Below are positions 1 through 64,000 of a stretch of DNA of 64,000 bases, in pieces (the stretch's first letter is position 1; each line of letters opens with the position of its first letter). The position numbers and the translations under genes were made by a program. Below the pieces are notes generated by a model. The model did not search any database. It had not been told where the DNA came from and saw nothing but the letters and a program-made list of their open reading frames with translations. The stretch lies in the NCBI RefSeq assembly GCF_900102425.1, contig NZ_FNBT01000002.1, positions 434,001 to 498,000 on the forward strand. The letters are read 5' to 3'. Source of the stretch: Blastococcus aurantiacus. GTDB taxonomy: Bacteria > Actinomycetota > Actinomycetes > Mycobacteriales > Geodermatophilaceae.

Positions 1-1
1 C

Positions 2-37
2 TCGGTCGTGCCCTTCCCGGGTACCGAGGAGCGCTGA
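2..37 (+). CDS. C-terminal fragment of the gene upstream of motA (possibly flbD)
   Basis: The first bases read as eleven codons ending in SVVPFPGTEER followed by TGA, three bases before the motA start. In many flagellar operons of Gram-positive bacteria the gene directly before motA is flbD, a protein of under 100 residues, and the position fits. Eleven residues are too few to identify a family, so the name is an inference from position only. The GAGGAG inside this tail also serves as the ribosome binding site of motA. Confidence 0.4.
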   Translation, partial: SVVPFPGTEER

Positions 38-40
38 CCC

Positions 41-811
41 ATGGATCCGGTCACGCTGCTCGGTTTCGGGATCTCGATCGTCGCCCTGTTCGTCTTCATG
101 ACGCTCGAGGGCGTCGCCCCCATGGCGCTGCTGTTCCTCCCGGCGATCATTCTCGTCATCGTCGCCACCTTCGGTGCGGCGATCGCCAGCCAGACGATGG
201 CCGACCTCAAGAAGTTGCCGTCCTGGTTCAAGATGGCGGTGGTGCCGGGCAAGGTCCCGCCGCCCACCGAGCAGATCCAGACGCTGGTGAGCCTCGCCGA
301 GAAGGCCCGCAAGGAGGGCCTGCTGGCCCTCGAGGCCCAGGTGAAGGCCATCGAGGACCCCTTCCTCAAGCGCGGCCTGCAGATGGGCATCGACGGCACC
401 GACCCCGAAGAGCTGCGCACCGTCCTGGAGAGCGAGATCTCGGCCAAGAAGGCCGAGGACAAGGTCGCGGCCAAGTTCATGAACGCCATGGGCGGCTACG
501 CGCCGACCATCGGCATCCTGGGCTGCATCGTCGGCCTGATGAACGTCATGGCCAACCTGCAGAACCCGGAGACGCTCGGCCCGATGGTCTCCGCGGCGTT
601 CATCGCCACGCTGTGGGGCGTCATGGCGGCCAACTTCTGGTTCCTGCCGATGGGCGCCAAGATCCTCCGCGTCAGCGAGCTCCAGGCCGCCCAGATGGAG
701 CTGCTCGTCGAGGGCATCGCCGAGATCCAGGCCGGCACCAGCCCGCGCGCGGTCCGCCAGAAGCTGAACGCGCTCATCCCGCCGAGCGAGCTCGCCAAGG
801 AAGCCGCATGA
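41..811 (+). CDS. motA: Flagellar motor stator protein MotA
   Basis: MotA forms the proton channel of the flagellar stator with MotB in the cytoplasmic membrane. The 256-residue protein has two N-terminal membrane segments (about 3-25 and 27-48). A cytoplasmic loop follows with charged residues (EKARKEGLLALE). Two C-terminal membrane segments carry the conserved prolines of the channel, in APTIGILGCIVGLMNV and WFLPMGAKI. Length is normal for the family. GAGGAG at 26-31 precedes the ATG by nine bases. The stop overlaps the motB start (ATGA), so the two stator genes are translationally coupled. Confidence 0.97.
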   Translation: MDPVTLLGFGISIVALFVFMTLEGVAPMALLFLPAIILVIVATFGAAIASQTMADLKKLPSWFKMAVVPGKVPPPTEQIQTLVSLAEKARKEGLLALEAQVKAIEDPFLKRGLQMGIDGTDPEELRTVLESEISAKKAEDKVAAKFMNAMGGYAPTIGILGCIVGLMNVMANLQNPETLGPMVSAAFIATLWGVMAANFWFLPMGAKILRVSELQAAQMELLVEGIAEIQAGTSPRAVRQKLNALIPPSELAKEAA

Positions 812-1770
812 GTGCGGGCCACGGCGGCAGCCGCCGGAAGAAGCACGAGGAGCACGAGGAGCACGAGAACCACGAACGGTGGCTGGTGTCGGCCTTCGAC
901 ATGATGACGCTGCTCTTCGTGCTGTTCGTGGTGCTCTTCGCGATGAGCAAGGTGGACGAGCAGAAGTTCGCCGCCCTCGCGAAGGGCCTGGCCGAGAGCT
1001 TCGGCGGACCGATCACGGTGAGCCCCGGCCCCACCCCGGAGGGATCGGTCCTCGACGGCCTGCCCGGCGCCGTCGACATCGCCTCGGCCATCCCCTCGGA
1101 CCCGACGGTCTCCGAGGCCCAGGTCGACAAGGCAGCCGCAGCCGCGGCGGCCGAACGTGCCCAGCGGGTCGCCAACGAGGCGCAGGGCGCCTACGACGAG
1201 CTGGCCGCGGCCCGTGACCAGCTGGCGGCGGCGCTGGCCGAGGCCGGCTACCCCGACGCCGCGCGGTTCGAGATCGACGAGCGCGGCCTGGTGGTGCACA
1301 TCGTCGCCGACGCCGTCCTCTTCGACGCCGAGGAGGCGGTCCTGCGCCCCGAGGGCAGGGCGATCCTCACCGCCGTGGCACCCACCCTCACCGGGCTGCC
1401 CAACGTGATGCGGGTCGAGGGTCACGCCAACCACCTGCCCGTCACCCGCGGCGGCCCCTGGCCGTCGAACTGGGAGCTGTCGGGTTGGCGGGCCAGCACG
1501 GTGCTCCGGTACCTGGCCTCCGACGGCGTCCCCGAGGACCGGTTGTCCGCGGCCGGCTACTCGTCCACGAAGCCACTGGTGCCGATCTCCGACCCCGCGG
1601 CGATCAGCGTCAACCGACGCGTCGACGTCGTCGTCCTCTCCACCGCCTCGGCGGAGGCCAACGCGCTGTTGCCGGGCATCGACTCCGCCACGACCGGCGC
1701 CCCGCCGGCCGGTGCCGCACCCGCCGGCGCCGCCACCCAGGACACCACGCACGAGGAGGGCCACTCATGA
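808..1770 (+). CDS. motB: Flagellar motor stator protein MotB
   Basis: MotB anchors the stator to peptidoglycan and supplies the proton-binding aspartate. The start chosen is the ATG overlapping the motA stop, giving 320 residues. After a His/Glu-rich tail (KKHEEHEEHENHE, residues 11-23) a single membrane helix begins with SAFDMMTLLFVL. D31 corresponds to the essential D32 of E. coli MotB. An Ala-rich, probably coiled-coil linker (about 105-145) leads to an OmpA-like peptidoglycan-binding domain (about 150-275) with EGHANHLPV and NWELSGWRA. An Ala/Pro-rich tail ends the protein. The stop overlaps the fliL start by four bases. Confidence 0.97.
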   Translation: MSAGHGGSRRKKHEEHEEHENHERWLVSAFDMMTLLFVLFVVLFAMSKVDEQKFAALAKGLAESFGGPITVSPGPTPEGSVLDGLPGAVDIASAIPSDPTVSEAQVDKAAAAAAAERAQRVANEAQGAYDELAAARDQLAAALAEAGYPDAARFEIDERGLVVHIVADAVLFDAEEAVLRPEGRAILTAVAPTLTGLPNVMRVEGHANHLPVTRGGPWPSNWELSGWRASTVLRYLASDGVPEDRLSAAGYSSTKPLVPISDPAAISVNRRVDVVVLSTASAEANALLPGIDSATTGAPPAGAAPAGAATQDTTHEEGHS

Positions 1771-2237
1771 GCAAGGACAAGGACAAGGACAAGGCGACCG
1801 AGACCGACGAGGAGGCCCCGAAGGGCAAGAAGAAGCTCTTCCTCATCATCGGCGTGGCCGTGCTGGCGATCGCCGGCGCGGCGTACTTCTTCGTCTTCTC
1901 CGGGGGCGAGGCCGAGGCGGCGGCGCCGGAGCACGGTGGCTACACCGCGCTGGAGCCCATCGCGGTCAACCTGGCGGGTGGTGGCTACCTCAAGATCGGC
2001 ATCACCCTGGACTACACGCTGGCTGCCGCCGGCGGCGGTCACGGCGGGGGCGGTGTCGACGGCGCCAAGGCCTACGACGCGATCATCTCGACGTTCTCGC
2101 AGGCCAAGCCCGCGGACGTCATCAGTGCGCGCGACGCTCTGAAGGAAGCGCTGGAGCAGAAGATCATCGCCGCGTACACCGAGCACGACGTGCCGATGGT
2201 GATGGGCATCTACTACACCGAGTACGTCACGCAGTAA
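1767..2237 (+). CDS. fliL: Flagellar basal body-associated protein FliL
   Basis: FliL is a single-pass membrane protein that surrounds the stator and supports motor torque. The 156 residues show a Lys/Asp-rich cytoplasmic start (MSKDKDKDKATE), one membrane helix (about 24-45, LFLIIGVAVLAIAGAAYFF) and a periplasmic domain. That domain has the typical NLAGGGYLKIGITLDY strand and a C-terminal YYTEYVTQ. A Gly/His-rich loop (GGGHGGGG, near residue 90) is an unusual insert in the middle. The start is fixed by the ATGA overlap with motB. A strong hairpin follows directly, so fliL probably ends this transcription unit. Confidence 0.93.
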   Translation: MSKDKDKDKATETDEEAPKGKKKLFLIIGVAVLAIAGAAYFFVFSGGEAEAAAPEHGGYTALEPIAVNLAGGGYLKIGITLDYTLAAAGGGHGGGGVDGAKAYDAIISTFSQAKPADVISARDALKEALEQKIIAAYTEHDVPMVMGIYYTEYVTQ

Positions 2238-2244
2238 CCCCGCG

Positions 2245-2286
2245 GCACCGCCAGGGCAGAAGTGGACAGCCCTGCCCTGGCGGTGC
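2245..2286 (+). terminator. Perfect 15-bp hairpin between fliL and fliM
   Basis: Bases 2245-2259 are the exact reverse complement of 2272-2286, with a 12-base loop. The hairpin begins eight bases after the fliL stop. No T tract follows, as is common for terminators in very GC-rich actinobacteria. It splits the flagellar cluster into a stator part and a switch/export part. Confidence 0.7.
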
Positions 2287-2425
2287 TGTCGGGTGCACGG
2301 TCCCGGGCCCCCGGGACGACCGTCCATCCGGTCACCCGGGCACCCCCCGCACCACCGGTCACAGCACTCCCGCCCGCCGTCGGGCGGCCCCGGGTCACCG
2401 GTCAGGGTGCCTGCGGTCCCCGCCG

Positions 2426-3421
2426 ATGAATGTCTGCGTGACCACCCCCGAGACCGGCCCGGCCCCCCGCGCGGGCGGCCCGCAGGCCCCGGCGGCGGCA
2501 CCGGCCGGCGGCACCCGGAGCCGGCGCGGCGAGCCCCGCACCTACGACTTCCGCCGCCCCACGAAGCTCTCCCGCGAGCACGTCCGCGTCATGCAGATCG
2601 CGCAGGAGTCCTTCGCCCGCCAGGCGACGACGATCCTCACCACGTTCCTCCGCACCGGTGCGCGCATGGAGCTGCGGAGCATCGAGCAGTTCTCCTACGA
2701 CGACTACGTCCACACGCTGCCCGACCCGATCTTCATCACGACGTTCACGCTGGAGCCGCTGGCCGGCAAGGGCATGATCGCCTACCCGCTGGACATCGCG
2801 ATGGCGATCGTCGACCACATGCTCGGTGGTTCCGGCGCCGCGGCACAGCCCGCCCGGCCGATGACGGCGATGGAGACCACCATCACCACCCATCTGCTCG
2901 AGCGGCTGCTGCACGAGTTCGCGGCGTCGTTCGCCGGCATCACGCAGCTCCAGCCGGCGATGACGGGCTTCGAGTACAACCCGCAGCTGGCCCAGGCGGC
3001 CTCGGGCTCGGACACCGTCATGGTCGCGAACTTCGCCATGGCCGTGGGCAGCCGCGAGGGCGAGGCGACGCTGGTCCTGCCCTTCTCCTCCTTCGCCCAG
3101 TCGCTGAACAACGCCGCCTCCCCGCAGCTGTCCGAGTCCGCGCTGCGCAAGCGCAAGAAGGCGGCCGAGGCACTGGCCGCCCGCCTCAACCTGGTGCCCG
3201 TGGACGTCAGCGTGCGGTTCGCGCCGCTGTCGGTGTCCTCGGCCGACCTCCTCTCCCTCGCCGTCGGCGACGTCCTCCTGCTGCGCCACCCGCGTGACAG
3301 CCCGCTCGAGGTCACCACCAACGACGTGACGTTCGCCTACGCGATCGCCAGCAACCACCGCCGACGCCTGGCTGCCTCGATCGTTCCCACCCCGCACGCT
3401 GCCGTGAAGGACACCGCATGA
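2426..3421 (+). CDS. fliM: Flagellar motor switch protein FliM
   Basis: FliM binds CheY-P and joins FliG to FliN in the C-ring switch. From the ATG at 2426 the protein has 331 residues. After a Pro/Ala-rich N-terminus comes the family hallmark: YDFRRPTKLSREHVRVMQ, then the CheC-like middle domain, then a C-terminal SpoA-type domain (about 255-320) that pairs with FliN. No clear ribosome binding site precedes the ATG. A GTG at 2438 is an alternative start, and both lie before the conserved region. The usual N-terminal CheY-binding peptide is not obvious. The gene starts after the fliL hairpin, so it probably has its own promoter in 2287-2425. The stop overlaps fliN by four bases. Confidence 0.95.
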   Translation: MNVCVTTPETGPAPRAGGPQAPAAAPAGGTRSRRGEPRTYDFRRPTKLSREHVRVMQIAQESFARQATTILTTFLRTGARMELRSIEQFSYDDYVHTLPDPIFITTFTLEPLAGKGMIAYPLDIAMAIVDHMLGGSGAAAQPARPMTAMETTITTHLLERLLHEFAASFAGITQLQPAMTGFEYNPQLAQAASGSDTVMVANFAMAVGSREGEATLVLPFSSFAQSLNNAASPQLSESALRKRKKAAEALAARLNLVPVDVSVRFAPLSVSSADLLSLAVGDVLLLRHPRDSPLEVTTNDVTFAYAIASNHRRRLAASIVPTPHAAVKDTA

Positions 3422-4149
3422 GCACCGACAGCTCCCAGGACTCCCAGACCGTCACCGCCGTGGTGGCGGCCGCGGCCCGCGCCGCGGCGACCCTGGTCCC
3501 CGCCACGACGCAGCTGGTCGCCGGCGCCCCCGTCAGCGACCCGGACACCGTCCCGCTGCCCCCCGGTGCGGCCTCGGCCGTCGCCGCCGGGCTGTCCGGC
3601 GAGGTCAGCGGCGACGTCGTGCTGATCGTCTCCGCCGACGTCGTCGAGGCGCTGAGCAACTCCCCCGTCGGCAAGATGGACGTCGCCGCCGCGCTGCGCC
3701 CGGCCCTCGAGGCGGCCGCGGCCACCCTCGGGCGGGTCCGCGTCGCCTCCGAGCGGCTCGAGGAGCCGGTCGCCGCCTTGGACGGGCTGCGCGACAAGGG
3801 CATGTTCGTGGCCGTCCCCCTCATGGCCGACGGCGAGCACCAGGCCACCTTCGCGCTGCAGGTGAACCTGCCCGCCGCGCGCGGTCAGGGCGGCAGCCTG
3901 GACCTCCTCCGGCACGTGGCCATGGAGGTCACCGTCGAGATCGGGCGCACCCGCATGACCGTGCAGGAGCTGCTCTCGCTGCACCCCGGCGAGGTGGTCG
4001 AGCTCGACCGGGCCGCCAGCGCCCCGGCGGACCTGCTCGTCAACGGCACCCTCATCGCCCGCGGCGAGGTCGTCGTCGTCGACGAGGACTTCGGCCTGCG
4101 GATCAGCGAGATCGTCAGCGATGCAGCCGAGCTCGGTGCGACCGCATGA
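3418..4149 (+). CDS. fliN: Flagellar motor switch protein FliN with long N-terminal domain
   Basis: FliN builds the lower C-ring and helps dock export cargo. The C-terminal SpoA domain (about 160-235) is clear: LDLLRHVAMEVTVEIGRTRM, then VQELLSLHPGEVVELD, then LVNGTLIARGEVVVVDEDFGLRI. The preceding 155 residues resemble the CheC/FliY-type fold (DVVLIVSADVVEALSN) but lack a visible phosphatase E-x2-N motif. At 243 residues it is about twice the length of enterobacterial FliN, closer to FliY-type switch proteins. It overlaps both neighbours by four bases. Confidence 0.92.
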   Translation: MSTDSSQDSQTVTAVVAAAARAAATLVPATTQLVAGAPVSDPDTVPLPPGAASAVAAGLSGEVSGDVVLIVSADVVEALSNSPVGKMDVAAALRPALEAAAATLGRVRVASERLEEPVAALDGLRDKGMFVAVPLMADGEHQATFALQVNLPAARGQGGSLDLLRHVAMEVTVEIGRTRMTVQELLSLHPGEVVELDRAASAPADLLVNGTLIARGEVVVVDEDFGLRISEIVSDAAELGATA

Positions 4150-4640
4150 CCTGGATGATCATCCGGCTGATCCTGTCGCTGGCCTTCATCGGCGGGGTGC
4201 TGCTGTTCGCGGCGCGGCTGGCCAAGAAGCGCGGCCTGGGGCAGGGCAACGGCCTGATCGAGGTCGTGGCCCGCCACCGGCTCGGCCGCACGAGCACCCT
4301 CAACGTCGTCCGGATCGCCGACGTCGTCCTGGTCGTGGGCGCCACCGAGGAGCAGGTCACCCTGCTCGCGGAGATCGACTCCGACAGCATCGACGACGCG
4401 CTGCACGAGCGGACGCCGGTCCGGCAGCTGCCCAGCGCCACCCACGACGACGACCTCGGCCGGCACCACGACGACCTGGGTCGGCACCACGACGAGCACC
4501 TCGACCCGCGGCACGAGCTCGATCGCGGTCCCCGGGTCGCCCGCCCCTCCACCGGCGCGCTCGCCGGATCGGTCCTCGACCGCCAGGGCTGGGGCAACCT
4601 CGTCGACCAGATGCGCGAGCGGACGGTCCGCCGGCCATGA
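4146..4640 (+). CDS. fliO: Flagellar biosynthetic protein FliO
   Basis: FliO helps assemble the FliP ring of the export gate. The 164 residues contain one N-terminal membrane helix (about 4-24, IIRLILSLAFIGGVLLFAAR). The FliO domain follows (LIEVVARHRLGRTSTLNVVRI, then LVVGATEEQVTLLAEI). The C-terminal part is not conserved and holds a His/Asp-rich tandem repeat (residues 100-122) in which DDLGRHH occurs twice. Identification rests on the domain and on position between fliN and fliP. Both ends overlap neighbours by four bases. Confidence 0.88.
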   Translation: MTWMIIRLILSLAFIGGVLLFAARLAKKRGLGQGNGLIEVVARHRLGRTSTLNVVRIADVVLVVGATEEQVTLLAEIDSDSIDDALHERTPVRQLPSATHDDDLGRHHDDLGRHHDEHLDPRHELDRGPRVARPSTGALAGSVLDRQGWGNLVDQMRERTVRRP

Positions 4641-5491
4641 CCGCCCTGCTCCGGCGGCGGACCCCCGCCGCGGGCGCCCGGCGGCGCGCGACGGTGGTGC
4701 TGCTGCTGACGCTGTTGTCGGCCGTGGCTGCCGTGCTGCTGGCCGGCCCGGCCGCCGCGGCACCCACCGCCCCGACCGCGCCCACCGCGCCCACCGATCC
4801 GGTCGTCCCGGGCATCGGCGGGGCCGACGGCGGCGTCGACATCTCCATCGGTGGCGGCTCCGCGAGCACGTCGATCACGCTGATCCTGGCGATCACCGTC
4901 CTGTCGGTGGCGCCGTCGGTGCTGCTGCTGGCCACCTCCTTCACCAAGATCATCGTCGTCCTCGGCATCACCCGGAACGCCCTCGGGCTGCCGACGTCGC
5001 CCCCGAACCAGGTGCTCACCGGCCTGGCGCTGTTCCTCACGCTGTTCGTGATGGGCCCGGTCTTCGGTGACATCAACGAGGTCGCGGTCCAGCCGTACAT
5101 GGACGGCGCGTTGTCGACCTCCCAGGCCTACGACGCCGGCGTCGTCCCGCTGCGCGAGTTCCTGCTGGGCAACACCCGCGAGGACGAGCTGAAGCTGATG
5201 ATCGGGCTCTCCGGCGAGGAGGCACCGGCGGACGCCGGCGCGGTCAGCATGACCACGCTGATCCCGGCCTTCGTGCTCTCCGAGCTCAAGAGCGCCTTCA
5301 TCATCGGGCTGGTCATCTTCATCCCGTTCCTGGTGCTCGACATGCTGGTCAGCGCCTCGCTCATGTCGATGGGCATGATGATGGTCCCGCCGACCATCGT
5401 GTCGCTGCCCTTCAAGCTGCTGCTGTTCGTCGTGGTCGACGGCTGGTCGCTGATCACCACCGCGCTCGTCGGCTCGTACGGGGGTGGCTGA
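4637..5491 (+). CDS. fliP: Flagellar type III export gate protein FliP
   Basis: FliP forms the core ring of the export gate with FliQ and FliR. The chosen ATG overlaps the fliO stop and gives 284 residues. FliP of many bacteria has a cleaved signal peptide, and one is visible here (about 1-42, ending LLAGPAAAA). A short Thr/Pro/Ala repeat follows (APTAPTAPTAPTDP). The family signature is complete: SVAPSVLLLATSFTKIIVVL, then VLTGLALFLTLFVMGPVF, then IPAFVLSELKSAFIIGL and MMMVPPTIVSLPFKLLLFV. Four membrane segments are expected. Confidence 0.97.
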   Translation: MTALLRRRTPAAGARRRATVVLLLTLLSAVAAVLLAGPAAAAPTAPTAPTAPTDPVVPGIGGADGGVDISIGGGSASTSITLILAITVLSVAPSVLLLATSFTKIIVVLGITRNALGLPTSPPNQVLTGLALFLTLFVMGPVFGDINEVAVQPYMDGALSTSQAYDAGVVPLREFLLGNTREDELKLMIGLSGEEAPADAGAVSMTTLIPAFVLSELKSAFIIGLVIFIPFLVLDMLVSASLMSMGMMMVPPTIVSLPFKLLLFVVVDGWSLITTALVGSYGGG

Positions 5492-5493
5492 GG

Positions 5494-5769
5494 ATGAGTG
5501 ACGCAGACGTCACCGAGATCGCGACCGAGACGATGATGGTCGCGGCCAAGGTCGCCGCCCCGATCCTGCTGACGGCGCTGCTGGTGGGCTTCGTGATCTC
5601 GCTGTTCCAGGCAGCGACGCAGATCCAGGAGCCGACGCTGTCCTTCGTCCCCAAGATGATCGCGGTCGCCGTCGCGCTGCTGATCACGGGGAACTGGGTC
5701 CTGGCCTCGCTGGTGGACTTCACCCACCACCTGTTCGACCAGCTGCCCCGACTGCTCGACCGGACCTGA
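5494..5769 (+). CDS. fliQ: Flagellar export gate protein FliQ
   Basis: FliQ is the two-helix export gate subunit. All 91 residues match the family: helix one (VAAPILLTALLVGFVISLFQ), the conserved ATQIQEPTLSFVPK loop, and helix two (IAVAVALLITGNWVLASLVDF). Length is typical. The start lies two bases after fliP and three bases separate its stop from fliR, so it sits within one polycistronic unit. Confidence 0.96.
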   Translation: MSDADVTEIATETMMVAAKVAAPILLTALLVGFVISLFQAATQIQEPTLSFVPKMIAVAVALLITGNWVLASLVDFTHHLFDQLPRLLDRT

Positions 5770-5772
5770 GCC

Positions 5773-6537
5773 ATGGACCTCTCGGTCCCCGCCGTCACCC
5801 TGGCCGCCCTGCTCCTCGGCACCGCCCGGGCGGCCGGGTTCGTGATGCTCGCCCCGCCGTTCAGCTCCAAGACCATCCCGGCGCCGGTCAAGGGCGCGCT
5901 GGCGATGTCCCTGTCCCTGCTCCTGTCGACGCAGATCGCCCCGTCGCTGCCCGAGCCGACGGCGGGCTTCCTCGTCGTCGCGGCAGTCACCGAGGCGATC
6001 ATCGGGGCGGCACTGGGCTTCGTCGTGCAGGTCCTCTTCACCGCCGTCCAGATGGCCGGTGACCTCATCGACGTGACCGGCGGCTTCTCCCTGCAGCCGG
6101 CCTACGACCCGCTGTCGATGACGCAGAACGCCGCGATCGGCCGGCTGCACTACCTGCTGGCGGTCACCCTGCTGTTCACCAGCGGCGGCCACCTGCTCAT
6201 GGTCAAGGGGTTCGCGACCTCGTACGAGGGGCTGCCCGTCGGCGGCGAGGTCCCCGTGGACCAGCTGGGCGCGGTGCTGATCCAGGCCGTGTCGATGATG
6301 TTCCTGGCCGCCCTGCAGATCGCCGGTCCGATGGTCGCCGTGCTGCTGCTGGCCGACGTGGCGCTCGCGCTGCTGAGCCGGGCCGCGCCCGCGCTCAACA
6401 TCTTCTCGTTCGGCTTCCCGGTGAAGATCATGCTGACGCTGTTCATGCTCGGTCTCACCTTCCCGCTGCTGCCGTCGGCGCTGGACGGGCTGCTCGAGCA
6501 CGGGGTGCAGGCCATGACCTCGCTGCGGAGCGGCTGA
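5773..6537 (+). CDS. fliR: Flagellar export gate protein FliR
   Basis: FliR completes the FliPQR gate through which rod, hook and filament subunits pass. The 254-residue protein has about six membrane segments. The conserved features include RAAGFVMLAPPFSSKTIPAPVKGALAM cut into recognisable parts (AGFVMLAPPF, KTIPAPVKGALA), the FxxGGFSLQPAYDPLS-like loop after DLIDVT, and the C-terminal LNIFSFGFPVKIMLTLFML. The start follows fliQ by three bases and flhB begins three bases after the stop. Confidence 0.95.
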   Translation: MDLSVPAVTLAALLLGTARAAGFVMLAPPFSSKTIPAPVKGALAMSLSLLLSTQIAPSLPEPTAGFLVVAAVTEAIIGAALGFVVQVLFTAVQMAGDLIDVTGGFSLQPAYDPLSMTQNAAIGRLHYLLAVTLLFTSGGHLLMVKGFATSYEGLPVGGEVPVDQLGAVLIQAVSMMFLAALQIAGPMVAVLLLADVALALLSRAAPALNIFSFGFPVKIMLTLFMLGLTFPLLPSALDGLLEHGVQAMTSLRSG

Positions 6538-6540
6538 CCG

Positions 6541-7683
6541 GTGGCCAAGGACGGTCCCGGCGGTGAGAAGACCGAGAAGCCCACTCCCCAGCGCCTGAAG
6601 AAGGCGCGCAAGGAAGGGCAGATCCCCCGCACGCAGGAGCTCGGTACCTGGCTGGGCATGGCGGCGGCCAGCGTCCTGCTGCCGATGATCGCGAGCAAGG
6701 GCTTCGCCGAGGTGCAGAAGCTGTTCCTGCAGATCAAGGCCGTGGCCGCCCAGCCCGAGACGTCCGCGATCGCTGCCCTGCTCGGGCAGGCCCTGGCCGC
6801 GTTCCTCACCACGGTGCTGCCCCTGGCCCTGGCGCTCATGGTCGTCGGCGTCCTGGCCTCGGCCTCCCAGGGTGGCGTCACGTTCGCCACCAAGGGGATG
6901 AAGCCGACGCTGAAGAAGTTCAACCCCGCCACCGGGCTGAAGCGCATGTTCGGCACCCAGGGTCTCTGGGAGGTGGTCAAGGCGATCATCAAGACGGTGT
7001 CGCTCGGGGCGGTCGTCGTCATCACCAGCGACCGGGCGCAGACGCTGGTCTCCGGGGCCGGGGCGCTGCCGCTGTCGGCGGTCATCGACGTCTTCGTCGA
7101 CTCGGCGATCCTCATGTTCCGCGTGGTCGCCGTGACCGGCCTGGTCATCGCCGTCGCGGACTACGTCGTCGTCCGCCAGAAGATGATGAAGCAGCTCAAG
7201 ATGAGCAAGTACGAGATCACCCAGGAGCACAAGCAGGCCGAGGGTGACCCGTACATGAAGGCCCAGCGCAAGGGCGTGGCCCTGGCCATGTCGCGGAACC
7301 GGATGATGGCCGAGGTCACCGAGGCCGACGTGCTCCTGGTCAACCCCACGCACGTCGCCGTGGCCCTCAAGTACGAGGCCGCGAAGGGCGCACCCAGGGT
7401 GGTGGCCAAGGGTGCCGGCGAGGTCGCGGCCAGGCTCCGCGAGATCGCCGCGGAGGCCCGGGTGCCGATGGTCCAGGACATCCCCCTGGCCCGTGCGCTG
7501 CACGCCTCCTGCGAGCTCGGGCAGGAGGTGCCGCCGCAGCTGTTCACCGCGGTCGCGCGGGTGCTGGCGTTCGTCATGCACCTGGGTGCGCGCGGCGTGC
7601 GCGGCGGCCTGCACCGTCCCGGCTTCGAGGCGCCGGACACCACCGACCTGCCCAAGGCGGGACGACGCCGCGTCGCCGCGTAG
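6541..7683 (+). CDS. flhB: Flagellar export switch protein FlhB
   Basis: FlhB controls the change from rod/hook to filament export. The GTG start gives 380 residues beginning with the hallmark EKTEKPTPQRLKKARKEG. Four membrane segments occupy about 30-215. The soluble domain carries the autocleavage motif NPTH at residues 268-271, cleaved between N268 and P269 in the family. The C-terminal tail (RRPGFEAPDTTDLP region) is short and basic. The start is three bases after fliR; an unusual 99-base gap separates it from flhA. Confidence 0.97.
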   Translation: MAKDGPGGEKTEKPTPQRLKKARKEGQIPRTQELGTWLGMAAASVLLPMIASKGFAEVQKLFLQIKAVAAQPETSAIAALLGQALAAFLTTVLPLALALMVVGVLASASQGGVTFATKGMKPTLKKFNPATGLKRMFGTQGLWEVVKAIIKTVSLGAVVVITSDRAQTLVSGAGALPLSAVIDVFVDSAILMFRVVAVTGLVIAVADYVVVRQKMMKQLKMSKYEITQEHKQAEGDPYMKAQRKGVALAMSRNRMMAEVTEADVLLVNPTHVAVALKYEAAKGAPRVVAKGAGEVAARLREIAAEARVPMVQDIPLARALHASCELGQEVPPQLFTAVARVLAFVMHLGARGVRGGLHRPGFEAPDTTDLPKAGRRRVAA

Positions 7684-7723
7684 TCCACCTGCTGGGCGGT
7701 ACCGGGGGCACCCGCGCCTGCCG

Positions 7724-7786
7724 ATGAAGACAGACGTGAGCCAGCCCCCGTCGTCCGCACCCGCATCCCTGGCGGTGGGCGCGTGA
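7724..7786 (+). CDS. Possible 20-codon leader peptide before flhA
   Basis: In the only long gap of the export cluster, an ATG at 7724 opens a frame of 20 codons (MKTDVSQPPSSAPASLAVGA). Its TGA overlaps the flhA GTG in the GTGA pattern used for coupling elsewhere in this operon. No strong ribosome binding site is seen before it. It could couple flhA translation to flhB, or it could be chance. There is no homology on which to judge it. Confidence 0.25.
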   Translation: MKTDVSQPPSSAPASLAVGA

Positions 7787-9828
7787 AGGGCATCGCCAAG
7801 GCCGCCGTGCCCGTCGGCGTCGTCGCGATCGTGCTCATGCTGGTCGTGCCCATGCCGGCCGCCCTGATGGACCTGCTCATCGGGCTGAACCTCGCGCTCT
7901 CGTTGCTCATCCTGCTGGTGGCCATGCAGATCCGGCGCCCGCTGGACTTCGCGGTCTTCCCCTCGCTGCTGCTCATCGCGACGCTGTTCCGGCTGGCCCT
8001 GAACGTCTCCTCGACGCGGCTGGTGCTCACCGACGGCTACGCCGGCAAGGTGATCGAGGCCTTCGGCCACATCGTCATCGCCGGCTCGCTGGTCGTCGGC
8101 CTGGTGATCTTCGTGATCCTCACCGTGGTGCAGTTCGTCGTCATCACCAACGGTGCCGGCCGCGTGGCCGAGGTCGGCGCCCGCTTCACCCTCGACGCGA
8201 TGCCCGGCAAGCAGATGGCGATCGACGCCGACCTCAACGCCGGGCTGATCAACGAGGACCAGGCGCGCAAGCGCCGCCACGAGGTCACCGCCGAGGCCGA
8301 CTTCTACGGCTCGATGGACGGTGCGTCGAAGTTCGTCAAGGGCGACGCCATCGCCGGCATCATCGTCACGCTGGTGAACCTGATCGGCGGGTTCGCGATC
8401 GGGGTCATGCAGCGCGGTCTTGCCCCCGCCGAGGCGGTCTCCACCTACTCGCTGCTGACCGTCGGCGACGGCCTGGTCTCCATGATCCCGGCGCTTCTGA
8501 TGTCCACCGCGACCGGCATCATCGTGACCCGGTCGGCCACCGAGGGCGACATGGGCACCGACCTGATCGCCCAGCTGGGCCGGTTCAAGCAGCCGGTCCA
8601 GATCGCCGGCGGCGCCGCCCTCGCCCTCTGCCTGATCCCCGGCCTCCCGAAGCTGCCGTTCCTGCTCGTCGGCGGGCTCTTCCTCATCCTGTCCACCCGC
8701 ATGACCGACGCGCCGGAGATCGACGAGGAGGCCGAGGCCGCGGCAGCCGCCGCCGAGGCCGAGCCGCAGCCGGACTCGCACGAGGCGATCGTCGAGAAGA
8801 TGCGAGTGGACCCGCTGGAGCTCGAGGTGGCCTACGACCTGGTGGAGCTGGTCGACACCGCGCGCGGCGGCGACCTGCTCGACCGCGTCAAGGCGCTGCG
8901 CCGCAAGGTGGCCATGGAGACCGGCCTGGTCATCCCGCTGGTGCGCACCCGCGACAACCTGGATCTGCAGGGGTCCCAGTACGTCATCTGGCTCAACGGC
9001 GTCCCCGCGGCCAAGGGCATCTCCCCCGCCGGCACCGTGCTCGCGATCGGCGACAACCTCGAGGGGCTGCCGGGCAAGGCCACCCGAGAGCCGGTGTTCG
9101 GGCTGGCCGCCAAGTGGGTCCCGGTCGAGCTCCAGCGCGCCGCCGAGATGGCCGGCGCCACCGTCGTCGATCGCTCCTCGGTCATCACCACGCACCTGGC
9201 CGAGGTCGTCCGCCAGAACGCCGCGGACCTGCTCGGACGCGAGGACGTGCGCCTGCTCGTGGAGATGATCCGCCGGACGCACCCCGTCGTCGTCGAGGAA
9301 CTGACCCCCGCGCTGCTCACCCTGGGAGAGGTGCAACGCGTGTTGCACGCGTTGCTCGAAGAGGGTGTGTCGATCCGGGACCTGGTCCGCATCTTCGAGG
9401 CACTCTCTGTGCGTGCGAAGCAGTCGACCGACCTCGACGGACTGGTCGAGGCCGCCCGCTCCGCACTCGGCTCGGCGATCAGCCACCCGTACGTGACCCC
9501 CGACGAGCGACTGCACGTCTTCACCCTCGAGCCCGCCTTCGAGCAGCGGCTCCTGGAGTCGGTCCGGCAGACCGAGGGCGGTGCCGTGCTGGCCCTGGAC
9601 GCCGGCGCCGTCGACGCCCTGGTCGTCGGGTGCAGCGGACTGCTGGAGGACGCCGAGCGCCAGGGCCTGTCGCCCGTGCTCGTCTGCTCGCCGCAGGTCA
9701 GGTCCGCGCTGGCCCGGCTGATGCGCCAGGTCCTGCCCCGCCTTCCGGTGATCTCGTACGCCGAGGTCTCCCGGACCGCACAGATCGAGTCGCTGGGAGT
9801 GGTGAGCGGTGCCGTTGCGATCCGTTGA
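7783..9828 (+). CDS. flhA: Flagellar export protein FlhA
   Basis: FlhA is the proton-driven export component with a cytoplasmic ring that docks chaperone-substrate complexes. The 681-residue protein has about eight N-terminal membrane segments (1-310) with family motifs RPLDFAVFPSLLLIATLFRL, LALNVSSTRLVL and, in the loop, MPGKQMAIDADLNAGLI and VKGDAIAGIIV. An acidic linker (about 310-335) leads to the cytoplasmic domain. No ATG or GTG lies upstream in frame before a stop, so GTG 7783 is the only start. The last 20 bases overlap flhF. Confidence 0.97.
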   Translation: MKGIAKAAVPVGVVAIVLMLVVPMPAALMDLLIGLNLALSLLILLVAMQIRRPLDFAVFPSLLLIATLFRLALNVSSTRLVLTDGYAGKVIEAFGHIVIAGSLVVGLVIFVILTVVQFVVITNGAGRVAEVGARFTLDAMPGKQMAIDADLNAGLINEDQARKRRHEVTAEADFYGSMDGASKFVKGDAIAGIIVTLVNLIGGFAIGVMQRGLAPAEAVSTYSLLTVGDGLVSMIPALLMSTATGIIVTRSATEGDMGTDLIAQLGRFKQPVQIAGGAALALCLIPGLPKLPFLLVGGLFLILSTRMTDAPEIDEEAEAAAAAAEAEPQPDSHEAIVEKMRVDPLELEVAYDLVELVDTARGGDLLDRVKALRRKVAMETGLVIPLVRTRDNLDLQGSQYVIWLNGVPAAKGISPAGTVLAIGDNLEGLPGKATREPVFGLAAKWVPVELQRAAEMAGATVVDRSSVITTHLAEVVRQNAADLLGREDVRLLVEMIRRTHPVVVEELTPALLTLGEVQRVLHALLEEGVSIRDLVRIFEALSVRAKQSTDLDGLVEAARSALGSAISHPYVTPDERLHVFTLEPAFEQRLLESVRQTEGGAVLALDAGAVDALVVGCSGLLEDAERQGLSPVLVCSPQVRSALARLMRQVLPRLPVISYAEVSRTAQIESLGVVSGAVAIR

Positions 9829-12800
9829 GGCTGCCACCCGCGACGACGCCATCGCGGCCGCGCGGGAGCAGTTCGGCCCGGCCGCCCGCGTCGTCGGGGT
9901 CCGTCGCGTCCGCTCGGGCGGGGTGCTCGGGTTCTTCGCGACCGAGCGCTACGTCGCCGAGGTCGCACCCGACCCGTACGGCGTCCCGGGCCTGCCCGTG
10001 GCCGTCCCCGCCCGGCCCGCCGGCGCACTGACCGAGGACCCCGACACCGGATCGCTGGCCGCCTTCGGCTCGCCGCTGGCCTCGGCCGCACCGGCCCGGG
10101 CGCGTACGGCACCCCCGCGCAACGGCGCTGCCGCGTGGGCCGCCGAGGCAGCCCGGCCCGTCGCTGCGGCGGCCCGGAACGACGTCCGCGCCACCGCCAC
10201 CGCGGGCGCCACCGCCACGGCCGCCCGTCGTACCGAGGTGCCGGCCCCCCGGTCCCGGCCCGCCGACGACGAGCGCGTCGACGAGCTCGCCGGACTCCTG
10301 GGCATGGCCGGCACGCCGGCCGAGCCGCGGCGGAGCACGCCGGCCCCGGCCCCGCGGGCCGGAGCCCCGGAAGTCACACCCCGACCCGGTGTCTCGCTCG
10401 CCAGCTTCCCGCGCGCCACGCGGGAGACCTCGCCGCCGCCCCTGGCGGACGAGGCGGCTGCCGACGACGAGGCGGGTGACGCGCCCTCGCCCTTCACCGC
10501 CGCGCTCGCGCGGATGGTGGCCGGCGACCGCGACGTGCAGCACGCGGTGCGCGAGGCACTGGAGACCGCCGACGGGACGCGGTCCGCGGCCGAGCGGGCC
10601 GTGCCGGATCCCGAGCCCGAGGCCTCCCCCGCAGTGGAAGTCGAACCAACGAAGCCAGCGGTGTGGTCGCGTACGACCCGCCAGAAGGAGGAAACGGTGG
10701 GAGACCAGGTCATCGCGCCGCCCTCCACGTCGGTCGACGAGCGGACGGGATCCGCCTCGTGGGCGGACGAGCTCGCATTCGCCGACGAGGCGTTCACGAC
10801 CGAGTCGTTCGCGCACGAGGCCCTCACGGACGAGGCCTTCTCCACCGAGGCCTTCTCCACCGAGGCGTTCGCGGAGGAGTCCTTCGTCCGCGATGCCGTG
10901 GTCCGGGAGCCGCTCGTGCGCGAGGCCGTCGTCCGCGAGCCCTCCGCCGACTCCCTCCTCACCGGGTCGGACGCCGGCGAGGCGTCCTCCGGTCGGACGC
11001 CGGTCGAGGAGCCGCCCGCGGCCAGCTCGACGCCGGTCTCGCGGGAGGAGGCGATCGCCGAGGTGCTGCGCGCGGCCCTGGCCGAGGGACACTCCGACGA
11101 CGCGCTGGCCGGCATCCTGCGCAGGGTGGTCGCCGGCGATGCGCCGCAGACCGCTCCGGTCGAGCCCGCCGCCGTCCTGGCGACGGAGCCCGCCCCGGCG
11201 GCACCCGAGACCGGACCCGCCGTGGACGTGGCCCCCGAGCCCGTCGCCGAGGTCGCCGCGGTTACCGACCTCTTCGGCCCCGTGCCGACTCCCGCGGCAC
11301 CGGCACCGGCACCGGCACCGGCACCGGCAACGGCTCCGGCCACGCCCGCCGCCGTCCCGTCGCTCTCCACCGGGCTGTGGGGCGAGGTCATCGCGGCACC
11401 GGCGGTCGTCGCTCCTGCCGACGAGCCGGATGCGCCGATCCGGGCGGAGGTGGCGCATGCCCGGCCGACCCCCGCTGCCGAGACGCCGTCGACCCCGGCT
11501 GAGGAGCCACTCGCCGGCACCTCGCTCTTCGGCGCGCCCGCGCCGGCCACCACCGCTCCCGAGCAGGTGGCCGAGACGGACGTCGCGGCCCCCGCCGAGA
11601 CCGGCACCGACCTGGACGGGGCCGGCAGCACCGAGGCCGCCGTCGCGGAGACCGCTGTCCCGGAGACCGCGGTCGCCGAGACCGCCGTCGCCGAGACCAC
11701 GGTCGCCGAGACCACGGTGGCCGCCGCGGAGCTCGAGGTCGCGCCCGTGCTGGCCCGCACCGCGAGCGACCCCGCGCCCGTCGGCCGGTCGATGACGATG
11801 GACGAGACCACCGTCATGCCGCCGCTGTCCCTGCTTCCCGGATCGCCGTCCCGGGGCCGCGGGCTGCCGCCCGTCCCCCCACGGACCGGCCGGCCGCCCG
11901 TGCCGCCGTCGCAGTCCCGCGTCCCGGCCACGCCGCCGACCGCATCGTCGGGTGCAGCCTCGCCCGCCACCCGCGGTGCCGACGACGTCCCGGCGTCCTC
12001 CCGCACGCCCGAGCTGCTGGCCACCGTGACCCGGCTGCCCGTCGGTCCCCTGATGGCCGCGCCCGAGACGCCGGACATGCCGGAGCTCGCCGACCTCGCG
12101 GACCTGATCGAGGCCGACGGCTCCGGGCTGCTGGACGCACCGGAGCTGCCCGCCGCTGTTTCCGCGCGCCCCTCGCGGGTGCGCATCGCGCCGCCGAGCA
12201 CGCCGGCCGAGGTCGTCTCGCGGCTGTCCGCGCTCGGCGTCCCCGCCGACCTGCTCGGCCCTGCCTTCACCGCGGATGTCGCGGCCGACGGCATCTACGC
12301 CGCGCTCACCCGCGTACTCGGGCAGCGACTGCCGGAGGCTCCCGAGCTGCCGAGCGGCGCCGGGGACGTGCTGTTCGTCGTGGGTCCGGGCGTCGAGACC
12401 CTGCGCGCGGCGCGCTCGCTGGCCGCGACCATGCGGCTGGACCCCGACCGGGTGCAGTGGGCCACCCGCGGTGACCTGGTCGGCCTCTCCCCCGAGACCA
12501 GCCGGATGAGCACGATCGACGCCGCGCTGCGCCGTCGGCAGGACGCCGCCGCCTCCGGCAGCGTCACGATCGTCGCCGTGGACGCGCCCCTGCGCTCCGA
12601 CGCGTACTGGATGGCGCAGATGCTGGCCATCTGGACACCGGTCGCGGTGTGGGCGGTCGTCGAGGCGACCCGCAAGCCGGAGGACATCGAGCACTGGCTC
12701 GAGGGCCTGGCCCGCGTCGACGCGCTGATCGTGCAGGACACCGACCTGTCCGCCGACCCGGCCGTCGTCCTGGCCGACCTGGCCGCTCCGGTCGCCGTCG

Positions 12801-12874
12801 TCGACGGCCTGCGCGCCACCCCGCACCGGTGGGCCTCGGTCCTCTGCGAGCGGCTGGAGAGCGCACCCGCATGA
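9809..12874 (+). CDS. flhF: Oversized FlhF-like protein with degenerate GTPase domain
   Basis: FlhF is an SRP-family GTPase that places the flagellum. The first 50 residues match its N-domain (EAATRDDAIAAAREQFGPAA, then GGVLGFFATERYVAEV). The last 240 align with the G domain in order, but the nucleotide motifs are gone. The P-loop reads GPGVETLRAARSLA instead of GPTGVGKTTT-type, DTAG is replaced by VDAP, and TKxD by VQDTD. The end (VAVVDGLRATPHRW) keeps the FlhF closing strand. About 750 residues between are low-complexity Ala/Pro/Glu, with two five-residue repeat tracts and an Ala-Pro run. At 1021 residues it is about twice the usual length. GTG 9809 lies inside flhA. It probably acts as a scaffold rather than a GTPase. 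Confidence 0.75.
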   Translation: MPLRSVEAATRDDAIAAAREQFGPAARVVGVRRVRSGGVLGFFATERYVAEVAPDPYGVPGLPVAVPARPAGALTEDPDTGSLAAFGSPLASAAPARARTAPPRNGAAAWAAEAARPVAAAARNDVRATATAGATATAARRTEVPAPRSRPADDERVDELAGLLGMAGTPAEPRRSTPAPAPRAGAPEVTPRPGVSLASFPRATRETSPPPLADEAAADDEAGDAPSPFTAALARMVAGDRDVQHAVREALETADGTRSAAERAVPDPEPEASPAVEVEPTKPAVWSRTTRQKEETVGDQVIAPPSTSVDERTGSASWADELAFADEAFTTESFAHEALTDEAFSTEAFSTEAFAEESFVRDAVVREPLVREAVVREPSADSLLTGSDAGEASSGRTPVEEPPAASSTPVSREEAIAEVLRAALAEGHSDDALAGILRRVVAGDAPQTAPVEPAAVLATEPAPAAPETGPAVDVAPEPVAEVAAVTDLFGPVPTPAAPAPAPAPAPATAPATPAAVPSLSTGLWGEVIAAPAVVAPADEPDAPIRAEVAHARPTPAAETPSTPAEEPLAGTSLFGAPAPATTAPEQVAETDVAAPAETGTDLDGAGSTEAAVAETAVPETAVAETAVAETTVAETTVAAAELEVAPVLARTASDPAPVGRSMTMDETTVMPPLSLLPGSPSRGRGLPPVPPRTGRPPVPPSQSRVPATPPTASSGAASPATRGADDVPASSRTPELLATVTRLPVGPLMAAPETPDMPELADLADLIEADGSGLLDAPELPAAVSARPSRVRIAPPSTPAEVVSRLSALGVPADLLGPAFTADVAADGIYAALTRVLGQRLPEAPELPSGAGDVLFVVGPGVETLRAARSLAATMRLDPDRVQWATRGDLVGLSPETSRMSTIDAALRRRQDAAASGSVTIVAVDAPLRSDAYWMAQMLAIWTPVAVWAVVEATRKPEDIEHWLEGLARVDALIVQDTDLSADPAVVLADLAAPVAVVDGLRATPHRWASVLCERLESAPA
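10776..10950 (+). repeat. 15-bp-period repeat (pentad repeats) inside flhF
   Basis: About eleven successive five-residue units of the form EAFST/EAFAE/ESFVR/DAVVR/EPLVR run through residues 325-380 of the FlhF-like protein. Each unit starts with an acidic residue. The underlying DNA repeats gag-gcc-ttc-tcc-acc with divergence, so the unit is 15 bp. Confidence 0.8.
11296..11329 (+). repeat. Hexanucleotide GGCACC run inside flhF
   Basis: Five perfect tandem copies of GGCACC (11296-11325) and a partial sixth encode an Ala-Pro run. Being a multiple of three, slippage would change length but not frame. Confidence 0.85.
11635..11733 (+). repeat. Second 15-bp-period repeat inside flhF
   Basis: Six consecutive pentads of the form TAVAE/TTVAE (residues about 610-641) are encoded by near-identical 15-bp units (gagaccgccgtcgcc type). 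The sequence differs from the first tract but has the same five-residue period. Confidence 0.8.
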
Positions 12875-13116
12875 ACCCGTTGCGCTGGGACGTGCTCCTC
12901 GTCGGGTTCGTGCTGGCTCTCCCGGTGCTCGCGCTCGGGCTCCGGGGTGATCTCAGCGCCGACGAGGTGATGGTGCGGCTGCCGTGGTGCCTGGCCGCGG
13001 GCTGGGGTGCGGTGGCGCTGCTCCGGATGGCGAGTGCTCCGCGGACGCCGGCCGGCGCGACGAGCGGGCCCAAGCGCCCCGAGCGGCCGGCTCGCGAGGA
13101 CGAACCCGCCGCCTGA
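12871..13116 (+). CDS. Small two-helix membrane protein coupled to flhF
   Basis: The ATG overlaps the flhF stop (ATGA). The 81 residues contain two probable membrane helices (about 8-24, LLVGFVLALPVLALGL, and 38-54, WCLAAGWGAVALLRMA) and a charged Pro/Arg-rich C-terminal tail. I do not recognise the family. The coupling to the flhF-like gene suggests a partner role in flagellar placement or assembly, which is inference from position only. It is the last gene of the flagellar run. Confidence 0.65.
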   Translation: MNPLRWDVLLVGFVLALPVLALGLRGDLSADEVMVRLPWCLAAGWGAVALLRMASAPRTPAGATSGPKRPERPAREDEPAA

Positions 13117-13218
13117 CCCGGCACCGGGGTGGCTCCGGCGCCCGGATCGCCACCTTCTCGGGTGTCCACAGGCACGACCCCAGTCCACCGGCCGGCGTCG
13201 CTGGGGCCCGGGTGACCG

Positions 13219-14084
13219 GTGGCGGGCCAGCGTGTCCGGGTGACGACCTCCGACCCGCGACCATCCCTCCACCTGCGCCGCAACGCCGTCCGGGACGGGT
13301 GCTCCGAGGATCCCGCCGAGCGTCACCGCCTGCTCGTCCGCGCCACGCTCGCCGGCCTCCGGCTGAGCGCCGTGGTGAGCCACCAGTCGGCGGCGGTGCT
13401 GCACGGGCTCCCGCTCTGGGACGTCCGCTGGACCGGGTGCACGTCACCCGTCGCCCGGCCGCCTCGAACGACACGGCTCGGGTTCTGCGGTGCCACGTCG
13501 CCCGCCTCCGGGACGACGAGATCGATGAGGTCGACGGACTCGCGGTCACCTCCCTCGCGCGCACGGCCCTCGACCTGGCGCGGTCACTTCCGCACGAGGC
13601 GGCGGTCGTCGCCCTGGACGCGGCCCTGCACCAGGGGCGGCTGCACCGCGACGTCCTCCGCGAACGGCTCTTCGACCTCGCTGGGGCACCCGGCAGTCGA
13701 GCGGCGGCACGGGCGGTCGACTTCGCGGACGGTCGCAGCGAGAGCGTCGGCGAGTCGCGCAGCCGCGTCCTGCTGCACCGCTGGGGCGTGGGTCCCTCGT
13801 CGCTGCCGTTCGAGGTCCGCGGCGGGGACGGCCTCCTGGTCGCGCGGACCGACTTCGCGTGGGAGGAGCACGGCCTGCTCGGCGAGTTCGACGGGCGGGT
13901 GAAGTACGGCCGGCTCCTGCGCCCGGGCCAGGAACCCGGCGACGCCGTGTTCGCGGAGAAGCGCCGCGAGGACGCCGTCCGGGACGAGGGGTGGGGCGTG
14001 ACGCGATGGGTGTGGGCCGACCTGGTTACGGGCCACCGGTTGGCCGCACGCGTGCGCAGGGCGCTGGACCGGGCCCGGCGCTAG
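13219..14084 (+). pseudogene. Frameshifted DUF559/AbiEi-like gene
   Basis: Two frames together encode one protein. The first (GTG 13219 or 13240) reads DPAERHRLLVRATLAGLRLS, then VVSHQSAAVLHGLPLWDV. At 13425 the reading continues one base back in another frame with PLDRVHVTRRPAASND and RLRDDEIDEVDGLAVTSLA, ending in FDGRVKYGRLLRPGQEPGD and RWVWADL at TAG 14082-14084. This is the family of AbiEi-like N-terminal plus DUF559 (Vsr-like) C-terminal proteins, often multi-copy in these actinobacteria. The intact order would be GTC-CCG where the DNA has GTCCG, so one C is missing. The segment between LHLRRNAVRDGC and DPAERHR also looks shorter than in relatives. Either decayed or a sequencing error in a C run. 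Confidence 0.75.
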
Positions 14085-14099
14085 CCCACTCCTGGGGTG

Positions 14100-14145
14100 T
14101 TCCTCGCGCTCATGGGGTCCTGCAGAACCCCATGAGCGCGAGGAA
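14100..14145. terminator. Perfect 19-bp bidirectional terminator hairpin
   Basis: Bases 14100-14118 are the exact reverse complement of 14127-14145 with an eight-base loop. It lies between two convergent genes (the DUF559 pseudogene and phoH2), so it can stop transcription from both sides. Confidence 0.85.
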
Positions 14146-14168
14146 GACCGCACCGGCCGGAGGCGGGG

Positions 14169-15464
14169 TCAGAGCGGGAGGTCCTCCAGCATCTCGGTGA
14201 CCAGCGCCGCGATCGGCGAGCGCTCCGAGCGGGTCAGCGTCATGTGGGCGAACAGCGGGTGCCCCTTGAGGTTCTCCACCACCGCCGCGATGCCGTCGTG
14301 CCGACCCACCCGCAGGTTGTCGCGCTGGGCGACGTCGTGGGTGAGCACCACCCGCGAGCCGGCACCCAGCCTGGACAGCACGGTCAGCAGCACGCCGCGC
14401 TCCAGGGACTGCGCCTCGTCGACGATGACGAAGGAGTCGTGCAGCGACCGCCCCCGGATGTGCGTGAGCGGCAGCACCTCGATGAGCCCGCGGTCGGCGA
14501 TCTCGTCCAGCACGGCGGGCGAGACCAGCGCGCCCAGGGTGTCGTAGACCGCCTGCGCCCAAGGCGACATCTTCTCGTTCTCGCTGCCGGGCAGGTAGCC
14601 CAGCTCCTGGCCACCGACGGCGTACAGCGGCCGGAAGATGACCACCTTCTTGTGCGCCCGGCGCTCCATCACCGACTCCAGCCCCGCGCAGAGGGCCAGC
14701 GCCGACTTGCCGGTGCCCGCGCGCCCGCCGAGGGAGACGATGCCGATCTCCGGGTCGAGGAGGAGGTCGAGGGCCACCCGCTGCTCGGCGGAGCGGCCGT
14801 GCAGCCCGAACGCCTCGCGGTCGCCGCGCACCAGCCGCACGTGCTTGTCCGGCAGCACCCGGCCCAGCGCCGACCCGCGCGAGGACAGCAGCACCAGCCC
14901 GGTGTGGGTGGGCAGCTCCGCGGCCGCAGGCAGGAAGGCCTGGCCGCTCTCGTACAGCTCGTCGATCTCGGCGTCGTCGACCGAGATCTCCGCCATCCCG
15001 GTCCAGCCGGTGTCGACGGCGTCGTGCACCCGGTACTCGTCGGTCGCCAGTCCGACCGCGGCCGCCTTCACCCGCAGCGGCACGTCCTTGGTGATGAGGC
15101 AGACGTCCCGGCCCTCGGCGCGGAGGTTGAGCGCGACGACCATGATCCGGCTGTCGTTGCTGTCGTTGCGGAAGCCGGCCGGCAGGACCGACGGGTCACT
15201 GTGGTTGAGCTCCACGTGCAGGGTGCCGCCGGCCTCCCCCACCGGCACCGGGGCGTCGAGCCGGCCGTGGCGGACGCGCAGGTCGTCGAGCATGCGCAGC
15301 GACTGTCGGGCGAACCAGCCCAGTTCGGGGTGGTCCCGCTTGCCCTCGAGCTCACCGATGACGACGAGCGGGAGCACCACGTCGGAGTCGCCGAACCGCA
15401 GCAGGGCGCCGGGGTCCGACAGCAGGACGGAGGTGTCGAGGACGTACGTGCGGCGAGGATTCAC
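14169..15464 (-). CDS. phoH2: PhoH2-type PIN-PhoH RNA helicase/RNase
   Basis: PhoH2 proteins join a PIN ribonuclease domain to a PhoH ATPase and unwind and cut RNA. The PIN domain (1-140) starts [14 protein letters not shown], with acidic residues D10, D104 (NDSRI) and D127. The PhoH domain has Walker [10 protein letters not shown] (246-254), Walker B VIVDEAQ, and the [16 protein letters not shown] segment. Length (431) fits M. tuberculosis Rv1095. The GTG start has GGGAG seven bases upstream. Mycobacterial phoH2 is preceded by a phoAT antitoxin-like gene; none is seen in the 280 bases before this gene. Confidence 0.93.
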
Positions 15465-15744
15465 GTGTCGGCTCCCGTGGGGCGCACAGCGCGCCCCGTC
15501 TCAGTGGCGGCCGGGCCCCGGCTCGGAGGCCGGGTGCCGGCCCCCCTGGTCGACGAACTCGTCAGCACCAACCGGGCCTCCCGTGCACGGCCCGGGCAAC
15601 TCCGGGCCGAACACCTGCGACGGTAGGACCGACCTACGACGAAAGCTCCGCGACCACCCCGAAGGGAACACAACGTTCACCTGGAGGGGTCACATCTGCC
15701 ACGCCCATCCCACCCTCCGGAGCGGGGTGGTCGGCCCGCCCCGG
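15465..15744. other. Non-coding gap upstream of phoH2
   Basis: These 280 bases separate phoH2 from the preceding minus-strand operon. I see no convincing gene. The AT-richer stretch at about 15610-15700 is likely to hold the phoH2 promoter, but no box matches TANNNT at a useful distance. Confidence 0.4.
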
Positions 15745-16113
15745 TCAGCCGCGCCGGCGGCCGTCCCACTCGTCGTACCCGGAGGGACGGCGCAGCGCGG
15801 GGCGTTCCACGGTGTCGGTGCGTTCCGCCGGGCGGGGACCGGGTGGCGCGTCCCGATGAGGGGGCGCGGCATCGTCGTCGGCCCAGTCGTCGTCGTCCCA
15901 GTAACCGGGCTCCTCGTCGTACCCGTCGTCGACGGTCGCCCCGCGCCGCCGCGGACGGAGGGCGAGCAGCGCCCACAGCAGGGGTACGGCCAGCACCGGC
16001 CACTGCACCGACGGCTCCCCCAGCCACAGCATGCCGACGACGAGGAAGACGGCCAGCCAGCCCGCCGTCCACAGCCCGAGCACCCGGGCGCGCTGCGGGT
16101 CGCGGCGGGGCAC
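15745..16113 (-). CDS. Small two-helix membrane protein with acidic tail
   Basis: The GTG at 16113 follows the DUF885 stop by five bases and gives 122 residues. Two probable membrane helices (about 10-27, LGLWTAGWLAVFLVVGML, and 33-48, WPVLAVPLLWALLALRP) are followed by a hydrophilic tail rich in Asp, Tyr and Arg (YDEEPGYWDDDDWADDD, then a Pro/Arg-rich end). No family is recognised. The tail could bind cations or the nucleotide-exchange side of a partner; nothing in the sequence decides this. It is probably the last gene of the uppS-DUF885 operon. Confidence 0.6.
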   Translation of the reverse strand: MPRRDPQRARVLGLWTAGWLAVFLVVGMLWLGEPSVQWPVLAVPLLWALLALRPRRRGATVDDGYDEEPGYWDDDDWADDDAAPPHRDAPPGPRPAERTDTVERPALRRPSGYDEWDGRRRG

Positions 16114-16118
16114 GGCGC

Positions 16119-17336
16119 TCAGGCCGCCGCGAGCTCGCCGGCGACGGCGGCCGGGGTCAGCGGCTCGTCGAGCAGCCGGAGGAAGCGGTCGGCGACGGGC
16201 TGGTCGGCCGGCCGGGCGTCCAGCCACCGCGACAGCAGCCCGTAGCCCTCGACGTAGGTCGAGATGTACGCGCGCCACAGCGGGTCGGTGAGGAAGCGGA
16301 TCTGCTGGCGGGCGCGGTCGCCGGCGACCAGCGACCAGCGCTGCAGGTAGGCGGCCACCTCGTCGGCGTCGGCACCGCGGTCGTGCAGCAGGATGGCCGC
16401 GTCCTGCCGCACGCGGTTGAGCGGCGCCGCCGCGGCGGCGATCCGCTCGGCCAGGTCACCGTCGAACCGGAGCCCGAGGTCCCCGAGGATCTCCGCCCCC
16501 CACGACCCCCACCCGTCGCCGATCGCGGCCTCCACGCCGAGGTCGGCCAGCCCCTCGGCCATGAGGCACTCGGGGGTGTTGACGAGGAAGACGGTGTGCT
16601 CGGCCCGGCCGGACCGCTCGACCAGCCCGCGTTCCTTGCGGCAGTGCTCGGTGTGGTGGCCCGGGTAGGACTCGTGCGCGACGAGGTGCGCCAGCTGGGA
16701 GAGCCGGTGCGGGAGGTCGGCGTTGATCGCGACGCGCGACCGGTAGCCGCCCTCGTAGTAGTTGAAGCCCGACCACGGCTTGTCGGTGACCACCTCGTAG
16801 CGGACGGTCTCCACCTCCGGCAGCCCGTACTGCCCCCGCACCCGGTCGCGCAGTGCGCTGGACAGCGCGTGGACGGCGGCCTCGAGCCGGTCCGGCGGGC
16901 ACTCCTCCCGGCGCCGGTGGGCGGCGTACCGCTCGGTCAGCGACCCACCCCCGGGCAGCAGCGCGTCCAGTTCGGCGTGCGCTGCGGCGTAGTCGGCCTC
17001 GTCGCCCAGCGTCACGCCCACCTGGAAGTAGCAGGACACCTCCTCGACGAAACCCACCGGCTCGCCGCTCAGCTTCCGGGCGCTGCACTCCAGGCCGGTC
17101 AGCTGACCGCGCAGGAACTCCGTCCGGTCGGCGGCGAGACCGGCGGCGTCGAGCTCGCGGAGGAGGTCGCGGGCGCGGTCGCGCAACTGCTGCGGGGTGG
17201 GTGCGGGCTCGTCCTGCACCTGCGCTCGGGTCCGCGGATCACCGGTGTAGGCATCGACGAAACCGGGCTCGAGCCGGTCGAAGCGCAGTCCCAGCCGCAC
17301 GTACTCGGCGGGGAGGTCGAGGGCTCCGGCGGTCAT
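16119..17336 (-). CDS. DUF885 family metallopeptidase-like protein
   Basis: DUF885 proteins are related to zinc peptidases of the M32/gluzincin type. The 405-residue protein carries the expected HESYPGHH (H221 first) after LVAHE, and EGLADLGVEA further on as the third-ligand region. It has no signal peptide or membrane helix, so it is probably cytoplasmic. The ATG start was chosen because upstream residues are Arg/Pro-rich and not conserved. It lies 23 bases after the isoprenyl synthase gene, in one operon. The substrate is unknown. Confidence 0.85.
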   Translation of the reverse strand: MTAGALDLPAEYVRLGLRFDRLEPGFVDAYTGDPRTRAQVQDEPAPTPQQLRDRARDLLRELDAAGLAADRTEFLRGQLTGLECSARKLSGEPVGFVEEVSCYFQVGVTLGDEADYAAAHAELDALLPGGGSLTERYAAHRRREECPPDRLEAAVHALSSALRDRVRGQYGLPEVETVRYEVVTDKPWSGFNYYEGGYRSRVAINADLPHRLSQLAHLVAHESYPGHHTEHCRKERGLVERSGRAEHTVFLVNTPECLMAEGLADLGVEAAIGDGWGSWGAEILGDLGLRFDGDLAERIAAAAAPLNRVRQDAAILLHDRGADADEVAAYLQRWSLVAGDRARQQIRFLTDPLWRAYISTYVEGYGLLSRWLDARPADQPVADRFLRLLDEPLTPAAVAGELAAA

Positions 17337-17359
17337 GCGCGCAGTCTTCCAGCCGCCGG

Positions 17360-18139
17360 CTACTCGCCGAAGCGGCGGTGCCGGGCGGAGTAGTCGCGCA
17401 GCGCGCGCAGGAAATCGACCCGGCGGAAGTCGGGCCAGTAGACGTCGGTGAAGTGGAACTCGGCGTTCGCCGTCTGCCACAGCAGGAAGCCGGACATGCG
17501 CTGCTCGCCGCTGGTGCGGATCACCAGGTCACAGTCGGGCTGGCCCCGGGTGTAGAGGTGCTCCGCGATGTGCTCGACCTCCAGCACCTCGACGAGGTCT
17601 TCCAGGGAGGTGCCGCGGGCGGCGTGCTCGGCCAGCAGAGAGCGCACCGCGTCGGCGATCTCCCGCCGTCCGCCGTACCCGACGGCCAGGTTCACCGTCG
17701 CCCCCGGGCGGTCCCGGGTGTCCTCCTCGGCCTGCTTGAGGACGGCGACGGTCTCCGGCGGGAGCACCTCGGACGCCCCCATGGAGTTGACCTTCCACCG
17801 GCGGCCGGGGCCGGACAGGTCGACGGCGACGTCCTCGATGATCCGCAGCAGCGCGCTGAGCTCGGGCTCGGGACGGCGCAGGTTGTCCGTGGACAGCATG
17901 AACAGGGTGACCACCTGCACGCCGGCGTCGTCGCACCAGCCCAGCAGGTCGACGATCTTGCTGGCGCCCCGACGGTGGCCGTGCGCGACGTCCTCCAGCC
18001 CGATCGAGCGGGCCCAGCGCCGGTTGCCGTCCATGATCACGCCGACGTGGCGCGGCACGTCGGCCCCGACCAGGGCACGGGCCAGCCGGCGTTCGTAGAC
18101 GCGGGTCAGTGCCTCCCGGACACTCCGCCGCACCCCCAC
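17360..18139 (-). CDS. uppS: Short-chain Z-isoprenyl diphosphate synthase (Rv1086-like)
   Basis: Cis-prenyltransferases condense isopentenyl diphosphate with allylic diphosphates to make the lipid carrier for cell wall sugars. The conserved HVGVIMDGNRRWAR (catalytic D37), STDNLRRP, NLAVGYGGRREI and VIRTSGEQRMSGFLLWQ motifs are all present. The length (259) and the C-terminal FLRALRDYSARHRR match M. tuberculosis Rv1086, a Z,E-farnesyl diphosphate synthase, better than the longer decaprenyl enzyme. The GTG at 18139 was chosen because a TAGGGT box lies exactly seven bases before it. GTG 18148 is an alternative. Confidence 0.92.
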   Translation of the reverse strand: MGVRRSVREALTRVYERRLARALVGADVPRHVGVIMDGNRRWARSIGLEDVAHGHRRGASKIVDLLGWCDDAGVQVVTLFMLSTDNLRRPEPELSALLRIIEDVAVDLSGPGRRWKVNSMGASEVLPPETVAVLKQAEEDTRDRPGATVNLAVGYGGRREIADAVRSLLAEHAARGTSLEDLVEVLEVEHIAEHLYTRGQPDCDLVIRTSGEQRMSGFLLWQTANAEFHFTDVYWPDFRRVDFLRALRDYSARHRRFGE

Positions 18140-18146
18140 GGGCGTC

Positions 18147-18152
18147 ACCCTA
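18147..18152 (-). promoter_or_regulatory. Leaderless -10 box (TAGGGT) of uppS
   Basis: TAGGGT lies seven bases before the GTG at 18139. Transcription would begin at or next to the start codon. The box overlaps the alternative GTG at 18148, which argues against that start. Confidence 0.6.
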
Positions 18153-18242
18153 GGCCCCGCCCGTGCGCCCGGCAGAAGCCGGCACCGCGTGCCTGGCAGG
18201 AAGCTCACAGGCGGTGCGGATGACGCCGAAGCCACGGCTCCT

Positions 18243-18248
18243 TAACCT
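18243..18248 (+). promoter_or_regulatory. Leaderless -10 box (TAACCT) of the hemolysin III gene
   Basis: TAACCT ends six bases before the ATG at 18255. With the uppS box it forms a divergent leaderless promoter pair within about 115 bases. Confidence 0.6.
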
Positions 18249-18254
18249 CGGGGC

Positions 18255-19070
18255 ATGAGCCTTCCCGACCGATCCGCACGCGAGCCCGTCCGGGTGGAGG
18301 TCGACAGCGCCGAGATCGAGGCACCGCGCCAGGAGGCCGTCACCGCCGTCCTCGAGGAGGGCGAGCACGTCGACCGCGCGTGGACCGCCGAGGACTTCGC
18401 CGACAAGGACTGGACCCACCCCGACACCCGTCCGCGCATGCGCGGCTGGCTGCACCTGTTCTCGTTCTTCGGCGCCATCGTCGCCGGGGCCGTGCTGGTC
18501 CCGCTCGCCTACGTGGAGAGCGTGCGCGCCGGCCTGTCGGTCACCGTCTACTGCCTGACCATCTGCGGGCTGTTCGGCGTGAGCGCTCTCTACCACCGCC
18601 GCCGCTGGTCACCGCGCGGCTGGCGGATCATGAAGCGGCTCGACCACTCGATGATCTTCCTGTTCATCGCCGGTACCTACACGCCGTTCGCGTTGCTCGC
18701 CGTCGACGAAGTCACGGGCTTCTGGGTGCTGGCCGTCGTCTGGATCGGCGCGCTCGCCGGGGTGACGCTGAAGATGACCTGGCCGACGGCGCCGCGCTGG
18801 GTCGGTGTGCCGCTCTACATCGCCCTGGGCTGGGTCGCGGTCTTCGTCCTGACCGACATCCTGCACTTCGCCGGCGTCACCTCCCTGGTGCTGCTGGCGG
18901 TCGGCGGCGTGCTGTACACCCTCGGCGGGGTCGCGTACGGCATCAAGAAGCCCAACCCCTGGCCGGGCACCTTCGGCTACCACGAGGTCTTCCACGCGAT
19001 GACCGTCGTCGCGGCGATCTGCCACTACATCGCCGTCTACTTCGCGATGTACAACTCCCCGTTCACCTGA
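18255..19070 (+). CDS. Hemolysin III / PAQR family membrane protein
   Basis: The family (also YqfA, PAQR-like) has seven membrane helices; its function in bacteria is not settled, with lipid or membrane homeostasis proposed. The 271 residues carry a 60-residue acidic N-terminal extension and then the family motifs: SALYHRRRW (first His), RLDHSMIFLFIAGTYTPFAL, and the C-terminal GTFGYHEVFHAMTVVAAICHY with the two metal-binding His. A leaderless box precedes the ATG. In M. tuberculosis the homologue (Rv1085c) also sits next to Rv1086. Confidence 0.93.
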   Translation: MSLPDRSAREPVRVEVDSAEIEAPRQEAVTAVLEEGEHVDRAWTAEDFADKDWTHPDTRPRMRGWLHLFSFFGAIVAGAVLVPLAYVESVRAGLSVTVYCLTICGLFGVSALYHRRRWSPRGWRIMKRLDHSMIFLFIAGTYTPFALLAVDEVTGFWVLAVVWIGALAGVTLKMTWPTAPRWVGVPLYIALGWVAVFVLTDILHFAGVTSLVLLAVGGVLYTLGGVAYGIKKPNPWPGTFGYHEVFHAMTVVAAICHYIAVYFAMYNSPFT

Positions 19071-19080
19071 CCGGCGCCCC

Positions 19081-20193
19081 TCACGGGGCGGGCTCCACCG
19101 CCGGACCGGGGAACGGCTCGGGCGCCGGACCCGGGAGCGGCGGGACCGAGGGTCCCGGGAACGGCTCCACCGGGGCCCCGGGCACCGGGCTCGGCGATGT
19201 GGACGGCGCCGCGGGCGCCGACGGCTCGGCGGGCGTGGAGGGGATGTCGGGAGTCGGCGTCTCCGTACCCGGGGTGGTCCACACCGGATTGCCCGAGTCG
19301 TCGTAGGTGAGGACCCGCTGCTCCTGCGGGAACGCGTTGGCCGGTGCCGGCGGGTCCGTGTCGAGCCGCTGGACCTCCCTGCCCTCGGACGGGTACGGGC
19401 CGTCGGTCGTGTACGTGGCCAGGTTGTCGATCGGCCGGCCGTCCTGGTCGTAGAGCAGCACACCCTCCAGCGGCTCCCCGGCCGAGGAGTACGGGTGGAT
19501 GTTGGTGATCGGCGCCCCGTCGTCGTGCGCCAGCGACGTGGGGCCCGGCTCGGAGTAGGAGTACGCGATGGCCGGATCCGGCTGGTTGCCGATCGCGACG
19601 AGGGCGACGAGCGCGAGCACCGCGAGCGCCCCGTTCACCGCGACCGACAGGCGCGGGTCGGCGAGAGCCGGGTCGCGGCGCACGCGCAGACCACGCCGTA
19701 CCGACCAGGTGATCGCCGCCCCGGTGAGCACCAGCCCGACGAGCGGGCTGAGGCCCAGCGAGGGCACCGGGAACGACGTACCGCCGAAGAGGACGGCGTC
19801 GACGGCGACCAACGGTGCCCAGGCGCGCAGCACCCACCAGGCCGGGCGCAGCTCGGGCAGGAAGTCGCGCACCGCCGCGTACTGCGGGGACGCGTACACC
19901 GCGTCCAGGCGGGAGGAGAGATCGGTGCGCCAGGAGGGCTCGACCGGGGATGCCTGCCCCTGCGGCTCGGCAAGACCGGCCGCGTGGCGCAGCTCGGCGG
20001 CGTACTCCGCCGGCGGGCCCAGGCGGACGGCGAGGGGCTCACCCCCCTCGGCGGCCACCTCCACCAGGTGCTCCTCCAGGTCGTCGAGCAGCTCGGTCAG
20101 CCGCTCGGCGGGGACGTCGGCCAGCGCGGCGCGCACCTGGCGGGCGTAGGCCCGCACCTCGACGTCCGGCTCGGCCTGCTGCGGAGCGGTCAT
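19081..20193 (-). CDS. Membrane protein paired with a PadR regulator (HAAS/DUF1700-like start)
   Basis: The N-terminal 70 residues (VRAYARQVRAALADVPAERL, then LLDDLEEHLVEVAAEG) look like the helical HAAS/DUF1700-type domain that commonly accompanies PadR regulators. Four membrane helices occupy about 115-215. An extracytoplasmic region follows with repeated Tyr/Asp/Gly loops (IHPYSSAGEPLEGVLLYD, TYTTDGPYPSEG). The last 80 residues are almost only Pro, Ser, Gly, Glu and Ala and suggest a cell-wall-spanning tail. The ATG overlaps the padR stop by four bases, so production of both is coupled. Role unknown; a stress or envelope sensor is an inference. Confidence 0.72.
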   Translation of the reverse strand: MTAPQQAEPDVEVRAYARQVRAALADVPAERLTELLDDLEEHLVEVAAEGGEPLAVRLGPPAEYAAELRHAAGLAEPQGQASPVEPSWRTDLSSRLDAVYASPQYAAVRDFLPELRPAWWVLRAWAPLVAVDAVLFGGTSFPVPSLGLSPLVGLVLTGAAITWSVRRGLRVRRDPALADPRLSVAVNGALAVLALVALVAIGNQPDPAIAYSYSEPGPTSLAHDDGAPITNIHPYSSAGEPLEGVLLYDQDGRPIDNLATYTTDGPYPSEGREVQRLDTDPPAPANAFPQEQRVLTYDDSGNPVWTTPGTETPTPDIPSTPAEPSAPAAPSTSPSPVPGAPVEPFPGPSVPPLPGPAPEPFPGPAVEPAP

Positions 20194-20525
20194 GCCGCCA
20201 CCTCCTTCCGAGCGGCCAGGAGGGCCGCCATCGTGTCGGCGAACCCCGACCAGGTCTTCGTCGAGCTCTCGAGCTCGGCGCGCCCCGATGCGTTCAGGCC
20301 GTAGTACTTGCGGTGCGGACCCTCCACGGACGGGAGGACGTAGGACGTCAGGTGCCCGGCGGCGAACAGCCGGCGCAGAGTGCCGTAGACCGAGGCGTCC
20401 GCCACGTCGTCGAGCCCCGCAGCGCGCAGCCGACGGACCACGTCGTAGCCGTAGCCGTCCTCGTCGTCGAGGACGGCCAGGACGGCGAGGTCCAGCACGC
20501 CTTTGAGCAGCTGCGTCGTGTCCAT
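20190..20525 (-). CDS. PadR family transcriptional regulator
   Basis: PadR proteins are winged-helix regulators, often autoregulatory. The 111-residue protein shows the compact family pattern: LLKGVLDLAVLAVLDDEDGYGYDVVRRL cut here as LDLAVLAVL and GYGYDVVRRL, then VYGTLRRLFAAGHL (recognition helix and wing) and RKYYGLNASGR. The ATG at 20525 has GGAGGTG seven bases before it and removes 22 unconserved residues of a longer frame. A TACTGC-N7-GCAGTA palindrome lies 30 bases upstream. It is co-transcribed with the membrane protein that follows. Confidence 0.93.
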   Translation of the reverse strand: MDTTQLLKGVLDLAVLAVLDDEDGYGYDVVRRLRAAGLDDVADASVYGTLRRLFAAGHLTSYVLPSVEGPHRKYYGLNASGRAELESSTKTWSGFADTMAALLAARKEVAA

Positions 20526-20554
20526 GCACACCTCCGGGTCGGTGGCGTGCACAG

Positions 20555-20573
20555 TACTGCTCATTGCGCAGTA
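20555..20573. promoter_or_regulatory. Candidate PadR operator palindrome
   Basis: TACTGC and GCAGTA are separated by seven bases, and both are flanked by GTGCAC (20547-20552 and 20574-20579). The dyad lies 30-48 bases before padR, where a repressor would cover the promoter. Autoregulation is inferred from the usual behaviour of the family. Confidence 0.55.
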
Positions 20574-20613
20574 GTGCACGTACACCGGCACCGGCCGTGT
20601 CGCGCGGTGGGGT

Positions 20614-21864
20614 TCAGCTGAAGGGCGGGCGGTCGTCCAGCCGCACCGAGAGCCGGCCGGCGGTCCGCCACAGCCGGGCGGTGAGGTCGCGGTCGGAGTC
20701 GGTGACCAGGTTCCCCATCACGCGCAGCGCCACCGTCATCAACGGCCGGGAGCGCATCCCCACCGGTCCGGCGGCGGGCAGGAAGCGCGGGATCGTGAGC
20801 AGCCCCGCCAGCCGCCGGGCGATGGAGAACGCCTCGCCGTAGTGCCGCCGCAGGGTGGCCGGCCACGCCGTCGACCAGTCGGGTTCGTCGAGCAGCGCCG
20901 CGACGGACCGCCCGGTCTCCAGGCCGTAGTCGATCCCCTCGCCGTTGAGCGGGTTCACGCAGCCGGCCGCGTCACCGATCAGCGCCCAGTTGCGCCCGGC
21001 CACGCCCGACACCGCACCGCCCATCGGGAGCAGCGCCGAGGCCGGCAGCCGGACGTCGCCCTCGATCCCCCACTCGCCGCGGCGGGCGTCGGTGTAGTTC
21101 TCCAGCAGCGGCTTGAGCTGCACCCCCGCGGGCCGGCGGGCCGTCGCCAGCGTGCCGACGCCGATGTTCACCTCACCGGCCTCTGCCCCGAGCGGGAAGA
21201 TCCAGCCGTAGCCGGAGAGCAGGTCGCCCTCGACCCCGCGCAGCTCCAGGTGCGAGGAGATCCACTCGTCGTCGCTGCGGCTCGAGCGCACGTAGCCGCG
21301 GGCGGCCACCCCGTAGGCGGTGTCGCGGTGCCACTCGCGGCCGAGGACCCGGCCCAGCGGGGACCGGACGCCGTCGGCGACGACGAGCCGCCGGCAGGTG
21401 ACCGTCGACCGTTCGCCGTCGGGGTGCTCGAAGACGACGGCCCGCACCCGGTCGCCGTCCCGTTCGACGTCGATGGCCCGGGCGCTGTCCACCGCGGTCG
21501 CGCCGGCGTCCAGGGCCACCTGCCGGATCCGCGCGTCCAGCTCGGTGCGCGGCACCGCGCTGCCGTGGTCGGGGAGGTCGCCACCGGGCCAGGGCAGCTG
21601 CCACTCGCGCCCGAAGCCGGCCGCCCGCAGGCCGCGGTTGCGGGCCCGGCTGCGCGACCAGTCCCCCAGCCCGAGCCGGTCGAGCTCGGCGATGGCGCGC
21701 GGCGTCAAGCCGTCACCGCAGGTCTTGTCGCGGGGGAAGAAGGCGGCGTCGGCGAGGACGACGTCGCGCCCGGCGCGTGCGGCCCAGGCCGCGGCCGCGG
21801 AGCCGGCCGGGCCCGCCCCCACCACCAGGACGTCGGTCGCGGCGGGGACGGAGCTGGCAGGCAC
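20614..21864 (-). CDS. Geranylgeranyl reductase family FAD oxidoreductase (MenJ-like)
   Basis: Members reduce isoprenoid double bonds; the mycobacterial relative MenJ (Rv0561c) reduces one bond of menaquinone. The 416-residue protein has an N-terminal FAD Rossmann motif GAGPAGSAAAAWAARAG, the CGDGLTPRAI segment, and a second FAD motif in WALIGDAAGCVNPLNGEGID. No membrane helix is visible. The GTG start lies seven bases after GACACT, a near-TANNNT box at 21872-21877. Substrate (menaquinone or membrane lipid) is inferred from family. Confidence 0.9.
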   Translation of the reverse strand: MPASSVPAATDVLVVGAGPAGSAAAAWAARAGRDVVLADAAFFPRDKTCGDGLTPRAIAELDRLGLGDWSRSRARNRGLRAAGFGREWQLPWPGGDLPDHGSAVPRTELDARIRQVALDAGATAVDSARAIDVERDGDRVRAVVFEHPDGERSTVTCRRLVVADGVRSPLGRVLGREWHRDTAYGVAARGYVRSSRSDDEWISSHLELRGVEGDLLSGYGWIFPLGAEAGEVNIGVGTLATARRPAGVQLKPLLENYTDARRGEWGIEGDVRLPASALLPMGGAVSGVAGRNWALIGDAAGCVNPLNGEGIDYGLETGRSVAALLDEPDWSTAWPATLRRHYGEAFSIARRLAGLLTIPRFLPAAGPVGMRSRPLMTVALRVMGNLVTDSDRDLTARLWRTAGRLSVRLDDRPPFS

Positions 21865-21908
21865 GGGGCCCAGTGTCCCTGGTCGGCGCGAGCGGCCGGT
21901 GACCACGC

Positions 21909-22574
21909 TCAGCCGAACAGCGGGAACGCCTCCGCCGCGGCGCCGAGCTGGCGGAGGTCGGCCTCGTCCAGCGGCTCCCGGCCGGTGCCGCGCCGGGCCG
22001 CCGTGACGTCGTCCCAACGGGCGGGCAGCGGCCCTCCGAGCAGGCCCTGCAGCACCCGCCGGACCTCCGCCAGCGGTCCCGCACCCGGGCCCGGGCGGTC
22101 CAGGTGCGCCACGAGGTCGAGATGGTGGACGGCCGCCTCGACCACGAGCGTGGAGAGCACGTGGTCGACCTCCATCACCCGGTCCTGCGTACGGACCAGC
22201 TGCCCCGCGGGCACGCGCGCAGCGGTCACGAGCACCGCCGCGGTGCTCTCGGCGTAGGCGGAGGCCAGGTCGGCGGACGCGATGGCGGTACTGGCCACCG
22301 CGCGGGTGCGGCGCAGCGCCTCGTCGTCCCCGGGGCCGGGCGGGCGCCACCCGCGCCAGTACGTCACGGCGTCGTGGTCCGCAGGGCCGGGCGCCGGGGT
22401 GTTGAGGCCGACGAGGGCCCGGCGGGTGTCGCCGAGCAGGTGGAACCCGAGGTCCAGCACCGTCCACCCGCGGCACGCGGTCGGCGACCACTCCTCGCCG
22501 GCCGCGGCGACCTCGTGCAGCAGCTCGACGAGGTCGCCGTAGGCGGTGCGCAACAGCAGCAGGCGCGCGGTCAC
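21909..22574 (-). CDS. Maleylpyruvate isomerase/DinB-fold family protein
   Basis: The 221-residue protein has the four-helix bundle of the mycothiol-dependent maleylpyruvate isomerase N-terminal family: a first helix LLRTAYGDLVELLHEVAAAG, then WSPTACRGWTVLDLGFHLLGD (first metal-ligand His) and, near the end, LVVEAAVHHLDLVAHL with two further His. Many members are mycothiol S-transferases or uncharacterised. It is separated from the flavoprotein gene by 44 bases on the same strand. A substrate cannot be assigned. Confidence 0.82.
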   Translation of the reverse strand: MTARLLLLRTAYGDLVELLHEVAAAGEEWSPTACRGWTVLDLGFHLLGDTRRALVGLNTPAPGPADHDAVTYWRGWRPPGPGDDEALRRTRAVASTAIASADLASAYAESTAAVLVTAARVPAGQLVRTQDRVMEVDHVLSTLVVEAAVHHLDLVAHLDRPGPGAGPLAEVRRVLQGLLGGPLPARWDDVTAARRGTGREPLDEADLRQLGAAAEAFPLFG

Positions 22575-22591
22575 CAGCGCAGCCTGGCAGA

Positions 22592-23197
22592 TCAGCCGGC
22601 CTGCGGCCCCCGGGCCCGGATCTCCTCCACCGATGCCATCGCGGCCCGGAGCTCGGCCAGCCAGTCCTCGGCGTTGCGGCCCACGAGGCGTACCGCCCAG
22701 ACCAGCGCCTCCGACCGGGACCGCGCGACCCCGGCGTCCACGAGGGTGTCCAGCACCAGCCGCTCGGGCTGCCGCAGCCGGGTCATGACCGGGATCGACA
22801 CGGTGGTGAACAGCTCGCGCGTGCCCCCGCAGGCGGCACCCCAGGCCACCGAACGGTTGTAGCGCTGCTGAGCGGCGTCCGCGATCGCCATCCGCTCGCG
22901 CCGGGTGTCCTCGCGGAAACGCGCGATGCGCCCCGCCTGCGCGGCTGCAGGGTCGCCCTCACCGGCGGCGGGCTCGGTCAGCGTGCCCACCACGGTGATC
23001 TCGTCCCGGTCGATGACCAGCTCGACCGGTCCGGTGAACCAGCCGTCGGGCAGCCGCCCGGCGAACCAGCCGGCGACCTCGCTGCGCTCCACGGGCGGCG
23101 GGACGTCCTGGCCACGGCCCCCGGGGCCCCGGCCCCGGCCCCGGCCGCGACGGAAGCCGGCTCCCAGATCTGCGTCGGCGAATCGGTGTGCGTGCAT
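22592..23197 (-). CDS. Uncharacterised protein with Arg-Gly tract and RHH-like C-terminus
   Basis: The 201-residue protein starts MHAHRFADADLGAGF and then has an alternating Arg-Gly run (RRGRGRGRGPGGRG, about 16-29). A middle domain of unclear type (about 35-105) ends in a basic helix (FREDTRRERMAIADAAQQR). The C-terminal 60 residues (LRQPERLVLDTLVDAGVARSRSEALVWAVRLV) resemble a ribbon-helix-helix regulator followed by an amphipathic helix. GGGAGG lies five bases before the ATG. A direct GTGTAA repeat sits in the upstream region, as expected for a site bound by a dimer. DNA-binding autoregulator is my inference. Confidence 0.6.
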   Translation of the reverse strand: MHAHRFADADLGAGFRRGRGRGRGPGGRGQDVPPPVERSEVAGWFAGRLPDGWFTGPVELVIDRDEITVVGTLTEPAAGEGDPAAAQAGRIARFREDTRRERMAIADAAQQRYNRSVAWGAACGGTRELFTTVSIPVMTRLRQPERLVLDTLVDAGVARSRSEALVWAVRLVGRNAEDWLAELRAAMASVEEIRARGPQAG

Positions 23198-23220
23198 GGC
23201 AGCCTCCCGGGTTGCGGTGA

Positions 23221-23234
23221 TTACACGCTTACAC
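23221..23234 (-). promoter_or_regulatory. Tandem GTGTAA operator candidate
   Basis: On the minus strand GTGTAA-GC-GTGTAA is a perfect direct hexamer repeat with an 8-base period, 24 bases before the start of the RHH-like gene. It is unusually AT-rich for this genome. An 8-base direct repeat suits side-by-side dimers or a promoter-overlapping operator. Confidence 0.5.
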
Positions 23235-23484
23235 CGTATGCCTGTGTCAGGCCGTCGGACAGCTCCCGCCGTGCGCCCTCAGCGGACAACCGACCCACGG
23301 TGAGTCGACGACTCCGTTGGCGACACGAGCCAGGAGCCGCGCCGTCGAGCGTGGTGGGGCGGGTCAACAGTTGCCGATCGACACGCCGATGGTTCGACAA
23401 TGCTGGGCATAGCTGACCCATGGTGCTAGCGGGCGTGTCGGCGGGACTCTTCAGGCGGCCACAACACCCACCAGGAGGCCCGTC

Positions 23485-24054
23485 ATGTCCCGTCACTGGA
23501 TCCGTCGACTCACCCTCACCGCGACGGTGGCGCTCGCCGCCTCCGCCCTCCCCGCCACCGCGCAGGCCGCGCCGTACTGCGGCCTCGCGTGGGGATCCCT
23601 GCCCGAAGTCGGCGCGGGGGCCGCCGACACGGACATGGTCGTGGACGTGCGCTCCGGTCGGCACGCCTGCTACGACCGGCTGGTGGTCGACCTGCTCGGC
23701 CAGGACACCACCTTCGGCTCCTACGACGTCCGCTACGTGCCCCGCGTCGTCGAGGACGGCTCTGGCCGGACGGTGCCCGTGCGCGGCGCGGCCGATCTGC
23801 AGATCACCCTGCAGGCGCAGGCCTACGACGGCGACGGCAACGCCACGTTCACCCCCGCCGACCGTCGCGAGGTCGTCGGCGTGGGCGGCTACCGGACCTT
23901 CCGGCAGGTCGCCTGGGCCGGCTCGTACGAGGGCTCGACCACGCTGGCCCTCGGTGTCCGGGCGCGACTGCCGTTCCGGGTGATGGTGCTGCCGGGCGTC
24001 GCGCAGTCCGACTTCGGTCCACGACTGGTCATCGACGTGGCGCACCGCTGGTAG
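23485..24054 (+). CDS. Secreted protein with AMIN-like domain
   Basis: The 189 residues begin with a clear Sec signal peptide (RRLTLTATVALAASALPATAQAA, shown as TLTATVALAASALPATAQA, cleavage near residue 32). The mature part starts YCGLAWGSLPE and has the beta-rich AMIN-like pattern (DRLVVDLLG, YDVRYVPRVVEDGSG, FGPRLVIDVAHRW). Two Cys (YCG and HACYDR) may form a disulphide outside the cell. GGAGG lies eight bases before the ATG. AMIN domains often bind cell-wall polymers; the role here is unknown. Confidence 0.82.
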   Translation: MSRHWIRRLTLTATVALAASALPATAQAAPYCGLAWGSLPEVGAGAADTDMVVDVRSGRHACYDRLVVDLLGQDTTFGSYDVRYVPRVVEDGSGRTVPVRGAADLQITLQAQAYDGDGNATFTPADRREVVGVGGYRTFRQVAWAGSYEGSTTLALGVRARLPFRVMVLPGVAQSDFGPRLVIDVAHRW

Positions 24055-24073
24055 GCGCACCGGCCGGCCGGGG

Positions 24074-24403
24074 TCAGCCCTGCGCTGCAGGGCCCTCCGG
24101 CCGGCTCCCGTCGTTCCGGGGTGGCTCGATGGCCAGTGGCCGCCGGCGCAGGCTGTCGAGCAATTCCTCCCCGGGTGCGGGATCGACCAGCTCGGCCGGG
24201 GTGTCCGGCACCTCGGGCACGGCGTCGTGGGGGTCGAAGCTGCGGGGCACCTTCTTCAGGTGGCCCGCCATCGACTTCACCAGCAGGGCCACGGCGATGA
24301 GGAGGACGACGATCAGGAGCAGGCCCAGAGGGCCGGCCTTGCCGATGTCCTCCGGCAGCTCCTGCTCCGCGGCGGCGAGAACGGTGACGACGTCGGTGCT
24401 CAT
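24074..24403 (-). CDS. Small membrane protein coupled to mca (Rv1083-like)
   Basis: The 109 residues have one membrane helix (about 25-43, LGLLLIVVLLIAVALLVKSM) and a Pro/Asp-rich cytoplasmic tail (RSFDPHDAVPEVPDTPAEL). The ATG overlaps the mca stop by four bases. A small protein also follows mca in M. tuberculosis (Rv1083), so the link seems conserved. Function unknown; membrane-tethering of mycothiol conjugate turnover is speculation. Confidence 0.75.
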   Translation of the reverse strand: MSTDVVTVLAAAEQELPEDIGKAGPLGLLLIVVLLIAVALLVKSMAGHLKKVPRSFDPHDAVPEVPDTPAELVDPAPGEELLDSLRRRPLAIEPPRNDGSRPEGPAAQG

Positions 24404-25287
24404 CGGACCCCCACCTCGCTGCGCAGCCCGGCGAACAGGTCGTCCTCGGGCGTCGGGGCGTCGATCAGCGAGCGGGCGAGCTCGTAGTCCTCGGTCGGCC
24501 AGATCTCCCGCTGGGTGTCGATCGGGCAGGCGAACCAGCGGCCCAGCGGGTCGATCTGGGTGGCGTGCGCGATCAGGGCGGCGTCGCGGACCTCGAAGTA
24601 CTCACCGCACGGCACCCGCGTGGTCACCCGGTGGCTCAGGTCGCGGGCGGGGTCCCAGTTGGCCAGCCACTCGGTGTAGGGCGACTCGGCGCCGGTGGCC
24701 AGGATCGCCTCGTGCAGCGCCTTCGTCCGGGGCAGCGTGAAGCTCATGTGGTAGTAGAGCTTGCTCGGCTGCCACGGCTCGCCGAGCTCCGGGTACCGGT
24801 CCGGGTCACCGGCGGCCTCGAAAGCGTGCACCGAGATCTCGTGCGTCTTGATGTGGTCGGGGTGGGGGTAGCCGCCACGCTCGTCGTAGGTGGTGATCAC
24901 CTGCGGCTTGAACCGGCGGATGAGCTCCACGAGGGGCGCGGCCGCCTCCTCGAGCGGCACGAGCGCGAAGCACCCCTCCGGCAGCGGCGGCAGCGGGTCG
25001 CCCTCGGGCAGCCCGGAGTCGACGAAGCCGAGGAACTCCTGCTCGATCCCGAGGATCTCGCGGGCCCTGGCCATCTCTTCCACGCGGATCTGGGGCAGCC
25101 GCTCCCAGACCTCGGGACGGTCCATCGCGGGGTTGAGCACGGAGCCGCGCTCACCGCCGGTGCAGGTGGCCACCATGACGCGCACGCCTTCGGCGACGTA
25201 CTTGGCCATGGTGGCGGCGCCCTTGCTCGACTCGTCGTCCGGATGGGCGTGCACGGCGAGCAGGCGCAGCTGGTCGGGTCGGGTCAC
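24400..25287 (-). CDS. mca: Mycothiol S-conjugate amidase Mca
   Basis: Mca cleaves mycothiol conjugates of toxins, releasing a mercapturic acid for export and recycling GlcN-Ins. The zinc motif AHPDDE (residues 14-19) and the third ligand region YPHPDHIKTHE are present; the 295-residue length fits Rv1082. The GTG at 25287 was chosen as the start because upstream residues are Pro/Arg-rich and a GACAAT box ends six bases before it. Its presence shows that the organism makes mycothiol. Confidence 0.95.
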   Translation of the reverse strand: MTRPDQLRLLAVHAHPDDESSKGAATMAKYVAEGVRVMVATCTGGERGSVLNPAMDRPEVWERLPQIRVEEMARAREILGIEQEFLGFVDSGLPEGDPLPPLPEGCFALVPLEEAAAPLVELIRRFKPQVITTYDERGGYPHPDHIKTHEISVHAFEAAGDPDRYPELGEPWQPSKLYYHMSFTLPRTKALHEAILATGAESPYTEWLANWDPARDLSHRVTTRVPCGEYFEVRDAALIAHATQIDPLGRWFACPIDTQREIWPTEDYELARSLIDAPTPEDDLFAGLRSEVGVR

Positions 25288-25485
25288 CGGTGCATTGTCC
25301 CCCGTCCCCGGCGGGAGCCGCCGGGCCCCGCCGACGGCCGTGGCGCAACGGTGCAGGTCGGTGCCCCCGGACGGGGGACATGTGTGCCTCGTCACTCCGG
25401 GGCCGCTACGGTTCCGTATCCCGGGGAGCGTGTTCGGCTCGTGCACGCGGCCCGGCCGCGGTGTTAGCTTGGCCGTTCGACCAGC

Positions 25486-25509
25486 GGCCGTCCCCGATCG
25501 GGGGCGGCC
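25486..25509 (+). promoter_or_regulatory. Hairpin in the greA leader followed by TTTT
   Basis: Ten-base arms (one G-T pair) around GATC form a hairpin, followed ten bases later by AATTTT and then the greA ribosome binding site. A TAGCTT box at about 25465 could start the transcript. This looks like an attenuator or a small-RNA terminator in the greA leader. Confidence 0.45.
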
Positions 25510-25531
25510 TCCCGAATTTTCAGGAGTAGTC

Positions 25532-26035
25532 GTGTCCACCCCCACTGACCAGCAGGACCAGGGCGTCTGGCTGACCCAGGACGCCTACGACCGGCTCAAG
25601 GGCGAGCTCGACCAGCTGGTGGCGAACCGCCCCGCGATGTCCGCCGAGATCAACGCCCGCCGCGAGGAGGGCGACCTCAAGGAGAACGGTGGCTACCACG
25701 CCGCCAAGGACGAGCAGGGCAAGCAGGAGGGGCGGATCCGCCAGCTCACCGATCTGCTGCGCAAGGCGCGGGTCGGCGAGCCGCCGGCGACGGCGACCAA
25801 CGCCGCGCTGGGCACCGTCATCACCATCAAGTTCGCCGGCGACGACGAGACCGAGAAGTTCCTGCTGGGCTCCCGCGAGATCGCCGGCACCACGGACCTG
25901 GCCGTCTACTCCCCCGAGTCGGCGCTGGGCGCGGCGATCATGGGCGCCGCTCCCGGAGCCACGGTCACCTACCAGGCCCCCAACGGCCGCGACATGACCG
26001 TCGAGGTCGTGGGCGTCGAGCCGTTCGTCCCCTGA
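25532..26035 (+). CDS. greA: Transcription elongation factor GreA
   Basis: GreA inserts its coiled coil into the RNA polymerase channel and triggers cleavage of backtracked RNA. The 167-residue protein shows the N-terminal coiled coil (YDRLKGELDQLVANRPAM, then INARREEGDLKENGGYHAAK with the tip acidic pair) and the C-terminal FKBP-like domain (VITIKFAGDDETEKFLLGS, ESALGAAIMGAAPGATV). The GTG has CAGGAG five bases upstream. The conserved tip D-x-x-E is present (EEGDLKENG). Confidence 0.96.
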   Translation: MSTPTDQQDQGVWLTQDAYDRLKGELDQLVANRPAMSAEINARREEGDLKENGGYHAAKDEQGKQEGRIRQLTDLLRKARVGEPPATATNAALGTVITIKFAGDDETEKFLLGSREIAGTTDLAVYSPESALGAAIMGAAPGATVTYQAPNGRDMTVEVVGVEPFVP

Positions 26036-26042
26036 CCCCTCG

Positions 26043-26363
26043 GTGACCCGCTCCCGTCAGGCAGAGAACACCGGGTTCGCCTGCGTCCACTGCGCCTTCC
26101 CGGTGCCCGCCAACACCGACGGGCACTACCGCAACCACTGCCCCTACTGCCTGTGGTCGCTGCACGTCGACGAGCTCCCGGGCGACCGGGCCAGCGAGTG
26201 CCGGCAGCCCATGGAGCCCATCGGGCTGGTGGAGAAGTCGGGCAAGGGCTGGCAGGTGGTGCACCGCTGCACGGCGTGCGGCCACCGCCAGCCCAACCGG
26301 CTGGTCCGCGACGGCCACGCCCCCGACGACCTGGACCTGGTGCTCGCCCTTCCCTGGCTGTGA
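26043..26363 (+). CDS. RNHCP zinc-ribbon domain protein
   Basis: The RNHCP family is a small zinc-ribbon group named for its RNHCPxC motif. The 106 residues carry the four expected metal pairs: FACVHCAFPV, YRNHCPYCLWS, ASECRQPM and HRCTACGHRQPNR. The GTG starts seven bases after greA, so it is probably co-transcribed. The function of the family is not known; nucleic acid binding is plausible. Confidence 0.9.
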   Translation: MTRSRQAENTGFACVHCAFPVPANTDGHYRNHCPYCLWSLHVDELPGDRASECRQPMEPIGLVEKSGKGWQVVHRCTACGHRQPNRLVRDGHAPDDLDLVLALPWL

Positions 26364-26848
26364 CGGACGCGGGCCGTCTCTCGAGCACGCGGGCGGAGAT
26401 GGTCCCCGCGCGAGCGCGGACGCGGGTCGCCGAACTGCTCCAGGACGCCGTGGGGAGTGCATCCCCGGTGGCAGCACATGACCTCGTGGCGTCCGTACCC
26501 GCTGTGGTCCTGTACATCGACGACGAACCGGTTGCTGCAGCGATCGGGCGCGAGACCGTGGACGGCTTCGTCATCAAGGCGATCGCGGTGGCGGCGCCGC
26601 TGCGCGGCCACGGGCTCGGGCGCCGATTGCTCGAGGAGGTCTCGCGCATCGGGAGAGACGTCCTAGCCTGCGCGCATGCCTGCGCTCGTCCCGCCCGTGC
26701 TCTCCGGACTTCCCGAGCAGCAGCCCACGCTGCCGGCCGGCGACCTGGTCCTCCGTCCGTGGCGCGACGACGACGCGCCGGCCCTGCTCGACGTCTACGC
26801 CGACGAAGCGGTCCAGCGCTGGCACTGCGAGTCCCTCGATGCCGATGA
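26360..26848 (+). pseudogene. Truncated GNAT acetyltransferase remnant
   Basis: The GTG overlaps the RNHCP stop (GTGA). The frame encodes part of a GNAT fold: VVLYIDDEPVAAAIGRETVD, then FVIKAIAVAAPLRGHGLGRR (the R/Q-x-x-G-x-G/A acetyl-CoA loop), then LLEEVSRIGRDVLA. After residue 110 it turns into Arg/Ala-rich sequence that overlaps the next gene by 173 bases in another frame. The C-terminal half of the domain is missing. The intact next gene has its own leaderless promoter inside this frame, so this is probably a decayed gene. Confidence 0.5.
26664..26669 (+). promoter_or_regulatory. Leaderless -10 box (TAGCCT) of the GNAT gene
   Basis: TAGCCT ends six bases before the ATG at 26676. It lies inside the preceding GNAT remnant, which supports an independent transcript. 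Confidence 0.55.
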
Positions 26849-27227
26849 AGCCGAGGGATACGCCCGGCGATGGGCGGACCTCTGGCGCACGGGTTCGCGG
26901 GCCGGTTGGGCGGTCGTGCGGGACGACGTGCTGGTCGGTCGCGTCACGCTGAGCCGGCTGGTGCTCGAAGGCGGTCAGGGCGAGATCACCTACTGGACGG
27001 CTCCCTGGGCGCGCGGTACCGGTGTGGCGCCGGACGCCGTCCAGGCGGTGTCAGCCTGGGCCTTCGACCTCGGTTTCCAGCGCCTCGAACTCCAGCATTC
27101 GACCCACAACCACGCCTCGTGCCGGGTGGCCCAGAAGGCCGGTTTCGCGCTCGAGGGCACGAAGCGGCGAGCCGGACTGCACCAGGACGGCTGGCACGAC
27201 ATGCATCTCCACGCCCGCCTGGCCTGA
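26676..27227 (+). CDS. GNAT family acetyltransferase (RimJ/RimL-like)
   Basis: The 183-residue protein begins the domain with LPAGDLVLRPWRDDDAPALLD and has the acetyl-CoA loop in APWARGTGVAPDAVQAVSAWAF. The closing segment LQHSTHNHASCRVAQKAGFALEGTKR (shown in parts: HNHASCRVAQKAGF) is typical of RimJ/RimL ribosomal-protein or antibiotic acetyltransferases. No substrate can be assigned. It is a single complete domain of normal length and follows a truncated GNAT frame. Confidence 0.9.
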   Translation: MPALVPPVLSGLPEQQPTLPAGDLVLRPWRDDDAPALLDVYADEAVQRWHCESLDADEAEGYARRWADLWRTGSRAGWAVVRDDVLVGRVTLSRLVLEGGQGEITYWTAPWARGTGVAPDAVQAVSAWAFDLGFQRLELQHSTHNHASCRVAQKAGFALEGTKRRAGLHQDGWHDMHLHARLA

Positions 27228-27250
27228 CCGATGCCGGCGCGCGACATCCG

Positions 27251-27256
27251 TAGGTT
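27251..27256 (+). promoter_or_regulatory. Leaderless -10 box (TAGGTT)
   Basis: TAGGTT lies exactly seven bases before the GTG at 27264 and decides that start against an in-frame ATG at 27231. Confidence 0.55.
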
Positions 27257-27263
27257 GGACGCC

Positions 27264-27491
27264 GTGCCGAGGACCGTGGTGACCGTGCTCGCCCTCGCGG
27301 CGGCGCTCGGCGCGAGCGGCTGCTCCCCGCAGGAACGGGTCTGCAGCTCCGGCGAGTACCCGGTCCGCACGGTGGAGTCCACCGACGGCGGTATGGCGTG
27401 CGTCCCGGACGGCGAGGAGCCACCGGCCGGCTACGAGCGCTTCCCCGCCGGAGAGGTCCCGGAGTTCGTCGACGACGTCTACCCCGACTGA
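27264..27491 (+). CDS. Small putative lipoprotein
   Basis: From GTG 27264 the 75 residues start with a short lipoprotein signal (MPRTVVTVLALAAALGASGC, lipobox GASGC). The mature part holds three Cys (GCSP, VCSSGEYPV, ACVPDGEE) and a Pro/Glu-rich acidic end. Starting at ATG 27231 would add 11 basic residues before the signal. The leaderless box favours the GTG. No family recognised; it resembles short actinobacterial SCO0607-like lipoproteins in Cys spacing, but this is a weak comparison. Confidence 0.65.
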   Translation: MPRTVVTVLALAAALGASGCSPQERVCSSGEYPVRTVESTDGGMACVPDGEEPPAGYERFPAGEVPEFVDDVYPD

Positions 27492-27513
27492 GGGCGCTCC
27501 GCCCGGACCCGGC

Positions 27514-29574
27514 TCAGGCCGGGGCCAGGCCTCGGCGGCGGAGCAACGGAGCCGGGTCGGCGTCCCGACCGCGGACGGCGCGGAACGCCGCCAGCGGATC
27601 GACCGAGCCCCCGACGGCGAGCAGCTTCTGCCGGAAGGCGTCACCGTTGGCCCGGCTCAGCCCACCGTTCTCCTTGAACCACTCCACCGTGTCGGCGTCG
27701 AGCACCTCCGACCAGATGTAGGAGTAGTAGCCGGCCGAGTAGCCGCCCGCGAAGACGTGGTTGAAGTACGTCGTCCGGTAGCGGGGCGGCACGAGGTCCG
27801 ACGCGACACCGGCTTTCTCCAGGGCGGCCCGCTCGAACTCCGCCGGGTCGGTGATCGAGGCGTCGGGCGTCACCCGGTGCCAGGCCTGGTCGAGCAGCGT
27901 CGCGGCCAGGTACTCCAGGGTCGCGAACCCCTCGCCCCAGAGGCGGGCGGCGTCGACCGCCGCGACGACCTCGGCTCGCAGCGGCTCACCGGTGTCGACG
28001 TGCCGCGCGTAGTGGCTCAGGACCTCCGGCCACATCGCCCACATCTCGTTGACCTGGCTCGGGAACTCGACGAAGTCGCGCGGCACGCTGGTCCCGGCGA
28101 AGCGCGGGTAGGTGACCGACGAGCTCAGCCCGTGCAGCGCGTGCCCGAACTCGTGGAACAGCGTGTCGACCTCGTCGAGGGTCAGCAGGGCCGGCTGACC
28201 GTCCGGCGGACGGGACACGTTGAGGTTGTTGACGACGACGGGCGAGGTGCCGAGCAGCCGCGACTGCGTCACGAAGGAGTTCATCCAGGCGCCGCCGCGC
28301 TTGCCCTCGCGGGCGAAGTAGTCGCCCAGGTACAGGCCCAGCGCCGTCCCGTCGGCGTCGGTGACCTCCCACACCCGCACCTCGGGGTGGTAGCCGGCCA
28401 GGTCGGGGCGCAGGGTGAACCGGAAGCCGTAGAGCAGCTCGGCGGCGTGGAAGACCCCGTCGACCAGGACCCGGTCCAGCTCGAACCAGGGGCGCAGCGC
28501 GGCGGTGTCGACGGAGTAGCGCTCGGCCCGCACCTGCTCGCTGTAGAAGGACCAGTCCCACGGCGCCAGCTCGACGCCGTCCCGCGCGGCGTACTCCGCG
28601 AGCACCGCCGCCTCGGCCTCGGCGTTGGCCACCGACGCCGGCACCATCGAGGCGAGCATCGCGTCGACGGCCTCGGTGGTGCGGGCGGTCTGGTCGGCCA
28701 GCACGACGTCGGCGTGGGTGTCGAAGCCGAGCAGCCGGGCCCGCTCGGCGCGCAGGGTCGCGATGCGCAGCGCCACCGGCCCGTTGTCGTGCTCGCCGGA
28801 GGCCGCGCGGTTCACCGACGCCTCGTGCACCCGGCGGCGCAGGTCCCGGTTGCGCAGCTTGGTCAGCACCGGCTGGCGGGTGGGCAGCAGCAGCGGGAGC
28901 AGCCAGCCCTCGAGTCCGCGGTCGGCCGCGGCGGTCCGCGCCGCGGCGACCTCCTCGGCGCCCAGCCCGTCGAGCTCCGCGACGTCGTCGACGTGCACGG
29001 CCGCGGCCTCCATGGCCAGCTGGACGTTCTGCCCGAACGTCGTCGTCAGCCCGGAGAGCTCCTGGTTGAGCTCGGTGAGCCGGCCACGACCCGCGTCGTC
29101 GAGCTGCGCGCCCGACAGCAGGAAGTCCAGGTGGTAGCGCTCCACCAGCCGCACCGACTCCTCGTCCAGGCCGAGCTCGTGGCGCTGGGCGTGCACGTCG
29201 GCGATGCGCCCGAAGAGCGCCGGGTCCAGCCGGAGCGCGTCGGAGTGGGCGGCCGCCAGCGGTGCGATCTCGCGCTCGATCTCCCGCAAGCGCGGCGAGG
29301 ACACCGAGGAGGTCAGGTTGCCGAAGACGCTCCAGGCACGTGCCAGCAGCCGCCCCGAGCGCTCCAGGGCGACGACGGTGTTCTCGAAGCCGGGCGGAAC
29401 GTCTGCGCCCACGATGCTCGCCACCTCGGCGCGCTGCTCGGACATCCCCGCCAGCAGAGCCTCACGGCAGTGCTCGGGCGTGATGTCGCCGAACGCCGGC
29501 AGCCCGAAGGGCAGCGGCGAGGGCACGAACAGCGGGTTGGCAGGGGTCACCGGCGAGCTCTCAACGGCACTCAT
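27514..29574 (-). CDS. M3 family oligopeptidase (Dcp-like)
   Basis: M3 enzymes are zinc oligopeptidases that degrade short peptides in the cytoplasm. The 686-residue protein has the catalytic HEFGH (H474 first) followed by ALHGLSSSVTYPRFAGTSVP and the further Glu ligand in FVEFPSQVNEMW. The substrate-binding end GGYSAGYYSYIWSEVLDAD is conserved with dipeptidyl carboxypeptidase. No signal peptide is seen. It is a lone gene between convergent and upstream neighbours. Confidence 0.94.
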   Translation of the reverse strand: MSAVESSPVTPANPLFVPSPLPFGLPAFGDITPEHCREALLAGMSEQRAEVASIVGADVPPGFENTVVALERSGRLLARAWSVFGNLTSSVSSPRLREIEREIAPLAAAHSDALRLDPALFGRIADVHAQRHELGLDEESVRLVERYHLDFLLSGAQLDDAGRGRLTELNQELSGLTTTFGQNVQLAMEAAAVHVDDVAELDGLGAEEVAAARTAAADRGLEGWLLPLLLPTRQPVLTKLRNRDLRRRVHEASVNRAASGEHDNGPVALRIATLRAERARLLGFDTHADVVLADQTARTTEAVDAMLASMVPASVANAEAEAAVLAEYAARDGVELAPWDWSFYSEQVRAERYSVDTAALRPWFELDRVLVDGVFHAAELLYGFRFTLRPDLAGYHPEVRVWEVTDADGTALGLYLGDYFAREGKRGGAWMNSFVTQSRLLGTSPVVVNNLNVSRPPDGQPALLTLDEVDTLFHEFGHALHGLSSSVTYPRFAGTSVPRDFVEFPSQVNEMWAMWPEVLSHYARHVDTGEPLRAEVVAAVDAARLWGEGFATLEYLAATLLDQAWHRVTPDASITDPAEFERAALEKAGVASDLVPPRYRTTYFNHVFAGGYSAGYYSYIWSEVLDADTVEWFKENGGLSRANGDAFRQKLLAVGGSVDPLAAFRAVRGRDADPAPLLRRRGLAPA

Positions 29575-29619
29575 CGCCGCCCATCCTGCGCCATGCCGCT
29601 CCGACCCACCGGGCGTCGG

Positions 29620-30426
29620 TCAGTGGCCGGCCGTGCGGCGGTAGGTCCGTACCGACAGCGGGACGAACACCGCCAGGATCCCCACCACCCAGATCAGGGT
29701 GTAGACCACCGGGTTCTGCAAGGACCAGGCCTCCGGAGCCGGAGCGAGCGGGGAGGTGTTCCCGAACAGCTCGCGCGCCGCCTGCACCACCGAGGAGACC
29801 GGGTTCCACTCCGCGAAGGTGCGCAGCACGGTGGGGAGGCTCTCCAGCGGGACGAACGTGTTGGCCACGAACGTCAGCGGGAAGATGACGATGAAGCTGG
29901 CGTTGTTCACCACCTCCGGCGTCCGGACCAGCAGCCCGACCATGGCCATGAGCCAGGAGATCGCGAAGGCGAAGGCGAGCAGGATCAGGAAGCCGGCGAC
30001 GGCCTCGCCGAACGACGAGTTGATCCGCCAGCCGACGACCAGCCCGGTCAGCGCCATCACGGTGATCGAGATGACGTTGAGGCCGGCGTCGGCGACCGTC
30101 CGGCCGATGAGCACCGCCGACCGGGACATCGGCAGCGAGCGGAACCGGTCGATCAGCCCCTTCTGCAGGTCCTCGGCGAGGCTGGCGCCGGTCGTGGTGC
30201 TGCCCAGAACGATCGTCTGGGCGAAGATCCCCGGCAGCAGGAACTCCCCGTAGCTCGTGCCTTCGGGCAGCGCGATCGCGCCGCCGAAGACGTACCGGAA
30301 CAGCAGCACGAACATGATCGGCGACAGGGTCGCGAACACGACGATGTCCGGCACGCGCTTGACCTTGATCAGGTTCCGCTTGGCGATGACCGCGCTGTCG
30401 GACAGCGTCGCGGCGATGCTGCTCAT
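29620..30426 (-). CDS. ABC-2 type exporter permease (DrrB-like)
   Basis: The 268 residues have six membrane helices of the ABC-2 type. Family motifs include LFRYVFGGAI, FLLPGIFAQTIVLGS, DLQKGLIDRFRSLPMSRSAVL and PLTFVANTFVPLESLP. This is the DrrB subfamily, exporters of hydrophobic drugs or lipids (e.g. daunorubicin, PDIM). The ATG overlaps the stop of the ATPase gene by four bases, so both are made together. The substrate is unknown. Confidence 0.92.
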   Translation of the reverse strand: MSSIAATLSDSAVIAKRNLIKVKRVPDIVVFATLSPIMFVLLFRYVFGGAIALPEGTSYGEFLLPGIFAQTIVLGSTTTGASLAEDLQKGLIDRFRSLPMSRSAVLIGRTVADAGLNVISITVMALTGLVVGWRINSSFGEAVAGFLILLAFAFAISWLMAMVGLLVRTPEVVNNASFIVIFPLTFVANTFVPLESLPTVLRTFAEWNPVSSVVQAARELFGNTSPLAPAPEAWSLQNPVVYTLIWVVGILAVFVPLSVRTYRRTAGH

Positions 30427-31421
30427 CGGGCTCCTCCGGTGGGAACCGGCTCGGCCGGCTGCTCGTCGTCGGTCGGGACGTCGTCGGCCACGCGCCCGGT
30501 CAGGGCGAGGAAGACGTCGTCCAGGTCCGGCCGGCGCAGGCCGACGTCGAAGATCTGGTGGATCGAGCCGTCGAGCCGGCGCAGCGCCTCGGCGAGCACC
30601 TCGGCGCCGCCGCTCACCGGGAGCGAGAGCCGCTTGGCCTGGACGTCGACCAGCGGCTCGTCGACCGCCAGCGGGCGCAGCGCCTCCACCATCGCCGGGA
30701 GCACCGCCGCGTCGGTGACCGTGAGCTCCAGCCGCTGGCCGCCGACCTGCGCCTTGAGCTCGTCGGCGGTGCCGCGGGCGATGACCTGCCCGCGGTCGAT
30801 GACCACCATCCGGTCGGCCAGCCGGTCGGCCTCCTCGAGGTACTGGGTGGTCAGCAGGATCGTCGTGCCGCCGTCGGCGAGCTCGGCGATGAAGTCCCAC
30901 ATCGCCAGCCGGCTGCGCGGGTCGAGACCCGTGGTCGGCTCGTCGAGGAACAGCACGCGCGGCCGGTTGATCAGCGAGGCGGCGATGTCCAGCCGGCGGC
31001 GCATGCCACCGGAGTAGGTCTTGGCCGGGCGGCCGGCCGCGGCGGCCAGGTCGAACCGCTCCAGCAGCTCGCCGGCCCGGCTCCGCGCCTCGGCCTTGGA
31101 GAGCCGGTAGAGGCGGCCGACCATCTCCAGGTTCTCGTAGCCGGTCAGGTACTCGTCGACCGCGGCGTACTGGCCGGTGAGCCCGATGGCGGCACGCACG
31201 GCGTCGTCGTCGCGGACCACGTCGAGCCCGACCACCTCGGCCCGGCCCTCGTCGGGCACCAGCAGGGTGCTGAGAATGCGCACCACCGTGGTCTTCCCCG
31301 CGCCGTTGGGGCCCAGCAGCCCGAGCACGGACCCCTCGGCCACGGTCAGGTCCACCCCGGCGAGTGCGGTGGTCGCGCCGTAGCGCTTCACCAGCCCCTC
31401 GACCACGATCGCGTCGCTCAT
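30423..31421 (-). CDS. ABC exporter ATP-binding protein (DrrA-like)
   Basis: The 332-residue ATPase shows Walker A GPNGAGKTT, the Q loop in GLTGQYAAVDEYLTG (typical of DrrA), the signature YSGGMRRRLDIA, Walker B VLFLDEPTTGLD, and H-loop region LLTTQYLEEAD. The C-terminal 90 residues form the DrrA-specific domain. A TAGCGT box lies seven bases before the ATG, so the transcript is probably leaderless and includes the permease. Confidence 0.94.
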   Translation of the reverse strand: MSDAIVVEGLVKRYGATTALAGVDLTVAEGSVLGLLGPNGAGKTTVVRILSTLLVPDEGRAEVVGLDVVRDDDAVRAAIGLTGQYAAVDEYLTGYENLEMVGRLYRLSKAEARSRAGELLERFDLAAAAGRPAKTYSGGMRRRLDIAASLINRPRVLFLDEPTTGLDPRSRLAMWDFIAELADGGTTILLTTQYLEEADRLADRMVVIDRGQVIARGTADELKAQVGGQRLELTVTDAAVLPAMVEALRPLAVDEPLVDVQAKRLSLPVSGGAEVLAEALRRLDGSIHQIFDVGLRRPDLDDVFLALTGRVADDVPTDDEQPAEPVPTGGAR

Positions 31422-31428
31422 GCCGGCC

Positions 31429-31434
31429 ACGCTA
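31429..31434 (-). promoter_or_regulatory. Leaderless -10 box (TAGCGT) of the ABC exporter operon
   Basis: TAGCGT on the minus strand lies exactly seven bases before the ATG at 31421. Confidence 0.6.
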
Positions 31435-31610
31435 GGACCGGGTACCGACAGTTCGGGGACGGCCGGCGCGGCCGGCGCGGGCTCGGAGGCGGGGCGGTGC
31501 GCTGCGGTTGCATGCCGACCACGACCGGGACCGGACCCGGGAGTCATCGGTGCCCTTGTCCGGGCAGGGCGGTGAGCAGCTCGAGCCTCCCGTTGCCGCC
31601 GTGGTCGTCG

Positions 31611-31616
31611 TACCGT
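31611..31616 (+). promoter_or_regulatory. Leaderless -10 box (TACCGT) of the MoxR gene
   Basis: TACCGT lies exactly seven bases before the GTG at 31624 and fixes that start. Confidence 0.6.
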
Positions 31617-31623
31617 TCCTGGG

Positions 31624-33090
31624 GTGACGGACACCGCCGGCGTCGCAGCCGGACCGACCACCCCTTCCCCCGCTGCCACGACGTTGGGCGAGCTGCGCGC
31701 GAGCGGCGCCGTGCCCCGCCCCGTCAAGGCCGAGATCCGCGCCAACCTGCTCGCCCGCCTCGGCCGCGGCGAGCCCAGCCTGCCCGGCATGGTGGGCTTC
31801 GAGGACACCGTGCTGCCCGAGGTCGAGCGGGCCCTCATCGCCGGCCACGACCTCGTGCTCCTCGGCGAGCGCGGCCAGGGCAAGACCCGCCTGATCCGCA
31901 CGCTCGTGGGGCTGCTCGACGAGTGGACGCCCGTGCTGACCGGCAGCGAGCTCAACGAGCACCCGCTGGCGCCGATCAGCGTCTGGGCCCACCGGCAGAT
32001 CGCCGAGCACGGCGACGCGACCCCCGTCGGCTGGCTGCACCGCAGCGAGCGCTTCGGGGAGAAGCTGGCCACCCCCGACACGAGCGTCGGCGACCTCATC
32101 GGCGACGTCGACCCGATCAAGGTGGCCGAGGGCCGCACGCTCGGCGACCCGGAGACCGTCCACTACGGCCTGGTCCCCCGCACCAACCGCGGCATCTTCA
32201 GCGTCAACGAGCTGCCCGACCTGGCCGAGCGGATCCAGGTCGCGCTGCTCAACGTGCTCGAGGAGCGCGACATCCAGATCCGTGGTTACCGCGTCCGGCT
32301 GCCGCTGGACCTGCTGCTGGTCGCCAGCGCCAACCCCGAGGACTACACCAACCGCGGCCGGATCATCACCCCGCTCAAGGACCGCTTCGGCGCCGAGGTG
32401 CGCACCCACTACCCGATCGAGCTCGCCGACGAGATCCGCCTGCTGCACCAGGAGGCGCAGACCTCCACCCTGGGCGGAGACGGCCTGACCGCTCCCCTCG
32501 TCCCGGAGCACCTGGTCGAGATCGTCGCGCGCTTCACCCGGCTGGTCCGCGAGTCCACGCACGTCGACCAGCGCTCGGGCGTCAGCGCGCGGTTCGCGAT
32601 CGCCGGCCTGGAGACCGTGGCGGCCTCCGCCGTCCGCCGCGCGGCCATCGCCGGGGAGACCCGGCCCGTCGCCCGCGTGGTCGACCTGCCCAGCGTCGTC
32701 CCGGCCAGCCGCGGCAAGGTCGAGTTCTCGGACTCCGGCAGCGACAACGACGACGACCGCGAGCTGGAGATCCTCGACCACCTGCTGCGGCAGGCCACCG
32801 CGCAGACCTTCCGCGCGCGGTGCGCCGGGCTGGACCTCACCGGCCTGCAGGAGCACTTCACCGGCGGGGAGACCGTCGAGTCCGGCGAGCTGGTGAGCGC
32901 ACCGGCCCTGCTCGGGCAGCTGGGCACCATCCCGAAGCTGGCCGAGCTGCTGGGCCGCCTCGGCGTCCCCGAGGGGGACCAGTCCGCCGAGCAGGCCGCG
33001 GCCGCGGTGGAGTTCGCGCTGGAGGGCCTGTACCTGACCCGGCGGCTGGCCAAGGACACCGACGGCGGCCGCACGATCTACGGGGCCTGA
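31624..33090 (+). CDS. MoxR/ChlI-like AAA+ ATPase
   Basis: MoxR-type ATPases work with von Willebrand A proteins as chaperones that insert metals or mature complexes. The 488 residues include Walker A GERGQGKTR (about 83-91), the sensor segment LLLVASANPEDYTNRGRI, the arginine finger region LKDRFGAEVRTHYP and a C-terminal helical part with an Asp-rich loop (DSGSDNDDDRE). The partner VWA gene starts one base after the stop. The target complex is unknown. Confidence 0.88.
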   Translation: MTDTAGVAAGPTTPSPAATTLGELRASGAVPRPVKAEIRANLLARLGRGEPSLPGMVGFEDTVLPEVERALIAGHDLVLLGERGQGKTRLIRTLVGLLDEWTPVLTGSELNEHPLAPISVWAHRQIAEHGDATPVGWLHRSERFGEKLATPDTSVGDLIGDVDPIKVAEGRTLGDPETVHYGLVPRTNRGIFSVNELPDLAERIQVALLNVLEERDIQIRGYRVRLPLDLLLVASANPEDYTNRGRIITPLKDRFGAEVRTHYPIELADEIRLLHQEAQTSTLGGDGLTAPLVPEHLVEIVARFTRLVRESTHVDQRSGVSARFAIAGLETVAASAVRRAAIAGETRPVARVVDLPSVVPASRGKVEFSDSGSDNDDDRELEILDHLLRQATAQTFRARCAGLDLTGLQEHFTGGETVESGELVSAPALLGQLGTIPKLAELLGRLGVPEGDQSAEQAAAAVEFALEGLYLTRRLAKDTDGGRTIYGA

Positions 33091-33091
33091 G

Positions 33092-35080
33092 ATGACCACC
33101 CGGCGCGGACCCAAGGGGTACCGCTACGGACGCTGGCGCGGCGGGCCCGACCCGCTCGCGCCGCCCTACGACCTCGGCAACGCCGTCGACGAGATCGGCG
33201 ACTCCGTCCTGGGCGGCAGCGGCGTGCGCGAGGCGCTGCGCGAGCTGTTGCGCCGCGGGGCGGAGGGCCGCCGCGGCCTCGACGAGCTGCGGCGTTCGGT
33301 GCGCGAGCGGCTGCGCAAGGCGCGGACCGCCGGCCGGATGGACGGCACGCTGCAGGAGGTCCGGGAGCTGCTGGACAAGGCGGTCGAGGCCGAGCGCCGG
33401 GCGCTGTTCCCGGACCCGGACGACGCCGCCCGGCTGGCCGAGGGCGAGCTCGACGCCCTGCCCGAGGACACGGCGGGTGCGGTGCGAGCGCTCAAGGACT
33501 GGCAGTGGCGCTCCGACGAGGCGCGGCAGGCCTACGACCAGATCCAGCACCTGCTGCGCAAGGAGGTGCTGGACAGCTCCTTCGCCTCGATGAAGCAGGC
33601 CCTGGAGAACGCCGGCGAGCAGGACATGCAGGCGATCAAGGACATGGTTGCCGACCTCTCCCAGCTCGTCGACGCGCACAACCGCGGCGAGGACACCGAC
33701 GAGCGCTTCGCCGACTTCATGGAGAAGCACGGCCAGTTCTTCCCCGACGATCCGCAGACGGTGGAGGAGCTCATCGACTCCCTCGCCCGCCGGGCCGCCG
33801 CCCAGGAACGCATGATGGCCGGCCTGTCGCCGGAGCAGCGGGCCGAGCTGGCCGACCTCATGGCCCAGACCATGGAGGACATGGGGCTGGCCAGCGAGAT
33901 GGCGCACCTCGGCGACGCGCTGCGTCAGGCCCGCCCCGACCTCCCGTGGGGCCGGCGTGGCCAGGTGCCCGACGGTGAGCAGGCCCTCGGCATGGGTGAC
34001 GCCACGTCCGCCGTGGCCGAGCTCGCCGACCTCGAGGCGCTGTCCAACCAGCTCTCCCAGGGCTACGCGGGCGCCTCCCTCGCCGACATCGACGAGGAGC
34101 TGCTCGAGCGGGCACTCGGCCGGCCCGCCGTCGACGACCTCGCCGCCCTGCGGCAGATGGAGATCGAGCTCGAGCGACAGGGCTACCTCAACCGCTCCGG
34201 CGGCAAGCTGGAGCTCTCCCCCAAGGCGGTGCGCCGGCTCGGGGCGACGGCGCTCAAGCGGGTCTTCGCCCAGCTGGAGTCCGCCGGCCGCGGCGACCAC
34301 GACGTCGCCGACGCGGGCTCGGCCGGCGAGCTCACCGGCAGCTCGCGGGAGTGGCGGTTCGGTGACGAGCAGCCGCTCGACGTCGTCCGCACCGTGAAGA
34401 ACGCCGTCCTGCGGACGGCGCACGAGCCGCGCGGCGAGCACGACCGCCGCGTCCGCATCGCCGTCGAGGACTTCGAGGTGGTGGAGACCGAGCGGCGCAC
34501 CGGCGCGGCGGTCGCCCTACTGGTCGACCTCTCCTACTCCATGGCACTGCGCGGCACCTGGGGCGCGGCGAAGTCGACGGCGATGGCGCTGCACTCGCTG
34601 GTCACCACCCGGTTCCCGCAGGACGCCATCGAGATCATCGGGTTCGCCTCCACCGCCCAGGTGCTGGCGCCCTCGACCCTCGCGGAGCTCTCGGTGGACA
34701 CGCTGCAGGGCACCAACCTGCAGCACGGCCTCATGCTGGCGCGGCGGTTCCTGGCCAAGCACCACGACGCCGAGCCGGTCGTCCTGGTGGTCACCGACGG
34801 CGAGCCGACGGCGCACCTGGAGGACGACGGGACGCCGTTCTTCTGCTGGCCCCCGATGCCCGAGACGATCGCCCGCACCGTCGCCGAGGTGGAGCGGGTG
34901 GCCCGGTCAGGGGCGACGGTCAACGTGTTCGCCCTCGACCCCGACCCCGGGCTGGTGCACTTCGTCCACGACCTCACCGAGCGGGCCGGCGGCCGGGTGT
35001 TCACGCCCGACAGCGACCGGCTCGGCGAGTTCGTGGTGGCGGACTACCTCCGCGCGCGGAAGGGACGTCGCAGCCGCTGA
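33092..35080 (+). CDS. VWA domain protein, partner of the MoxR ATPase
   Basis: The last 200 residues are a VWA domain with a complete MIDAS: DLSYSM (D-x-S-x-S), a Thr in LQGTNLQHGL and an Asp in VVTDGEP. The first 450 residues are charged and helical, with long Leu/Arg/Glu stretches (RRSVRERLRKAR, DLADLMAQTMEDM) that likely form coiled coils binding the ATPase. Length is 662 residues. The ATG is one base after the MoxR stop. This pair resembles RavA-ViaA and CoxD-CoxE arrangements; which complex they serve is unknown. Confidence 0.86.
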   Translation: MTTRRGPKGYRYGRWRGGPDPLAPPYDLGNAVDEIGDSVLGGSGVREALRELLRRGAEGRRGLDELRRSVRERLRKARTAGRMDGTLQEVRELLDKAVEAERRALFPDPDDAARLAEGELDALPEDTAGAVRALKDWQWRSDEARQAYDQIQHLLRKEVLDSSFASMKQALENAGEQDMQAIKDMVADLSQLVDAHNRGEDTDERFADFMEKHGQFFPDDPQTVEELIDSLARRAAAQERMMAGLSPEQRAELADLMAQTMEDMGLASEMAHLGDALRQARPDLPWGRRGQVPDGEQALGMGDATSAVAELADLEALSNQLSQGYAGASLADIDEELLERALGRPAVDDLAALRQMEIELERQGYLNRSGGKLELSPKAVRRLGATALKRVFAQLESAGRGDHDVADAGSAGELTGSSREWRFGDEQPLDVVRTVKNAVLRTAHEPRGEHDRRVRIAVEDFEVVETERRTGAAVALLVDLSYSMALRGTWGAAKSTAMALHSLVTTRFPQDAIEIIGFASTAQVLAPSTLAELSVDTLQGTNLQHGLMLARRFLAKHHDAEPVVLVVTDGEPTAHLEDDGTPFFCWPPMPETIARTVAEVERVARSGATVNVFALDPDPGLVHFVHDLTERAGGRVFTPDSDRLGEFVVADYLRARKGRRSR

Positions 35081-35109
35081 GATCCGGCGCCGCGCGCGGT
35101 CTGCAGCAC

Positions 35110-35931
35110 ATGACCGAGCACGTGCAGGCCCCCGACGGCACCCGGATCGCCTTCGACCGGGTGGGTGCCGGTCAGCCGCTGGTGCTGATCGGCGGCGCCG
35201 GCCAGTTCCGCGCCGTCGATCCGGACACCCGGGAGCTGACCGGCGAGCTCGCGCGGCGGGGCTTCGAGGTCGTGCACTACGACCGGCCCGGCCGGGGCGA
35301 CAGCGGCGGCGAGCCACCCTTCGGCCTGGCCCGGGAGGTCACGGCGATCGGCGCGCTCGTCGACGCCGTCGGTGGGCGGGCGTGGCTGCACGGCAGCTCG
35401 TCCGGCGGCGCCATCGCCCTGGCCGCCGCCGCCGCGCTGCCCGGGGTCGAGCGGCTCTCCCTGTGGGAGGTGCCCCTCGGCGAGGAGTGCGGCACCGACG
35501 GCGCTGCCTACCTGGACGCGGTCCGGGCGTGCGTCGGTACCGGCGACCCGGAGGCGGTCTGGCGGCTCTACACCGACGGCATGCCGCCGGAGTGGTTCCG
35601 GTCCATGCGCAGCGGCCCCCGCTGGCCGCTGTACGAGCGCATGGCCCCCACCCTCGAGGCCGACGCCGAAGCGCTGGCCTGGACCCAGTCGGCTCCCCGG
35701 GCGGAGCTGTGGGCGGCGGTCGACGTCCCCGTCCTCGTGCTGCTGGGCACCGACACCTTCCCGTTCATGGCCGACGCCGCCGACGCGCTGGTCCGCGCCC
35801 TCCCGCGTGCCGCGCGCGGGCACGTCCGCGGGAGCGGGCACCGGTGGGAACCCGCGGACCTGGCCGAGCGGCTCGCCGCCGATCTCCCGGCCGCGCTCAG
35901 CGGGCCCTCGGCTGCTCCCCGCTCGAGCTGA
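35110..35931 (+). CDS. Alpha/beta hydrolase
   Basis: The 273-residue protein has the hydrolase order: oxyanion-hole region LVLIGGAGQFRA, HYDRPGRGDSGG after strand 4, nucleophile elbow HGSSSGGAIAL (GxSxG), acid in LGTDTFPF and catalytic His in GSGHRWEP. No signal peptide is present. The substrate cannot be predicted. The last 35 bases overlap the end of the convergent DUF2252 gene. Confidence 0.9.
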   Translation: MTEHVQAPDGTRIAFDRVGAGQPLVLIGGAGQFRAVDPDTRELTGELARRGFEVVHYDRPGRGDSGGEPPFGLAREVTAIGALVDAVGGRAWLHGSSSGGAIALAAAAALPGVERLSLWEVPLGEECGTDGAAYLDAVRACVGTGDPEAVWRLYTDGMPPEWFRSMRSGPRWPLYERMAPTLEADAEALAWTQSAPRAELWAAVDVPVLVLLGTDTFPFMADAADALVRALPRAARGHVRGSGHRWEPADLAERLAADLPAALSGPSAAPRSS

Positions 35932-37261
35932 TGCCGGGGATGGCGCCAGCCCGGAAGGCGTCGACGAAGTGGCGGTGGTCCTCCTGGGTGCGCCGCGCGT
36001 AGCCGTGCGCGAACTCGACCAGGTCCGCGACGAACTCGTCCCGGCGCCCCGCGAGCATGGTCACGATCGCCTCCTCGGTCTGGAACGGGACCAGCGTGTG
36101 GTCGCTGTCGGCGTCCCCGACGCAGTGCAGCTTGGCCGTCGCCCGGCCGAGCTGCTCGAGCACCGGCCGGATGTCGGCGGGCTCGGTGAGGTCGTCCCAG
36201 TCCAGGTCGAGCTCGTAGGGCGACAGCTCGGCGACGACGAAGCCCCTGCCGCGGATCACCGTGTGCCCCAGGAACTGGGAGGCGTGCGACTGCAGCGCCC
36301 GGCGGCTCACCGCCGTCCGGTGCCCCTCGTGCTCGAAGTACCCGCGGACCTCCGGGTCGTCCACGATCCGGCTCGGCGCGGCGACGGCGCCCTGCTTCAG
36401 CGAGAGGACGACGTCGTTCTCCAGCGCCTGGTCGTAGCCCTCCAGCAGCACGTTGTACGCGGGCAGCCCGGCGCTGCCGATGCCGAAGCCGCCCGTGCCG
36501 ATGAGGTCCTTCACGTCGTAGGCGACCTCCCGCCGCCACGGGCGGGGCGGCAGCGTGGCCTTGTAGCGCTCCAGGGCGTCGAGCACCTCGGCGCGCTCGT
36601 CGTCCTCGAGCCGGCGGTTGCGCCTGTTGTCCGCGAAGCGCCGCTCGCCGTCCTCGACGACCGTCATCCGGTCCAACAGCCCCAGGCGGGTGCGGCCGGC
36701 CGTCGCGCGGATGAGCTCGTGGACGGCGCCCTCGGTGTTGCCGGCCACGAGGGCGAAGTCCCGGTCGGCGTCCGAGCGGGTGAACGCATCCACCTGGTCC
36801 AGCCAGGCGTCGAGGTACACGGTGATCAGCTCGCCGATCACCTCGTCGGAGAACGCCTTGCGCCAGGCCAGCAGGGCGAAGCTGGCCGCGAACCGCCGCA
36901 GGTCCCAGCTCACGTGGCCCAGGTAGGCCTCGTCGAAGTCGTTGACGTCGAAGACGATGCGGCCGGTCGCGTCCATGTAGGTGCCGAAGTTCTCCGCGTG
37001 CAGGTCACCGTGGATCCACACGCGCGACGTCCGCTCGTCGCTCCAGCGGTCCTCGGTGGTCGCCATGTCCGCGTAGAACAGGACGGCGCTACCCCGGTAG
37101 AAGGCGAAGGGGTCGGCGGCCATCTTGCGGAACTTCGTGCGGAAGGCGTCGGCGTCGGCCTCCATCAGATCGGCGAAGGCCTCGACCAGGACGTCGACGA
37201 TCGTCCGGGCCCGCTCGTCGAGGTCTGTGGACTGGGTCACACCTAGGGGGGAGAGGGCCAC
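35897..37261 (-). CDS. DUF2252 family kinase-like protein
   Basis: DUF2252 proteins have an APH-like kinase fold. The motif pair is visible: VWIHGDLHAENFGTY (catalytic loop HGDLHxxN) and FDVNDFDEAYLGH (metal site). The 454-residue length from GTG 37261 is usual. That start has a TACGGT box exactly seven bases upstream; a GTG at 37240 would leave the box too far away. Substrate unknown. The 3' end overlaps the alpha/beta hydrolase by 35 bases. Confidence 0.87.
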   Translation of the reverse strand: MALSPLGVTQSTDLDERARTIVDVLVEAFADLMEADADAFRTKFRKMAADPFAFYRGSAVLFYADMATTEDRWSDERTSRVWIHGDLHAENFGTYMDATGRIVFDVNDFDEAYLGHVSWDLRRFAASFALLAWRKAFSDEVIGELITVYLDAWLDQVDAFTRSDADRDFALVAGNTEGAVHELIRATAGRTRLGLLDRMTVVEDGERRFADNRRNRRLEDDERAEVLDALERYKATLPPRPWRREVAYDVKDLIGTGGFGIGSAGLPAYNVLLEGYDQALENDVVLSLKQGAVAAPSRIVDDPEVRGYFEHEGHRTAVSRRALQSHASQFLGHTVIRGRGFVVAELSPYELDLDWDDLTEPADIRPVLEQLGRATAKLHCVGDADSDHTLVPFQTEEAIVTMLAGRRDEFVADLVEFAHGYARRTQEDHRHFVDAFRAGAIPGISSSGEQPRAR

Positions 37262-37268
37262 AGGTTGC

Positions 37269-37274
37269 ACCGTA
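37269..37274 (-). promoter_or_regulatory. Leaderless -10 box (TACGGT) of the DUF2252 gene
   Basis: TACGGT on the minus strand lies seven bases before the GTG at 37261 and decides the start. It is 65 bases from the divergent SGNH gene. Confidence 0.6.
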
Positions 37275-37338
37275 GGCGGTCGATAACCTCGGTGGACGGA
37301 ACCGCGGACGACCTGGACGACGACCGGAGGGAGGCACC

Positions 37339-38358
37339 GTGACCCGAGCGAGCACAGCACGCCGGCTGGCGACCGGTGCTGCCTACGGCGGCGGCGGGGT
37401 GGGCCTCGCCGGAGCCGCCCTGGTCGCGCTGCTGCGCGAGGAGGCTCGGGCCGCGCGCCGCCGGGTGGACGCCCGGCGGCAGCCCGACCCGCCCTCGGGC
37501 GACGGCGTCTACGGCCGGGGCCGCGGCACACCCATCTCCTTCACCGTTCTCGGCGACTCCAGCGCCGTCGGCCTGGGCGTCGACCGCGCCGCCCGGACTC
37601 CCGGGGTCCTCATCGCCTCGGCACTGGCCGAGCTCGCCGAGCGCCCGGTCCGGCTCACCCGGCTGGCCGTCTCCGGTGCCAAGTCGCCCCAGCTCGACGC
37701 CCAGGTCGACGCCGCGCTGCTCGAGCGGCCCGACGTCGCGCTGATCATGATCGGGGCCAACGACGTCACCAGCCGCACCCGGCCCGCGGTGTCGGTCCGC
37801 CACCTCGGGGACGCCGTCCGCCGCCTGACCGCCGCCGGCGCCGAGGTGGTCGTCGGCACCTGCCCGGACCTCGGCACGATCCGCCCCATCGGCCAGCCGC
37901 TGCGCACCCTGGCCCGGCGTTGGAGCCGGCAGATGGCCGCCGCGCAGACCATCGCCGTGGTCGAGGCCGGCGGGCGCACCGTCTCCCTGGGCTCGGCGCT
38001 CGGTCCCACCTTCGCCACCGACCGCAGCCTCTTCAGCCGGGACGAGTTCCACCCCAGCGCCGCCGGCTACGCGCACGCCGCCGCGGTGCTCCTGCCGTCG
38101 GTCGCCGACGCGCTCGGGGTGTGGCCGGCATCCGCCGACCGGCGCCGCGGCACGCTGCGTCGCGAGACCGTGCGACCGGTCGCCAGCGCAGCGGCCCGTG
38201 CCGCCAGCCGTACCGGCAGCGAGGTGCAGCCCGCCGAGGTGCCCGGTCCCGGCGCGGAGCCCTGGGGCGGATGGGCGCTGCTGCGCCGCCGCCGTCCCCC
38301 GGAGATCGCCGCCGTCGGGCAGGCCGAGCCCGCGCAGCAGGAGCCGGCCACCACCTGA
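37339..38358 (+). CDS. SGNH/GDSL hydrolase
   Basis: SGNH hydrolases are esterases or lipases with a Ser-His-Asp triad. The 339-residue protein has block I FTVLGDSSAVG, block III MIGANDV and block V DEFHPS with the catalytic Asp and His. An N-terminal helix (about 10-32) may be a membrane anchor or uncleaved signal. The last 70 residues are Arg/Pro/Ala-rich. GGAGGG precedes the GTG by eight bases. Likely an envelope-associated esterase; substrate unknown. Confidence 0.88.
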   Translation: MTRASTARRLATGAAYGGGGVGLAGAALVALLREEARAARRRVDARRQPDPPSGDGVYGRGRGTPISFTVLGDSSAVGLGVDRAARTPGVLIASALAELAERPVRLTRLAVSGAKSPQLDAQVDAALLERPDVALIMIGANDVTSRTRPAVSVRHLGDAVRRLTAAGAEVVVGTCPDLGTIRPIGQPLRTLARRWSRQMAAAQTIAVVEAGGRTVSLGSALGPTFATDRSLFSRDEFHPSAAGYAHAAAVLLPSVADALGVWPASADRRRGTLRRETVRPVASAAARAASRTGSEVQPAEVPGPGAEPWGGWALLRRRRPPEIAAVGQAEPAQQEPATT

Positions 38359-38490
38359 GACCACCGTGACGCGGGCCACAGACCGGCGGCCGGTGTGCCG
38401 CGGCTCATAGCGCCGCGAGACGCGGGGGTAGTTTCAGGGGTGACCCGACGTCCGGCGACCGCGGCCGGACCCCCTCATCGTGGAGGATTC

Positions 38491-39711
38491 ATGCCCGAAG
38501 CAGTCATCGTCGCCACCGCTCGCTCCCCCATCGGCCGCGCCTTCAAGGGCTCGCTGAAGGACCTGCGCCCCGACGACCTCGCCGCCACCATCGTGCGCGC
38601 CGCGCTCGACAAGGTGCCCGCACTCGACCCGCGTGACGTCGACGACCTGATGCTCGGCTGTGGTCTCCCCGGCGGCGAGCAGGGCTACAACATGGGCCGC
38701 GTCGTCAGCGTCCTCCTGGGCATGGACCACCTGCCCGGCACCACGGTCACCCGCTACTGCTCCTCGTCGCTGCAGACCACCCGCATGGCGATGCACGCCA
38801 TCAAGGCCGGCGAGGGCGACGTGTTCATCTCCGCCGGCGTGGAGATGGTGTCCCGCTTCGTGAAGGGCAACAGCGACGGCCTGCCGGACACGAAGAACCC
38901 CTTCTTCAACGAGGCGCAGGCCAAGGCCGCCAAGGCTGCCGAGAGCGGCGCCGACACGTGGGTCGACCCGCGCGAGAGCGGCGACATCCCCGACGTCTAC
39001 ATCGCCATGGGCCAGACGGCCGAGAACCTCGCCCTGATCAAGGACGTGTCCCGCCAGGAGATGGACGAGTTCGCCGCCCGCAGCCAGCAGCTGGCCGTGG
39101 AGTCGATCGACAACGGCTTCTGGGAGCGCGAGATCACCCCGGTCACGACGCCGGACGGCACCGTGGTCAGCCAGGACGACGGCCCGCGCCGCGGCACCAC
39201 CGTCGAGGGGCTGTCCGGCCTGAAGCCGGCCTTCCGCCCCGACGGCCGGGCCACCGCCGGCAACGCCTGTCCGCTGAACGACGGGGCGGCCGCCGTGGTC
39301 GTCATGAGCGACACCAAGGCCGCCGAGCTGGGCCTGACCCCGCTGGCCCGCATCGTCTCGACCGCCGTCACCGGGCTCTCCCCGGAGATCATGGGTTACG
39401 GCCCGGTCGACGCCTCGAAGCTGGCGCTCAAGCGCGCGGGCATGAGCATCGACGACATCGACCTCGTCGAGATCAACGAGGCCTTCGCCGCTCAGGTCAT
39501 CCCGAGCTACCGGGACCTGAACATCGACATCGACAAGCTGAACGTCAACGGTGGCGCCATCGCCGTCGGCCACCCGTTCGGCATGACCGGTGCCCGTATC
39601 ACCGGCACGCTGATCAACGGCCTGCAGACCCGGGACAAGACCTTCGGTCTGGAGACCATGTGCGTCGGTGGCGGCATGGGCATGGCGATGGTCATCGAGC
39701 GCCTGTCCTGA
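38491..39711 (+). CDS. Acetyl-CoA C-acyltransferase (thiolase, FadA-like)
   Basis: Thiolases release acetyl-CoA in fatty acid beta-oxidation or join two acyl-CoAs. The 406 residues carry the active-site Cys in TRYCSSSLQTTRMAM, the LNDGAAAVVVM segment, the His in GGAIAVGHPFGMTGAR and the second Cys in METMCVGGGMGMAM-type end (ETMCVGGGMGMA). TGGAGG lies six bases before the ATG. No partner hydratase is adjacent, so this is a lone copy. Degradative role is inferred. Confidence 0.95.
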   Translation: MPEAVIVATARSPIGRAFKGSLKDLRPDDLAATIVRAALDKVPALDPRDVDDLMLGCGLPGGEQGYNMGRVVSVLLGMDHLPGTTVTRYCSSSLQTTRMAMHAIKAGEGDVFISAGVEMVSRFVKGNSDGLPDTKNPFFNEAQAKAAKAAESGADTWVDPRESGDIPDVYIAMGQTAENLALIKDVSRQEMDEFAARSQQLAVESIDNGFWEREITPVTTPDGTVVSQDDGPRRGTTVEGLSGLKPAFRPDGRATAGNACPLNDGAAAVVVMSDTKAAELGLTPLARIVSTAVTGLSPEIMGYGPVDASKLALKRAGMSIDDIDLVEINEAFAAQVIPSYRDLNIDIDKLNVNGGAIAVGHPFGMTGARITGTLINGLQTRDKTFGLETMCVGGGMGMAMVIERLS

Positions 39712-39727
39712 CCCAGCGCTAGACCGG

Positions 39728-39761
39728 CAGTGGCCCGGCCCCTCAGGGGGCCGGGCCACTG
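39728..39761. terminator. First of two near-identical hairpins
   Basis: A perfect 15-bp stem with a TCAG loop begins 17 bases after the thiolase stop. Arms are CAGTGGCCCGGCCCC and its complement. Confidence 0.85.
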
Positions 39762-39797
39762 TGCTGTGCGGGGTCGGTAGCGCCTGCCGCACGTACG

Positions 39798-39835
39798 ACA
39801 GTGGCCCGGCCCCCTCGCGGGGACCGGGCCACTGT
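39798..39835. terminator. Second near-identical hairpin
   Basis: Sixteen paired bases with one mismatch around a TCGC loop; the outer part repeats the CAGTGGCCCGGCCCC core of the hairpin 36 bases before it. It lies 15 bases from the end of the convergent Bax-inhibitor-1 gene, so each convergent gene has its own copy. Confidence 0.85.
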
Positions 39836-39849
39836 CATGTGGTGCTGGG

Positions 39850-40656
39850 TTACTCGCTCTGCAGGTAGGACAGCAGGCGCAGGATCTCCAGGTACAACCA
39901 GACGACCGTCAGGAGCAGGCCGAAGGAGATGTACCAGGCGAACTTCGCCGGGGCGCCGCGCCGGATCGCCTCGTCGGCCATGTCGAAGTCGAGCAGCAGC
40001 GTGAACGCCGCGACGCCGATGACGACCAGGCTGAAGAGGATGGCGATCGGGCCACCGTCACGCAGGCCCAGGCCACCGTCGGTGAAGAAGCTGGCGACCA
40101 GGTTGACGAGCATCAGTGCCAGGACGCCGAAGAGCGCGCCGACGATCCAGCGGGTCAGCTTCGGGGTGACGCGGATGGCGCCGGTCTTGTAGACCACCAG
40201 CATCCCGAAGAAGACACCGAAGGTGCCGATCACCGCCTGGGTGATGAGGTTGTAGCTGAAGTTCTCGGCGTAGAACTCGCTGATCGCCCCGACCAGGACA
40301 CCCTGGATCGCGGCGTAGGACAGGGTGGCGACCGGGTTGGCGATCTGCTTGAACGAGATCACCAGGCCGAGGATCAGACCGACGATGACGGCCGGGAAGA
40401 GCAGGCCGATGGCCACCTCGTCCGGCACGGCCATCCAGGTCGCCGCGGCCGTCAGGACGGTCACCAGGAAGGTGAGGCCGGTCTTGGTGACGACGTCGTC
40501 CATCGTCATGTACTGGGTGCCGGTGGCCGCGTAGGGCGAGGGCGCCGCGTAAGGGTCGGCCGGGGCGCCGTACTGCGGCTGGGCGTTCCAGCCTGCGTAC
40601 TGCTGGCCGTTGCCGGCGCCGCCGAGGCCCTTGAACGCCGGGTTGCTGCTGGGCAT
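39850..40656 (-). CDS. Bax inhibitor-1/YccA family membrane protein
   Basis: The 268-residue protein has seven membrane helices after a Gly/Ala/Tyr/Pro-rich cytoplasmic start (PSSNPAFKG, then QYGAPADPYAAPSPYAA). Bacterial members (YetJ, YbhL) are pH-gated calcium leak channels; the C-terminal acidic pair lies in LLLDFDMADEAI. Two ATGs are six bases apart; GAGGAG directly touches the first and lies six bases before the second, so the second (40656) was chosen. Confidence 0.92.
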   Translation of the reverse strand: MPSSNPAFKGLGGAGNGQQYAGWNAQPQYGAPADPYAAPSPYAATGTQYMTMDDVVTKTGLTFLVTVLTAAATWMAVPDEVAIGLLFPAVIVGLILGLVISFKQIANPVATLSYAAIQGVLVGAISEFYAENFSYNLITQAVIGTFGVFFGMLVVYKTGAIRVTPKLTRWIVGALFGVLALMLVNLVASFFTDGGLGLRDGGPIAILFSLVVIGVAAFTLLLDFDMADEAIRRGAPAKFAWYISFGLLLTVVWLYLEILRLLSYLQSE

Positions 40657-40794
40657 CGTCATCTCCTCGAGGTGACCGCTGGATCGTGGGGTACACGGTG
40701 GTGCACTCCACTCAGTCTGGTCAACGCTCCGGGAGGCCCGGTAGTTCCGGCGTGTCGAGGCGATCCGCGCTGGTCGTGCACAGGGTCCTGCGCG

Positions 40795-40868
40795 TGCCCC
40801 CGGTGGGATTCGAACCCACACTGCAACCCTTTTAAGGGGTCTGCCTCTGCCGGTTGGGCTACGGGGGC
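40795..40868 (-). tRNA. tRNA with anticodon UAA (Leu by codon), class I body
   Basis: On the minus strand the cloverleaf folds fully. The acceptor stem GCCCCCG pairs CGGGGGC, the D arm is GCC/GGC, the anticodon stem GACCC pairs GGGTT around the loop CTTAAAA (anticodon TAA), and the T arm is GTGGG-TTCGAAT-CCCAC with discriminator A. The variable loop is only five bases, whereas leucine tRNAs normally have a long variable arm. The total is 74 bases with no encoded CCA. The anticodon would read UUA, a rare codon here. Confidence 0.85.
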
Positions 40869-40906
40869 CGAACGTCGGCGCTGGCCTGCACGCTAGCGCC
40901 GCCGGG

Positions 40907-41674
40907 TCAGGGCGCCGAGCGGGCCAGGTGGGTGGCGCGGGTGAGGACGGCATCGAGCATCGGCTCGGTCAGCTTGCCGGTGAAGGTGTTCTGCTGGCTG
41001 ACGTGGTAGCTGCCGAGCACCGTGAGCGGGCCGCGCGGGCCGGTCAGCTCCACCTCGGCGCCGTGACCGAACGCCGGGCGCGGCCGAGGGATCGCGTAGC
41101 CGGCCGCGCCGAGCACCGGCCACAGCGCCGTCCACCCGAACCCGCCGAGCACCACCACCACGCGCAGCCGCGGCAGCAGGTCCAGCTCGCGGGCCAGCCA
41201 CGGTGAGCAGGTGTCGCGCTCTTCGGGGGTGGGGGCGTTGGCCGGCGGGGCGCACCGCACCGCGGCAGCGACCCGTACGTCGGTGAGCTCCAGGCCGTCG
41301 CCGATGTGGGTGGACGTCGGCTGGTTCGCCAGGCCGGCCCGCCAGAGCGCCGCGAAGATCCAGTCGCCGCTGCGGTCGCCGGTGAAGACCCGGCCGGTGC
41401 GGTTGCCCCCGTGGGCGGCCGGCGCGAGGCCGACGACGGCGATGCGTGCGTCCGCGGGCCCCATGCCGGGGACCGGCCGGCCCCAGTAGTCCTCGTCGCG
41501 GAACGAGGCGCGCTTCACCCGCGCGACCTCCTCGCGCCAGGCCACCAGGCGGGGGCAGGCGTAGCAGCCGGAGATCCGCTGGTCGAGGACGGCGAGCTCG
41601 CGGGTGGCTCGCGCCGCCCGCACCACCCCGGCCGGCGTCCGGGTGACGGGGAACCCCCCGGCGTCCACTGCCAT
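40907..41674 (-). CDS. udgB: Family 5 uracil-DNA glycosylase (UdgB)
   Basis: Family 5 UDGs remove uracil and deaminated bases from DNA and carry a 4Fe-4S cluster. The 255-residue protein has cluster cysteines in ISGCYACPRL and in AVRCAPPANAPT/RDTCSPW. The glycosylase motif GLAPAAHGGNRTGRVFTGD is typical, and HVSQQNTFTGK ends the fold. ATG 41674 starts just before the conserved part. The actinobacterial homologue is Rv1259. It lies downstream of a tRNA and divergent from a hypothetical gene. Confidence 0.93.
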   Translation of the reverse strand: MAVDAGGFPVTRTPAGVVRAARATRELAVLDQRISGCYACPRLVAWREEVARVKRASFRDEDYWGRPVPGMGPADARIAVVGLAPAAHGGNRTGRVFTGDRSGDWIFAALWRAGLANQPTSTHIGDGLELTDVRVAAAVRCAPPANAPTPEERDTCSPWLARELDLLPRLRVVVVLGGFGWTALWPVLGAAGYAIPRPRPAFGHGAEVELTGPRGPLTVLGSYHVSQQNTFTGKLTEPMLDAVLTRATHLARSAP

Positions 41675-41771
41675 GGCACGAAGCAGAACACGCACGAGGG
41701 CGCGCACGGGCAGCGGGGCCTCGACGGCGACGTCGCTGGCGCACCCCGACCGGGCCTGCCATCCTCGCCGC

Positions 41772-42266
41772 GTGCGGCCACCGGACTTCTGGGCAGGGCA
41801 CAGCCACCTGTGGGACGAGTGGGTGCGCGACCACGGGCTGCCCGAGCCGCTGAGCACACCCGTCGCCCTCGGGGAGTCCGTACCGGTCGCGTACTGGGTG
41901 GGGCCACGGACGGCGGCGGTCCTGCACCTCCACCGCTCGCAGGACGACGGGGCTCCCGAGCCGCACACCGGGACCGACCTCCGGCTCCTCGCCCGCGTTG
42001 GGGACGGCTGGGAGTACCGGGGCGGTTCCAGGAGCTGGTCGGCGGACGAGTTCCCGGAGAAGCCGGTACCGGCCCGCGACGTGCGCCTCGACGGGAGCGC
42101 GTGCAACTGGTGGACACCCGACGACGACGGGCGCAAGGCGCTCTACCTCGTGGTCTGCGTCGTCGCCGACGCGCCATGCACGATCCGCGTCCTGGATCGC
42201 GACGGTGAGCTGCTTGCCCGGATCGACGAGCCCGCCGGGGTGGAGGGCGTGCCGCGGCGAGCGTGA
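41772..42266 (+). CDS. Hypothetical protein of 164 residues
   Basis: From GTG 41772 (a CATCCT box ends six bases upstream) the protein starts VRPPDFWAGHSHLWDEWVRD. It is rich in Trp, His and Asp, without signal peptide or membrane helix. The pattern of beta strands (VAYWVGPRTAAVLHLH, LYLVVCVVADAPCTIRVLD) suggests a small beta-sandwich. No family recognised. It ends five bases before the convergent ppx gene. Confidence 0.6.
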   Translation: MRPPDFWAGHSHLWDEWVRDHGLPEPLSTPVALGESVPVAYWVGPRTAAVLHLHRSQDDGAPEPHTGTDLRLLARVGDGWEYRGGSRSWSADEFPEKPVPARDVRLDGSACNWWTPDDDGRKALYLVVCVVADAPCTIRVLDRDGELLARIDEPAGVEGVPRRA

Positions 42267-42271
42267 GCCGG

Positions 42272-43222
42272 TCAGCCGCGGGCGAGGCGCAGCGCGATGC
42301 CGTCGAGGATGTCGTGCTCGCTGACCACGACCTCGTCCATGCCGAACTCGTCCACGATCGCCCGCAGGATCAGCGCGCCGGCGCCGATGACGTCGACCCG
42401 GCCGGGGTGCATGACCGCGAGCGCGGCCCGCTCCTCCCGGGGCATGGCCAGCAAAGTCTCGCTGACCCGGCGGACGTCGGGCGCGGCGATCCGCGAGCCG
42501 TGGATGGCGTCCGGGTCGTAGGCGGGCAGGTCGAGGGCGAGCGCGGCCACGGTGGTGACCGAGCCGGCCAACCCGACGAGGCTCACCGCCTCGGCGACCG
42601 GCACGTCCTCGGTGACCAGGGCCAGCGCCGCCCGGATGTCGTCGACGGTCGCCTGTACCTCGACCGACGACGGCGGGTCGCCGTGCAGCCGCCGCTCGGT
42701 CAGCCGCACGCAGCCGATGTCGACCGAGCGCGCCGCCCGCAGCCCGGACCCGTCTCCCAGCACGAACTCCGTCGAGCCGCCCCCGATGTCGACCACCAGG
42801 AACGGCGCCCGGGGCGCGGCGGTGCCGTGCGCCGCCGCGGCCGTCTCCAGGGACGCCGTCGCGCCGAGGAAGGACAGCTCGGCCTCCTCCCGCCCCGGGA
42901 CGACGTCGGGCAGCCGGCCCAGCGTGGTCAGCACCATCTGCTCGAAGTCGGCCCGGTTCGCGGCGTCGCGGGTGGCGCTGGTGGCCACCATGCGGACGTC
43001 CTCGGCCCCCAGCTCGCGGGCGATCTGCGCGTACTCGGCCAGGACAACGCGGGTGCGCTCGATGGCCTCGGGGGCCAGCCGGCCGGTCGCGTCGACGCCC
43101 TGGCCCAGCCGGACGACCTCCATGCGGCGCACCAGGTCGGTCGCCCCGCCGGTGGGCGGGACGTCGGCCACGAGCAGCCGGATGGAGTTGGTGCCGCAGT
43201 CGATGGCGGCGACCCGCGTCAC
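42272..43222 (-). CDS. ppx: Exopolyphosphatase Ppx/GppA family
   Basis: Ppx/GppA enzymes hydrolyse polyphosphate or pppGpp. The 316 residues begin with RVAAIDCGTNSIRLLVAD, continue with the second phosphate loop FLVVDIGGGSTEFVLG and have LVGLAGSVTTVAAL as the third. GTG 43222 overlaps the DUF501 stop by four bases. Rv1026 (ppx2-like) is the counterpart at the same position in M. tuberculosis. Which substrate is preferred cannot be told from sequence. Confidence 0.93.
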   Translation of the reverse strand: MTRVAAIDCGTNSIRLLVADVPPTGGATDLVRRMEVVRLGQGVDATGRLAPEAIERTRVVLAEYAQIARELGAEDVRMVATSATRDAANRADFEQMVLTTLGRLPDVVPGREEAELSFLGATASLETAAAAHGTAAPRAPFLVVDIGGGSTEFVLGDGSGLRAARSVDIGCVRLTERRLHGDPPSSVEVQATVDDIRAALALVTEDVPVAEAVSLVGLAGSVTTVAALALDLPAYDPDAIHGSRIAAPDVRRVSETLLAMPREERAALAVMHPGRVDVIGAGALILRAIVDEFGMDEVVVSEHDILDGIALRLARG

Positions 43223-43722
43223 TCGCCGTCCCCCTCGGGGAGGGCGCAGGGCCCCTTGGCCCACCACTCCCCCATCCCCTCGACCGCGCGGTCGCCGATC
43301 GGGTTCACCCCGGGCCCGGCCGCCAGTGCGTGCCCGGCCAGGGCGTGCAGGCACTTGACCCGGTCGGGCATCCCACCGGCCGTCGCCCGGGTGGGCAGCA
43401 CGTCCTTGGCGTCACGCTCGGCGAGGTACGCCTCGTGCGCCGCCCGGTACGCGGCGGCGAGCTCCTCGTCGGTGCCCAGCTCGTCCTGCCACTCGCGCAT
43501 CCGCCCGGCCGACTCGAGCCGGCTAGCAGCGGCCGACGCCCGCGGGCAGGTGAGGTAGTAGAGCGTCGGGAACGGCGTGCCGTCCTCGAGCCGGGGCGCG
43601 GTCTCGACGACGTCGGGCTGCCCGCACGGGCAGCGGTGCGCCACCCCCTCGAGGGCGCGCGGCGACCGGCCCAGCTGCCGCTCGACGACGTCGCGGTCGG
43701 CCGGGGTGATCGGCTCGCTCAC
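43219..43722 (-). CDS. DUF501 family protein
   Basis: The 167-residue protein matches the actinobacterial DUF501 family of unknown function: a start VSEPITPADRDVVERQLGR, a Cys pair HRCPCGQPDV, TLYYLTCPRASAAASRLES and the conserved end VKCLHALAGHALAAGPG plus NPIGD. The Cys/His set may bind a metal. It overlaps ppx and the divIC-like gene by four bases each, an order kept with Rv1024-Rv1026. Confidence 0.9.
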   Translation of the reverse strand: MSEPITPADRDVVERQLGRSPRALEGVAHRCPCGQPDVVETAPRLEDGTPFPTLYYLTCPRASAAASRLESAGRMREWQDELGTDEELAAAYRAAHEAYLAERDAKDVLPTRATAGGMPDRVKCLHALAGHALAAGPGVNPIGDRAVEGMGEWWAKGPCALPEGDGE

Positions 43723-44315
43723 TCCTGGGACTCCTCGGGGACGTCGCCGTCGGCACGGGCCACCGACTCCATCAACCCCTGGAACCACGGCTGCGGCTCC
43801 GCGGGGGCGGCCGCCTCGTCCAGGGTGCCGGCGTCGCCCTCGACCGCCTCGCCGTCGACGACGACGACCAGCCGGTCACCGGGCAGCACGTAGGTGAGCC
43901 GCTCCCGGGCCTGGCGCTGCGTCCACTCCGGGTCGCCCTGCAGCTCGAGCTCGGCCGCGAGCTCCTCGGCCCGCCGGTCGAGGGCCTGACCCTCGGCGGT
44001 GAGCTCGGCCAGCTCCTGCTGCCCGGCCAGGTACTGACGGAGCGGGCCGGCCAGGGTGAGGGCGAGCAGCAGGACCAGCGCCCCGAGGAGTACCGCCCGG
44101 CCGGTGAACAGCGGGCGACGGCGCGCGGTAGGCGCCGCGGTGGAACGCGCCGGCCGGCGCGCGGCCCGGCGCTCCCCCGGACGTCGCGTCGGGGGGGTCC
44201 CGCTACTCCGCAGCCCGGCGCGCACCGGACGGGTCGTGTGGACCCGCGGGACGCGACCGGTGCTGCGGGAACCGGGTGGCGGGGTCCCGCCGCGCCGGCC
44301 GCGGACGCTGCTCAT
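43719..44315 (-). CDS. Septum formation initiator FtsB/DivIC-like
   Basis: FtsB-type proteins are bitopic division proteins. The 198 residues have a 68-residue basic cytoplasmic head (Arg/Pro/Thr-rich), one membrane helix (about 72-88, RAVLLGALVLLLALTLAG) and a coiled coil (YLAGQQELAELTAEGQALD) outside. The conserved end ERLTYVLPGDRLVVVVD closes the DivIC domain. The acidic C-terminal tail is not conserved. It follows eno by ten bases and its stop overlaps DUF501. Confidence 0.88.
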   Translation of the reverse strand: MSSVRGRRGGTPPPGSRSTGRVPRVHTTRPVRAGLRSSGTPPTRRPGERRAARRPARSTAAPTARRRPLFTGRAVLLGALVLLLALTLAGPLRQYLAGQQELAELTAEGQALDRRAEELAAELELQGDPEWTQRQARERLTYVLPGDRLVVVVDGEAVEGDAGTLDEAAAPAEPQPWFQGLMESVARADGDVPEESQE

Positions 44316-44325
44316 GATCGACCGA

Positions 44326-46595
<2,270 letters not shown>

Positions 46596-46599
46596 GTGC

Positions 46600-47592
46600 T
46601 CAGTCTCCGGGACCGCTCCCGGACGCGTCGTCGGGCCCGTCGAGGATCTGGACCACCCCGCCCTCGCCGCGCACCAGCCGTCCGTCCTCGTCCAGGACGC
46701 CGTACCGCGGGTTGACGGTGACGTCGAGGTCGTCGCGCACCTCGGTCACCCGGGCCGCGGCCGCCTCCTGGGCCTCGGCCTCCGCCTGCGCCTCGAGCTC
46801 CGGCCGGGCGTCGTCGAAGGTCGGCGTCACCTCGCCGGCGGTGAAGCCGACCACGACGCCGCCCGCCGCCTCCAGCGGCTGCACGAATCCGCTGCCCGCC
46901 GGCGCGGCCTCGAGCTGCTCGGCGAGCACCGGGACGATCTCCTCCGGGTCGCCCCGGACGAGCTCCGGCAGCGTGGACGAGCCCGCGTAGCGGGCGGCCA
47001 CCGCCGGGTAGGCGGCGGGGTCCGCGGTGAGCTCGGCGAGCACGGCCTCCGCCTGGGCCTCGTCGGGCGCGGTGATGACGCCGAACTCCAGCCCGGTGAG
47101 GTCGTCGCGCACCTCGTCGTAGCGCTGGCGCAGCTCCTCCTCGTCCGGGGCGCCGGACTCGGCGAGCTCCTCCAGGACCAGTTGCTGGCGGATGTTCTCG
47201 GCGGCGTCGGCCCGGCTGACGCCCTGCTGCGCGAGCTGGGCGTAGACGTCGTCCGGGTCCTGCTCCCCGATGAGCTCGTCGATGCGGGACCGCACCGCGG
47301 CATCGCCCACGGTCACGTCGTTGCGCTCGGCGACGGCCGCCAGGAGCTCCTGCTCGACGAGGAAGCCCAGCACCTGCCGGGTGTAGCCGGCCCGGTCGGC
47401 CTCCGCGAACTGCGCGATGTCCTCGTCGCGCATCCGCTCGTCGACCGCCCGCTCCAGCTCGGCGACGGTCACCTGCGCGTCGCCGACGTACGCGGCGACG
47501 TCCGGGGAGCTCCGGCACGAGGTGAGGGCGGGCAGGGCGAGGGCGAGCAGGACCCCGGTGGCCACCACCCGGGGAGCGCGAGGCATCAGCAC
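46600..47592 (-). CDS. SurA-like lipoprotein
   Basis: The 330-residue protein has a lipoprotein signal ending in the lipobox LTSC (about residue 24) and a SurA N-terminal-like helical domain (QVTVAELERAVDERM, GFLVEQELLAAVAERNDVTV, RSRIDELIGEQDPDDVYAQL). The PPIase domain is not clearly present; the last 100 residues are Glu/Ala-rich. It would work as an envelope chaperone. GTG 47592 has GGGAG nine bases upstream; ATG 47586 is the alternative. It sits between mfd and mazG; M. tuberculosis has the lipoprotein LpqU close by. Confidence 0.8.
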   Translation of the reverse strand: MLMPRAPRVVATGVLLALALPALTSCRSSPDVAAYVGDAQVTVAELERAVDERMRDEDIAQFAEADRAGYTRQVLGFLVEQELLAAVAERNDVTVGDAAVRSRIDELIGEQDPDDVYAQLAQQGVSRADAAENIRQQLVLEELAESGAPDEEELRQRYDEVRDDLTGLEFGVITAPDEAQAEAVLAELTADPAAYPAVAARYAGSSTLPELVRGDPEEIVPVLAEQLEAAPAGSGFVQPLEAAGGVVVGFTAGEVTPTFDDARPELEAQAEAEAQEAAAARVTEVRDDLDVTVNPRYGVLDEDGRLVRGEGGVVQILDGPDDASGSGPGD

Positions 47593-47628
47593 GTCCGGAG
47601 ACTCCCACACCCGGGCGGCAGGATGCCG

Positions 47629-50600
47629 TCAGGAGGCGGCAGCCGCCACGGGCTGGTCGAGGACGGCGGTCAGCGTGGCCCGCAGGTTCTCCAGCAGCGC
47701 GATGTCCCGCAGCGGCGTCCGCCGGTCGGGACCGACCGGCATCTTCAGCGCGATCGTCTCCACCGCCGCCTTGTAGGACGCACCCTCGGCCAGCCGGGCC
47801 AGGCGCATCTGCTTGGACTCGGGCAGCACCACCGGGCTGATCCGGATGGCGCGGCCCTGCAGCGACACCTCGGTGATGCCCAGTGCCCGCATCGCCACCC
47901 GGAACCGGGCCACGGCCAGCAGGTTGAGCACCGGGGCCGGCGGGGCGCCGTACCGGTCGGTGAGCTCGTCGAGGACGGCCTGCGCCTGGTCCTCGTCCTG
48001 CACCGAGGCGACCTTGCGGTAGGCCTCCATGCGCAGCCGCTCGCCCGGCACGTAGTCGTGCGGCAGGTGGGCGTCGATCGGCAGGTCGACGCGCACCTCG
48101 ACCGGCTCGGCCGGGGCTTCCTCGCCGGTGACCTGCGAGCGGTAGTCCGCCACCGCCTCGCCGACCAGCCGGACGTAGAGGTCGAAGCCGACGCCGGCGA
48201 TGTGACCGGACTGCTCGCCGCCGAGCAGGTTGCCCGAGCCGCGGATCTCCAGGTCCTTCATCGCCACCGCCATGCCGGCCCCGAGGTCGGTGTTGTTGGC
48301 GATGGTGGTCAGCCTGTCGACCGAGGTCTCGGTGAGCGTGCGGGTCGGGTCGTAGGTGAAGTAGGCGTAGGCGCGCTCCCGGCCACGGCCGACCCGGCCG
48401 CGGATCTGGTGCAGCTGGGAGAGCCCGAAGGTGTCCGCGCGGTCCACGATCAGGGTGTTGGCGTTGGGGATGTCCAGCCCCGACTCGACGATCGTCGTCG
48501 CGACCAGGACGTCGTACTCCTTCTCCCAGAAGCCGACCATGATCCGCTCGAGCTCGTGCTCCTTCATCTGCCCGTGGCCGACGGCGACGCGGGCCTCGGG
48601 CACCAGCGCCCGGATCTTCGCCGCTGCCTTGTCGATGGACTGCACCCGGTTGTGGATGACGAAGACCTGGCCGTCGCGCAGCAGCTCGCGGCGGATCGCG
48701 GCGGCCATCTGCTTGTCGTTCCAGGCGCCCACGTAGGTGAGCACCGGGTGCCGCTCCTCGGGCGGGGTGAGGATCGTCGACATCTCGCGGATGCCGGTCA
48801 GGCTCATCTCCAGGGTGCGCGGGATCGGGGTGGCCGACATCGACAGCACGTCGACCGCCGTCCGCATCGTCTTCAGGTACTCCTTGTGCTCGACCCCGAA
48901 GCGCTGCTCCTCGTCCACGATGACCAGACCGAGGTCCTTCCACCGCGTCGTGGGCTGCAGCAGCCGGTGGGTGCCGACCAGGATGTCGACGTCGCCCGCG
49001 GCCAGCTGCCGCAGGATCTCGGTGGTCTCCTTGTCCGACTGGAAGCGGGAGAGCACCTTGACCGTCACCGGGAACTGCGCGACCCGCTCGGAGAAGGTCT
49101 TGAAGTGCTGGTTGGCCAGCAGCGTCGTCGGCACCAGGACGGCGACCTGCTTGCCGTCCTGCACCGCCTTGAACGCCGCCCGCACCGCGATCTCGGTCTT
49201 CCCGTAGCCGACGTCGCCGCAGATGATCCGGTCCATCGGGACCGTCTGCTGCATGTCGGCCTTCACCTCGTCGATGGCGGCCAGCTGGTCGGGCGTCTCC
49301 TGGAACGGGAAGGCGTCCTCGAGCTCGCGCTGCCACACGGTGTCGGGGCCGAACGCGTGCCCGGCCGTGGCCATGCGCGCCGAGTACAGGCGGATCAGCT
49401 CGCCGGCGATCTGCTTGACCGCCTTGCGCGCCTTGCTCTTGGTGTTCTTCCAGTCCGCGCCGCCGAGCTTGGACAGGGCCGGCGCCTCGCCGCCGACGTA
49501 GCGGGTGAGCTGGTCGAGGGAGTCCGTCGGGACGAAGAGCCGGTCCGGCGGCTGGTTCCGCCGGCCCGGCGCGTACTCGACGATCAGGTAGTCGCGCTGG
49601 CCGCCGTTGACGGTGCGGCTGATCATCTCGATGTAGCGGCCGATGCCGTGCTGCTCGTGGACGACGAGGTCGCCCGGCTGCAGCTGCACGAGGTCGACCG
49701 CGTTGCGCCGGCGGGCCGGCATCTTCTGAGCGTCGCGCATCGAGGTGCCGCGCTGGCCGGTCAGGTCGTGCTCGGTGAGCAGCGCCAGGCCGACGCCCGG
49801 GAAGGCGAAGCCGGCCTCGAGGTTGCCCTGCGTCACCGAGGTCAGCCGCGGCTCGGGTGCGGTCTCGATGCCGGGCACCAGCGCGGCACCGAGCTCGGCC
49901 TCGGCGAACTGGTCGGCGGCGCGCTGGGCGGGGCCGGGCCCGGCGAAGGTGACGACCACCCGCCACCCGTCGCGCTGCCAGCCGCGCATCGTCTCGATCG
50001 CCTTGGGCACGTCACCGGCGAAGCGGTCGACGATCGTGGCGTCGAGGTTGATCACGCCGTCGTCCGCCGTGTCGTCAGCTGTGACCGTGAACGACCCCGT
50101 CGTCCACCACGGCAGCCCACGGCCGCGCGCGGCGGCCTCGACGTCGGCCAGGTCGCGGAAGGTCGAGGCGCCCAGGTCGAGCGGGGCCTCCCCCGCCTCG
50201 GCGGCCGTGGCCCAGGACGCGGCGAGGAACTCCTCTGCGGTGCGCACCAGGTCGGCCGAGCGGCTGCGGACCCGCTCGGGGTCGGCCACCAGCACGTGAG
50301 TGCCGGTGGGCAGCAGGTCGGTGAGCAGCTGCATCGCCTCGTCGCCGATGAGCACGGGGGTGAGCGACTCCATGCCCTCGACCGCGATGCCCTCCGCCAG
50401 CTTGCCGAGCACCTCGATGAGGCCGGGGTGCTCGACCGCCAGTGCCGCGGCCCGGGCCCGCACCTCGTCGGTGAGCAGCAGCTCGCGGCACGGCGGCGCC
50501 CACAGCCGGTCGGGGCGCTCGTCGAGGGAGCGCTGGTCGGCAGCGGAGAAGTAGCGCAGCTCGTCGACCTCGTCGCCCCAGAACTCCACGCGCACGGGGT

Positions 50601-51195
50601 GCGGCTCGGTGGGCGGGAAGACGTCGAGCAGACCGCCGCGGACGGCGAACTCGCCGCGCTTCTCGACCAGCTCCACCCGGGTGTACGCGGCGTCGGCCAG
50701 CGCCCGGGCGACGTCGTCGAGGTCGGCGGCGTCCCCGGGCTTCAGCTCCACGGGGACCAGGTCGCCGAGGCCGGGCGCCAAGGGCTGCAGGACGCTGCGC
50801 ACCGGGGCGACCAGGACGTCGATCGTCCCGTTCTCGCCGGGGTGGGTCAGGTCGCGCAGCACGGCCAGCCGGCGGCCCACGGTGTCGGCGCGGGGGCTCA
50901 GCCGCTCGTGCGGCAGCGTCTCCCAGGCCGGGAACGTGGCGACGCGGTGCCCGGGCAGGAAGCAGCGCAGGAGCTCCGCCGCGACGTCGGCGTCCCGCTC
51001 CCCCGCCGTGACCAGCAGGACCGGCACACCGGCGCCGGGGGCACCGCCCTCTTGTCGAGCGGCGAGCACAGCGGCGACCAGCGGCTGCACGGGCGGCGGA
51101 GCGGTGACGGCCAGCTCCGCGCTCCCGGCCGCCGCCACGACGCGGGCCATGCCGGGATCGCTGAGGACGACGTCGAGCACGCCGCGCAGAGTCAC
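47629..51195 (-). CDS. mfd: Transcription-repair coupling factor Mfd
   Basis: Mfd removes RNA polymerase stalled at DNA damage and recruits UvrA. The 1188 residues show the UvrB-homology part (TLPHERLSPRADTVGRRLAV, FAVRGGLLDVFPP), the polymerase-interaction domain (DLVVHEQHGIGRYIEMI), helicase Walker A CGDVGYGKTEIAVRAAF, the DEEQ box VIVDEEQRFGVEHKE, MSATPIPRTLEMSLTGIR and the translocation motif RGRVGRGRERAYAYF. The C-terminal UvrA-mimic domain follows. The GTG start is preceded by a TACACT box about 66 bases upstream. Confidence 0.97.
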   Translation of the reverse strand: MTLRGVLDVVLSDPGMARVVAAAGSAELAVTAPPPVQPLVAAVLAARQEGGAPGAGVPVLLVTAGERDADVAAELLRCFLPGHRVATFPAWETLPHERLSPRADTVGRRLAVLRDLTHPGENGTIDVLVAPVRSVLQPLAPGLGDLVPVELKPGDAADLDDVARALADAAYTRVELVEKRGEFAVRGGLLDVFPPTEPHPVRVEFWGDEVDELRYFSAADQRSLDERPDRLWAPPCRELLLTDEVRARAAALAVEHPGLIEVLGKLAEGIAVEGMESLTPVLIGDEAMQLLTDLLPTGTHVLVADPERVRSRSADLVRTAEEFLAASWATAAEAGEAPLDLGASTFRDLADVEAAARGRGLPWWTTGSFTVTADDTADDGVINLDATIVDRFAGDVPKAIETMRGWQRDGWRVVVTFAGPGPAQRAADQFAEAELGAALVPGIETAPEPRLTSVTQGNLEAGFAFPGVGLALLTEHDLTGQRGTSMRDAQKMPARRRNAVDLVQLQPGDLVVHEQHGIGRYIEMISRTVNGGQRDYLIVEYAPGRRNQPPDRLFVPTDSLDQLTRYVGGEAPALSKLGGADWKNTKSKARKAVKQIAGELIRLYSARMATAGHAFGPDTVWQRELEDAFPFQETPDQLAAIDEVKADMQQTVPMDRIICGDVGYGKTEIAVRAAFKAVQDGKQVAVLVPTTLLANQHFKTFSERVAQFPVTVKVLSRFQSDKETTEILRQLAAGDVDILVGTHRLLQPTTRWKDLGLVIVDEEQRFGVEHKEYLKTMRTAVDVLSMSATPIPRTLEMSLTGIREMSTILTPPEERHPVLTYVGAWNDKQMAAAIRRELLRDGQVFVIHNRVQSIDKAAAKIRALVPEARVAVGHGQMKEHELERIMVGFWEKEYDVLVATTIVESGLDIPNANTLIVDRADTFGLSQLHQIRGRVGRGRERAYAYFTYDPTRTLTETSVDRLTTIANNTDLGAGMAVAMKDLEIRGSGNLLGGEQSGHIAGVGFDLYVRLVGEAVADYRSQVTGEEAPAEPVEVRVDLPIDAHLPHDYVPGERLRMEAYRKVASVQDEDQAQAVLDELTDRYGAPPAPVLNLLAVARFRVAMRALGITEVSLQGRAIRISPVVLPESKQMRLARLAEGASYKAAVETIALKMPVGPDRRTPLRDIALLENLRATLTAVLDQPVAAAAS

Positions 51196-51261
51196 GCTGT
51201 CTCTCTCCTGGGATGCGGGGGCCGCACCGCTGCCGCCGAGTGCGGCACGGGGCCCGATCCC

Positions 51262-51267
51262 AGTGTA
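51262..51267 (-). promoter_or_regulatory. TACACT -10 box of mfd
   Basis: TACACT on the minus strand lies 66 bases before the mfd GTG and would give a normal leader of about 60 bases. No clear -35 box is seen. Confidence 0.4.
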
Positions 51268-51308
51268 AGGACCCCGGGGTCCGGCGGCCGGGGACCGCCG
51301 GGGGCGGG

Positions 51309-51767
51309 TCAGGAGGTGAGGGCCCGGGCCACGCGCCCGACCGGCTCCTCGGCGTCGATCGCGGTCAGCGCCTTGCGCAGCAGCGTGCTGGAGGTGTGCA
51401 CCGTGTACGGGAAGTACTTGACCGTGACACCGACGGCGGCGAAGTCCCGCTCGAGCTGCTGGCCCTTCGGGGTGCCGCGCCAGTCGTCACCCTTGAAGAT
51501 CACGTCGAACCCGACCTCGCGCCAGGTGTCGATCTTGTTCGGCACGGTCTCGGCGTGGACGGCGTCGACGAACCGGAGGCTGCGCACGATCTCCATGCGC
51601 TCCGCCAGCGGGACCACCGGCGGGCGCCCCTTGGCCAGTGTCAGCATCTCGTCGGAGACGACACCGGCGATGAGGTGGTCGCAGTGCTCGGCCGCGTGCC
51701 GCAGCACGTTCAGGTGGCCGACGTGGAACAGGTCGTACCCACCGGGGGCGTACCCGATCACCGTCAT
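51309..51767 (-). CDS. Glycerol-3-phosphate cytidylyltransferase-like (TagD family)
   Basis: The 152-residue nucleotidyltransferase has the HxGH motif in GGYDLFHVGHLNVLRHA (H15 and H18) and the second motif TVHTSSTLLRKAL near the end. It would activate a small phosphorylated compound such as glycerol-3-phosphate with CTP, or a related sugar alcohol. RGTPKGQQLE is the substrate-loop region. GGGGGAGG precedes the ATG. Its place beside the exopolysaccharide genes suggests a role in polymer decoration, an inference. Confidence 0.82.
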   Translation of the reverse strand: MTVIGYAPGGYDLFHVGHLNVLRHAAEHCDHLIAGVVSDEMLTLAKGRPPVVPLAERMEIVRSLRFVDAVHAETVPNKIDTWREVGFDVIFKGDDWRGTPKGQQLERDFAAVGVTVKYFPYTVHTSSTLLRKALTAIDAEEPVGRVARALTS

Positions 51768-51889
51768 GCCTCCCCCTCTCCTCGTCGCCGAGCCCGAACG
51801 TAGCCCGGCTCAGGAGCCCTGCACCCGGCTCCGCGGCCACGCTCACCCGAACTGGCGAGCCCGTCGCGCAGGGCCGGAGAACAGCGCCG

Positions 51890-52465
51890 TCAGGGCGTCA
51901 GCGCGGCCGCGACCACGGTCACGGACGCCCGCAGCTCGGCCAGCGCGTGCGCGTAGACGGGGGCCGCCTGCCCGTAGGGGTCGTCGACGTCGTCGTCCGG
52001 ACCGGAGGTGCGCAGCCCCCGGTACCGGGGGGCCAGCCGGACGAGGTCCGTCAACCGCTCGCCCGGTCCGGTGTGCGGCACGGCTCCCGCCTCCTCGGCC
52101 AGCTCCACCAGGGCGGCGAACTCCCGCAGCGTGAACGTGCGCCGCAGCGCCGCCGGGACGGCCGACACGACGGCCGCCCGGTGCGCGCGGGTCATCGTCA
52201 GCACCAGGCCGGCCTCGCGGGCCGCCTCCGCCGCGAACTGCCGGGCGCGCACCGTCTCGGCCGGCACCGACAGCAGGCGGGCCATCTCGGGCGCCATGGG
52301 CTCACCCACGCGCGCGCGCAGACCCGCGCTCCCGACGGCGATCCGGCTCGCCGGCCCGAGCGCCGCCCGCAACAGGACCTCGGCCGCGGGCGACCGGCAG
52401 ACGTTCGCGGTGCAGACGACCAGGATCGAGGGGTCCGGGGCCCGGTCGTCCCGGGGTTCGGTCAC
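51890..52465 (-). CDS. Low-molecular-weight protein-tyrosine phosphatase
   Basis: These enzymes remove phosphate from the BY-kinase that drives polysaccharide export. The 191-residue protein has the P-loop CTANVCR (C18 to R24, CX5R) and the general-acid loop DDVDDPYGQ with the catalytic Asp. It starts 25 bases after the BY-kinase stop on the same strand, a classical kinase-phosphatase pair. GTG start. Confidence 0.92.
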   Translation of the reverse strand: MTEPRDDRAPDPSILVVCTANVCRSPAAEVLLRAALGPASRIAVGSAGLRARVGEPMAPEMARLLSVPAETVRARQFAAEAAREAGLVLTMTRAHRAAVVSAVPAALRRTFTLREFAALVELAEEAGAVPHTGPGERLTDLVRLAPRYRGLRTSGPDDDVDDPYGQAAPVYAHALAELRASVTVVAAALTP

Positions 52466-52490
52466 CTGCGGCTACCGGCGCACCGGGTCG

Positions 52491-53951
52491 TCACCGTCCG
52501 CCACGACCGACGGCCTTGACCGGCTTCAAGCTCCGGACGGCGGGCATGACCGGCAGCGGCACCGCGTCGGGCGCCGGGCCGGACGAGCGCTCCTCGCCGG
52601 TCTGCCGGTAGGCGTACACGTCGTCGGGACGGGACACCTGGTTCAGCACCAGGCCCAGCACCCTGCCCTTGACCTGCTCGAGGGTCTGGAGGCTCTCGGC
52701 CAGCTGCGAGCGGCGCACCCGGGTGACGTTGGCGAGGACCAGCATCCCGTCGACCGCGCGCGAGAGGATCGCGGCGTCGGCCACCGGCAGCAGCGGCGCG
52801 GTGTCGACCACCACGAAGTCGTAGTCGGCGCGGAGTTCCGCCAGCAGGGCCCGCATCGCGGGCGATCCCAGCAGTTCCGCCGGGTTCGGCGGGGTGCGGC
52901 CGGACGCCAGGACCTGCAGGCCCCGGGAGCCCCAGTCCTGGACGACGTCGGCGGCCGACGCCCGGCCGATGAGCACGTCGGTCAGCCCGACAGCGCCCTC
53001 GATGCCCAGCAGGCGCGCCACAGCGGGCCGGCGCAGGTCGGCGTCCACGAGCAGGACGCGGTCACCGGTCTCGGCCAGGCTGGCCGCGAGGTTCGCCGCC
53101 ACGGTGGACTTGCCCTCGCCCTGCAGCGACGAGGTCACCGCGATCACGCGCGCCTCGCGGGAGCCCGCGCCGTCGGAGGGCACGGCGAGGAACTGCAGGT
53201 TCGTGCGCAGCATCCGGAAGCTCTCCGCCTCCGACGCGTGCGGGTCCGCCTCCACGACGATCGGCGGGGCGCCACGCCTGCTGCGGGTCGGGATGGACCC
53301 GACCACCGGCAGCGTGGTCAGCTCCGCGGCGACGCCGGCGTCGCGGACCCGGTTGTCCAGGGCGTCCCGGGCGAGGGCGGCCGCCAGGCCCAGCAGGATC
53401 CCGGCGACCAGGCCGGTCGCGAGATCCAGCGGCAGGTTCGGTCCGACCGGCCCCGAGGGGACCTCGGCTGCCGCCACCGGCAGGGACCGCACCGTCGCCT
53501 GCCCGGTGTCGTCGTCGGGGGCGATGTCCTCGACCACGCGGGACAGGCTCGCGACCACCGCGTCGGCGAGCGCCGCGCTCCGCTCCGGCGACGGGTCCGT
53601 GGCCGACAGCTCGATGATCGCGGTGTCCAGGGGGACCCGGGCATCGAGGCTGCGCGCCAGCTCGGCGGGCGTGGCGGTCAGCTCGAGCTCGTTGATGACG
53701 GGCAGGAGCACCGCCGGGGTGGTCGCCAGCCGGGCGTAGGAGGTCACCTGGTTCTTCGTGTAGGTGGAGCCCTGCACCAGCTCGGAGGCGGAGTCCCCGT
53801 ACTCGGGCGAGAAGAAGACGGTCGCCGTCGACCGGTAGGTCGGGGTCTGCCCGTTCGACCAGACCAGCGCCGCCAGCAGCCCGAGCATGCTCGCGGCCAC
53901 CACCCAGCGCCAGCGACGGCGCACGGCGGTCAGCGGTCCTCGGGCCCCCAT
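52491..53951 (-). CDS. BY-kinase / polysaccharide co-polymerase (Wzc-like)
   Basis: The 486 residues fuse a Wzz-type chain-length domain to a tyrosine autokinase. Membrane helices lie at about 17-32 and 175-195. Kinase motifs are complete: Walker A TSSLQGEGKST (274-283), Walker A' VLLVDADLRRP (299-309) and Walker B FVVVDTAP (379-386). The C-terminal end lacks a Tyr-rich cluster; only Y446 and Y448 are near it, so autophosphorylation may be limited. GGGAG precedes ATG 53951. It is divergent from a related fusion gene. Confidence 0.92.
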   Translation of the reverse strand: MGARGPLTAVRRRWRWVVAASMLGLLAALVWSNGQTPTYRSTATVFFSPEYGDSASELVQGSTYTKNQVTSYARLATTPAVLLPVINELELTATPAELARSLDARVPLDTAIIELSATDPSPERSAALADAVVASLSRVVEDIAPDDDTGQATVRSLPVAAAEVPSGPVGPNLPLDLATGLVAGILLGLAAALARDALDNRVRDAGVAAELTTLPVVGSIPTRSRRGAPPIVVEADPHASEAESFRMLRTNLQFLAVPSDGAGSREARVIAVTSSLQGEGKSTVAANLAASLAETGDRVLLVDADLRRPAVARLLGIEGAVGLTDVLIGRASAADVVQDWGSRGLQVLASGRTPPNPAELLGSPAMRALLAELRADYDFVVVDTAPLLPVADAAILSRAVDGMLVLANVTRVRRSQLAESLQTLEQVKGRVLGLVLNQVSRPDDVYAYRQTGEERSSGPAPDAVPLPVMPAVRSLKPVKAVGRGGR

Positions 53952-54173
53952 CTCAACTCCCCCTCGTCGCCGCGCCGCCGTGGTGCGTGGTCGGCGCGGG
54001 GCGCCGTGTGGCGCAACGGGGCCCAGTCTGCGGGCCGCTCCGGGCCGACCGCCCCGCCCGGAACGTCCGCGCCACCCTTTCGGGTCACGGCCGGCCGCGA
54101 CCTGCGCCGGAGATGGCCTGGTCGGGCAGCGGGTGGGGGACGATGGCCACTCGACCCGGGGGGAGGCACGTCG

Positions 54174-56537
54174 GTGGAGCCGAGACAGTACGCGGCAGCC
54201 GTGTGGCACCGGTCCCTCTGGATCGGGGCCACCGGGTTCACCGTGGCCGCGCTCGCCGTGATCAGCGGCATGGCGGCCTCCCCCAGCTACACCGCCACCA
54301 GCTCCCTGTACGTCGGCGTCAGCGAGGTGGACGCCGGCCAGGGGCTGGCCTGGAGCTCGCTCCTGGACGACGAGCTGCTGCCCTCGATCGTCCGGCTCGG
54401 GACGTCCCCGGCGGTCCTGGGCCCGGTCGCCGAGGAGCTGCCCGTCGACCGGACCCCGGCAGAGCTCGCCGCGGACGTCGACATCGCACCCGTGCCGGAC
54501 ACGTCGGTCCTCGTGGTCACGGCCCGGGCGGCGAGCGCCTCCGGGGCGGCCGACCTGGCCGACGCGGTCGCCGAGAGCCTCTCCACGGTGGCGACGGCGG
54601 CGCACGCCGACGCCGACGGCGGCTCCTACCTGCGGGCCGACGTCGTCGGGCCCGCCCGCGAGCCCCGCTTCCCGTCCGGCACCGCGGCCCGCACCGGCGC
54701 GGTGCGCGGGCTCGCCGTCGGCCTGCTCCTCGGCGTCGTGCTCAGCGGCCTCCTCGAACTGGCGCGGCCGCGGATCCGTGATCTGGCCACGGCGGCCGCA
54801 CTCACCACCTCACCGGTCCTGGCCGGGCTGCCCGCCGCGGGACGGGGAGGTCCGCGCGGCGGTCGCCGGACCGGCCTCGACCGGCTCGCCTGGCTGCTGC
54901 GTTCCTCCCCCGCGGTCCCGGACCTCCGGCGGCTGGTCGTCCTGGGCACGGATGCCCGGGTCGCCCGGCGGTTGGCGGACGACCTCGGACAGGTGCCGGG
55001 CACGGGCCTGGCACCCGTGCCGATGTCCGCGGCCGGGCTGCGGGACGTACGCCCGGCGGAGCACGACGGACTGCTCGTCGTCGCGACCGGGCGCACCACG
55101 CACCGGTCCCTCACCGCCGCCGTGGCAGCCGCGGAGGCCTCTGGCATCCCCGTCCTCGGGGTGGTCCTGGACGGAATCCTCCCCCCTGCGGCACGGTGGC
55201 GTGACCGGCTGCTCGCCGCGGTGCGCGGGAACGCGCCGCTGCCGCGGCGGGTCAGCGCCGCGCCGGGCGCCGTCGACGGTCTCCGCCCGCCGTGGCTCAC
55301 CTCGAGCCGGATCGCGGCCGCCGGTGCCCTGTTCGCCGTCGGCCTGGCCATGCCGACCCCCGGGTCCACGACGACCGCTTTCGTCGCGGGCCTGGTGCTG
55401 CTGCCGTTGTGGATCGCGGCGGTTCCCCGCTTCCGGGGCGCGGGCCTGCTGTGCGGGCTCGCGGTCCTGGCCCTCGTCTCCGGGGCGCTGCTCGCCGGCT
55501 GGTCCGCGGTGGAGCGCGACTTCTCCGTCCGGGCCGCCACGGAGATACCGGTCCTGCTGCTGACCGGCCTGGGCGCGGTCGGGCTGGTCCTGTGGGCACG
55601 CGGCGTCCTGCCGGTCCCGGCGATCGGGGTGGCGTACGGCCTCGGCCTCCTGGTCCACGGCCTGCTCCGGGCCGACCAGTCGATCAACGCCTTCAAGTTC
55701 GAGCTGTCGCTCCCCCTCACCATCGTCGTCCTCTCCCTGGCGGGAATGCGGCAGGGCCGGGCCGCCGCCGTGGTGGCCCTGGCCGGGCTGGGGATCGCCA
55801 ACGTCGCCAACGACGCGCGCAGCGCCTTCGGCTTCTGCGTGATCGCGGCCGGCCTGGTGCTCTGGCAGCTCCGCCCGGTGGCCCGCGCCGGCCGGTCGAA
55901 CGCCTGGGCCGGCATCCTGCTGCTCGGCGCGACCGCCGTCGGCGTCTACCTCGCGGCCACCGAGCTCATGATCGCCGGGGCACTCGGCGAGGAGGTCCAG
56001 ACCCGCACCACGACGCAGATCGAGCAGTCGGGGTCCCTGCTGCTGGGCGGCCGGCCGGAGTGGACGGCCACCTGGGCGCTCATGCAGGACCGGCCCCTGG
56101 GGTACGGGCTGGGCATCGTCCCGGACAGCCACGACCTGGACGTCGCCCGGGCCGGTCTCGCGGTGACCAGGATCCCGACGGTCGAGGGCTACCTCGAGAA
56201 CTTCATGCTCACCGACCGGTTCGAGCTGCACTCGGTGGCGGCGGACCTCTGGTCCGCCCTCGGGCCGGCCGGGCTGGCCTACGGCGTGGCCCTGGCGGCA
56301 CTGCTCGTCGGGTCGCTCTCCCAGCTGCTCGCGCGGCGGCAGGCCTCCGGGCTCGTGTGCTTCCTCGGCCTGACCGCCATCTGGAACGTGGCCTTCGGGA
56401 CGCTGCCCTCGAACGGCGTCGAGGTCTCCTTCGCCGTGGGGCTGATGCTGCTGGCGCGGACGACCGTCCCCTCGCGGGCCGCGGAGCCGGCCGGCACGGC
56501 GCCGGTCCCGGCCGTGCCCGCCGAGGTCCTGCGGTGA
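54174..56537 (+). CDS. Wzz-pseudokinase-Wzy/O-antigen-ligase fusion
   Basis: The 787-residue protein joins three parts. Residues 1-205 are a Wzz-like co-polymerase (helices about 15-35 and 178-196; TPAELAADVDIAPVPDTSVL). Residues 205-370 follow a BY-kinase layout but lack the nucleotide motifs (LRRLVVLGTDARVARRL in place of Walker A; DGLLVVATGRTTH in place of Walker B). Residues 375-760 form about ten membrane helices with an O-antigen-ligase/Wzy end (GGRPEWTATWALMQDRPLGYG, FELHSVAADLWSALGPAGL with H686). Such a fusion would couple chain-length control and polymerisation. GTG start after GGGGAGG. Confidence 0.82.
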   Translation: MEPRQYAAAVWHRSLWIGATGFTVAALAVISGMAASPSYTATSSLYVGVSEVDAGQGLAWSSLLDDELLPSIVRLGTSPAVLGPVAEELPVDRTPAELAADVDIAPVPDTSVLVVTARAASASGAADLADAVAESLSTVATAAHADADGGSYLRADVVGPAREPRFPSGTAARTGAVRGLAVGLLLGVVLSGLLELARPRIRDLATAAALTTSPVLAGLPAAGRGGPRGGRRTGLDRLAWLLRSSPAVPDLRRLVVLGTDARVARRLADDLGQVPGTGLAPVPMSAAGLRDVRPAEHDGLLVVATGRTTHRSLTAAVAAAEASGIPVLGVVLDGILPPAARWRDRLLAAVRGNAPLPRRVSAAPGAVDGLRPPWLTSSRIAAAGALFAVGLAMPTPGSTTTAFVAGLVLLPLWIAAVPRFRGAGLLCGLAVLALVSGALLAGWSAVERDFSVRAATEIPVLLLTGLGAVGLVLWARGVLPVPAIGVAYGLGLLVHGLLRADQSINAFKFELSLPLTIVVLSLAGMRQGRAAAVVALAGLGIANVANDARSAFGFCVIAAGLVLWQLRPVARAGRSNAWAGILLLGATAVGVYLAATELMIAGALGEEVQTRTTTQIEQSGSLLLGGRPEWTATWALMQDRPLGYGLGIVPDSHDLDVARAGLAVTRIPTVEGYLENFMLTDRFELHSVAADLWSALGPAGLAYGVALAALLVGSLSQLLARRQASGLVCFLGLTAIWNVAFGTLPSNGVEVSFAVGLMLLARTTVPSRAAEPAGTAPVPAVPAEVLR

Positions 56538-57562
56538 CGCCCCGAGCCGACGGTGCCCCGGTGGTGCGGGTGCTGCAGTCCTTCCCCGAGCCCCGCCCCA
56601 CCACGAACCCCTACCTGGTCCTGCTCCGCCGCAGCCTGGACGCGCTCCCGTCGGTCGAGCTGCACACCTTCGGCTGGCGCCGCGCCCTGCTGGGCCGGTA
56701 CGACGTCTTCCACGTGCACTGGCCCGAGGTCCTGCTGGACGCGCAGACGCCGGTCCGCGTGCTGCGGCGGCGGGGGCTGGTCGCCCTGCTGCTGATGCGC
56801 TTGCGGCTCACGCGCACCCCGGTGGTCCGCACCCTGCACAACCTCCGTCCGCACGAGGGCGTCGCCCGGGTGGACGCCGCACTGCTCCGCGCGCTGGACC
56901 GGCGGGCACGGGCGTGCATCCGGCTCAACGAGGAGACGCCGGTACCGGCGGGCACCACGGCGGTCACCGTGCCCCACGGCCACTACCGGGACTGGTACGC
57001 CGGCTACGAGGTGCCCGACCGGATCCCGGGCCGGGTCGCCTTCGTCGGCCTCATCCGCCCGTACAAGCACGTCGACGGACTCGTCGCGGCGTTCCGCGCC
57101 ACCGCCGACCGCGCACCGGACGCCGGCCTGCACGTCGCCGGCGGGGTTCCGGCCGACGGCACGGCCGAGCGGCTGCAGGCCGCCGCCGCCGGCGACCCGC
57201 GCATCTCGCTCACCCTCCGGTTCCTCGACGACGCCGAGCTGGTCGACGCCGTCGGCCGGGCCCAGCTGATCGCCCTCTCCTACCGGGAGATGCACAACTC
57301 CGGTGCGGCGCTGCTGGCCCTGTCGCTGGGCAGGCCCGTCCTCGTCCCGCGCAACGCGACCAACGCCCGCCTGGCCGACGAGGTGGGCGCGGAGTGGGTC
57401 CAGATGTACGACGGCGAGCTCGGGCCGGAGCTGATCCTCCGCGCACTCGACCGGACCGCGCTCCTGGGCCCGGGCGAGCACCCCGACCTGGGCGCGCGCG
57501 AGTGGGGGGCCGCCGGCGTCCGGCACCTCGAGGCGTACCGGGCGGCCCTCGCCTCCCGCTGA
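56534..57562 (+). CDS. Glycosyltransferase family 4-like
   Basis: The 342-residue protein has the GT-B fold order: N-terminal RVLQSFPEPRPTTNPYLVLL, VFHVHWPEVLL, RTLHNLRPHE, then the C-terminal donor domain VAFVGLIRPYKHVDGLVAAFR, and the acidic E in YREMHNSGAALLALSLGRPVLVPR. The GTG overlaps the stop of the fusion gene (GTGA), so both act together. It would add a sugar to the lipid-linked repeat unit; donor and acceptor are unknown. Confidence 0.88.
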   Translation: MTPRADGAPVVRVLQSFPEPRPTTNPYLVLLRRSLDALPSVELHTFGWRRALLGRYDVFHVHWPEVLLDAQTPVRVLRRRGLVALLLMRLRLTRTPVVRTLHNLRPHEGVARVDAALLRALDRRARACIRLNEETPVPAGTTAVTVPHGHYRDWYAGYEVPDRIPGRVAFVGLIRPYKHVDGLVAAFRATADRAPDAGLHVAGGVPADGTAERLQAAAAGDPRISLTLRFLDDAELVDAVGRAQLIALSYREMHNSGAALLALSLGRPVLVPRNATNARLADEVGAEWVQMYDGELGPELILRALDRTALLGPGEHPDLGAREWGAAGVRHLEAYRAALASR

Positions 57563-57594
57563 CCTCGCCTCGCGCTGACGCGAGGGCCGGCCGG

Positions 57595-58812
57595 TCAGCT
57601 GCCGGACAGCTCCCGCACCGGCGTCCGCGCCGTGGTGCCCGCCGCTCCGTCGACGTCGCCGTCCGCCGGCCGCAGCGCCCGCGGGTCGCCCACGAGGACG
57701 GCGTAGAGGGCCGACATCGCGAGGAACGACGTGACGATCACTGCCGGGTGGTCCATCGGCGTGCCGAGCTGGCTGACCACGCCCACCAGGAACCAGTGGT
57801 AGGCCAGCAGCACCCAGCCCCAGACCGCCCGGGCGCCGCGCAGCCGCAGGACCAGGACGACGACCGGCAGCAGGAAGACCAGGTCGTGCACCAGGTGCTT
57901 GAAGCACAGCAGCGAGATCACCGAGGCGATGCCGAGGACGAACACCCAGTCGCCGCTGCGGATCTGCCGGCGGGCGAGACCGGCCAGCAGCACCGAGCCG
58001 CCGACGGCGAGGGCCGTGACGAACAGGTCGTTGCCGTCGAGCCACGGGGTCAGGCCCGCGACGGTCATCAGGTCGGCCGCCCCGTCGCCGACGGCCGTCC
58101 GGCTCACCTCGAACGGCGCGAGCAGCGCCTCCAGGAGGTCGGTCGAGGTGACGACGGCGAACACGACGGCCGCGGCGAGCAGCACCACGCCGGCCACCAC
58201 GACGGTGCGCAGCCGCCCCGCGACCAGCAGGACCAGGGCCAGCGGCGCGAAGGAGTACTTCGTCAGGCTCACCGCGAGCGGAGCGCCCGCCCAGGGCCTG
58301 GCGGCAGCCGCGAACGCGATCGTGGCGAAGACCAGCAGGAACACCGCGTGCTGCCCGTAGCCCAGGCCGAGCCTCATCGGCGTCGAGGCCAGCACCATCG
58401 CCACGAGCAGGAGGGTCCCGGTCCGGCCCAGCGATGCGGTGCGCGCGTAGAAGACCGCGAGACCGATCGCGAGGACGACGGTGAGGACCAGCCAGACGAT
58501 GGACGCGGTCCGGAACGGCATCGCACCGAAGGGGACGAGGAGCTCGTAGAGCAGGTGCAGGTAGTTGGGCGACTGCGTCAGGATGATCTCCGGCGAGCCG
58601 TCCAGCCGCGCCTGGTAGGGATCCACCCCCTCGAGGAAGAGCCGCGCCGGGCTCCACTGGAAGTCGCTGCTGCCGAAGCCGCCCTCGGGCGAGAGGGCGC
58701 GCCGGGCACCGATGGCGACCGAGCCCACCGCAGCGAGGACCGCGACCAGGAGGGCCACCGTGCGCAAGACCTGCGGTCGCGTCGCCCGGGCGACGATCGA
58801 CGGCGCGTTCAC
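57595..58812 (-). CDS. GT87-like (DUF2029) polytopic glycosyltransferase
   Basis: The 405-residue membrane protein has about ten helices. The first loop has FGSSDFQWSPARLFLEGVDPY, matching the acidic loop of GT87 mannosyl/arabinosyl transferases that use polyprenyl-phosphate sugars, and a second with LGYGQHAVFLLVF. In the family a catalytic Asp lies in this first loop. GTG 58812 overlaps the stop of the GT2 gene by four bases. Last gene of the minus-strand polymer operon. Confidence 0.82.
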   Translation of the reverse strand: MNAPSIVARATRPQVLRTVALLVAVLAAVGSVAIGARRALSPEGGFGSSDFQWSPARLFLEGVDPYQARLDGSPEIILTQSPNYLHLLYELLVPFGAMPFRTASIVWLVLTVVLAIGLAVFYARTASLGRTGTLLLVAMVLASTPMRLGLGYGQHAVFLLVFATIAFAAAARPWAGAPLAVSLTKYSFAPLALVLLVAGRLRTVVVAGVVLLAAAVVFAVVTSTDLLEALLAPFEVSRTAVGDGAADLMTVAGLTPWLDGNDLFVTALAVGGSVLLAGLARRQIRSGDWVFVLGIASVISLLCFKHLVHDLVFLLPVVVLVLRLRGARAVWGWVLLAYHWFLVGVVSQLGTPMDHPAVIVTSFLAMSALYAVLVGDPRALRPADGDVDGAAGTTARTPVRELSGS

Positions 58813-59756
58813 GCGGCGGCCTTGCGGCGGTACTCGGCGTAGACGACGCCGACGGCGCCGGCCAGCATGCCGGCCCCACGGGCCGCCGTGCGCGCGCCCC
58901 GAGCCTCGTGCGTGGACGACCGCAGGGTCGCACCGAGCAGCCAGCGGCCCAGGCCGACGGCGACCCGCGGCAGCCCCTGCGCAGTGGCCTTCAGCCGGGC
59001 GGCGAGCCGGCCGGGGCCGGTCGGCGCCAGCACGAGCGCGACCCTGGCCGCGGTGTTGCCGTAGCGGAACGACCGCCGGACGACCCAGTCCCGGGACATG
59101 CGCGGAGCCGGCACGCGGTCGGTCACCACCGCCTCGTCGCACCAGACCATCAGGGCGCCGGTGTCCGTCAGCTGCCGGGTGAAGAGCGTGTCGCTGCCGC
59201 CGGTCAGCCCGAACCCGCCGTCGAAGCGGACCCCGGTGGAGCGGACGACCGCGAGGTCGAGCAGCAGGTTGTTCGTGGCCGCCACCGTGATGGGCGTGCC
59301 CGTGGCCAGCCGTCGCCGCTCGAAGAACCCCCCGGCCCCCACCCACGGGTCGAGGTCGCCGTCGAAGTCCGAGACGACCGCGCCCACCACCGCCGCGGCG
59401 GAGGTGCGGGCCTGGGTCTCGAGCAGTCGCGCCAGCCAGCCGGGGTGCGGCCGCTCGTCGTCGTCGATGAAGACGAGGAAGGCGCCGCCGGCCTCCTCCA
59501 GCGCCCGGTTCCGGGCGGCGGAGATGCCCGGCGTCTCCTCGACCACGTAGCGGATGCGCTCGTCGCCGAGGGCCGCCACGACCGGCCGGCCACCGGCCGC
59601 GGCGTCGTTGTCGACCACCAGCACGTCCACCCGCCGTCCGGCGCCCTCGTTCTCGGCCGCCTGCGCCAGGAGCAGCGGGAGCAGCTCGGCGAGGTCGTCC
59701 GGGCGCCGGAAGGTCAGGACGGCGATGGTCACCAGGATCTCGGGACCGGCAGTCAT
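58809..59756 (-). CDS. Glycosyltransferase family 2 (operon gene 3)
   Basis: The 315-residue protein has the GT-A start VTIAVLTFRRPDDLAELLPLL, nucleotide-binding VLVVDNDA, VEETPGISAARNRALEEAG, the DxD motif in FLVFIDDDERPHPGW, and the acceptor region FGLTGGSDTLFTRQL. No membrane helix is clear. ATG 59756 overlaps the previous stop by one base. Sugar specificity cannot be predicted. Confidence 0.9.
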   Translation of the reverse strand: MTAGPEILVTIAVLTFRRPDDLAELLPLLLAQAAENEGAGRRVDVLVVDNDAAAGGRPVVAALGDERIRYVVEETPGISAARNRALEEAGGAFLVFIDDDERPHPGWLARLLETQARTSAAAVVGAVVSDFDGDLDPWVGAGGFFERRRLATGTPITVAATNNLLLDLAVVRSTGVRFDGGFGLTGGSDTLFTRQLTDTGALMVWCDEAVVTDRVPAPRMSRDWVVRRSFRYGNTAARVALVLAPTGPGRLAARLKATAQGLPRVAVGLGRWLLGATLRSSTHEARGARTAARGAGMLAGAVGVVYAEYRRKAAA

Positions 59757-60790
59757 CAGCGGAGTCCTTCTCTCGGGAGGTCGGGGACGAGGGCGCGCGC
59801 GGGCGGGGTGACGGGGCGGGCGTCGTGCCCCGCCGGGGGCCGCAGGAGTGCGGCCGCGGCCGTGCGGAGGCCGGCCGCCGAGCCACGCACCGCCGCCCAG
59901 GCCAACGACGGCCGGTACAGCAGCTGGCGGCGGCCGCCGCGCAGCAGGATCTCCCTGCTCACGGCGGGGGTCGCCCACATCCACCGCACCAGCTGCCGAC
60001 GCGGGAGCAGCAGTGCGGCGAAGAGCAGCCGGTTGCGGCAGTTGAAGTAGTAGTAGAGGGCCGACTTGGCCTCGCCCCGCGTGGGGCCCTGCGTGCCGCC
60101 GGCGTCGTGCACCGCGGTCAGGTCGTCCCGGACGACGAGGGTGCCGCCCGCGGCCACGCAGCGGACGCTCAGGTCGACGTCCTCCCAGTACAGGAAGTAG
60201 CGCTCGTCGAGCGGGCCGATGCGCTGGAGCAGGTCGTCGTGGACCACCACGCAGGCGCCGCTCACCCACTCGTGCGCCGGTCCCGACGCGGCCCGGGCCC
60301 GCCGCCCCGGCGCCACCGGCAGTGCGCCGTCCGAGCGACCCCCGCGGATGCGGCCGCTGTCGAGGAAGACCCGGGCACCGGCGAAGTAGACGTTCCCCGC
60401 CGGGTCCACGACGCGCGGGCTGATCAGCGCCGCGGGCTCGCGCAGGCTGTGCCGGCGCAGCTCCTCGATCACGTCGGCCGCGACGACGGCGTCCGGGTTC
60501 AGCAGCAGGAACGCGACGCACCCGTGCGCCCGCGCGGCCTCGATCCCCGCGTTCACACCGGCGGCGAACCCACCGTTGCTCGGCAGGGCGACGAGCTGCC
60601 AGCCACGAGCCGCCGCGAGACCGGCGATCTCGTCGCGCGCCCGGTCGGTGGAGAAGTTGTCGACCACGACCACCCGGACCGGCAGGCCGGCGAGGTCCAC
60701 GGAGCCCAGGTTGCGCTCGATCAGCGCGGCCGAGCCGTAGTTGACGACGACGATGCCCAGGGCGCCCCCGTGCACCGCGGCGCCGCTCAC
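59756..60790 (-). CDS. Glycosyltransferase family 2 (operon gene 2)
   Basis: The 344-residue protein starts LGIVVVNYGSAALIERNL and has VRVVVVDNFSTDRARDEI, NGGFAAGVNAGIEAARA, LLLNPDAVV and the acceptor motif YFLYWEDVDLSVRC, typical of rhamnosyltransferase-type GT2 enzymes. The C-terminal Arg/Pro-rich part (PPARALVPDLPREG) is not conserved. GTG 60790 overlaps the flippase stop by four bases. Confidence 0.9.
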   Translation of the reverse strand: MSGAAVHGGALGIVVVNYGSAALIERNLGSVDLAGLPVRVVVVDNFSTDRARDEIAGLAAARGWQLVALPSNGGFAAGVNAGIEAARAHGCVAFLLLNPDAVVAADVIEELRRHSLREPAALISPRVVDPAGNVYFAGARVFLDSGRIRGGRSDGALPVAPGRRARAASGPAHEWVSGACVVVHDDLLQRIGPLDERYFLYWEDVDLSVRCVAAGGTLVVRDDLTAVHDAGGTQGPTRGEAKSALYYYFNCRNRLLFAALLLPRRQLVRWMWATPAVSREILLRGGRRQLLYRPSLAWAAVRGSAAGLRTAAAALLRPPAGHDARPVTPPARALVPDLPREGLR

Positions 60791-62166
60791 GCGCCGGCCC
60801 CGGCGGCGGCCAGCCGGCGGCGGACCTGGACCAGGTTGGCCAGCACCTCGAAGACGGCGACGCCGACGACCGAGCCGACGACGGGACCGGCCGCCCCGAG
60901 CGGGCCGGTCAGGTACCAGGACAGCCCCACGTTGACCGGCAACATGATCACGATCATCAGCGCCTGGTAGCGGAGGCCCGGCGCGTCGGTCAGGTACATG
61001 CCCAGCGGGTACTTCACCGCCTGCAGCACCATGAGCACCGCGAAGGCAACCACCACCGGGACGCCCAGGGAGATCTCCCCTCCCGACGCCAACTGCGCGA
61101 GGAGCGGGGAGGCGAGGCCGACGGCCAGGGAGAGCGCGGCCGCGCAGGCGCCGAAGGCCAGGGCCATGGGCACCGGGGAGCCCGGGGTCCCCGCCGCGCG
61201 GGCGCGCGCGAACACCGGCCAGAGGGCGATGCCGCCGGCGCTCACGACCGCCCAGATGGGGATGAACATCTGCGCGGCGAGGCTGTACTCGGCGAGGACG
61301 CCGTCGCCCGCGCGGTGGCTGAGCACGAGCCGGTCGGTCTGCATCGCCAGCGGGACGGCGACCATCTGGACCAGCATCGGCCAGGCCACGTCCATCACCT
61401 GACCACCGCGGTGCGTGCGGAGCCGGAACGCCTGCCACAGCGCCACCCCGACGGCCGGGCGGACCGACCGGGCTGCGACCAGGGTGCAGACGACCGACAG
61501 GAGCAGGGTCGCGGCGTAGGCGAAGCAGGCGACCACCGCGCCGGCGGGCAGGTCCCACCAGAGGCACAGCAGGACGGCGGCCAGCACCAGCGGCGTCTGC
61601 AGGCCCTGGACCGCGATCGACACGTGGTTGCGGCGCAGCCCGACGAGGATGCGCTGGCCGATGCTCAAGGGCACCGAGAGCGCGAACAGCACGACGCAGG
61701 CCGTGGCCACGGCCGGGCCGGTGTCGCCGTCCAGTCCGCCGCCCAGCAGCGCCGGCCACAGGCCCAGGCCCAGCAACGCCACCGCGGCCAGCGCCAGCAG
61801 GGTCGCCGAGACGGCCAGCAGGCGCAGGACGGTGACGAGAACGCGCCGGACCTGCTCGTCCCGCGCCGGGGCGTCGGAACCCGAGACGGCGTTCATGACG
61901 GCAGCCGCGAGGCCCAGGTCGACGAACGGCAGCAGGGCCGCGAGACCGACCAGCAGCGTGTACTGCGCGTAGGCGGGCGTGCCGTAGTTCTCGATGACGA
62001 GACGGGTGACGACGATGCCGAGCACCGCGGAGACCGGGAGCACCAGCATCCGGGCGCCGGCGCTGCGCAGCGGCCCCGTCCACGCGCGCTGCACCGGCGG
62101 GTCGGCGACGGCGCCCACCGCACCGGTGGCCTCCACGGAGGGACGTGCCGGAGCTCCGGTCGTCAT
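60787..62166 (-). CDS. Polysaccharide flippase (Wzx/MVF-like)
   Basis: The 459-residue protein has about 12-14 membrane helices with the MOP-superfamily pattern: RMLVLPVSAVLGIVVTRLVI, YAQYTLLVGLAALLPFVDLGL, then LVGLRRNHVSIAVQGLQTPLV and DVAWPMLVQMVAVPLAMQTD. It would flip lipid-linked repeat units across the membrane to the Wzy-like polymerase. GGGGGAGG precedes ATG 62166 by eight bases. First gene of the minus-strand operon, after a terminator hairpin. Confidence 0.88.
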   Translation of the reverse strand: MTTGAPARPSVEATGAVGAVADPPVQRAWTGPLRSAGARMLVLPVSAVLGIVVTRLVIENYGTPAYAQYTLLVGLAALLPFVDLGLAAAVMNAVSGSDAPARDEQVRRVLVTVLRLLAVSATLLALAAVALLGLGLWPALLGGGLDGDTGPAVATACVVLFALSVPLSIGQRILVGLRRNHVSIAVQGLQTPLVLAAVLLCLWWDLPAGAVVACFAYAATLLLSVVCTLVAARSVRPAVGVALWQAFRLRTHRGGQVMDVAWPMLVQMVAVPLAMQTDRLVLSHRAGDGVLAEYSLAAQMFIPIWAVVSAGGIALWPVFARARAAGTPGSPVPMALAFGACAAALSLAVGLASPLLAQLASGGEISLGVPVVVAFAVLMVLQAVKYPLGMYLTDAPGLRYQALMIVIMLPVNVGLSWYLTGPLGAAGPVVGSVVGVAVFEVLANLVQVRRRLAAAGAGA

Positions 62167-62282
62167 CAGGCCCCCTCCCCCGTTCGCCGCGCACGGCGCA
62201 GCCGGCGCCTCGGCGAGCCGCCACGTGCCAGATTGCCAGCTCAGAGGGCTGTGGAGCCCTCCGCGGACGGCCCCCTCACACC

Positions 62283-62323
62283 GATGAGGGAGGGCACCGG
62301 CCGGAGCCGGGCCCTCCCTCATC
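62283..62323 (-). terminator. Terminator after the PKD protein gene
   Basis: A 13-bp perfect stem (62283-62295 with 62311-62323) continues after one bulged A into a second 5-bp stem, closed by CGGA. It begins 23 bases after the stop of the PKD gene and separates it from the flippase operon. Confidence 0.75.
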
Positions 62324-62345
62324 AGGTGGAGCTACGAGGTGTTCG

Positions 62346-64000
62346 TCAGCGCGCGATCGGGGCCGTCCCGGCCGCACCGGCCCACAGGTCGTCGACGTTC
62401 ACCCGGACGGGCGCGGTCGCCGAGCCGGCGACGTACACCGACACCCCGATGCCGCCCGCGCCCTGCAGCGCCGCGTTCGCGCCCGTGTCGGTGGCGCTGA
62501 GCTGCCAGCCGGTGGGCTCGACCGTGCCCGAGGTCCAGGCCTTGGCCTGGAGCGTCGGCGTCTCGGCGCCGGTGACGTCGAAGCGCACCTGGAGGACGGT
62601 GCCGGGCGTGTAGGTGCCCGGCAGGGTGATCGTCTTCAGAGCCGTCTCGGTGCCCGCAGCGGTCCGCAGGAGCGCCATGACCACCTTGCCGTCGGCCTGG
62701 AAGCGCACCGACACCCGGTAGACGTTGTTGCCCGCGGTGCGGCGTGCCATCAGGTAGACGAAGCTGCCGCCCCCGGTCGGCGCCCGGTCGAGGGAGAGCC
62801 CGGCCTGCACCGCCACGTCGCGCGCCTGCACGGAGTTCAGCAGCGCCGCTGCCGACGCCCCTCCCGTGGCCACGTCCAGGTGACCGACGCCGCCGGAGAC
62901 CGACGCGGCGCCACCGGACAGGGTCCACGCGCCGCCGACCTGGGCGACGCCGAACCCGCTGGCGACCTCCCGCTCGAAGGCGTCCATCGCCAGCGGCGGC
63001 GCCCCGACGAGGACCGCACGCTCGACCACGGCGGTGGCGCCGTCGTCGTCGGTCACGGTCAGCCGCACCGTGTACGTGCCACCCGCGGTGTAGGCGTGCG
63101 ACGCCGTGGCACCGGTGGCGGTCGTCCCGTCACCGAAGTCCCACGCGTAGGACGACACCGTTCCGTCGGGGTCGGCCGACGCGGCTCCGTCGACCACCAC
63201 GGACAGGTCCGTCGCGGTGGACGTGAACGCCGCCGTCGGCGCCTGGTTCACCCGCGGGGCGGTCACGGTGACCTCCCGCTCGGCGGTGGCCGTCGCGCCG
63301 TCGTCGTCGGTCACGGTGAGCCGCACGGTGTAGGTGCCCGCGGCGGTGTAGTCGTGCGACGCCGTCGCACCGGTTCCGGTCGACCCGTCGCCGAAGTCCC
63401 AGTCGTGGGAGACGACGGAGCCGTCGGCATCGGCCGAGCCGGCGCCGTCGACGTCGACCCGCAGGTCGGCCACCGACGAGGTGAACGCGGCCGTCGGCGC
63501 CTGGTTCGGCGGTTCGGGGCTCACCTGGACCAGGCGGCTGCTCGTGCTGGTGGCACCCGCGGCGTCGGTGACCGTCAGGCCGACGACGTAGGTGCCGCCG
63601 GCGCCGTAGGTGTGCGACACGGTGCGGCCGGTGGCCGTGGTGCCGTCACCGAGGGTCCAGGCGTAGGAGGCGATCGGACCCTCGGCGTCCACCGAGCGGC
63701 TCGCGTCGAGGTCCGCCGTCAGGTAGGTGGTGGTCGACGAGAACCGGGCGGCCGGGACCTGGTTCACCGGGGCGCCGCTGACGTGCCCCATGACCTGGGC
63801 GGCCGTGAGCGCCTTCGGGTAGTACGCCACCTCGTCGATCCGGCCGCTGAAGGTGTTCGAGCCACCCATCGCGCGGTCGCTGCCCACCCGGAGGTAGCCG
63901 TTGTAGGACTCCCCGGACTTCGTGTCGGTGCGCGAGCCCACCAGCGTCCCGTCGACGTACAGCGCCATGCCGTTCGCACCCATCGAGGCAGCGACGTGGT
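62346..64000 (-). CDS. LamG-PKD repeat surface protein (5' end outside window)
   Basis: The visible 550 residues start inside a LamG domain (HVAASMGANGMALYVDGTLV; RIDEVAYYPKALTAAQV). Three PKD domains follow at about 73-157, 160-243 and 246-328 of the visible part, each with the FGDG core (LGDGTTATG, FGDGSTGTG, FGDGTTATG) and TYTVRLTVTD-type ends. Domains 2 and 3 are nearly identical, suggesting recent duplication. A C-terminal beta-sandwich of 215 residues has FEREVASGFGVAQVGGAWTL and ends in VNVDDLWAG. No sortase motif is present at the end. Probably secreted and carbohydrate-binding; the start lies beyond 64000. Confidence 0.88.
   Translation of the reverse strand, partial: HVAASMGANGMALYVDGTLVGSRTDTKSGESYNGYLRVGSDRAMGGSNTFSGRIDEVAYYPKALTAAQVMGHVSGAPVNQVPAARFSSTTTYLTADLDASRSVDAEGPIASYAWTLGDGTTATGRTVSHTYGAGGTYVVGLTVTDAAGATSTSSRLVQVSPEPPNQAPTAAFTSSVADLRVDVDGAGSADADGSVVSHDWDFGDGSTGTGATASHDYTAAGTYTVRLTVTDDDGATATAEREVTVTAPRVNQAPTAAFTSTATDLSVVVDGAASADPDGTVSSYAWDFGDGTTATGATASHAYTAGGTYTVRLTVTDDDGATAVVERAVLVGAPPLAMDAFEREVASGFGVAQVGGAWTLSGGAASVSGGVGHLDVATGGASAAALLNSVQARDVAVQAGLSLDRAPTGGGSFVYLMARRTAGNNVYRVSVRFQADGKVVMALLRTAAGTETALKTITLPGTYTPGTVLQVRFDVTGAETPTLQAKAWTSGTVEPTGWQLSATDTGANAALQGAGGIGVSVYVAGSATAPVRVNVDDLWAGAAGTAPIAR

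Follow-up and report, generated by a model that had tools for sequence, protein, structure and literature searches.

The window analysed here is a 64,000-nucleotide stretch of DNA from the soil actinobacterium Blastococcus aurantiacus. Positions 54174..56537 of its forward strand encode a 787-residue protein that joins a Wzz domain, the remnant of a BY-kinase and a Wzy-type domain. The frame runs uninterrupted from GTG (54174) to TGA (56537), with a GGGGGGAGG stretch 7 bases upstream of the start, and the start position agrees with those of relatives in the alignment. The first part of the protein is a Wzz/PCP domain (residues 1-200, 54174..54773), recognised by Pfam Wzz, hhalign, AlphaFold/Foldseek and hydropathy. 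It is followed by a shrunken, predicted cytoplasmic BY-kinase remnant (residues 201-345, 54774..55208), delimited by a profile against the PDB, hhalign, the strands and helices of the AlphaFold model, and motif and Tyr counts. A variable linker of low identity and low pLDDT (residues 346-372, 55209..55289) leads into a putative polymerase domain of the Wzy_C/O-antigen-ligase type (residues 373-787, 55290..56534), assigned from Wzy_C matches in relatives, topology and stand-alone homologues.

The divergent neighbour on the reverse strand is a 486-residue protein of the PCP-2a type, Wzz plus BY-kinase (52491..53951; Pfam, NCBIfam), whose Walker A motif GEGKST occupies residues 278-283 (53103..53120). 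Beside it, as in the other fusion loci, lies a low-molecular-weight tyrosine phosphatase of the Wzb type (51890..52465, reverse strand; PF01451, 8.4e-17). On the other side, a forward-strand glycosyltransferase (56534..57562; Pfam Glyco_trans_1_4) has a possible GTG start that overlaps the fusion's stop codon (GTGA), so the two genes are perhaps translationally coupled. Domain matches on the reverse strand identified a GT87-type glycosyltransferase (57598..58812), two family-2 glycosyltransferases (58812-59732 and 59759-60790) and a Wzx-type flippase (Polysacc_synt, 60790..62136). An initiating sugar transferase is also found near the fusion, as are the flippase and glycosyltransferases. With the fusion counted as the polymerase, the locus clusters all the elements of a Wzx/Wzy pathway: initiating transferase, glycosyltransferases, flippase, polymerase and PCP.

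Distribution of the fused gene

The sequence-only reading had described a single protein joining Wzz-like, dead BY-kinase and Wzy/O-antigen-ligase domains, and had proposed a search for the full-length architecture in actinobacterial proteomes. A genome search bore this description out: the fused protein is present in 13 of the 112 Geodermatophilaceae genomes searched, the 12 other copies being 40-46% identical to that of the window; in one copy the contig ends at residue 38 of the protein. A sequencing or frame artefact, or a pseudogene, is refuted with near certainty because these 12 further genomes hold the same unbroken fused frame, up to the contig end in the cut copy. The Wzz, dead kinase and polymerase-type domains are one true fusion.

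Outside the Geodermatophilaceae no fusion was seen in the samples searched, although one class-level locus, L139, is truncated on its upstream side and may or may not be fused. In each genome the searches scored only the top candidates: by the rows shown, at most nine in the 112-genome family search and at most two or four in the others. The scan of fusion and kinase context comprised 69 loci, with L113 repeated, and a contig scan with one protein as query returned four loci. Plasmid records gave one partial match, in Actinomyces oris, over residues 489-742. No such Wzz-Wzy fusion was found in a literature search of titles and abstract starts.

The Wzz domain and the kinase remnant

PF02706 matched residues 7-89 of the window's protein at 26.1 bits, just over its cut-off of 25.5; at E<=1 it was found in 10 of the 13 fused members, and the relatives given bit scores fall under the cut-off. 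The fusion's Wzz domain aligned with that of five kinases over 212 columns (hhalign, E 1.9e-33). Hydropathy analysis placed membrane helices centred at residues 26 and 184 on either side of an extracytoplasmic domain, giving the sequence domain and two flanking helices of a Wzz/PCP protein. When the AlphaFold model of the fusion was searched with Foldseek, all 28 matches at E<=0.001 were to Wzc or Wza-Wzc entries (lowest E 3.8e-8), although TM-scores were low and no ranges were reported, and KpsE matches began at E 0.0013. For the first 350 residues the model points to a fold like that of Wzz and Wzc.

A profile of the 13 fusions searched against all PDB sequences gave six matches at E<=0.1 (E 0.0048-0.083), all to BY-kinases. 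These matches consist of two collinear pieces; in the CapA/CapB chain 3bfv, where neither piece is significant alone, they are separated by 105 residues, against 15 profile positions. Comparison by hhalign fitted the remnant about equally well to the stand-alone Wzz remnants of other loci (E 7.4e-7) and to kinases (E 3.3e-7), over 41 columns each. Weak but concordant scores, from profiles and a model, point to a kinship of the middle domain with BY-kinases.

The absence of Walker A, A' and B residues from this domain, claimed earlier for the window's protein, extends to its relatives. A motif search found Walker A in none of the 13 fused proteins, and in the profile comparison with the PDB the stretch carrying A' and B (residues 303 and 380 of the partner kinase) has no counterpart in the remnant, which leaves no room for them. 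Residues 201-372 contain no Tyr in the window's fusion and 0-1 across the fused proteins. The fusion is therefore not a BY-kinase (PCP-2a) as defined by Walker A, A', B and a Tyr-rich tail. It corresponds to a BY pseudokinase, a kinase-derived fold without catalytic residues, by profile and fold matches that are each weak alone and with a shortened domain.

The C-terminal polymerase-type domain

Wzy_C was detected at E<=1 in 6 of the 13 fused members, the best at 29.8 bits under the 31.7 cut-off; none of the 13 exceeded the curated cut-off, and the Pfam search gave no Wzy_C match in the window's own protein. Scoring under the Pfam cut-off and being joined to Wzz set the fused proteins apart from known Wzy_C polymerases and O-antigen ligases. 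Bit scores were also looked up for L051, L046 and five stand-alone proteins; the stand-alone relative L144, of the same domain family, reached 37.4 bits, above the cut-off. A Wzy_C survey of 21 family genomes was made as a background look.

Topology prediction gave 12 transmembrane helices, not the ten of the sequence-only reading, with a 99-residue outside loop joining helix 9 to helix 10 (residues 600-698, 55971..56267), the remnant and the polymerase N-terminus being placed inside. GRPEW in this loop (56049-56063) is invariant in the 13 fused proteins. Residues 686-700 (56229..56273), HSVAADLWSALGPAG, fit the ligase-type motif form H[NSQ]X9GXX[GTY]. The motif is present in 12 of the 13 fused and in all four stand-alone proteins tested, and arises in 28 of 5000 shuffled versions of the polymerase domain of the window; its His, which the sequence-only reading had listed with acidic residues as usual for such domains, is kept in 13 of 13. 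According to PMC4815439, which gives the HX10G form, a motif of this type likewise lies in a large outside loop of Wzy-beta and WaaL of P. aeruginosa. The domain accordingly shows the 10-14 helices, large outside loop and HX10G His expected of a Wzy_C/ligase protein, and this His may be essential. Modelled alone, the domain had a pLDDT of 64.5, and a fold search with this low-confidence model gave no PDB match at E<=0.001.

It is a well supported prediction that residues 373-787 form a glycosyltransferase of the Wzy_C/O-antigen-ligase type whose reactive loop faces the cell exterior. Function as a polymerase is also well supported, at the level of prediction. We consider it very unlikely that the domain is instead a ligase joining finished chains to a cell-surface acceptor, with polymerisation carried out by another protein. 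Wzy_C and the HX10G-type motif are common to ligases and some polymerases, and a second polymerase on the contig is conceivable, as the Wzy_C search there missed even the fusion's own domain. However, that search found no other Wzy_C gene on the window's contig, attachment to a chain-length domain suits a polymerase, and the congeners G003, G005 and G022 carry a stand-alone polymerase-like gene at the fusion's place, adjoining the kinase.

Separate genes in relatives

In more distant relatives whose genes were readable, the parts of the fusion lie in separate genes. The sequence-only reading had held that relatives encoding the two parts separately would count against it. In other parts of the class, genes of this polymerase family do indeed stand on their own, and at four loci such a gene comes immediately after a same-strand Wzz-kinase gene, but these loci belong to other actinomycete families. 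Within the family, the coaD site was surveyed in 61 of the 62 other genomes in which coaD was matched (all but G033, 58% identical; G021 was reached from the mfd side). Among the 61 fetched loci, 31 have a stand-alone Wzz-pseudokinase and a separate wzy at the chromosomal site of the fusion. In 10 of these 31 the Wzz-pseudokinase is followed by a same-strand wzy from a different subfamily, the matched domain of which starts 33-89 bases past the end of the Wzz frame. The split loci resemble the fusion in that a kinase remnant lacking Walker motifs comes after Wzz. They differ in that profile comparison of the fusion's polymerase domain with their wzy gave no significant match (1.1% probability), and their Wzz forms a separate clade.

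Such arrangements suggest how a Wzz gene and a downstream polymerase gene might have fused once by accident, the polymerase working as if alone and with little consequence, and the kinase domain decaying because a second copy existed. The four loci of other families and the ten split family loci lend themselves to this account, as does poor conservation: mean identity is 0.38 in the remnant and 0.28 in the linker (pairwise, residues 345-375; pLDDT mostly <40 in the AlphaFold model), compared with 0.40 in Wzz (L046 and L051 left out) and 0.54 in the polymerase domain. Taken as a whole we nevertheless regard it as fairly unlikely, since the parts stay in frame in all 13 members, bar the one contig cut, at 40-46% identity to the window's, and each of the three parts has dN/dS <1 in the eight closest pairs. 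In the remnant dN/dS is 0.48-0.83 (eight pairs from five close sequences), which indicates modest constraint.

Phylogeny and the partner kinase

The fused sequences fall on one side of a single branch in the Wzz tree (12 rows, 100/100) and group together in the polymerase-domain tree (13 rows, 100/99). The fused Wzz groups with no kinase subset; it may or may not descend from kinases encoded before stand-alone polymerases, the tree showing a long branch at the drawn root. A direct relationship to the stand-alone Wzz-pseudokinases found at this site was considered and is unsupported, the two being separate clades. The first Wzz/kinase tree left out L112, L113, L064 and L076, which are cut or repeated, as well as identical rows; the second additionally left out L034 of the first set and kept eight stand-alone Wzz rows.

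Next to 12 of the 13 fused genes lie a tyrosine phosphatase and a divergent BY-kinase whose Walker A is intact, the 13th being at a contig edge; apart from the window, Walker A is present in the kinases of all 11 fusion loci holding one. The 12 partner kinases form their own clade (100/98 in the first tree, 99/96 in the second). Distances among the fusions correlate with those among the kinases at 0.92 (0 of 2000 permutations), among the phosphatases at 0.81 and among the coaD sequences at 0.53, calculated without G095, without L091 in the fusion set (tblastn piece <60% of query) and without L114 in the coaD set. The fusion-kinase co-variation could result from linkage.

Proposed mechanism and relation to known systems

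Like Wzc/Wzb of E. coli, the fusion combines a Wzz domain, two membrane helices and a Rossmann-like kinase-derived domain, and its neighbours are a kinase and a phosphatase of the Wzc/Wzb type. Unlike Wzc, it has a reduced kinase domain that lacks Walker motifs, and it carries a 12-helix polymerase domain in addition. The BY pseudokinase pairs EcpK/EpsV and HfsB/HfsA offer a second parallel: a kinase-dead Rossmann-like domain serves a PCP-2 protein and is proposed to act as a scaffold (PMC12004946, in part). Those are separate proteins without a polymerase, whereas the remnant described here is joined to both a PCP part and a polymerase, and a kinase with intact motifs is also present. WzyE:WzzE is comparable in that a polymerase works in complex with its chain-length regulator; it differs in being encoded by two genes and associated non-covalently, with about one WzyE per eight WzzE, lying within the lumen of the octamer. 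Of the complexes considered, it is the one with a measured ratio (PMC10030265).

We lean towards the view that the fusion is the cluster's polymerase, held within one subunit of a chain-length ring otherwise built by the kinase next door, where the dead domain would serve as a docking piece. The protein would polymerise the repeat units of a Wzx/Wzy-dependent exopolysaccharide cluster and carry a co-polymerase (Wzz) subunit in the same chain. Its Wzz part may enter a ring made mostly of the Wzz-kinase protein and so carry one polymerase into the membrane lumen, while the remnant would occupy one place in the cytoplasmic kinase ring without kinase activity. The partner kinase and phosphatase would drive assembly and disassembly of the ring. 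A relay of signals from the real kinase through the pseudokinase domain, as supposed in the sequence-only reading, is a speculative addition. We infer such a mixed ring by analogy: because about one WzyE sits inside the WzzE octamer (PMC10030265, in part), it is favoured over the fixed 1:1 ratio of co-polymerase to polymerase supposed earlier, which is unlikely. A more specific version, in which several Wzz-kinase subunits join a single Wzz-pseudokinase-polymerase subunit whose dead place breaks the phosphorylation circle and marks the position of the polymerase, is offered tentatively.

In a homomeric enzyme, by comparison, the fusions would self-assemble with one polymerase per Wzz subunit, and the partner kinase would act from outside. 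The presence of both parts on one chain, and the distinctness of the fused Wzz from every kinase Wzz domain in the trees, speak for such an assembly. It is unlikely all the same: eight tethered polymerases would hardly fit one ring when about one WzyE fills the lumen of the WzzE octamer (PMC10030265, in part), and 12 of the 13 fused genes adjoin a second Wzz protein, the 13th being contig-cut.

Surface-polysaccharide biology has yet to settle by what means Wzz controls Wzy and how many polymerases work in a ring. The natural covalent link between Wzz and Wzy in 13 of 112 family genomes suggests that both can act as one unit. It adds a PCP with a remnant kinase domain in a setting where a full kinase is encoded alongside. 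In the more specific version of the mixed ring, polymerase number would be set directly by how many fusion copies each ring contains. The fusion provides a natural system for counting the polymerase:Wzz ratio that can be cut at a known linker.

A fusion of Wzz with a probable polymerase in Geodermatophilaceae

The gene at 54174-56537 of the window is a single open frame of 787 residues, running from a Wzz domain through a middle domain to a polymerase domain. The only significant Pfam match of the protein was Wzz at residues 7-89, slightly over the cut-off. In NCBIfam, a chain-length family matched weakly at 9-202 (E 3.5e-7) and a BY-kinase family left a trace at 298-334 (E 0.088), both far under their cut-offs. 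Searching 112 family genomes revealed matches to the full protein at E<=1e-30 in 14, with the fused gene present in 13, the window's own counted, and the polymerase part alone in one (G062, locus L151). The G085 gene seemed partial at first, and its frame includes the Wzz part as well; the contig carrying the G095 gene ends at residue 38. The relatives' fused proteins are 40-46% identical to the window protein. Belonging to the same genus brings no greater similarity: fused alleles of the congeners G002 and G007 are 43 and 42% identical to the window's, those of other genera 40-47%. Among 396 genomes drawn from the phylum, with two candidates scored per genome, no fused match to the full protein was found; at E<=1e-15 the matches beyond the window's genome were two, in G410 (polymerase part) and G143 (Wzz part).

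No papers matched fixed phrases for a Wzz-Wzy fusion, and no such fusion appeared in the titles and abstract openings listed, mostly outside subscription journals. In the available sections of a Wzy review (PMC12004945), "fused" and "fusion" occur once each, both about PhoA or LacZ reporters. Such a fusion is unnamed in the available parts of PMC10920833 and PMC4594306, and an actinomycete paper (PMC13390465, in part) treats Wzx, Wzy and Wzz as separate genes. An annotation of the fusion may already exist somewhere.

A shrunken kinase between the two domains

The middle domain is less a point-mutated dead kinase than a shrunken one. Walker A is found in none of the 13 fused proteins. The adjacent partner kinase (52491-53951, minus strand) has Walker A at residue 278 and DGMLVL at 401, with motifs at 303 and 380 that we take to be A' and B; the stretch between Walker A and DGMLVL, which holds A' and B, has no counterpart in the fusion. 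By hhalign, the middle domain matched kinases along 41 columns only, those of the last strand-helix-strand (E 3.3e-7); the same piece matched the remnant of stand-alone Wzz proteins (E 7.4e-7); the polymerase domain, aligned to kinases as a control, gave 0.3% probability. A profile of the 13 fused proteins, searched against all PDB sequences, returned six matches at E<=0.1 (0.0048-0.083), all BY-kinases (CapA/CapB constructs, VpsO and Wzc) and in two collinear pieces. Residues 16-109 and 215-259 of chain 3bfv align to profile positions 198-280 and 296-340, which leaves some 90 residues without an equivalent in the middle domain. The E-values are weak, and taken singly the two pieces of the CapB match fall short of significance; the lack of other PDB matches and the fitting order of the pieces make the BY-kinase kinship persuasive.

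An AlphaFold model built with five sequences had a mean pLDDT of 59.6; ten-residue blocks over residues 201-340 scored 67-85, with one at 56, and strands and helices alternate there. All 28 Foldseek matches at E<=0.001 were Wzc or Wza-Wzc entries, with TM-scores of about 0.2 and rmsd of 14-20 Å, values probably due to domain shifts and the longer query. For the eight closest pairs (from five sequences), dN/dS was 0.48-0.83 in the remnant, 0.32-0.80 in Wzz and 0.33-0.45 in the polymerase domain; the remnant is under constraint, but modestly so.

The polymerase domain and its non-fused relatives

The C-terminal domain of the fusion is very probably a Wzy_C-type glycosyltransferase. Mean hydropathy across the alignment gave 12 helices, with mean Arg+Lys per short loop of 1.0-3.2 on the side assumed inside and 0-1.0 outside, where the 99-residue loop 600-698 is placed. 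At E<=1, 6 of the 13 fused proteins matched Wzy_C, the best of them with 29.8 bits (cut-off 31.7). When five stand-alone relatives were scanned, L144 exceeded the cut-off (37.4 bits), L139 scored 26.7 and the other three had no match; stand-alone L005 and L006 gave none at E<=0.01. The ligase-type motif, in the bracketed form H[NSQ]X9GXX[GTY], is present in 12 of the 13 fused proteins, the 13th having Ala after the aligned His; of 5000 shuffled versions of the window's domain, 28 contain it. An HX10G motif is described in PMC4815439. No fold match was found for the domain modelled alone, the model being weak. Three further Wzy_C genes over the cut-off lie in the window's genome, all on other contigs; since the Wzy_C genome search at E<=0.1 missed the fusion's own domain, a further divergent polymerase is possible.

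With the polymerase part as query, matches came from 13 genomes among 394 of the class, the window's own counted; leaving the window's aside, these and G043, G052 and G062 provide 15 non-fused loci. Two of them are unclear: the L139 contig ends 18 residues ahead of the matched domain, and an in-frame TGA falls inside the match at L150 (G410). At four loci a same-strand Wzz-kinase gene immediately precedes the polymerase gene (L140 762-3610; L141 3849-6927; L142 488-3452; L143 8865-11571), an order that is possibly the state preceding fusion. The L143 kinase has NEGKS in place of GEGKT. A more distant Wzz-kinase gene is present in three (L145 and L146, same strand; L034, opposite strand), and none was seen in the other eight within the sequence covered, some contigs being short. 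In the polymerase-domain tree all 13 fused sequences grouped together (100/99), with L142 nearest at weak support (94/74) and long branches on several other rows. One fusion event is the simplest reading.

Alternative cassettes at one chromosomal site

The fusion adjoins two genes which, from their sequences, we take to be coaD and mfd. A survey of this site in 61 fetched family loci, window excluded, found a stand-alone Wzz-pseudokinase with a separate wzy in 31, Wzz-kinase and phosphatase with no fusion in 16, and kinase, phosphatase and fusion in 10; two had a stand-alone Wzz alone, both cut by contig ends, and two had nothing recognised. Fusion and kinase are divergent in all 10, with matched Wzz starts 240-265 bases apart. 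With the window and G090 (L114, mfd nearby) added, the site accounts for 12 of the 13 fused genes. The remaining one, in G095, is on a contig end, and this assembly (L105, L112) holds a split system at coaD with the fused gene on another contig; it is possibly a mixture of strains. In the congeners G005, G003 and G022, the fusion's position beside the kinase is taken by a stand-alone, divergently encoded membrane protein (411-446 aa). The G022 protein has a Wzy_C match under the cut-off; those of G005 and G003 have none, but share 49-52% identity with it and 53-55% with a Wzy_C-matching G026 protein. The site resembles a polysaccharide cassette that can be exchanged. Alternative polysaccharide cassettes lie around coaD-mfd in a capsule-locus-like manner (window 51312-62136; L031-L033, L037-L042, L060-L111).

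The stand-alone Wzz proteins of the site (~400 aa) carry a Walker-less kinase remnant and have a separate wzy nearby (L037, L038, L039, L040, L041, L042 and others). They form their own clade and constitute a second, commoner pseudokinase co-polymerase (31 of 61 loci). A same-strand wzy of another subfamily comes after the Wzz-pseudokinase gene in 10 of the 31 split loci (L075, L078, L079, L080, L082, L083, L087, L088, L090 and L097), with 33-89 bases from the Wzz frame end to the matched wzy domain; these could be a second place for a fusion to arise.

The partner kinase and proposed working

Fusion-adjacent kinases form one clade of 12 rows (100/98 in one tree, 99/96 in another), and all 12, the window's included, retain Walker A. 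Distances of the fusion correlate with those of the kinase at 0.92 (11 rows), the phosphatase at 0.81 and coaD at 0.53, the last itself exceeding nearly all permutations; linkage of adjacent genes can also explain co-varying distances, so these values support a module, not contact.

According to the available part of PMC10030265, one WzyE polymerase is seated in the membrane lumen and ringed by about eight WzzE co-polymerases. Eight polymerases, each tethered, would hardly find room in a single lumen. As another Wzz protein, its kinase intact, is encoded beside 12 of the 13 fusions, a mixed ring is the simplest arrangement, and we infer one with the remnant as place-holder: kinase subunits would be in the majority, one or a few fusion subunits would bring the polymerase in, and the remnant would keep the fusion's place within the cytoplasmic ring. 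The pseudokinases EcpK and HfsB have been proposed as PCP scaffolds (PMC12004946, available text).

Surrounding pathway genes

The fusion's neighbours include the phosphatase, the kinase, several glycosyltransferases and a flippase; the putative GTG start of the adjacent glycosyltransferase overlaps the fusion stop. An initiating sugar transferase (Bac_transf, 7e-66) lies on the same contig, 12-13 kb beyond the window end. Adjoining the cluster, a further gene encodes PKD and laminin-G-like domains (window 62346-64000 onward; L126 3-3134); its frame is open beyond the window end, and the window has its last part only. It is followed by another large protein, whose opening sequence is similar (L126 3396-7895).
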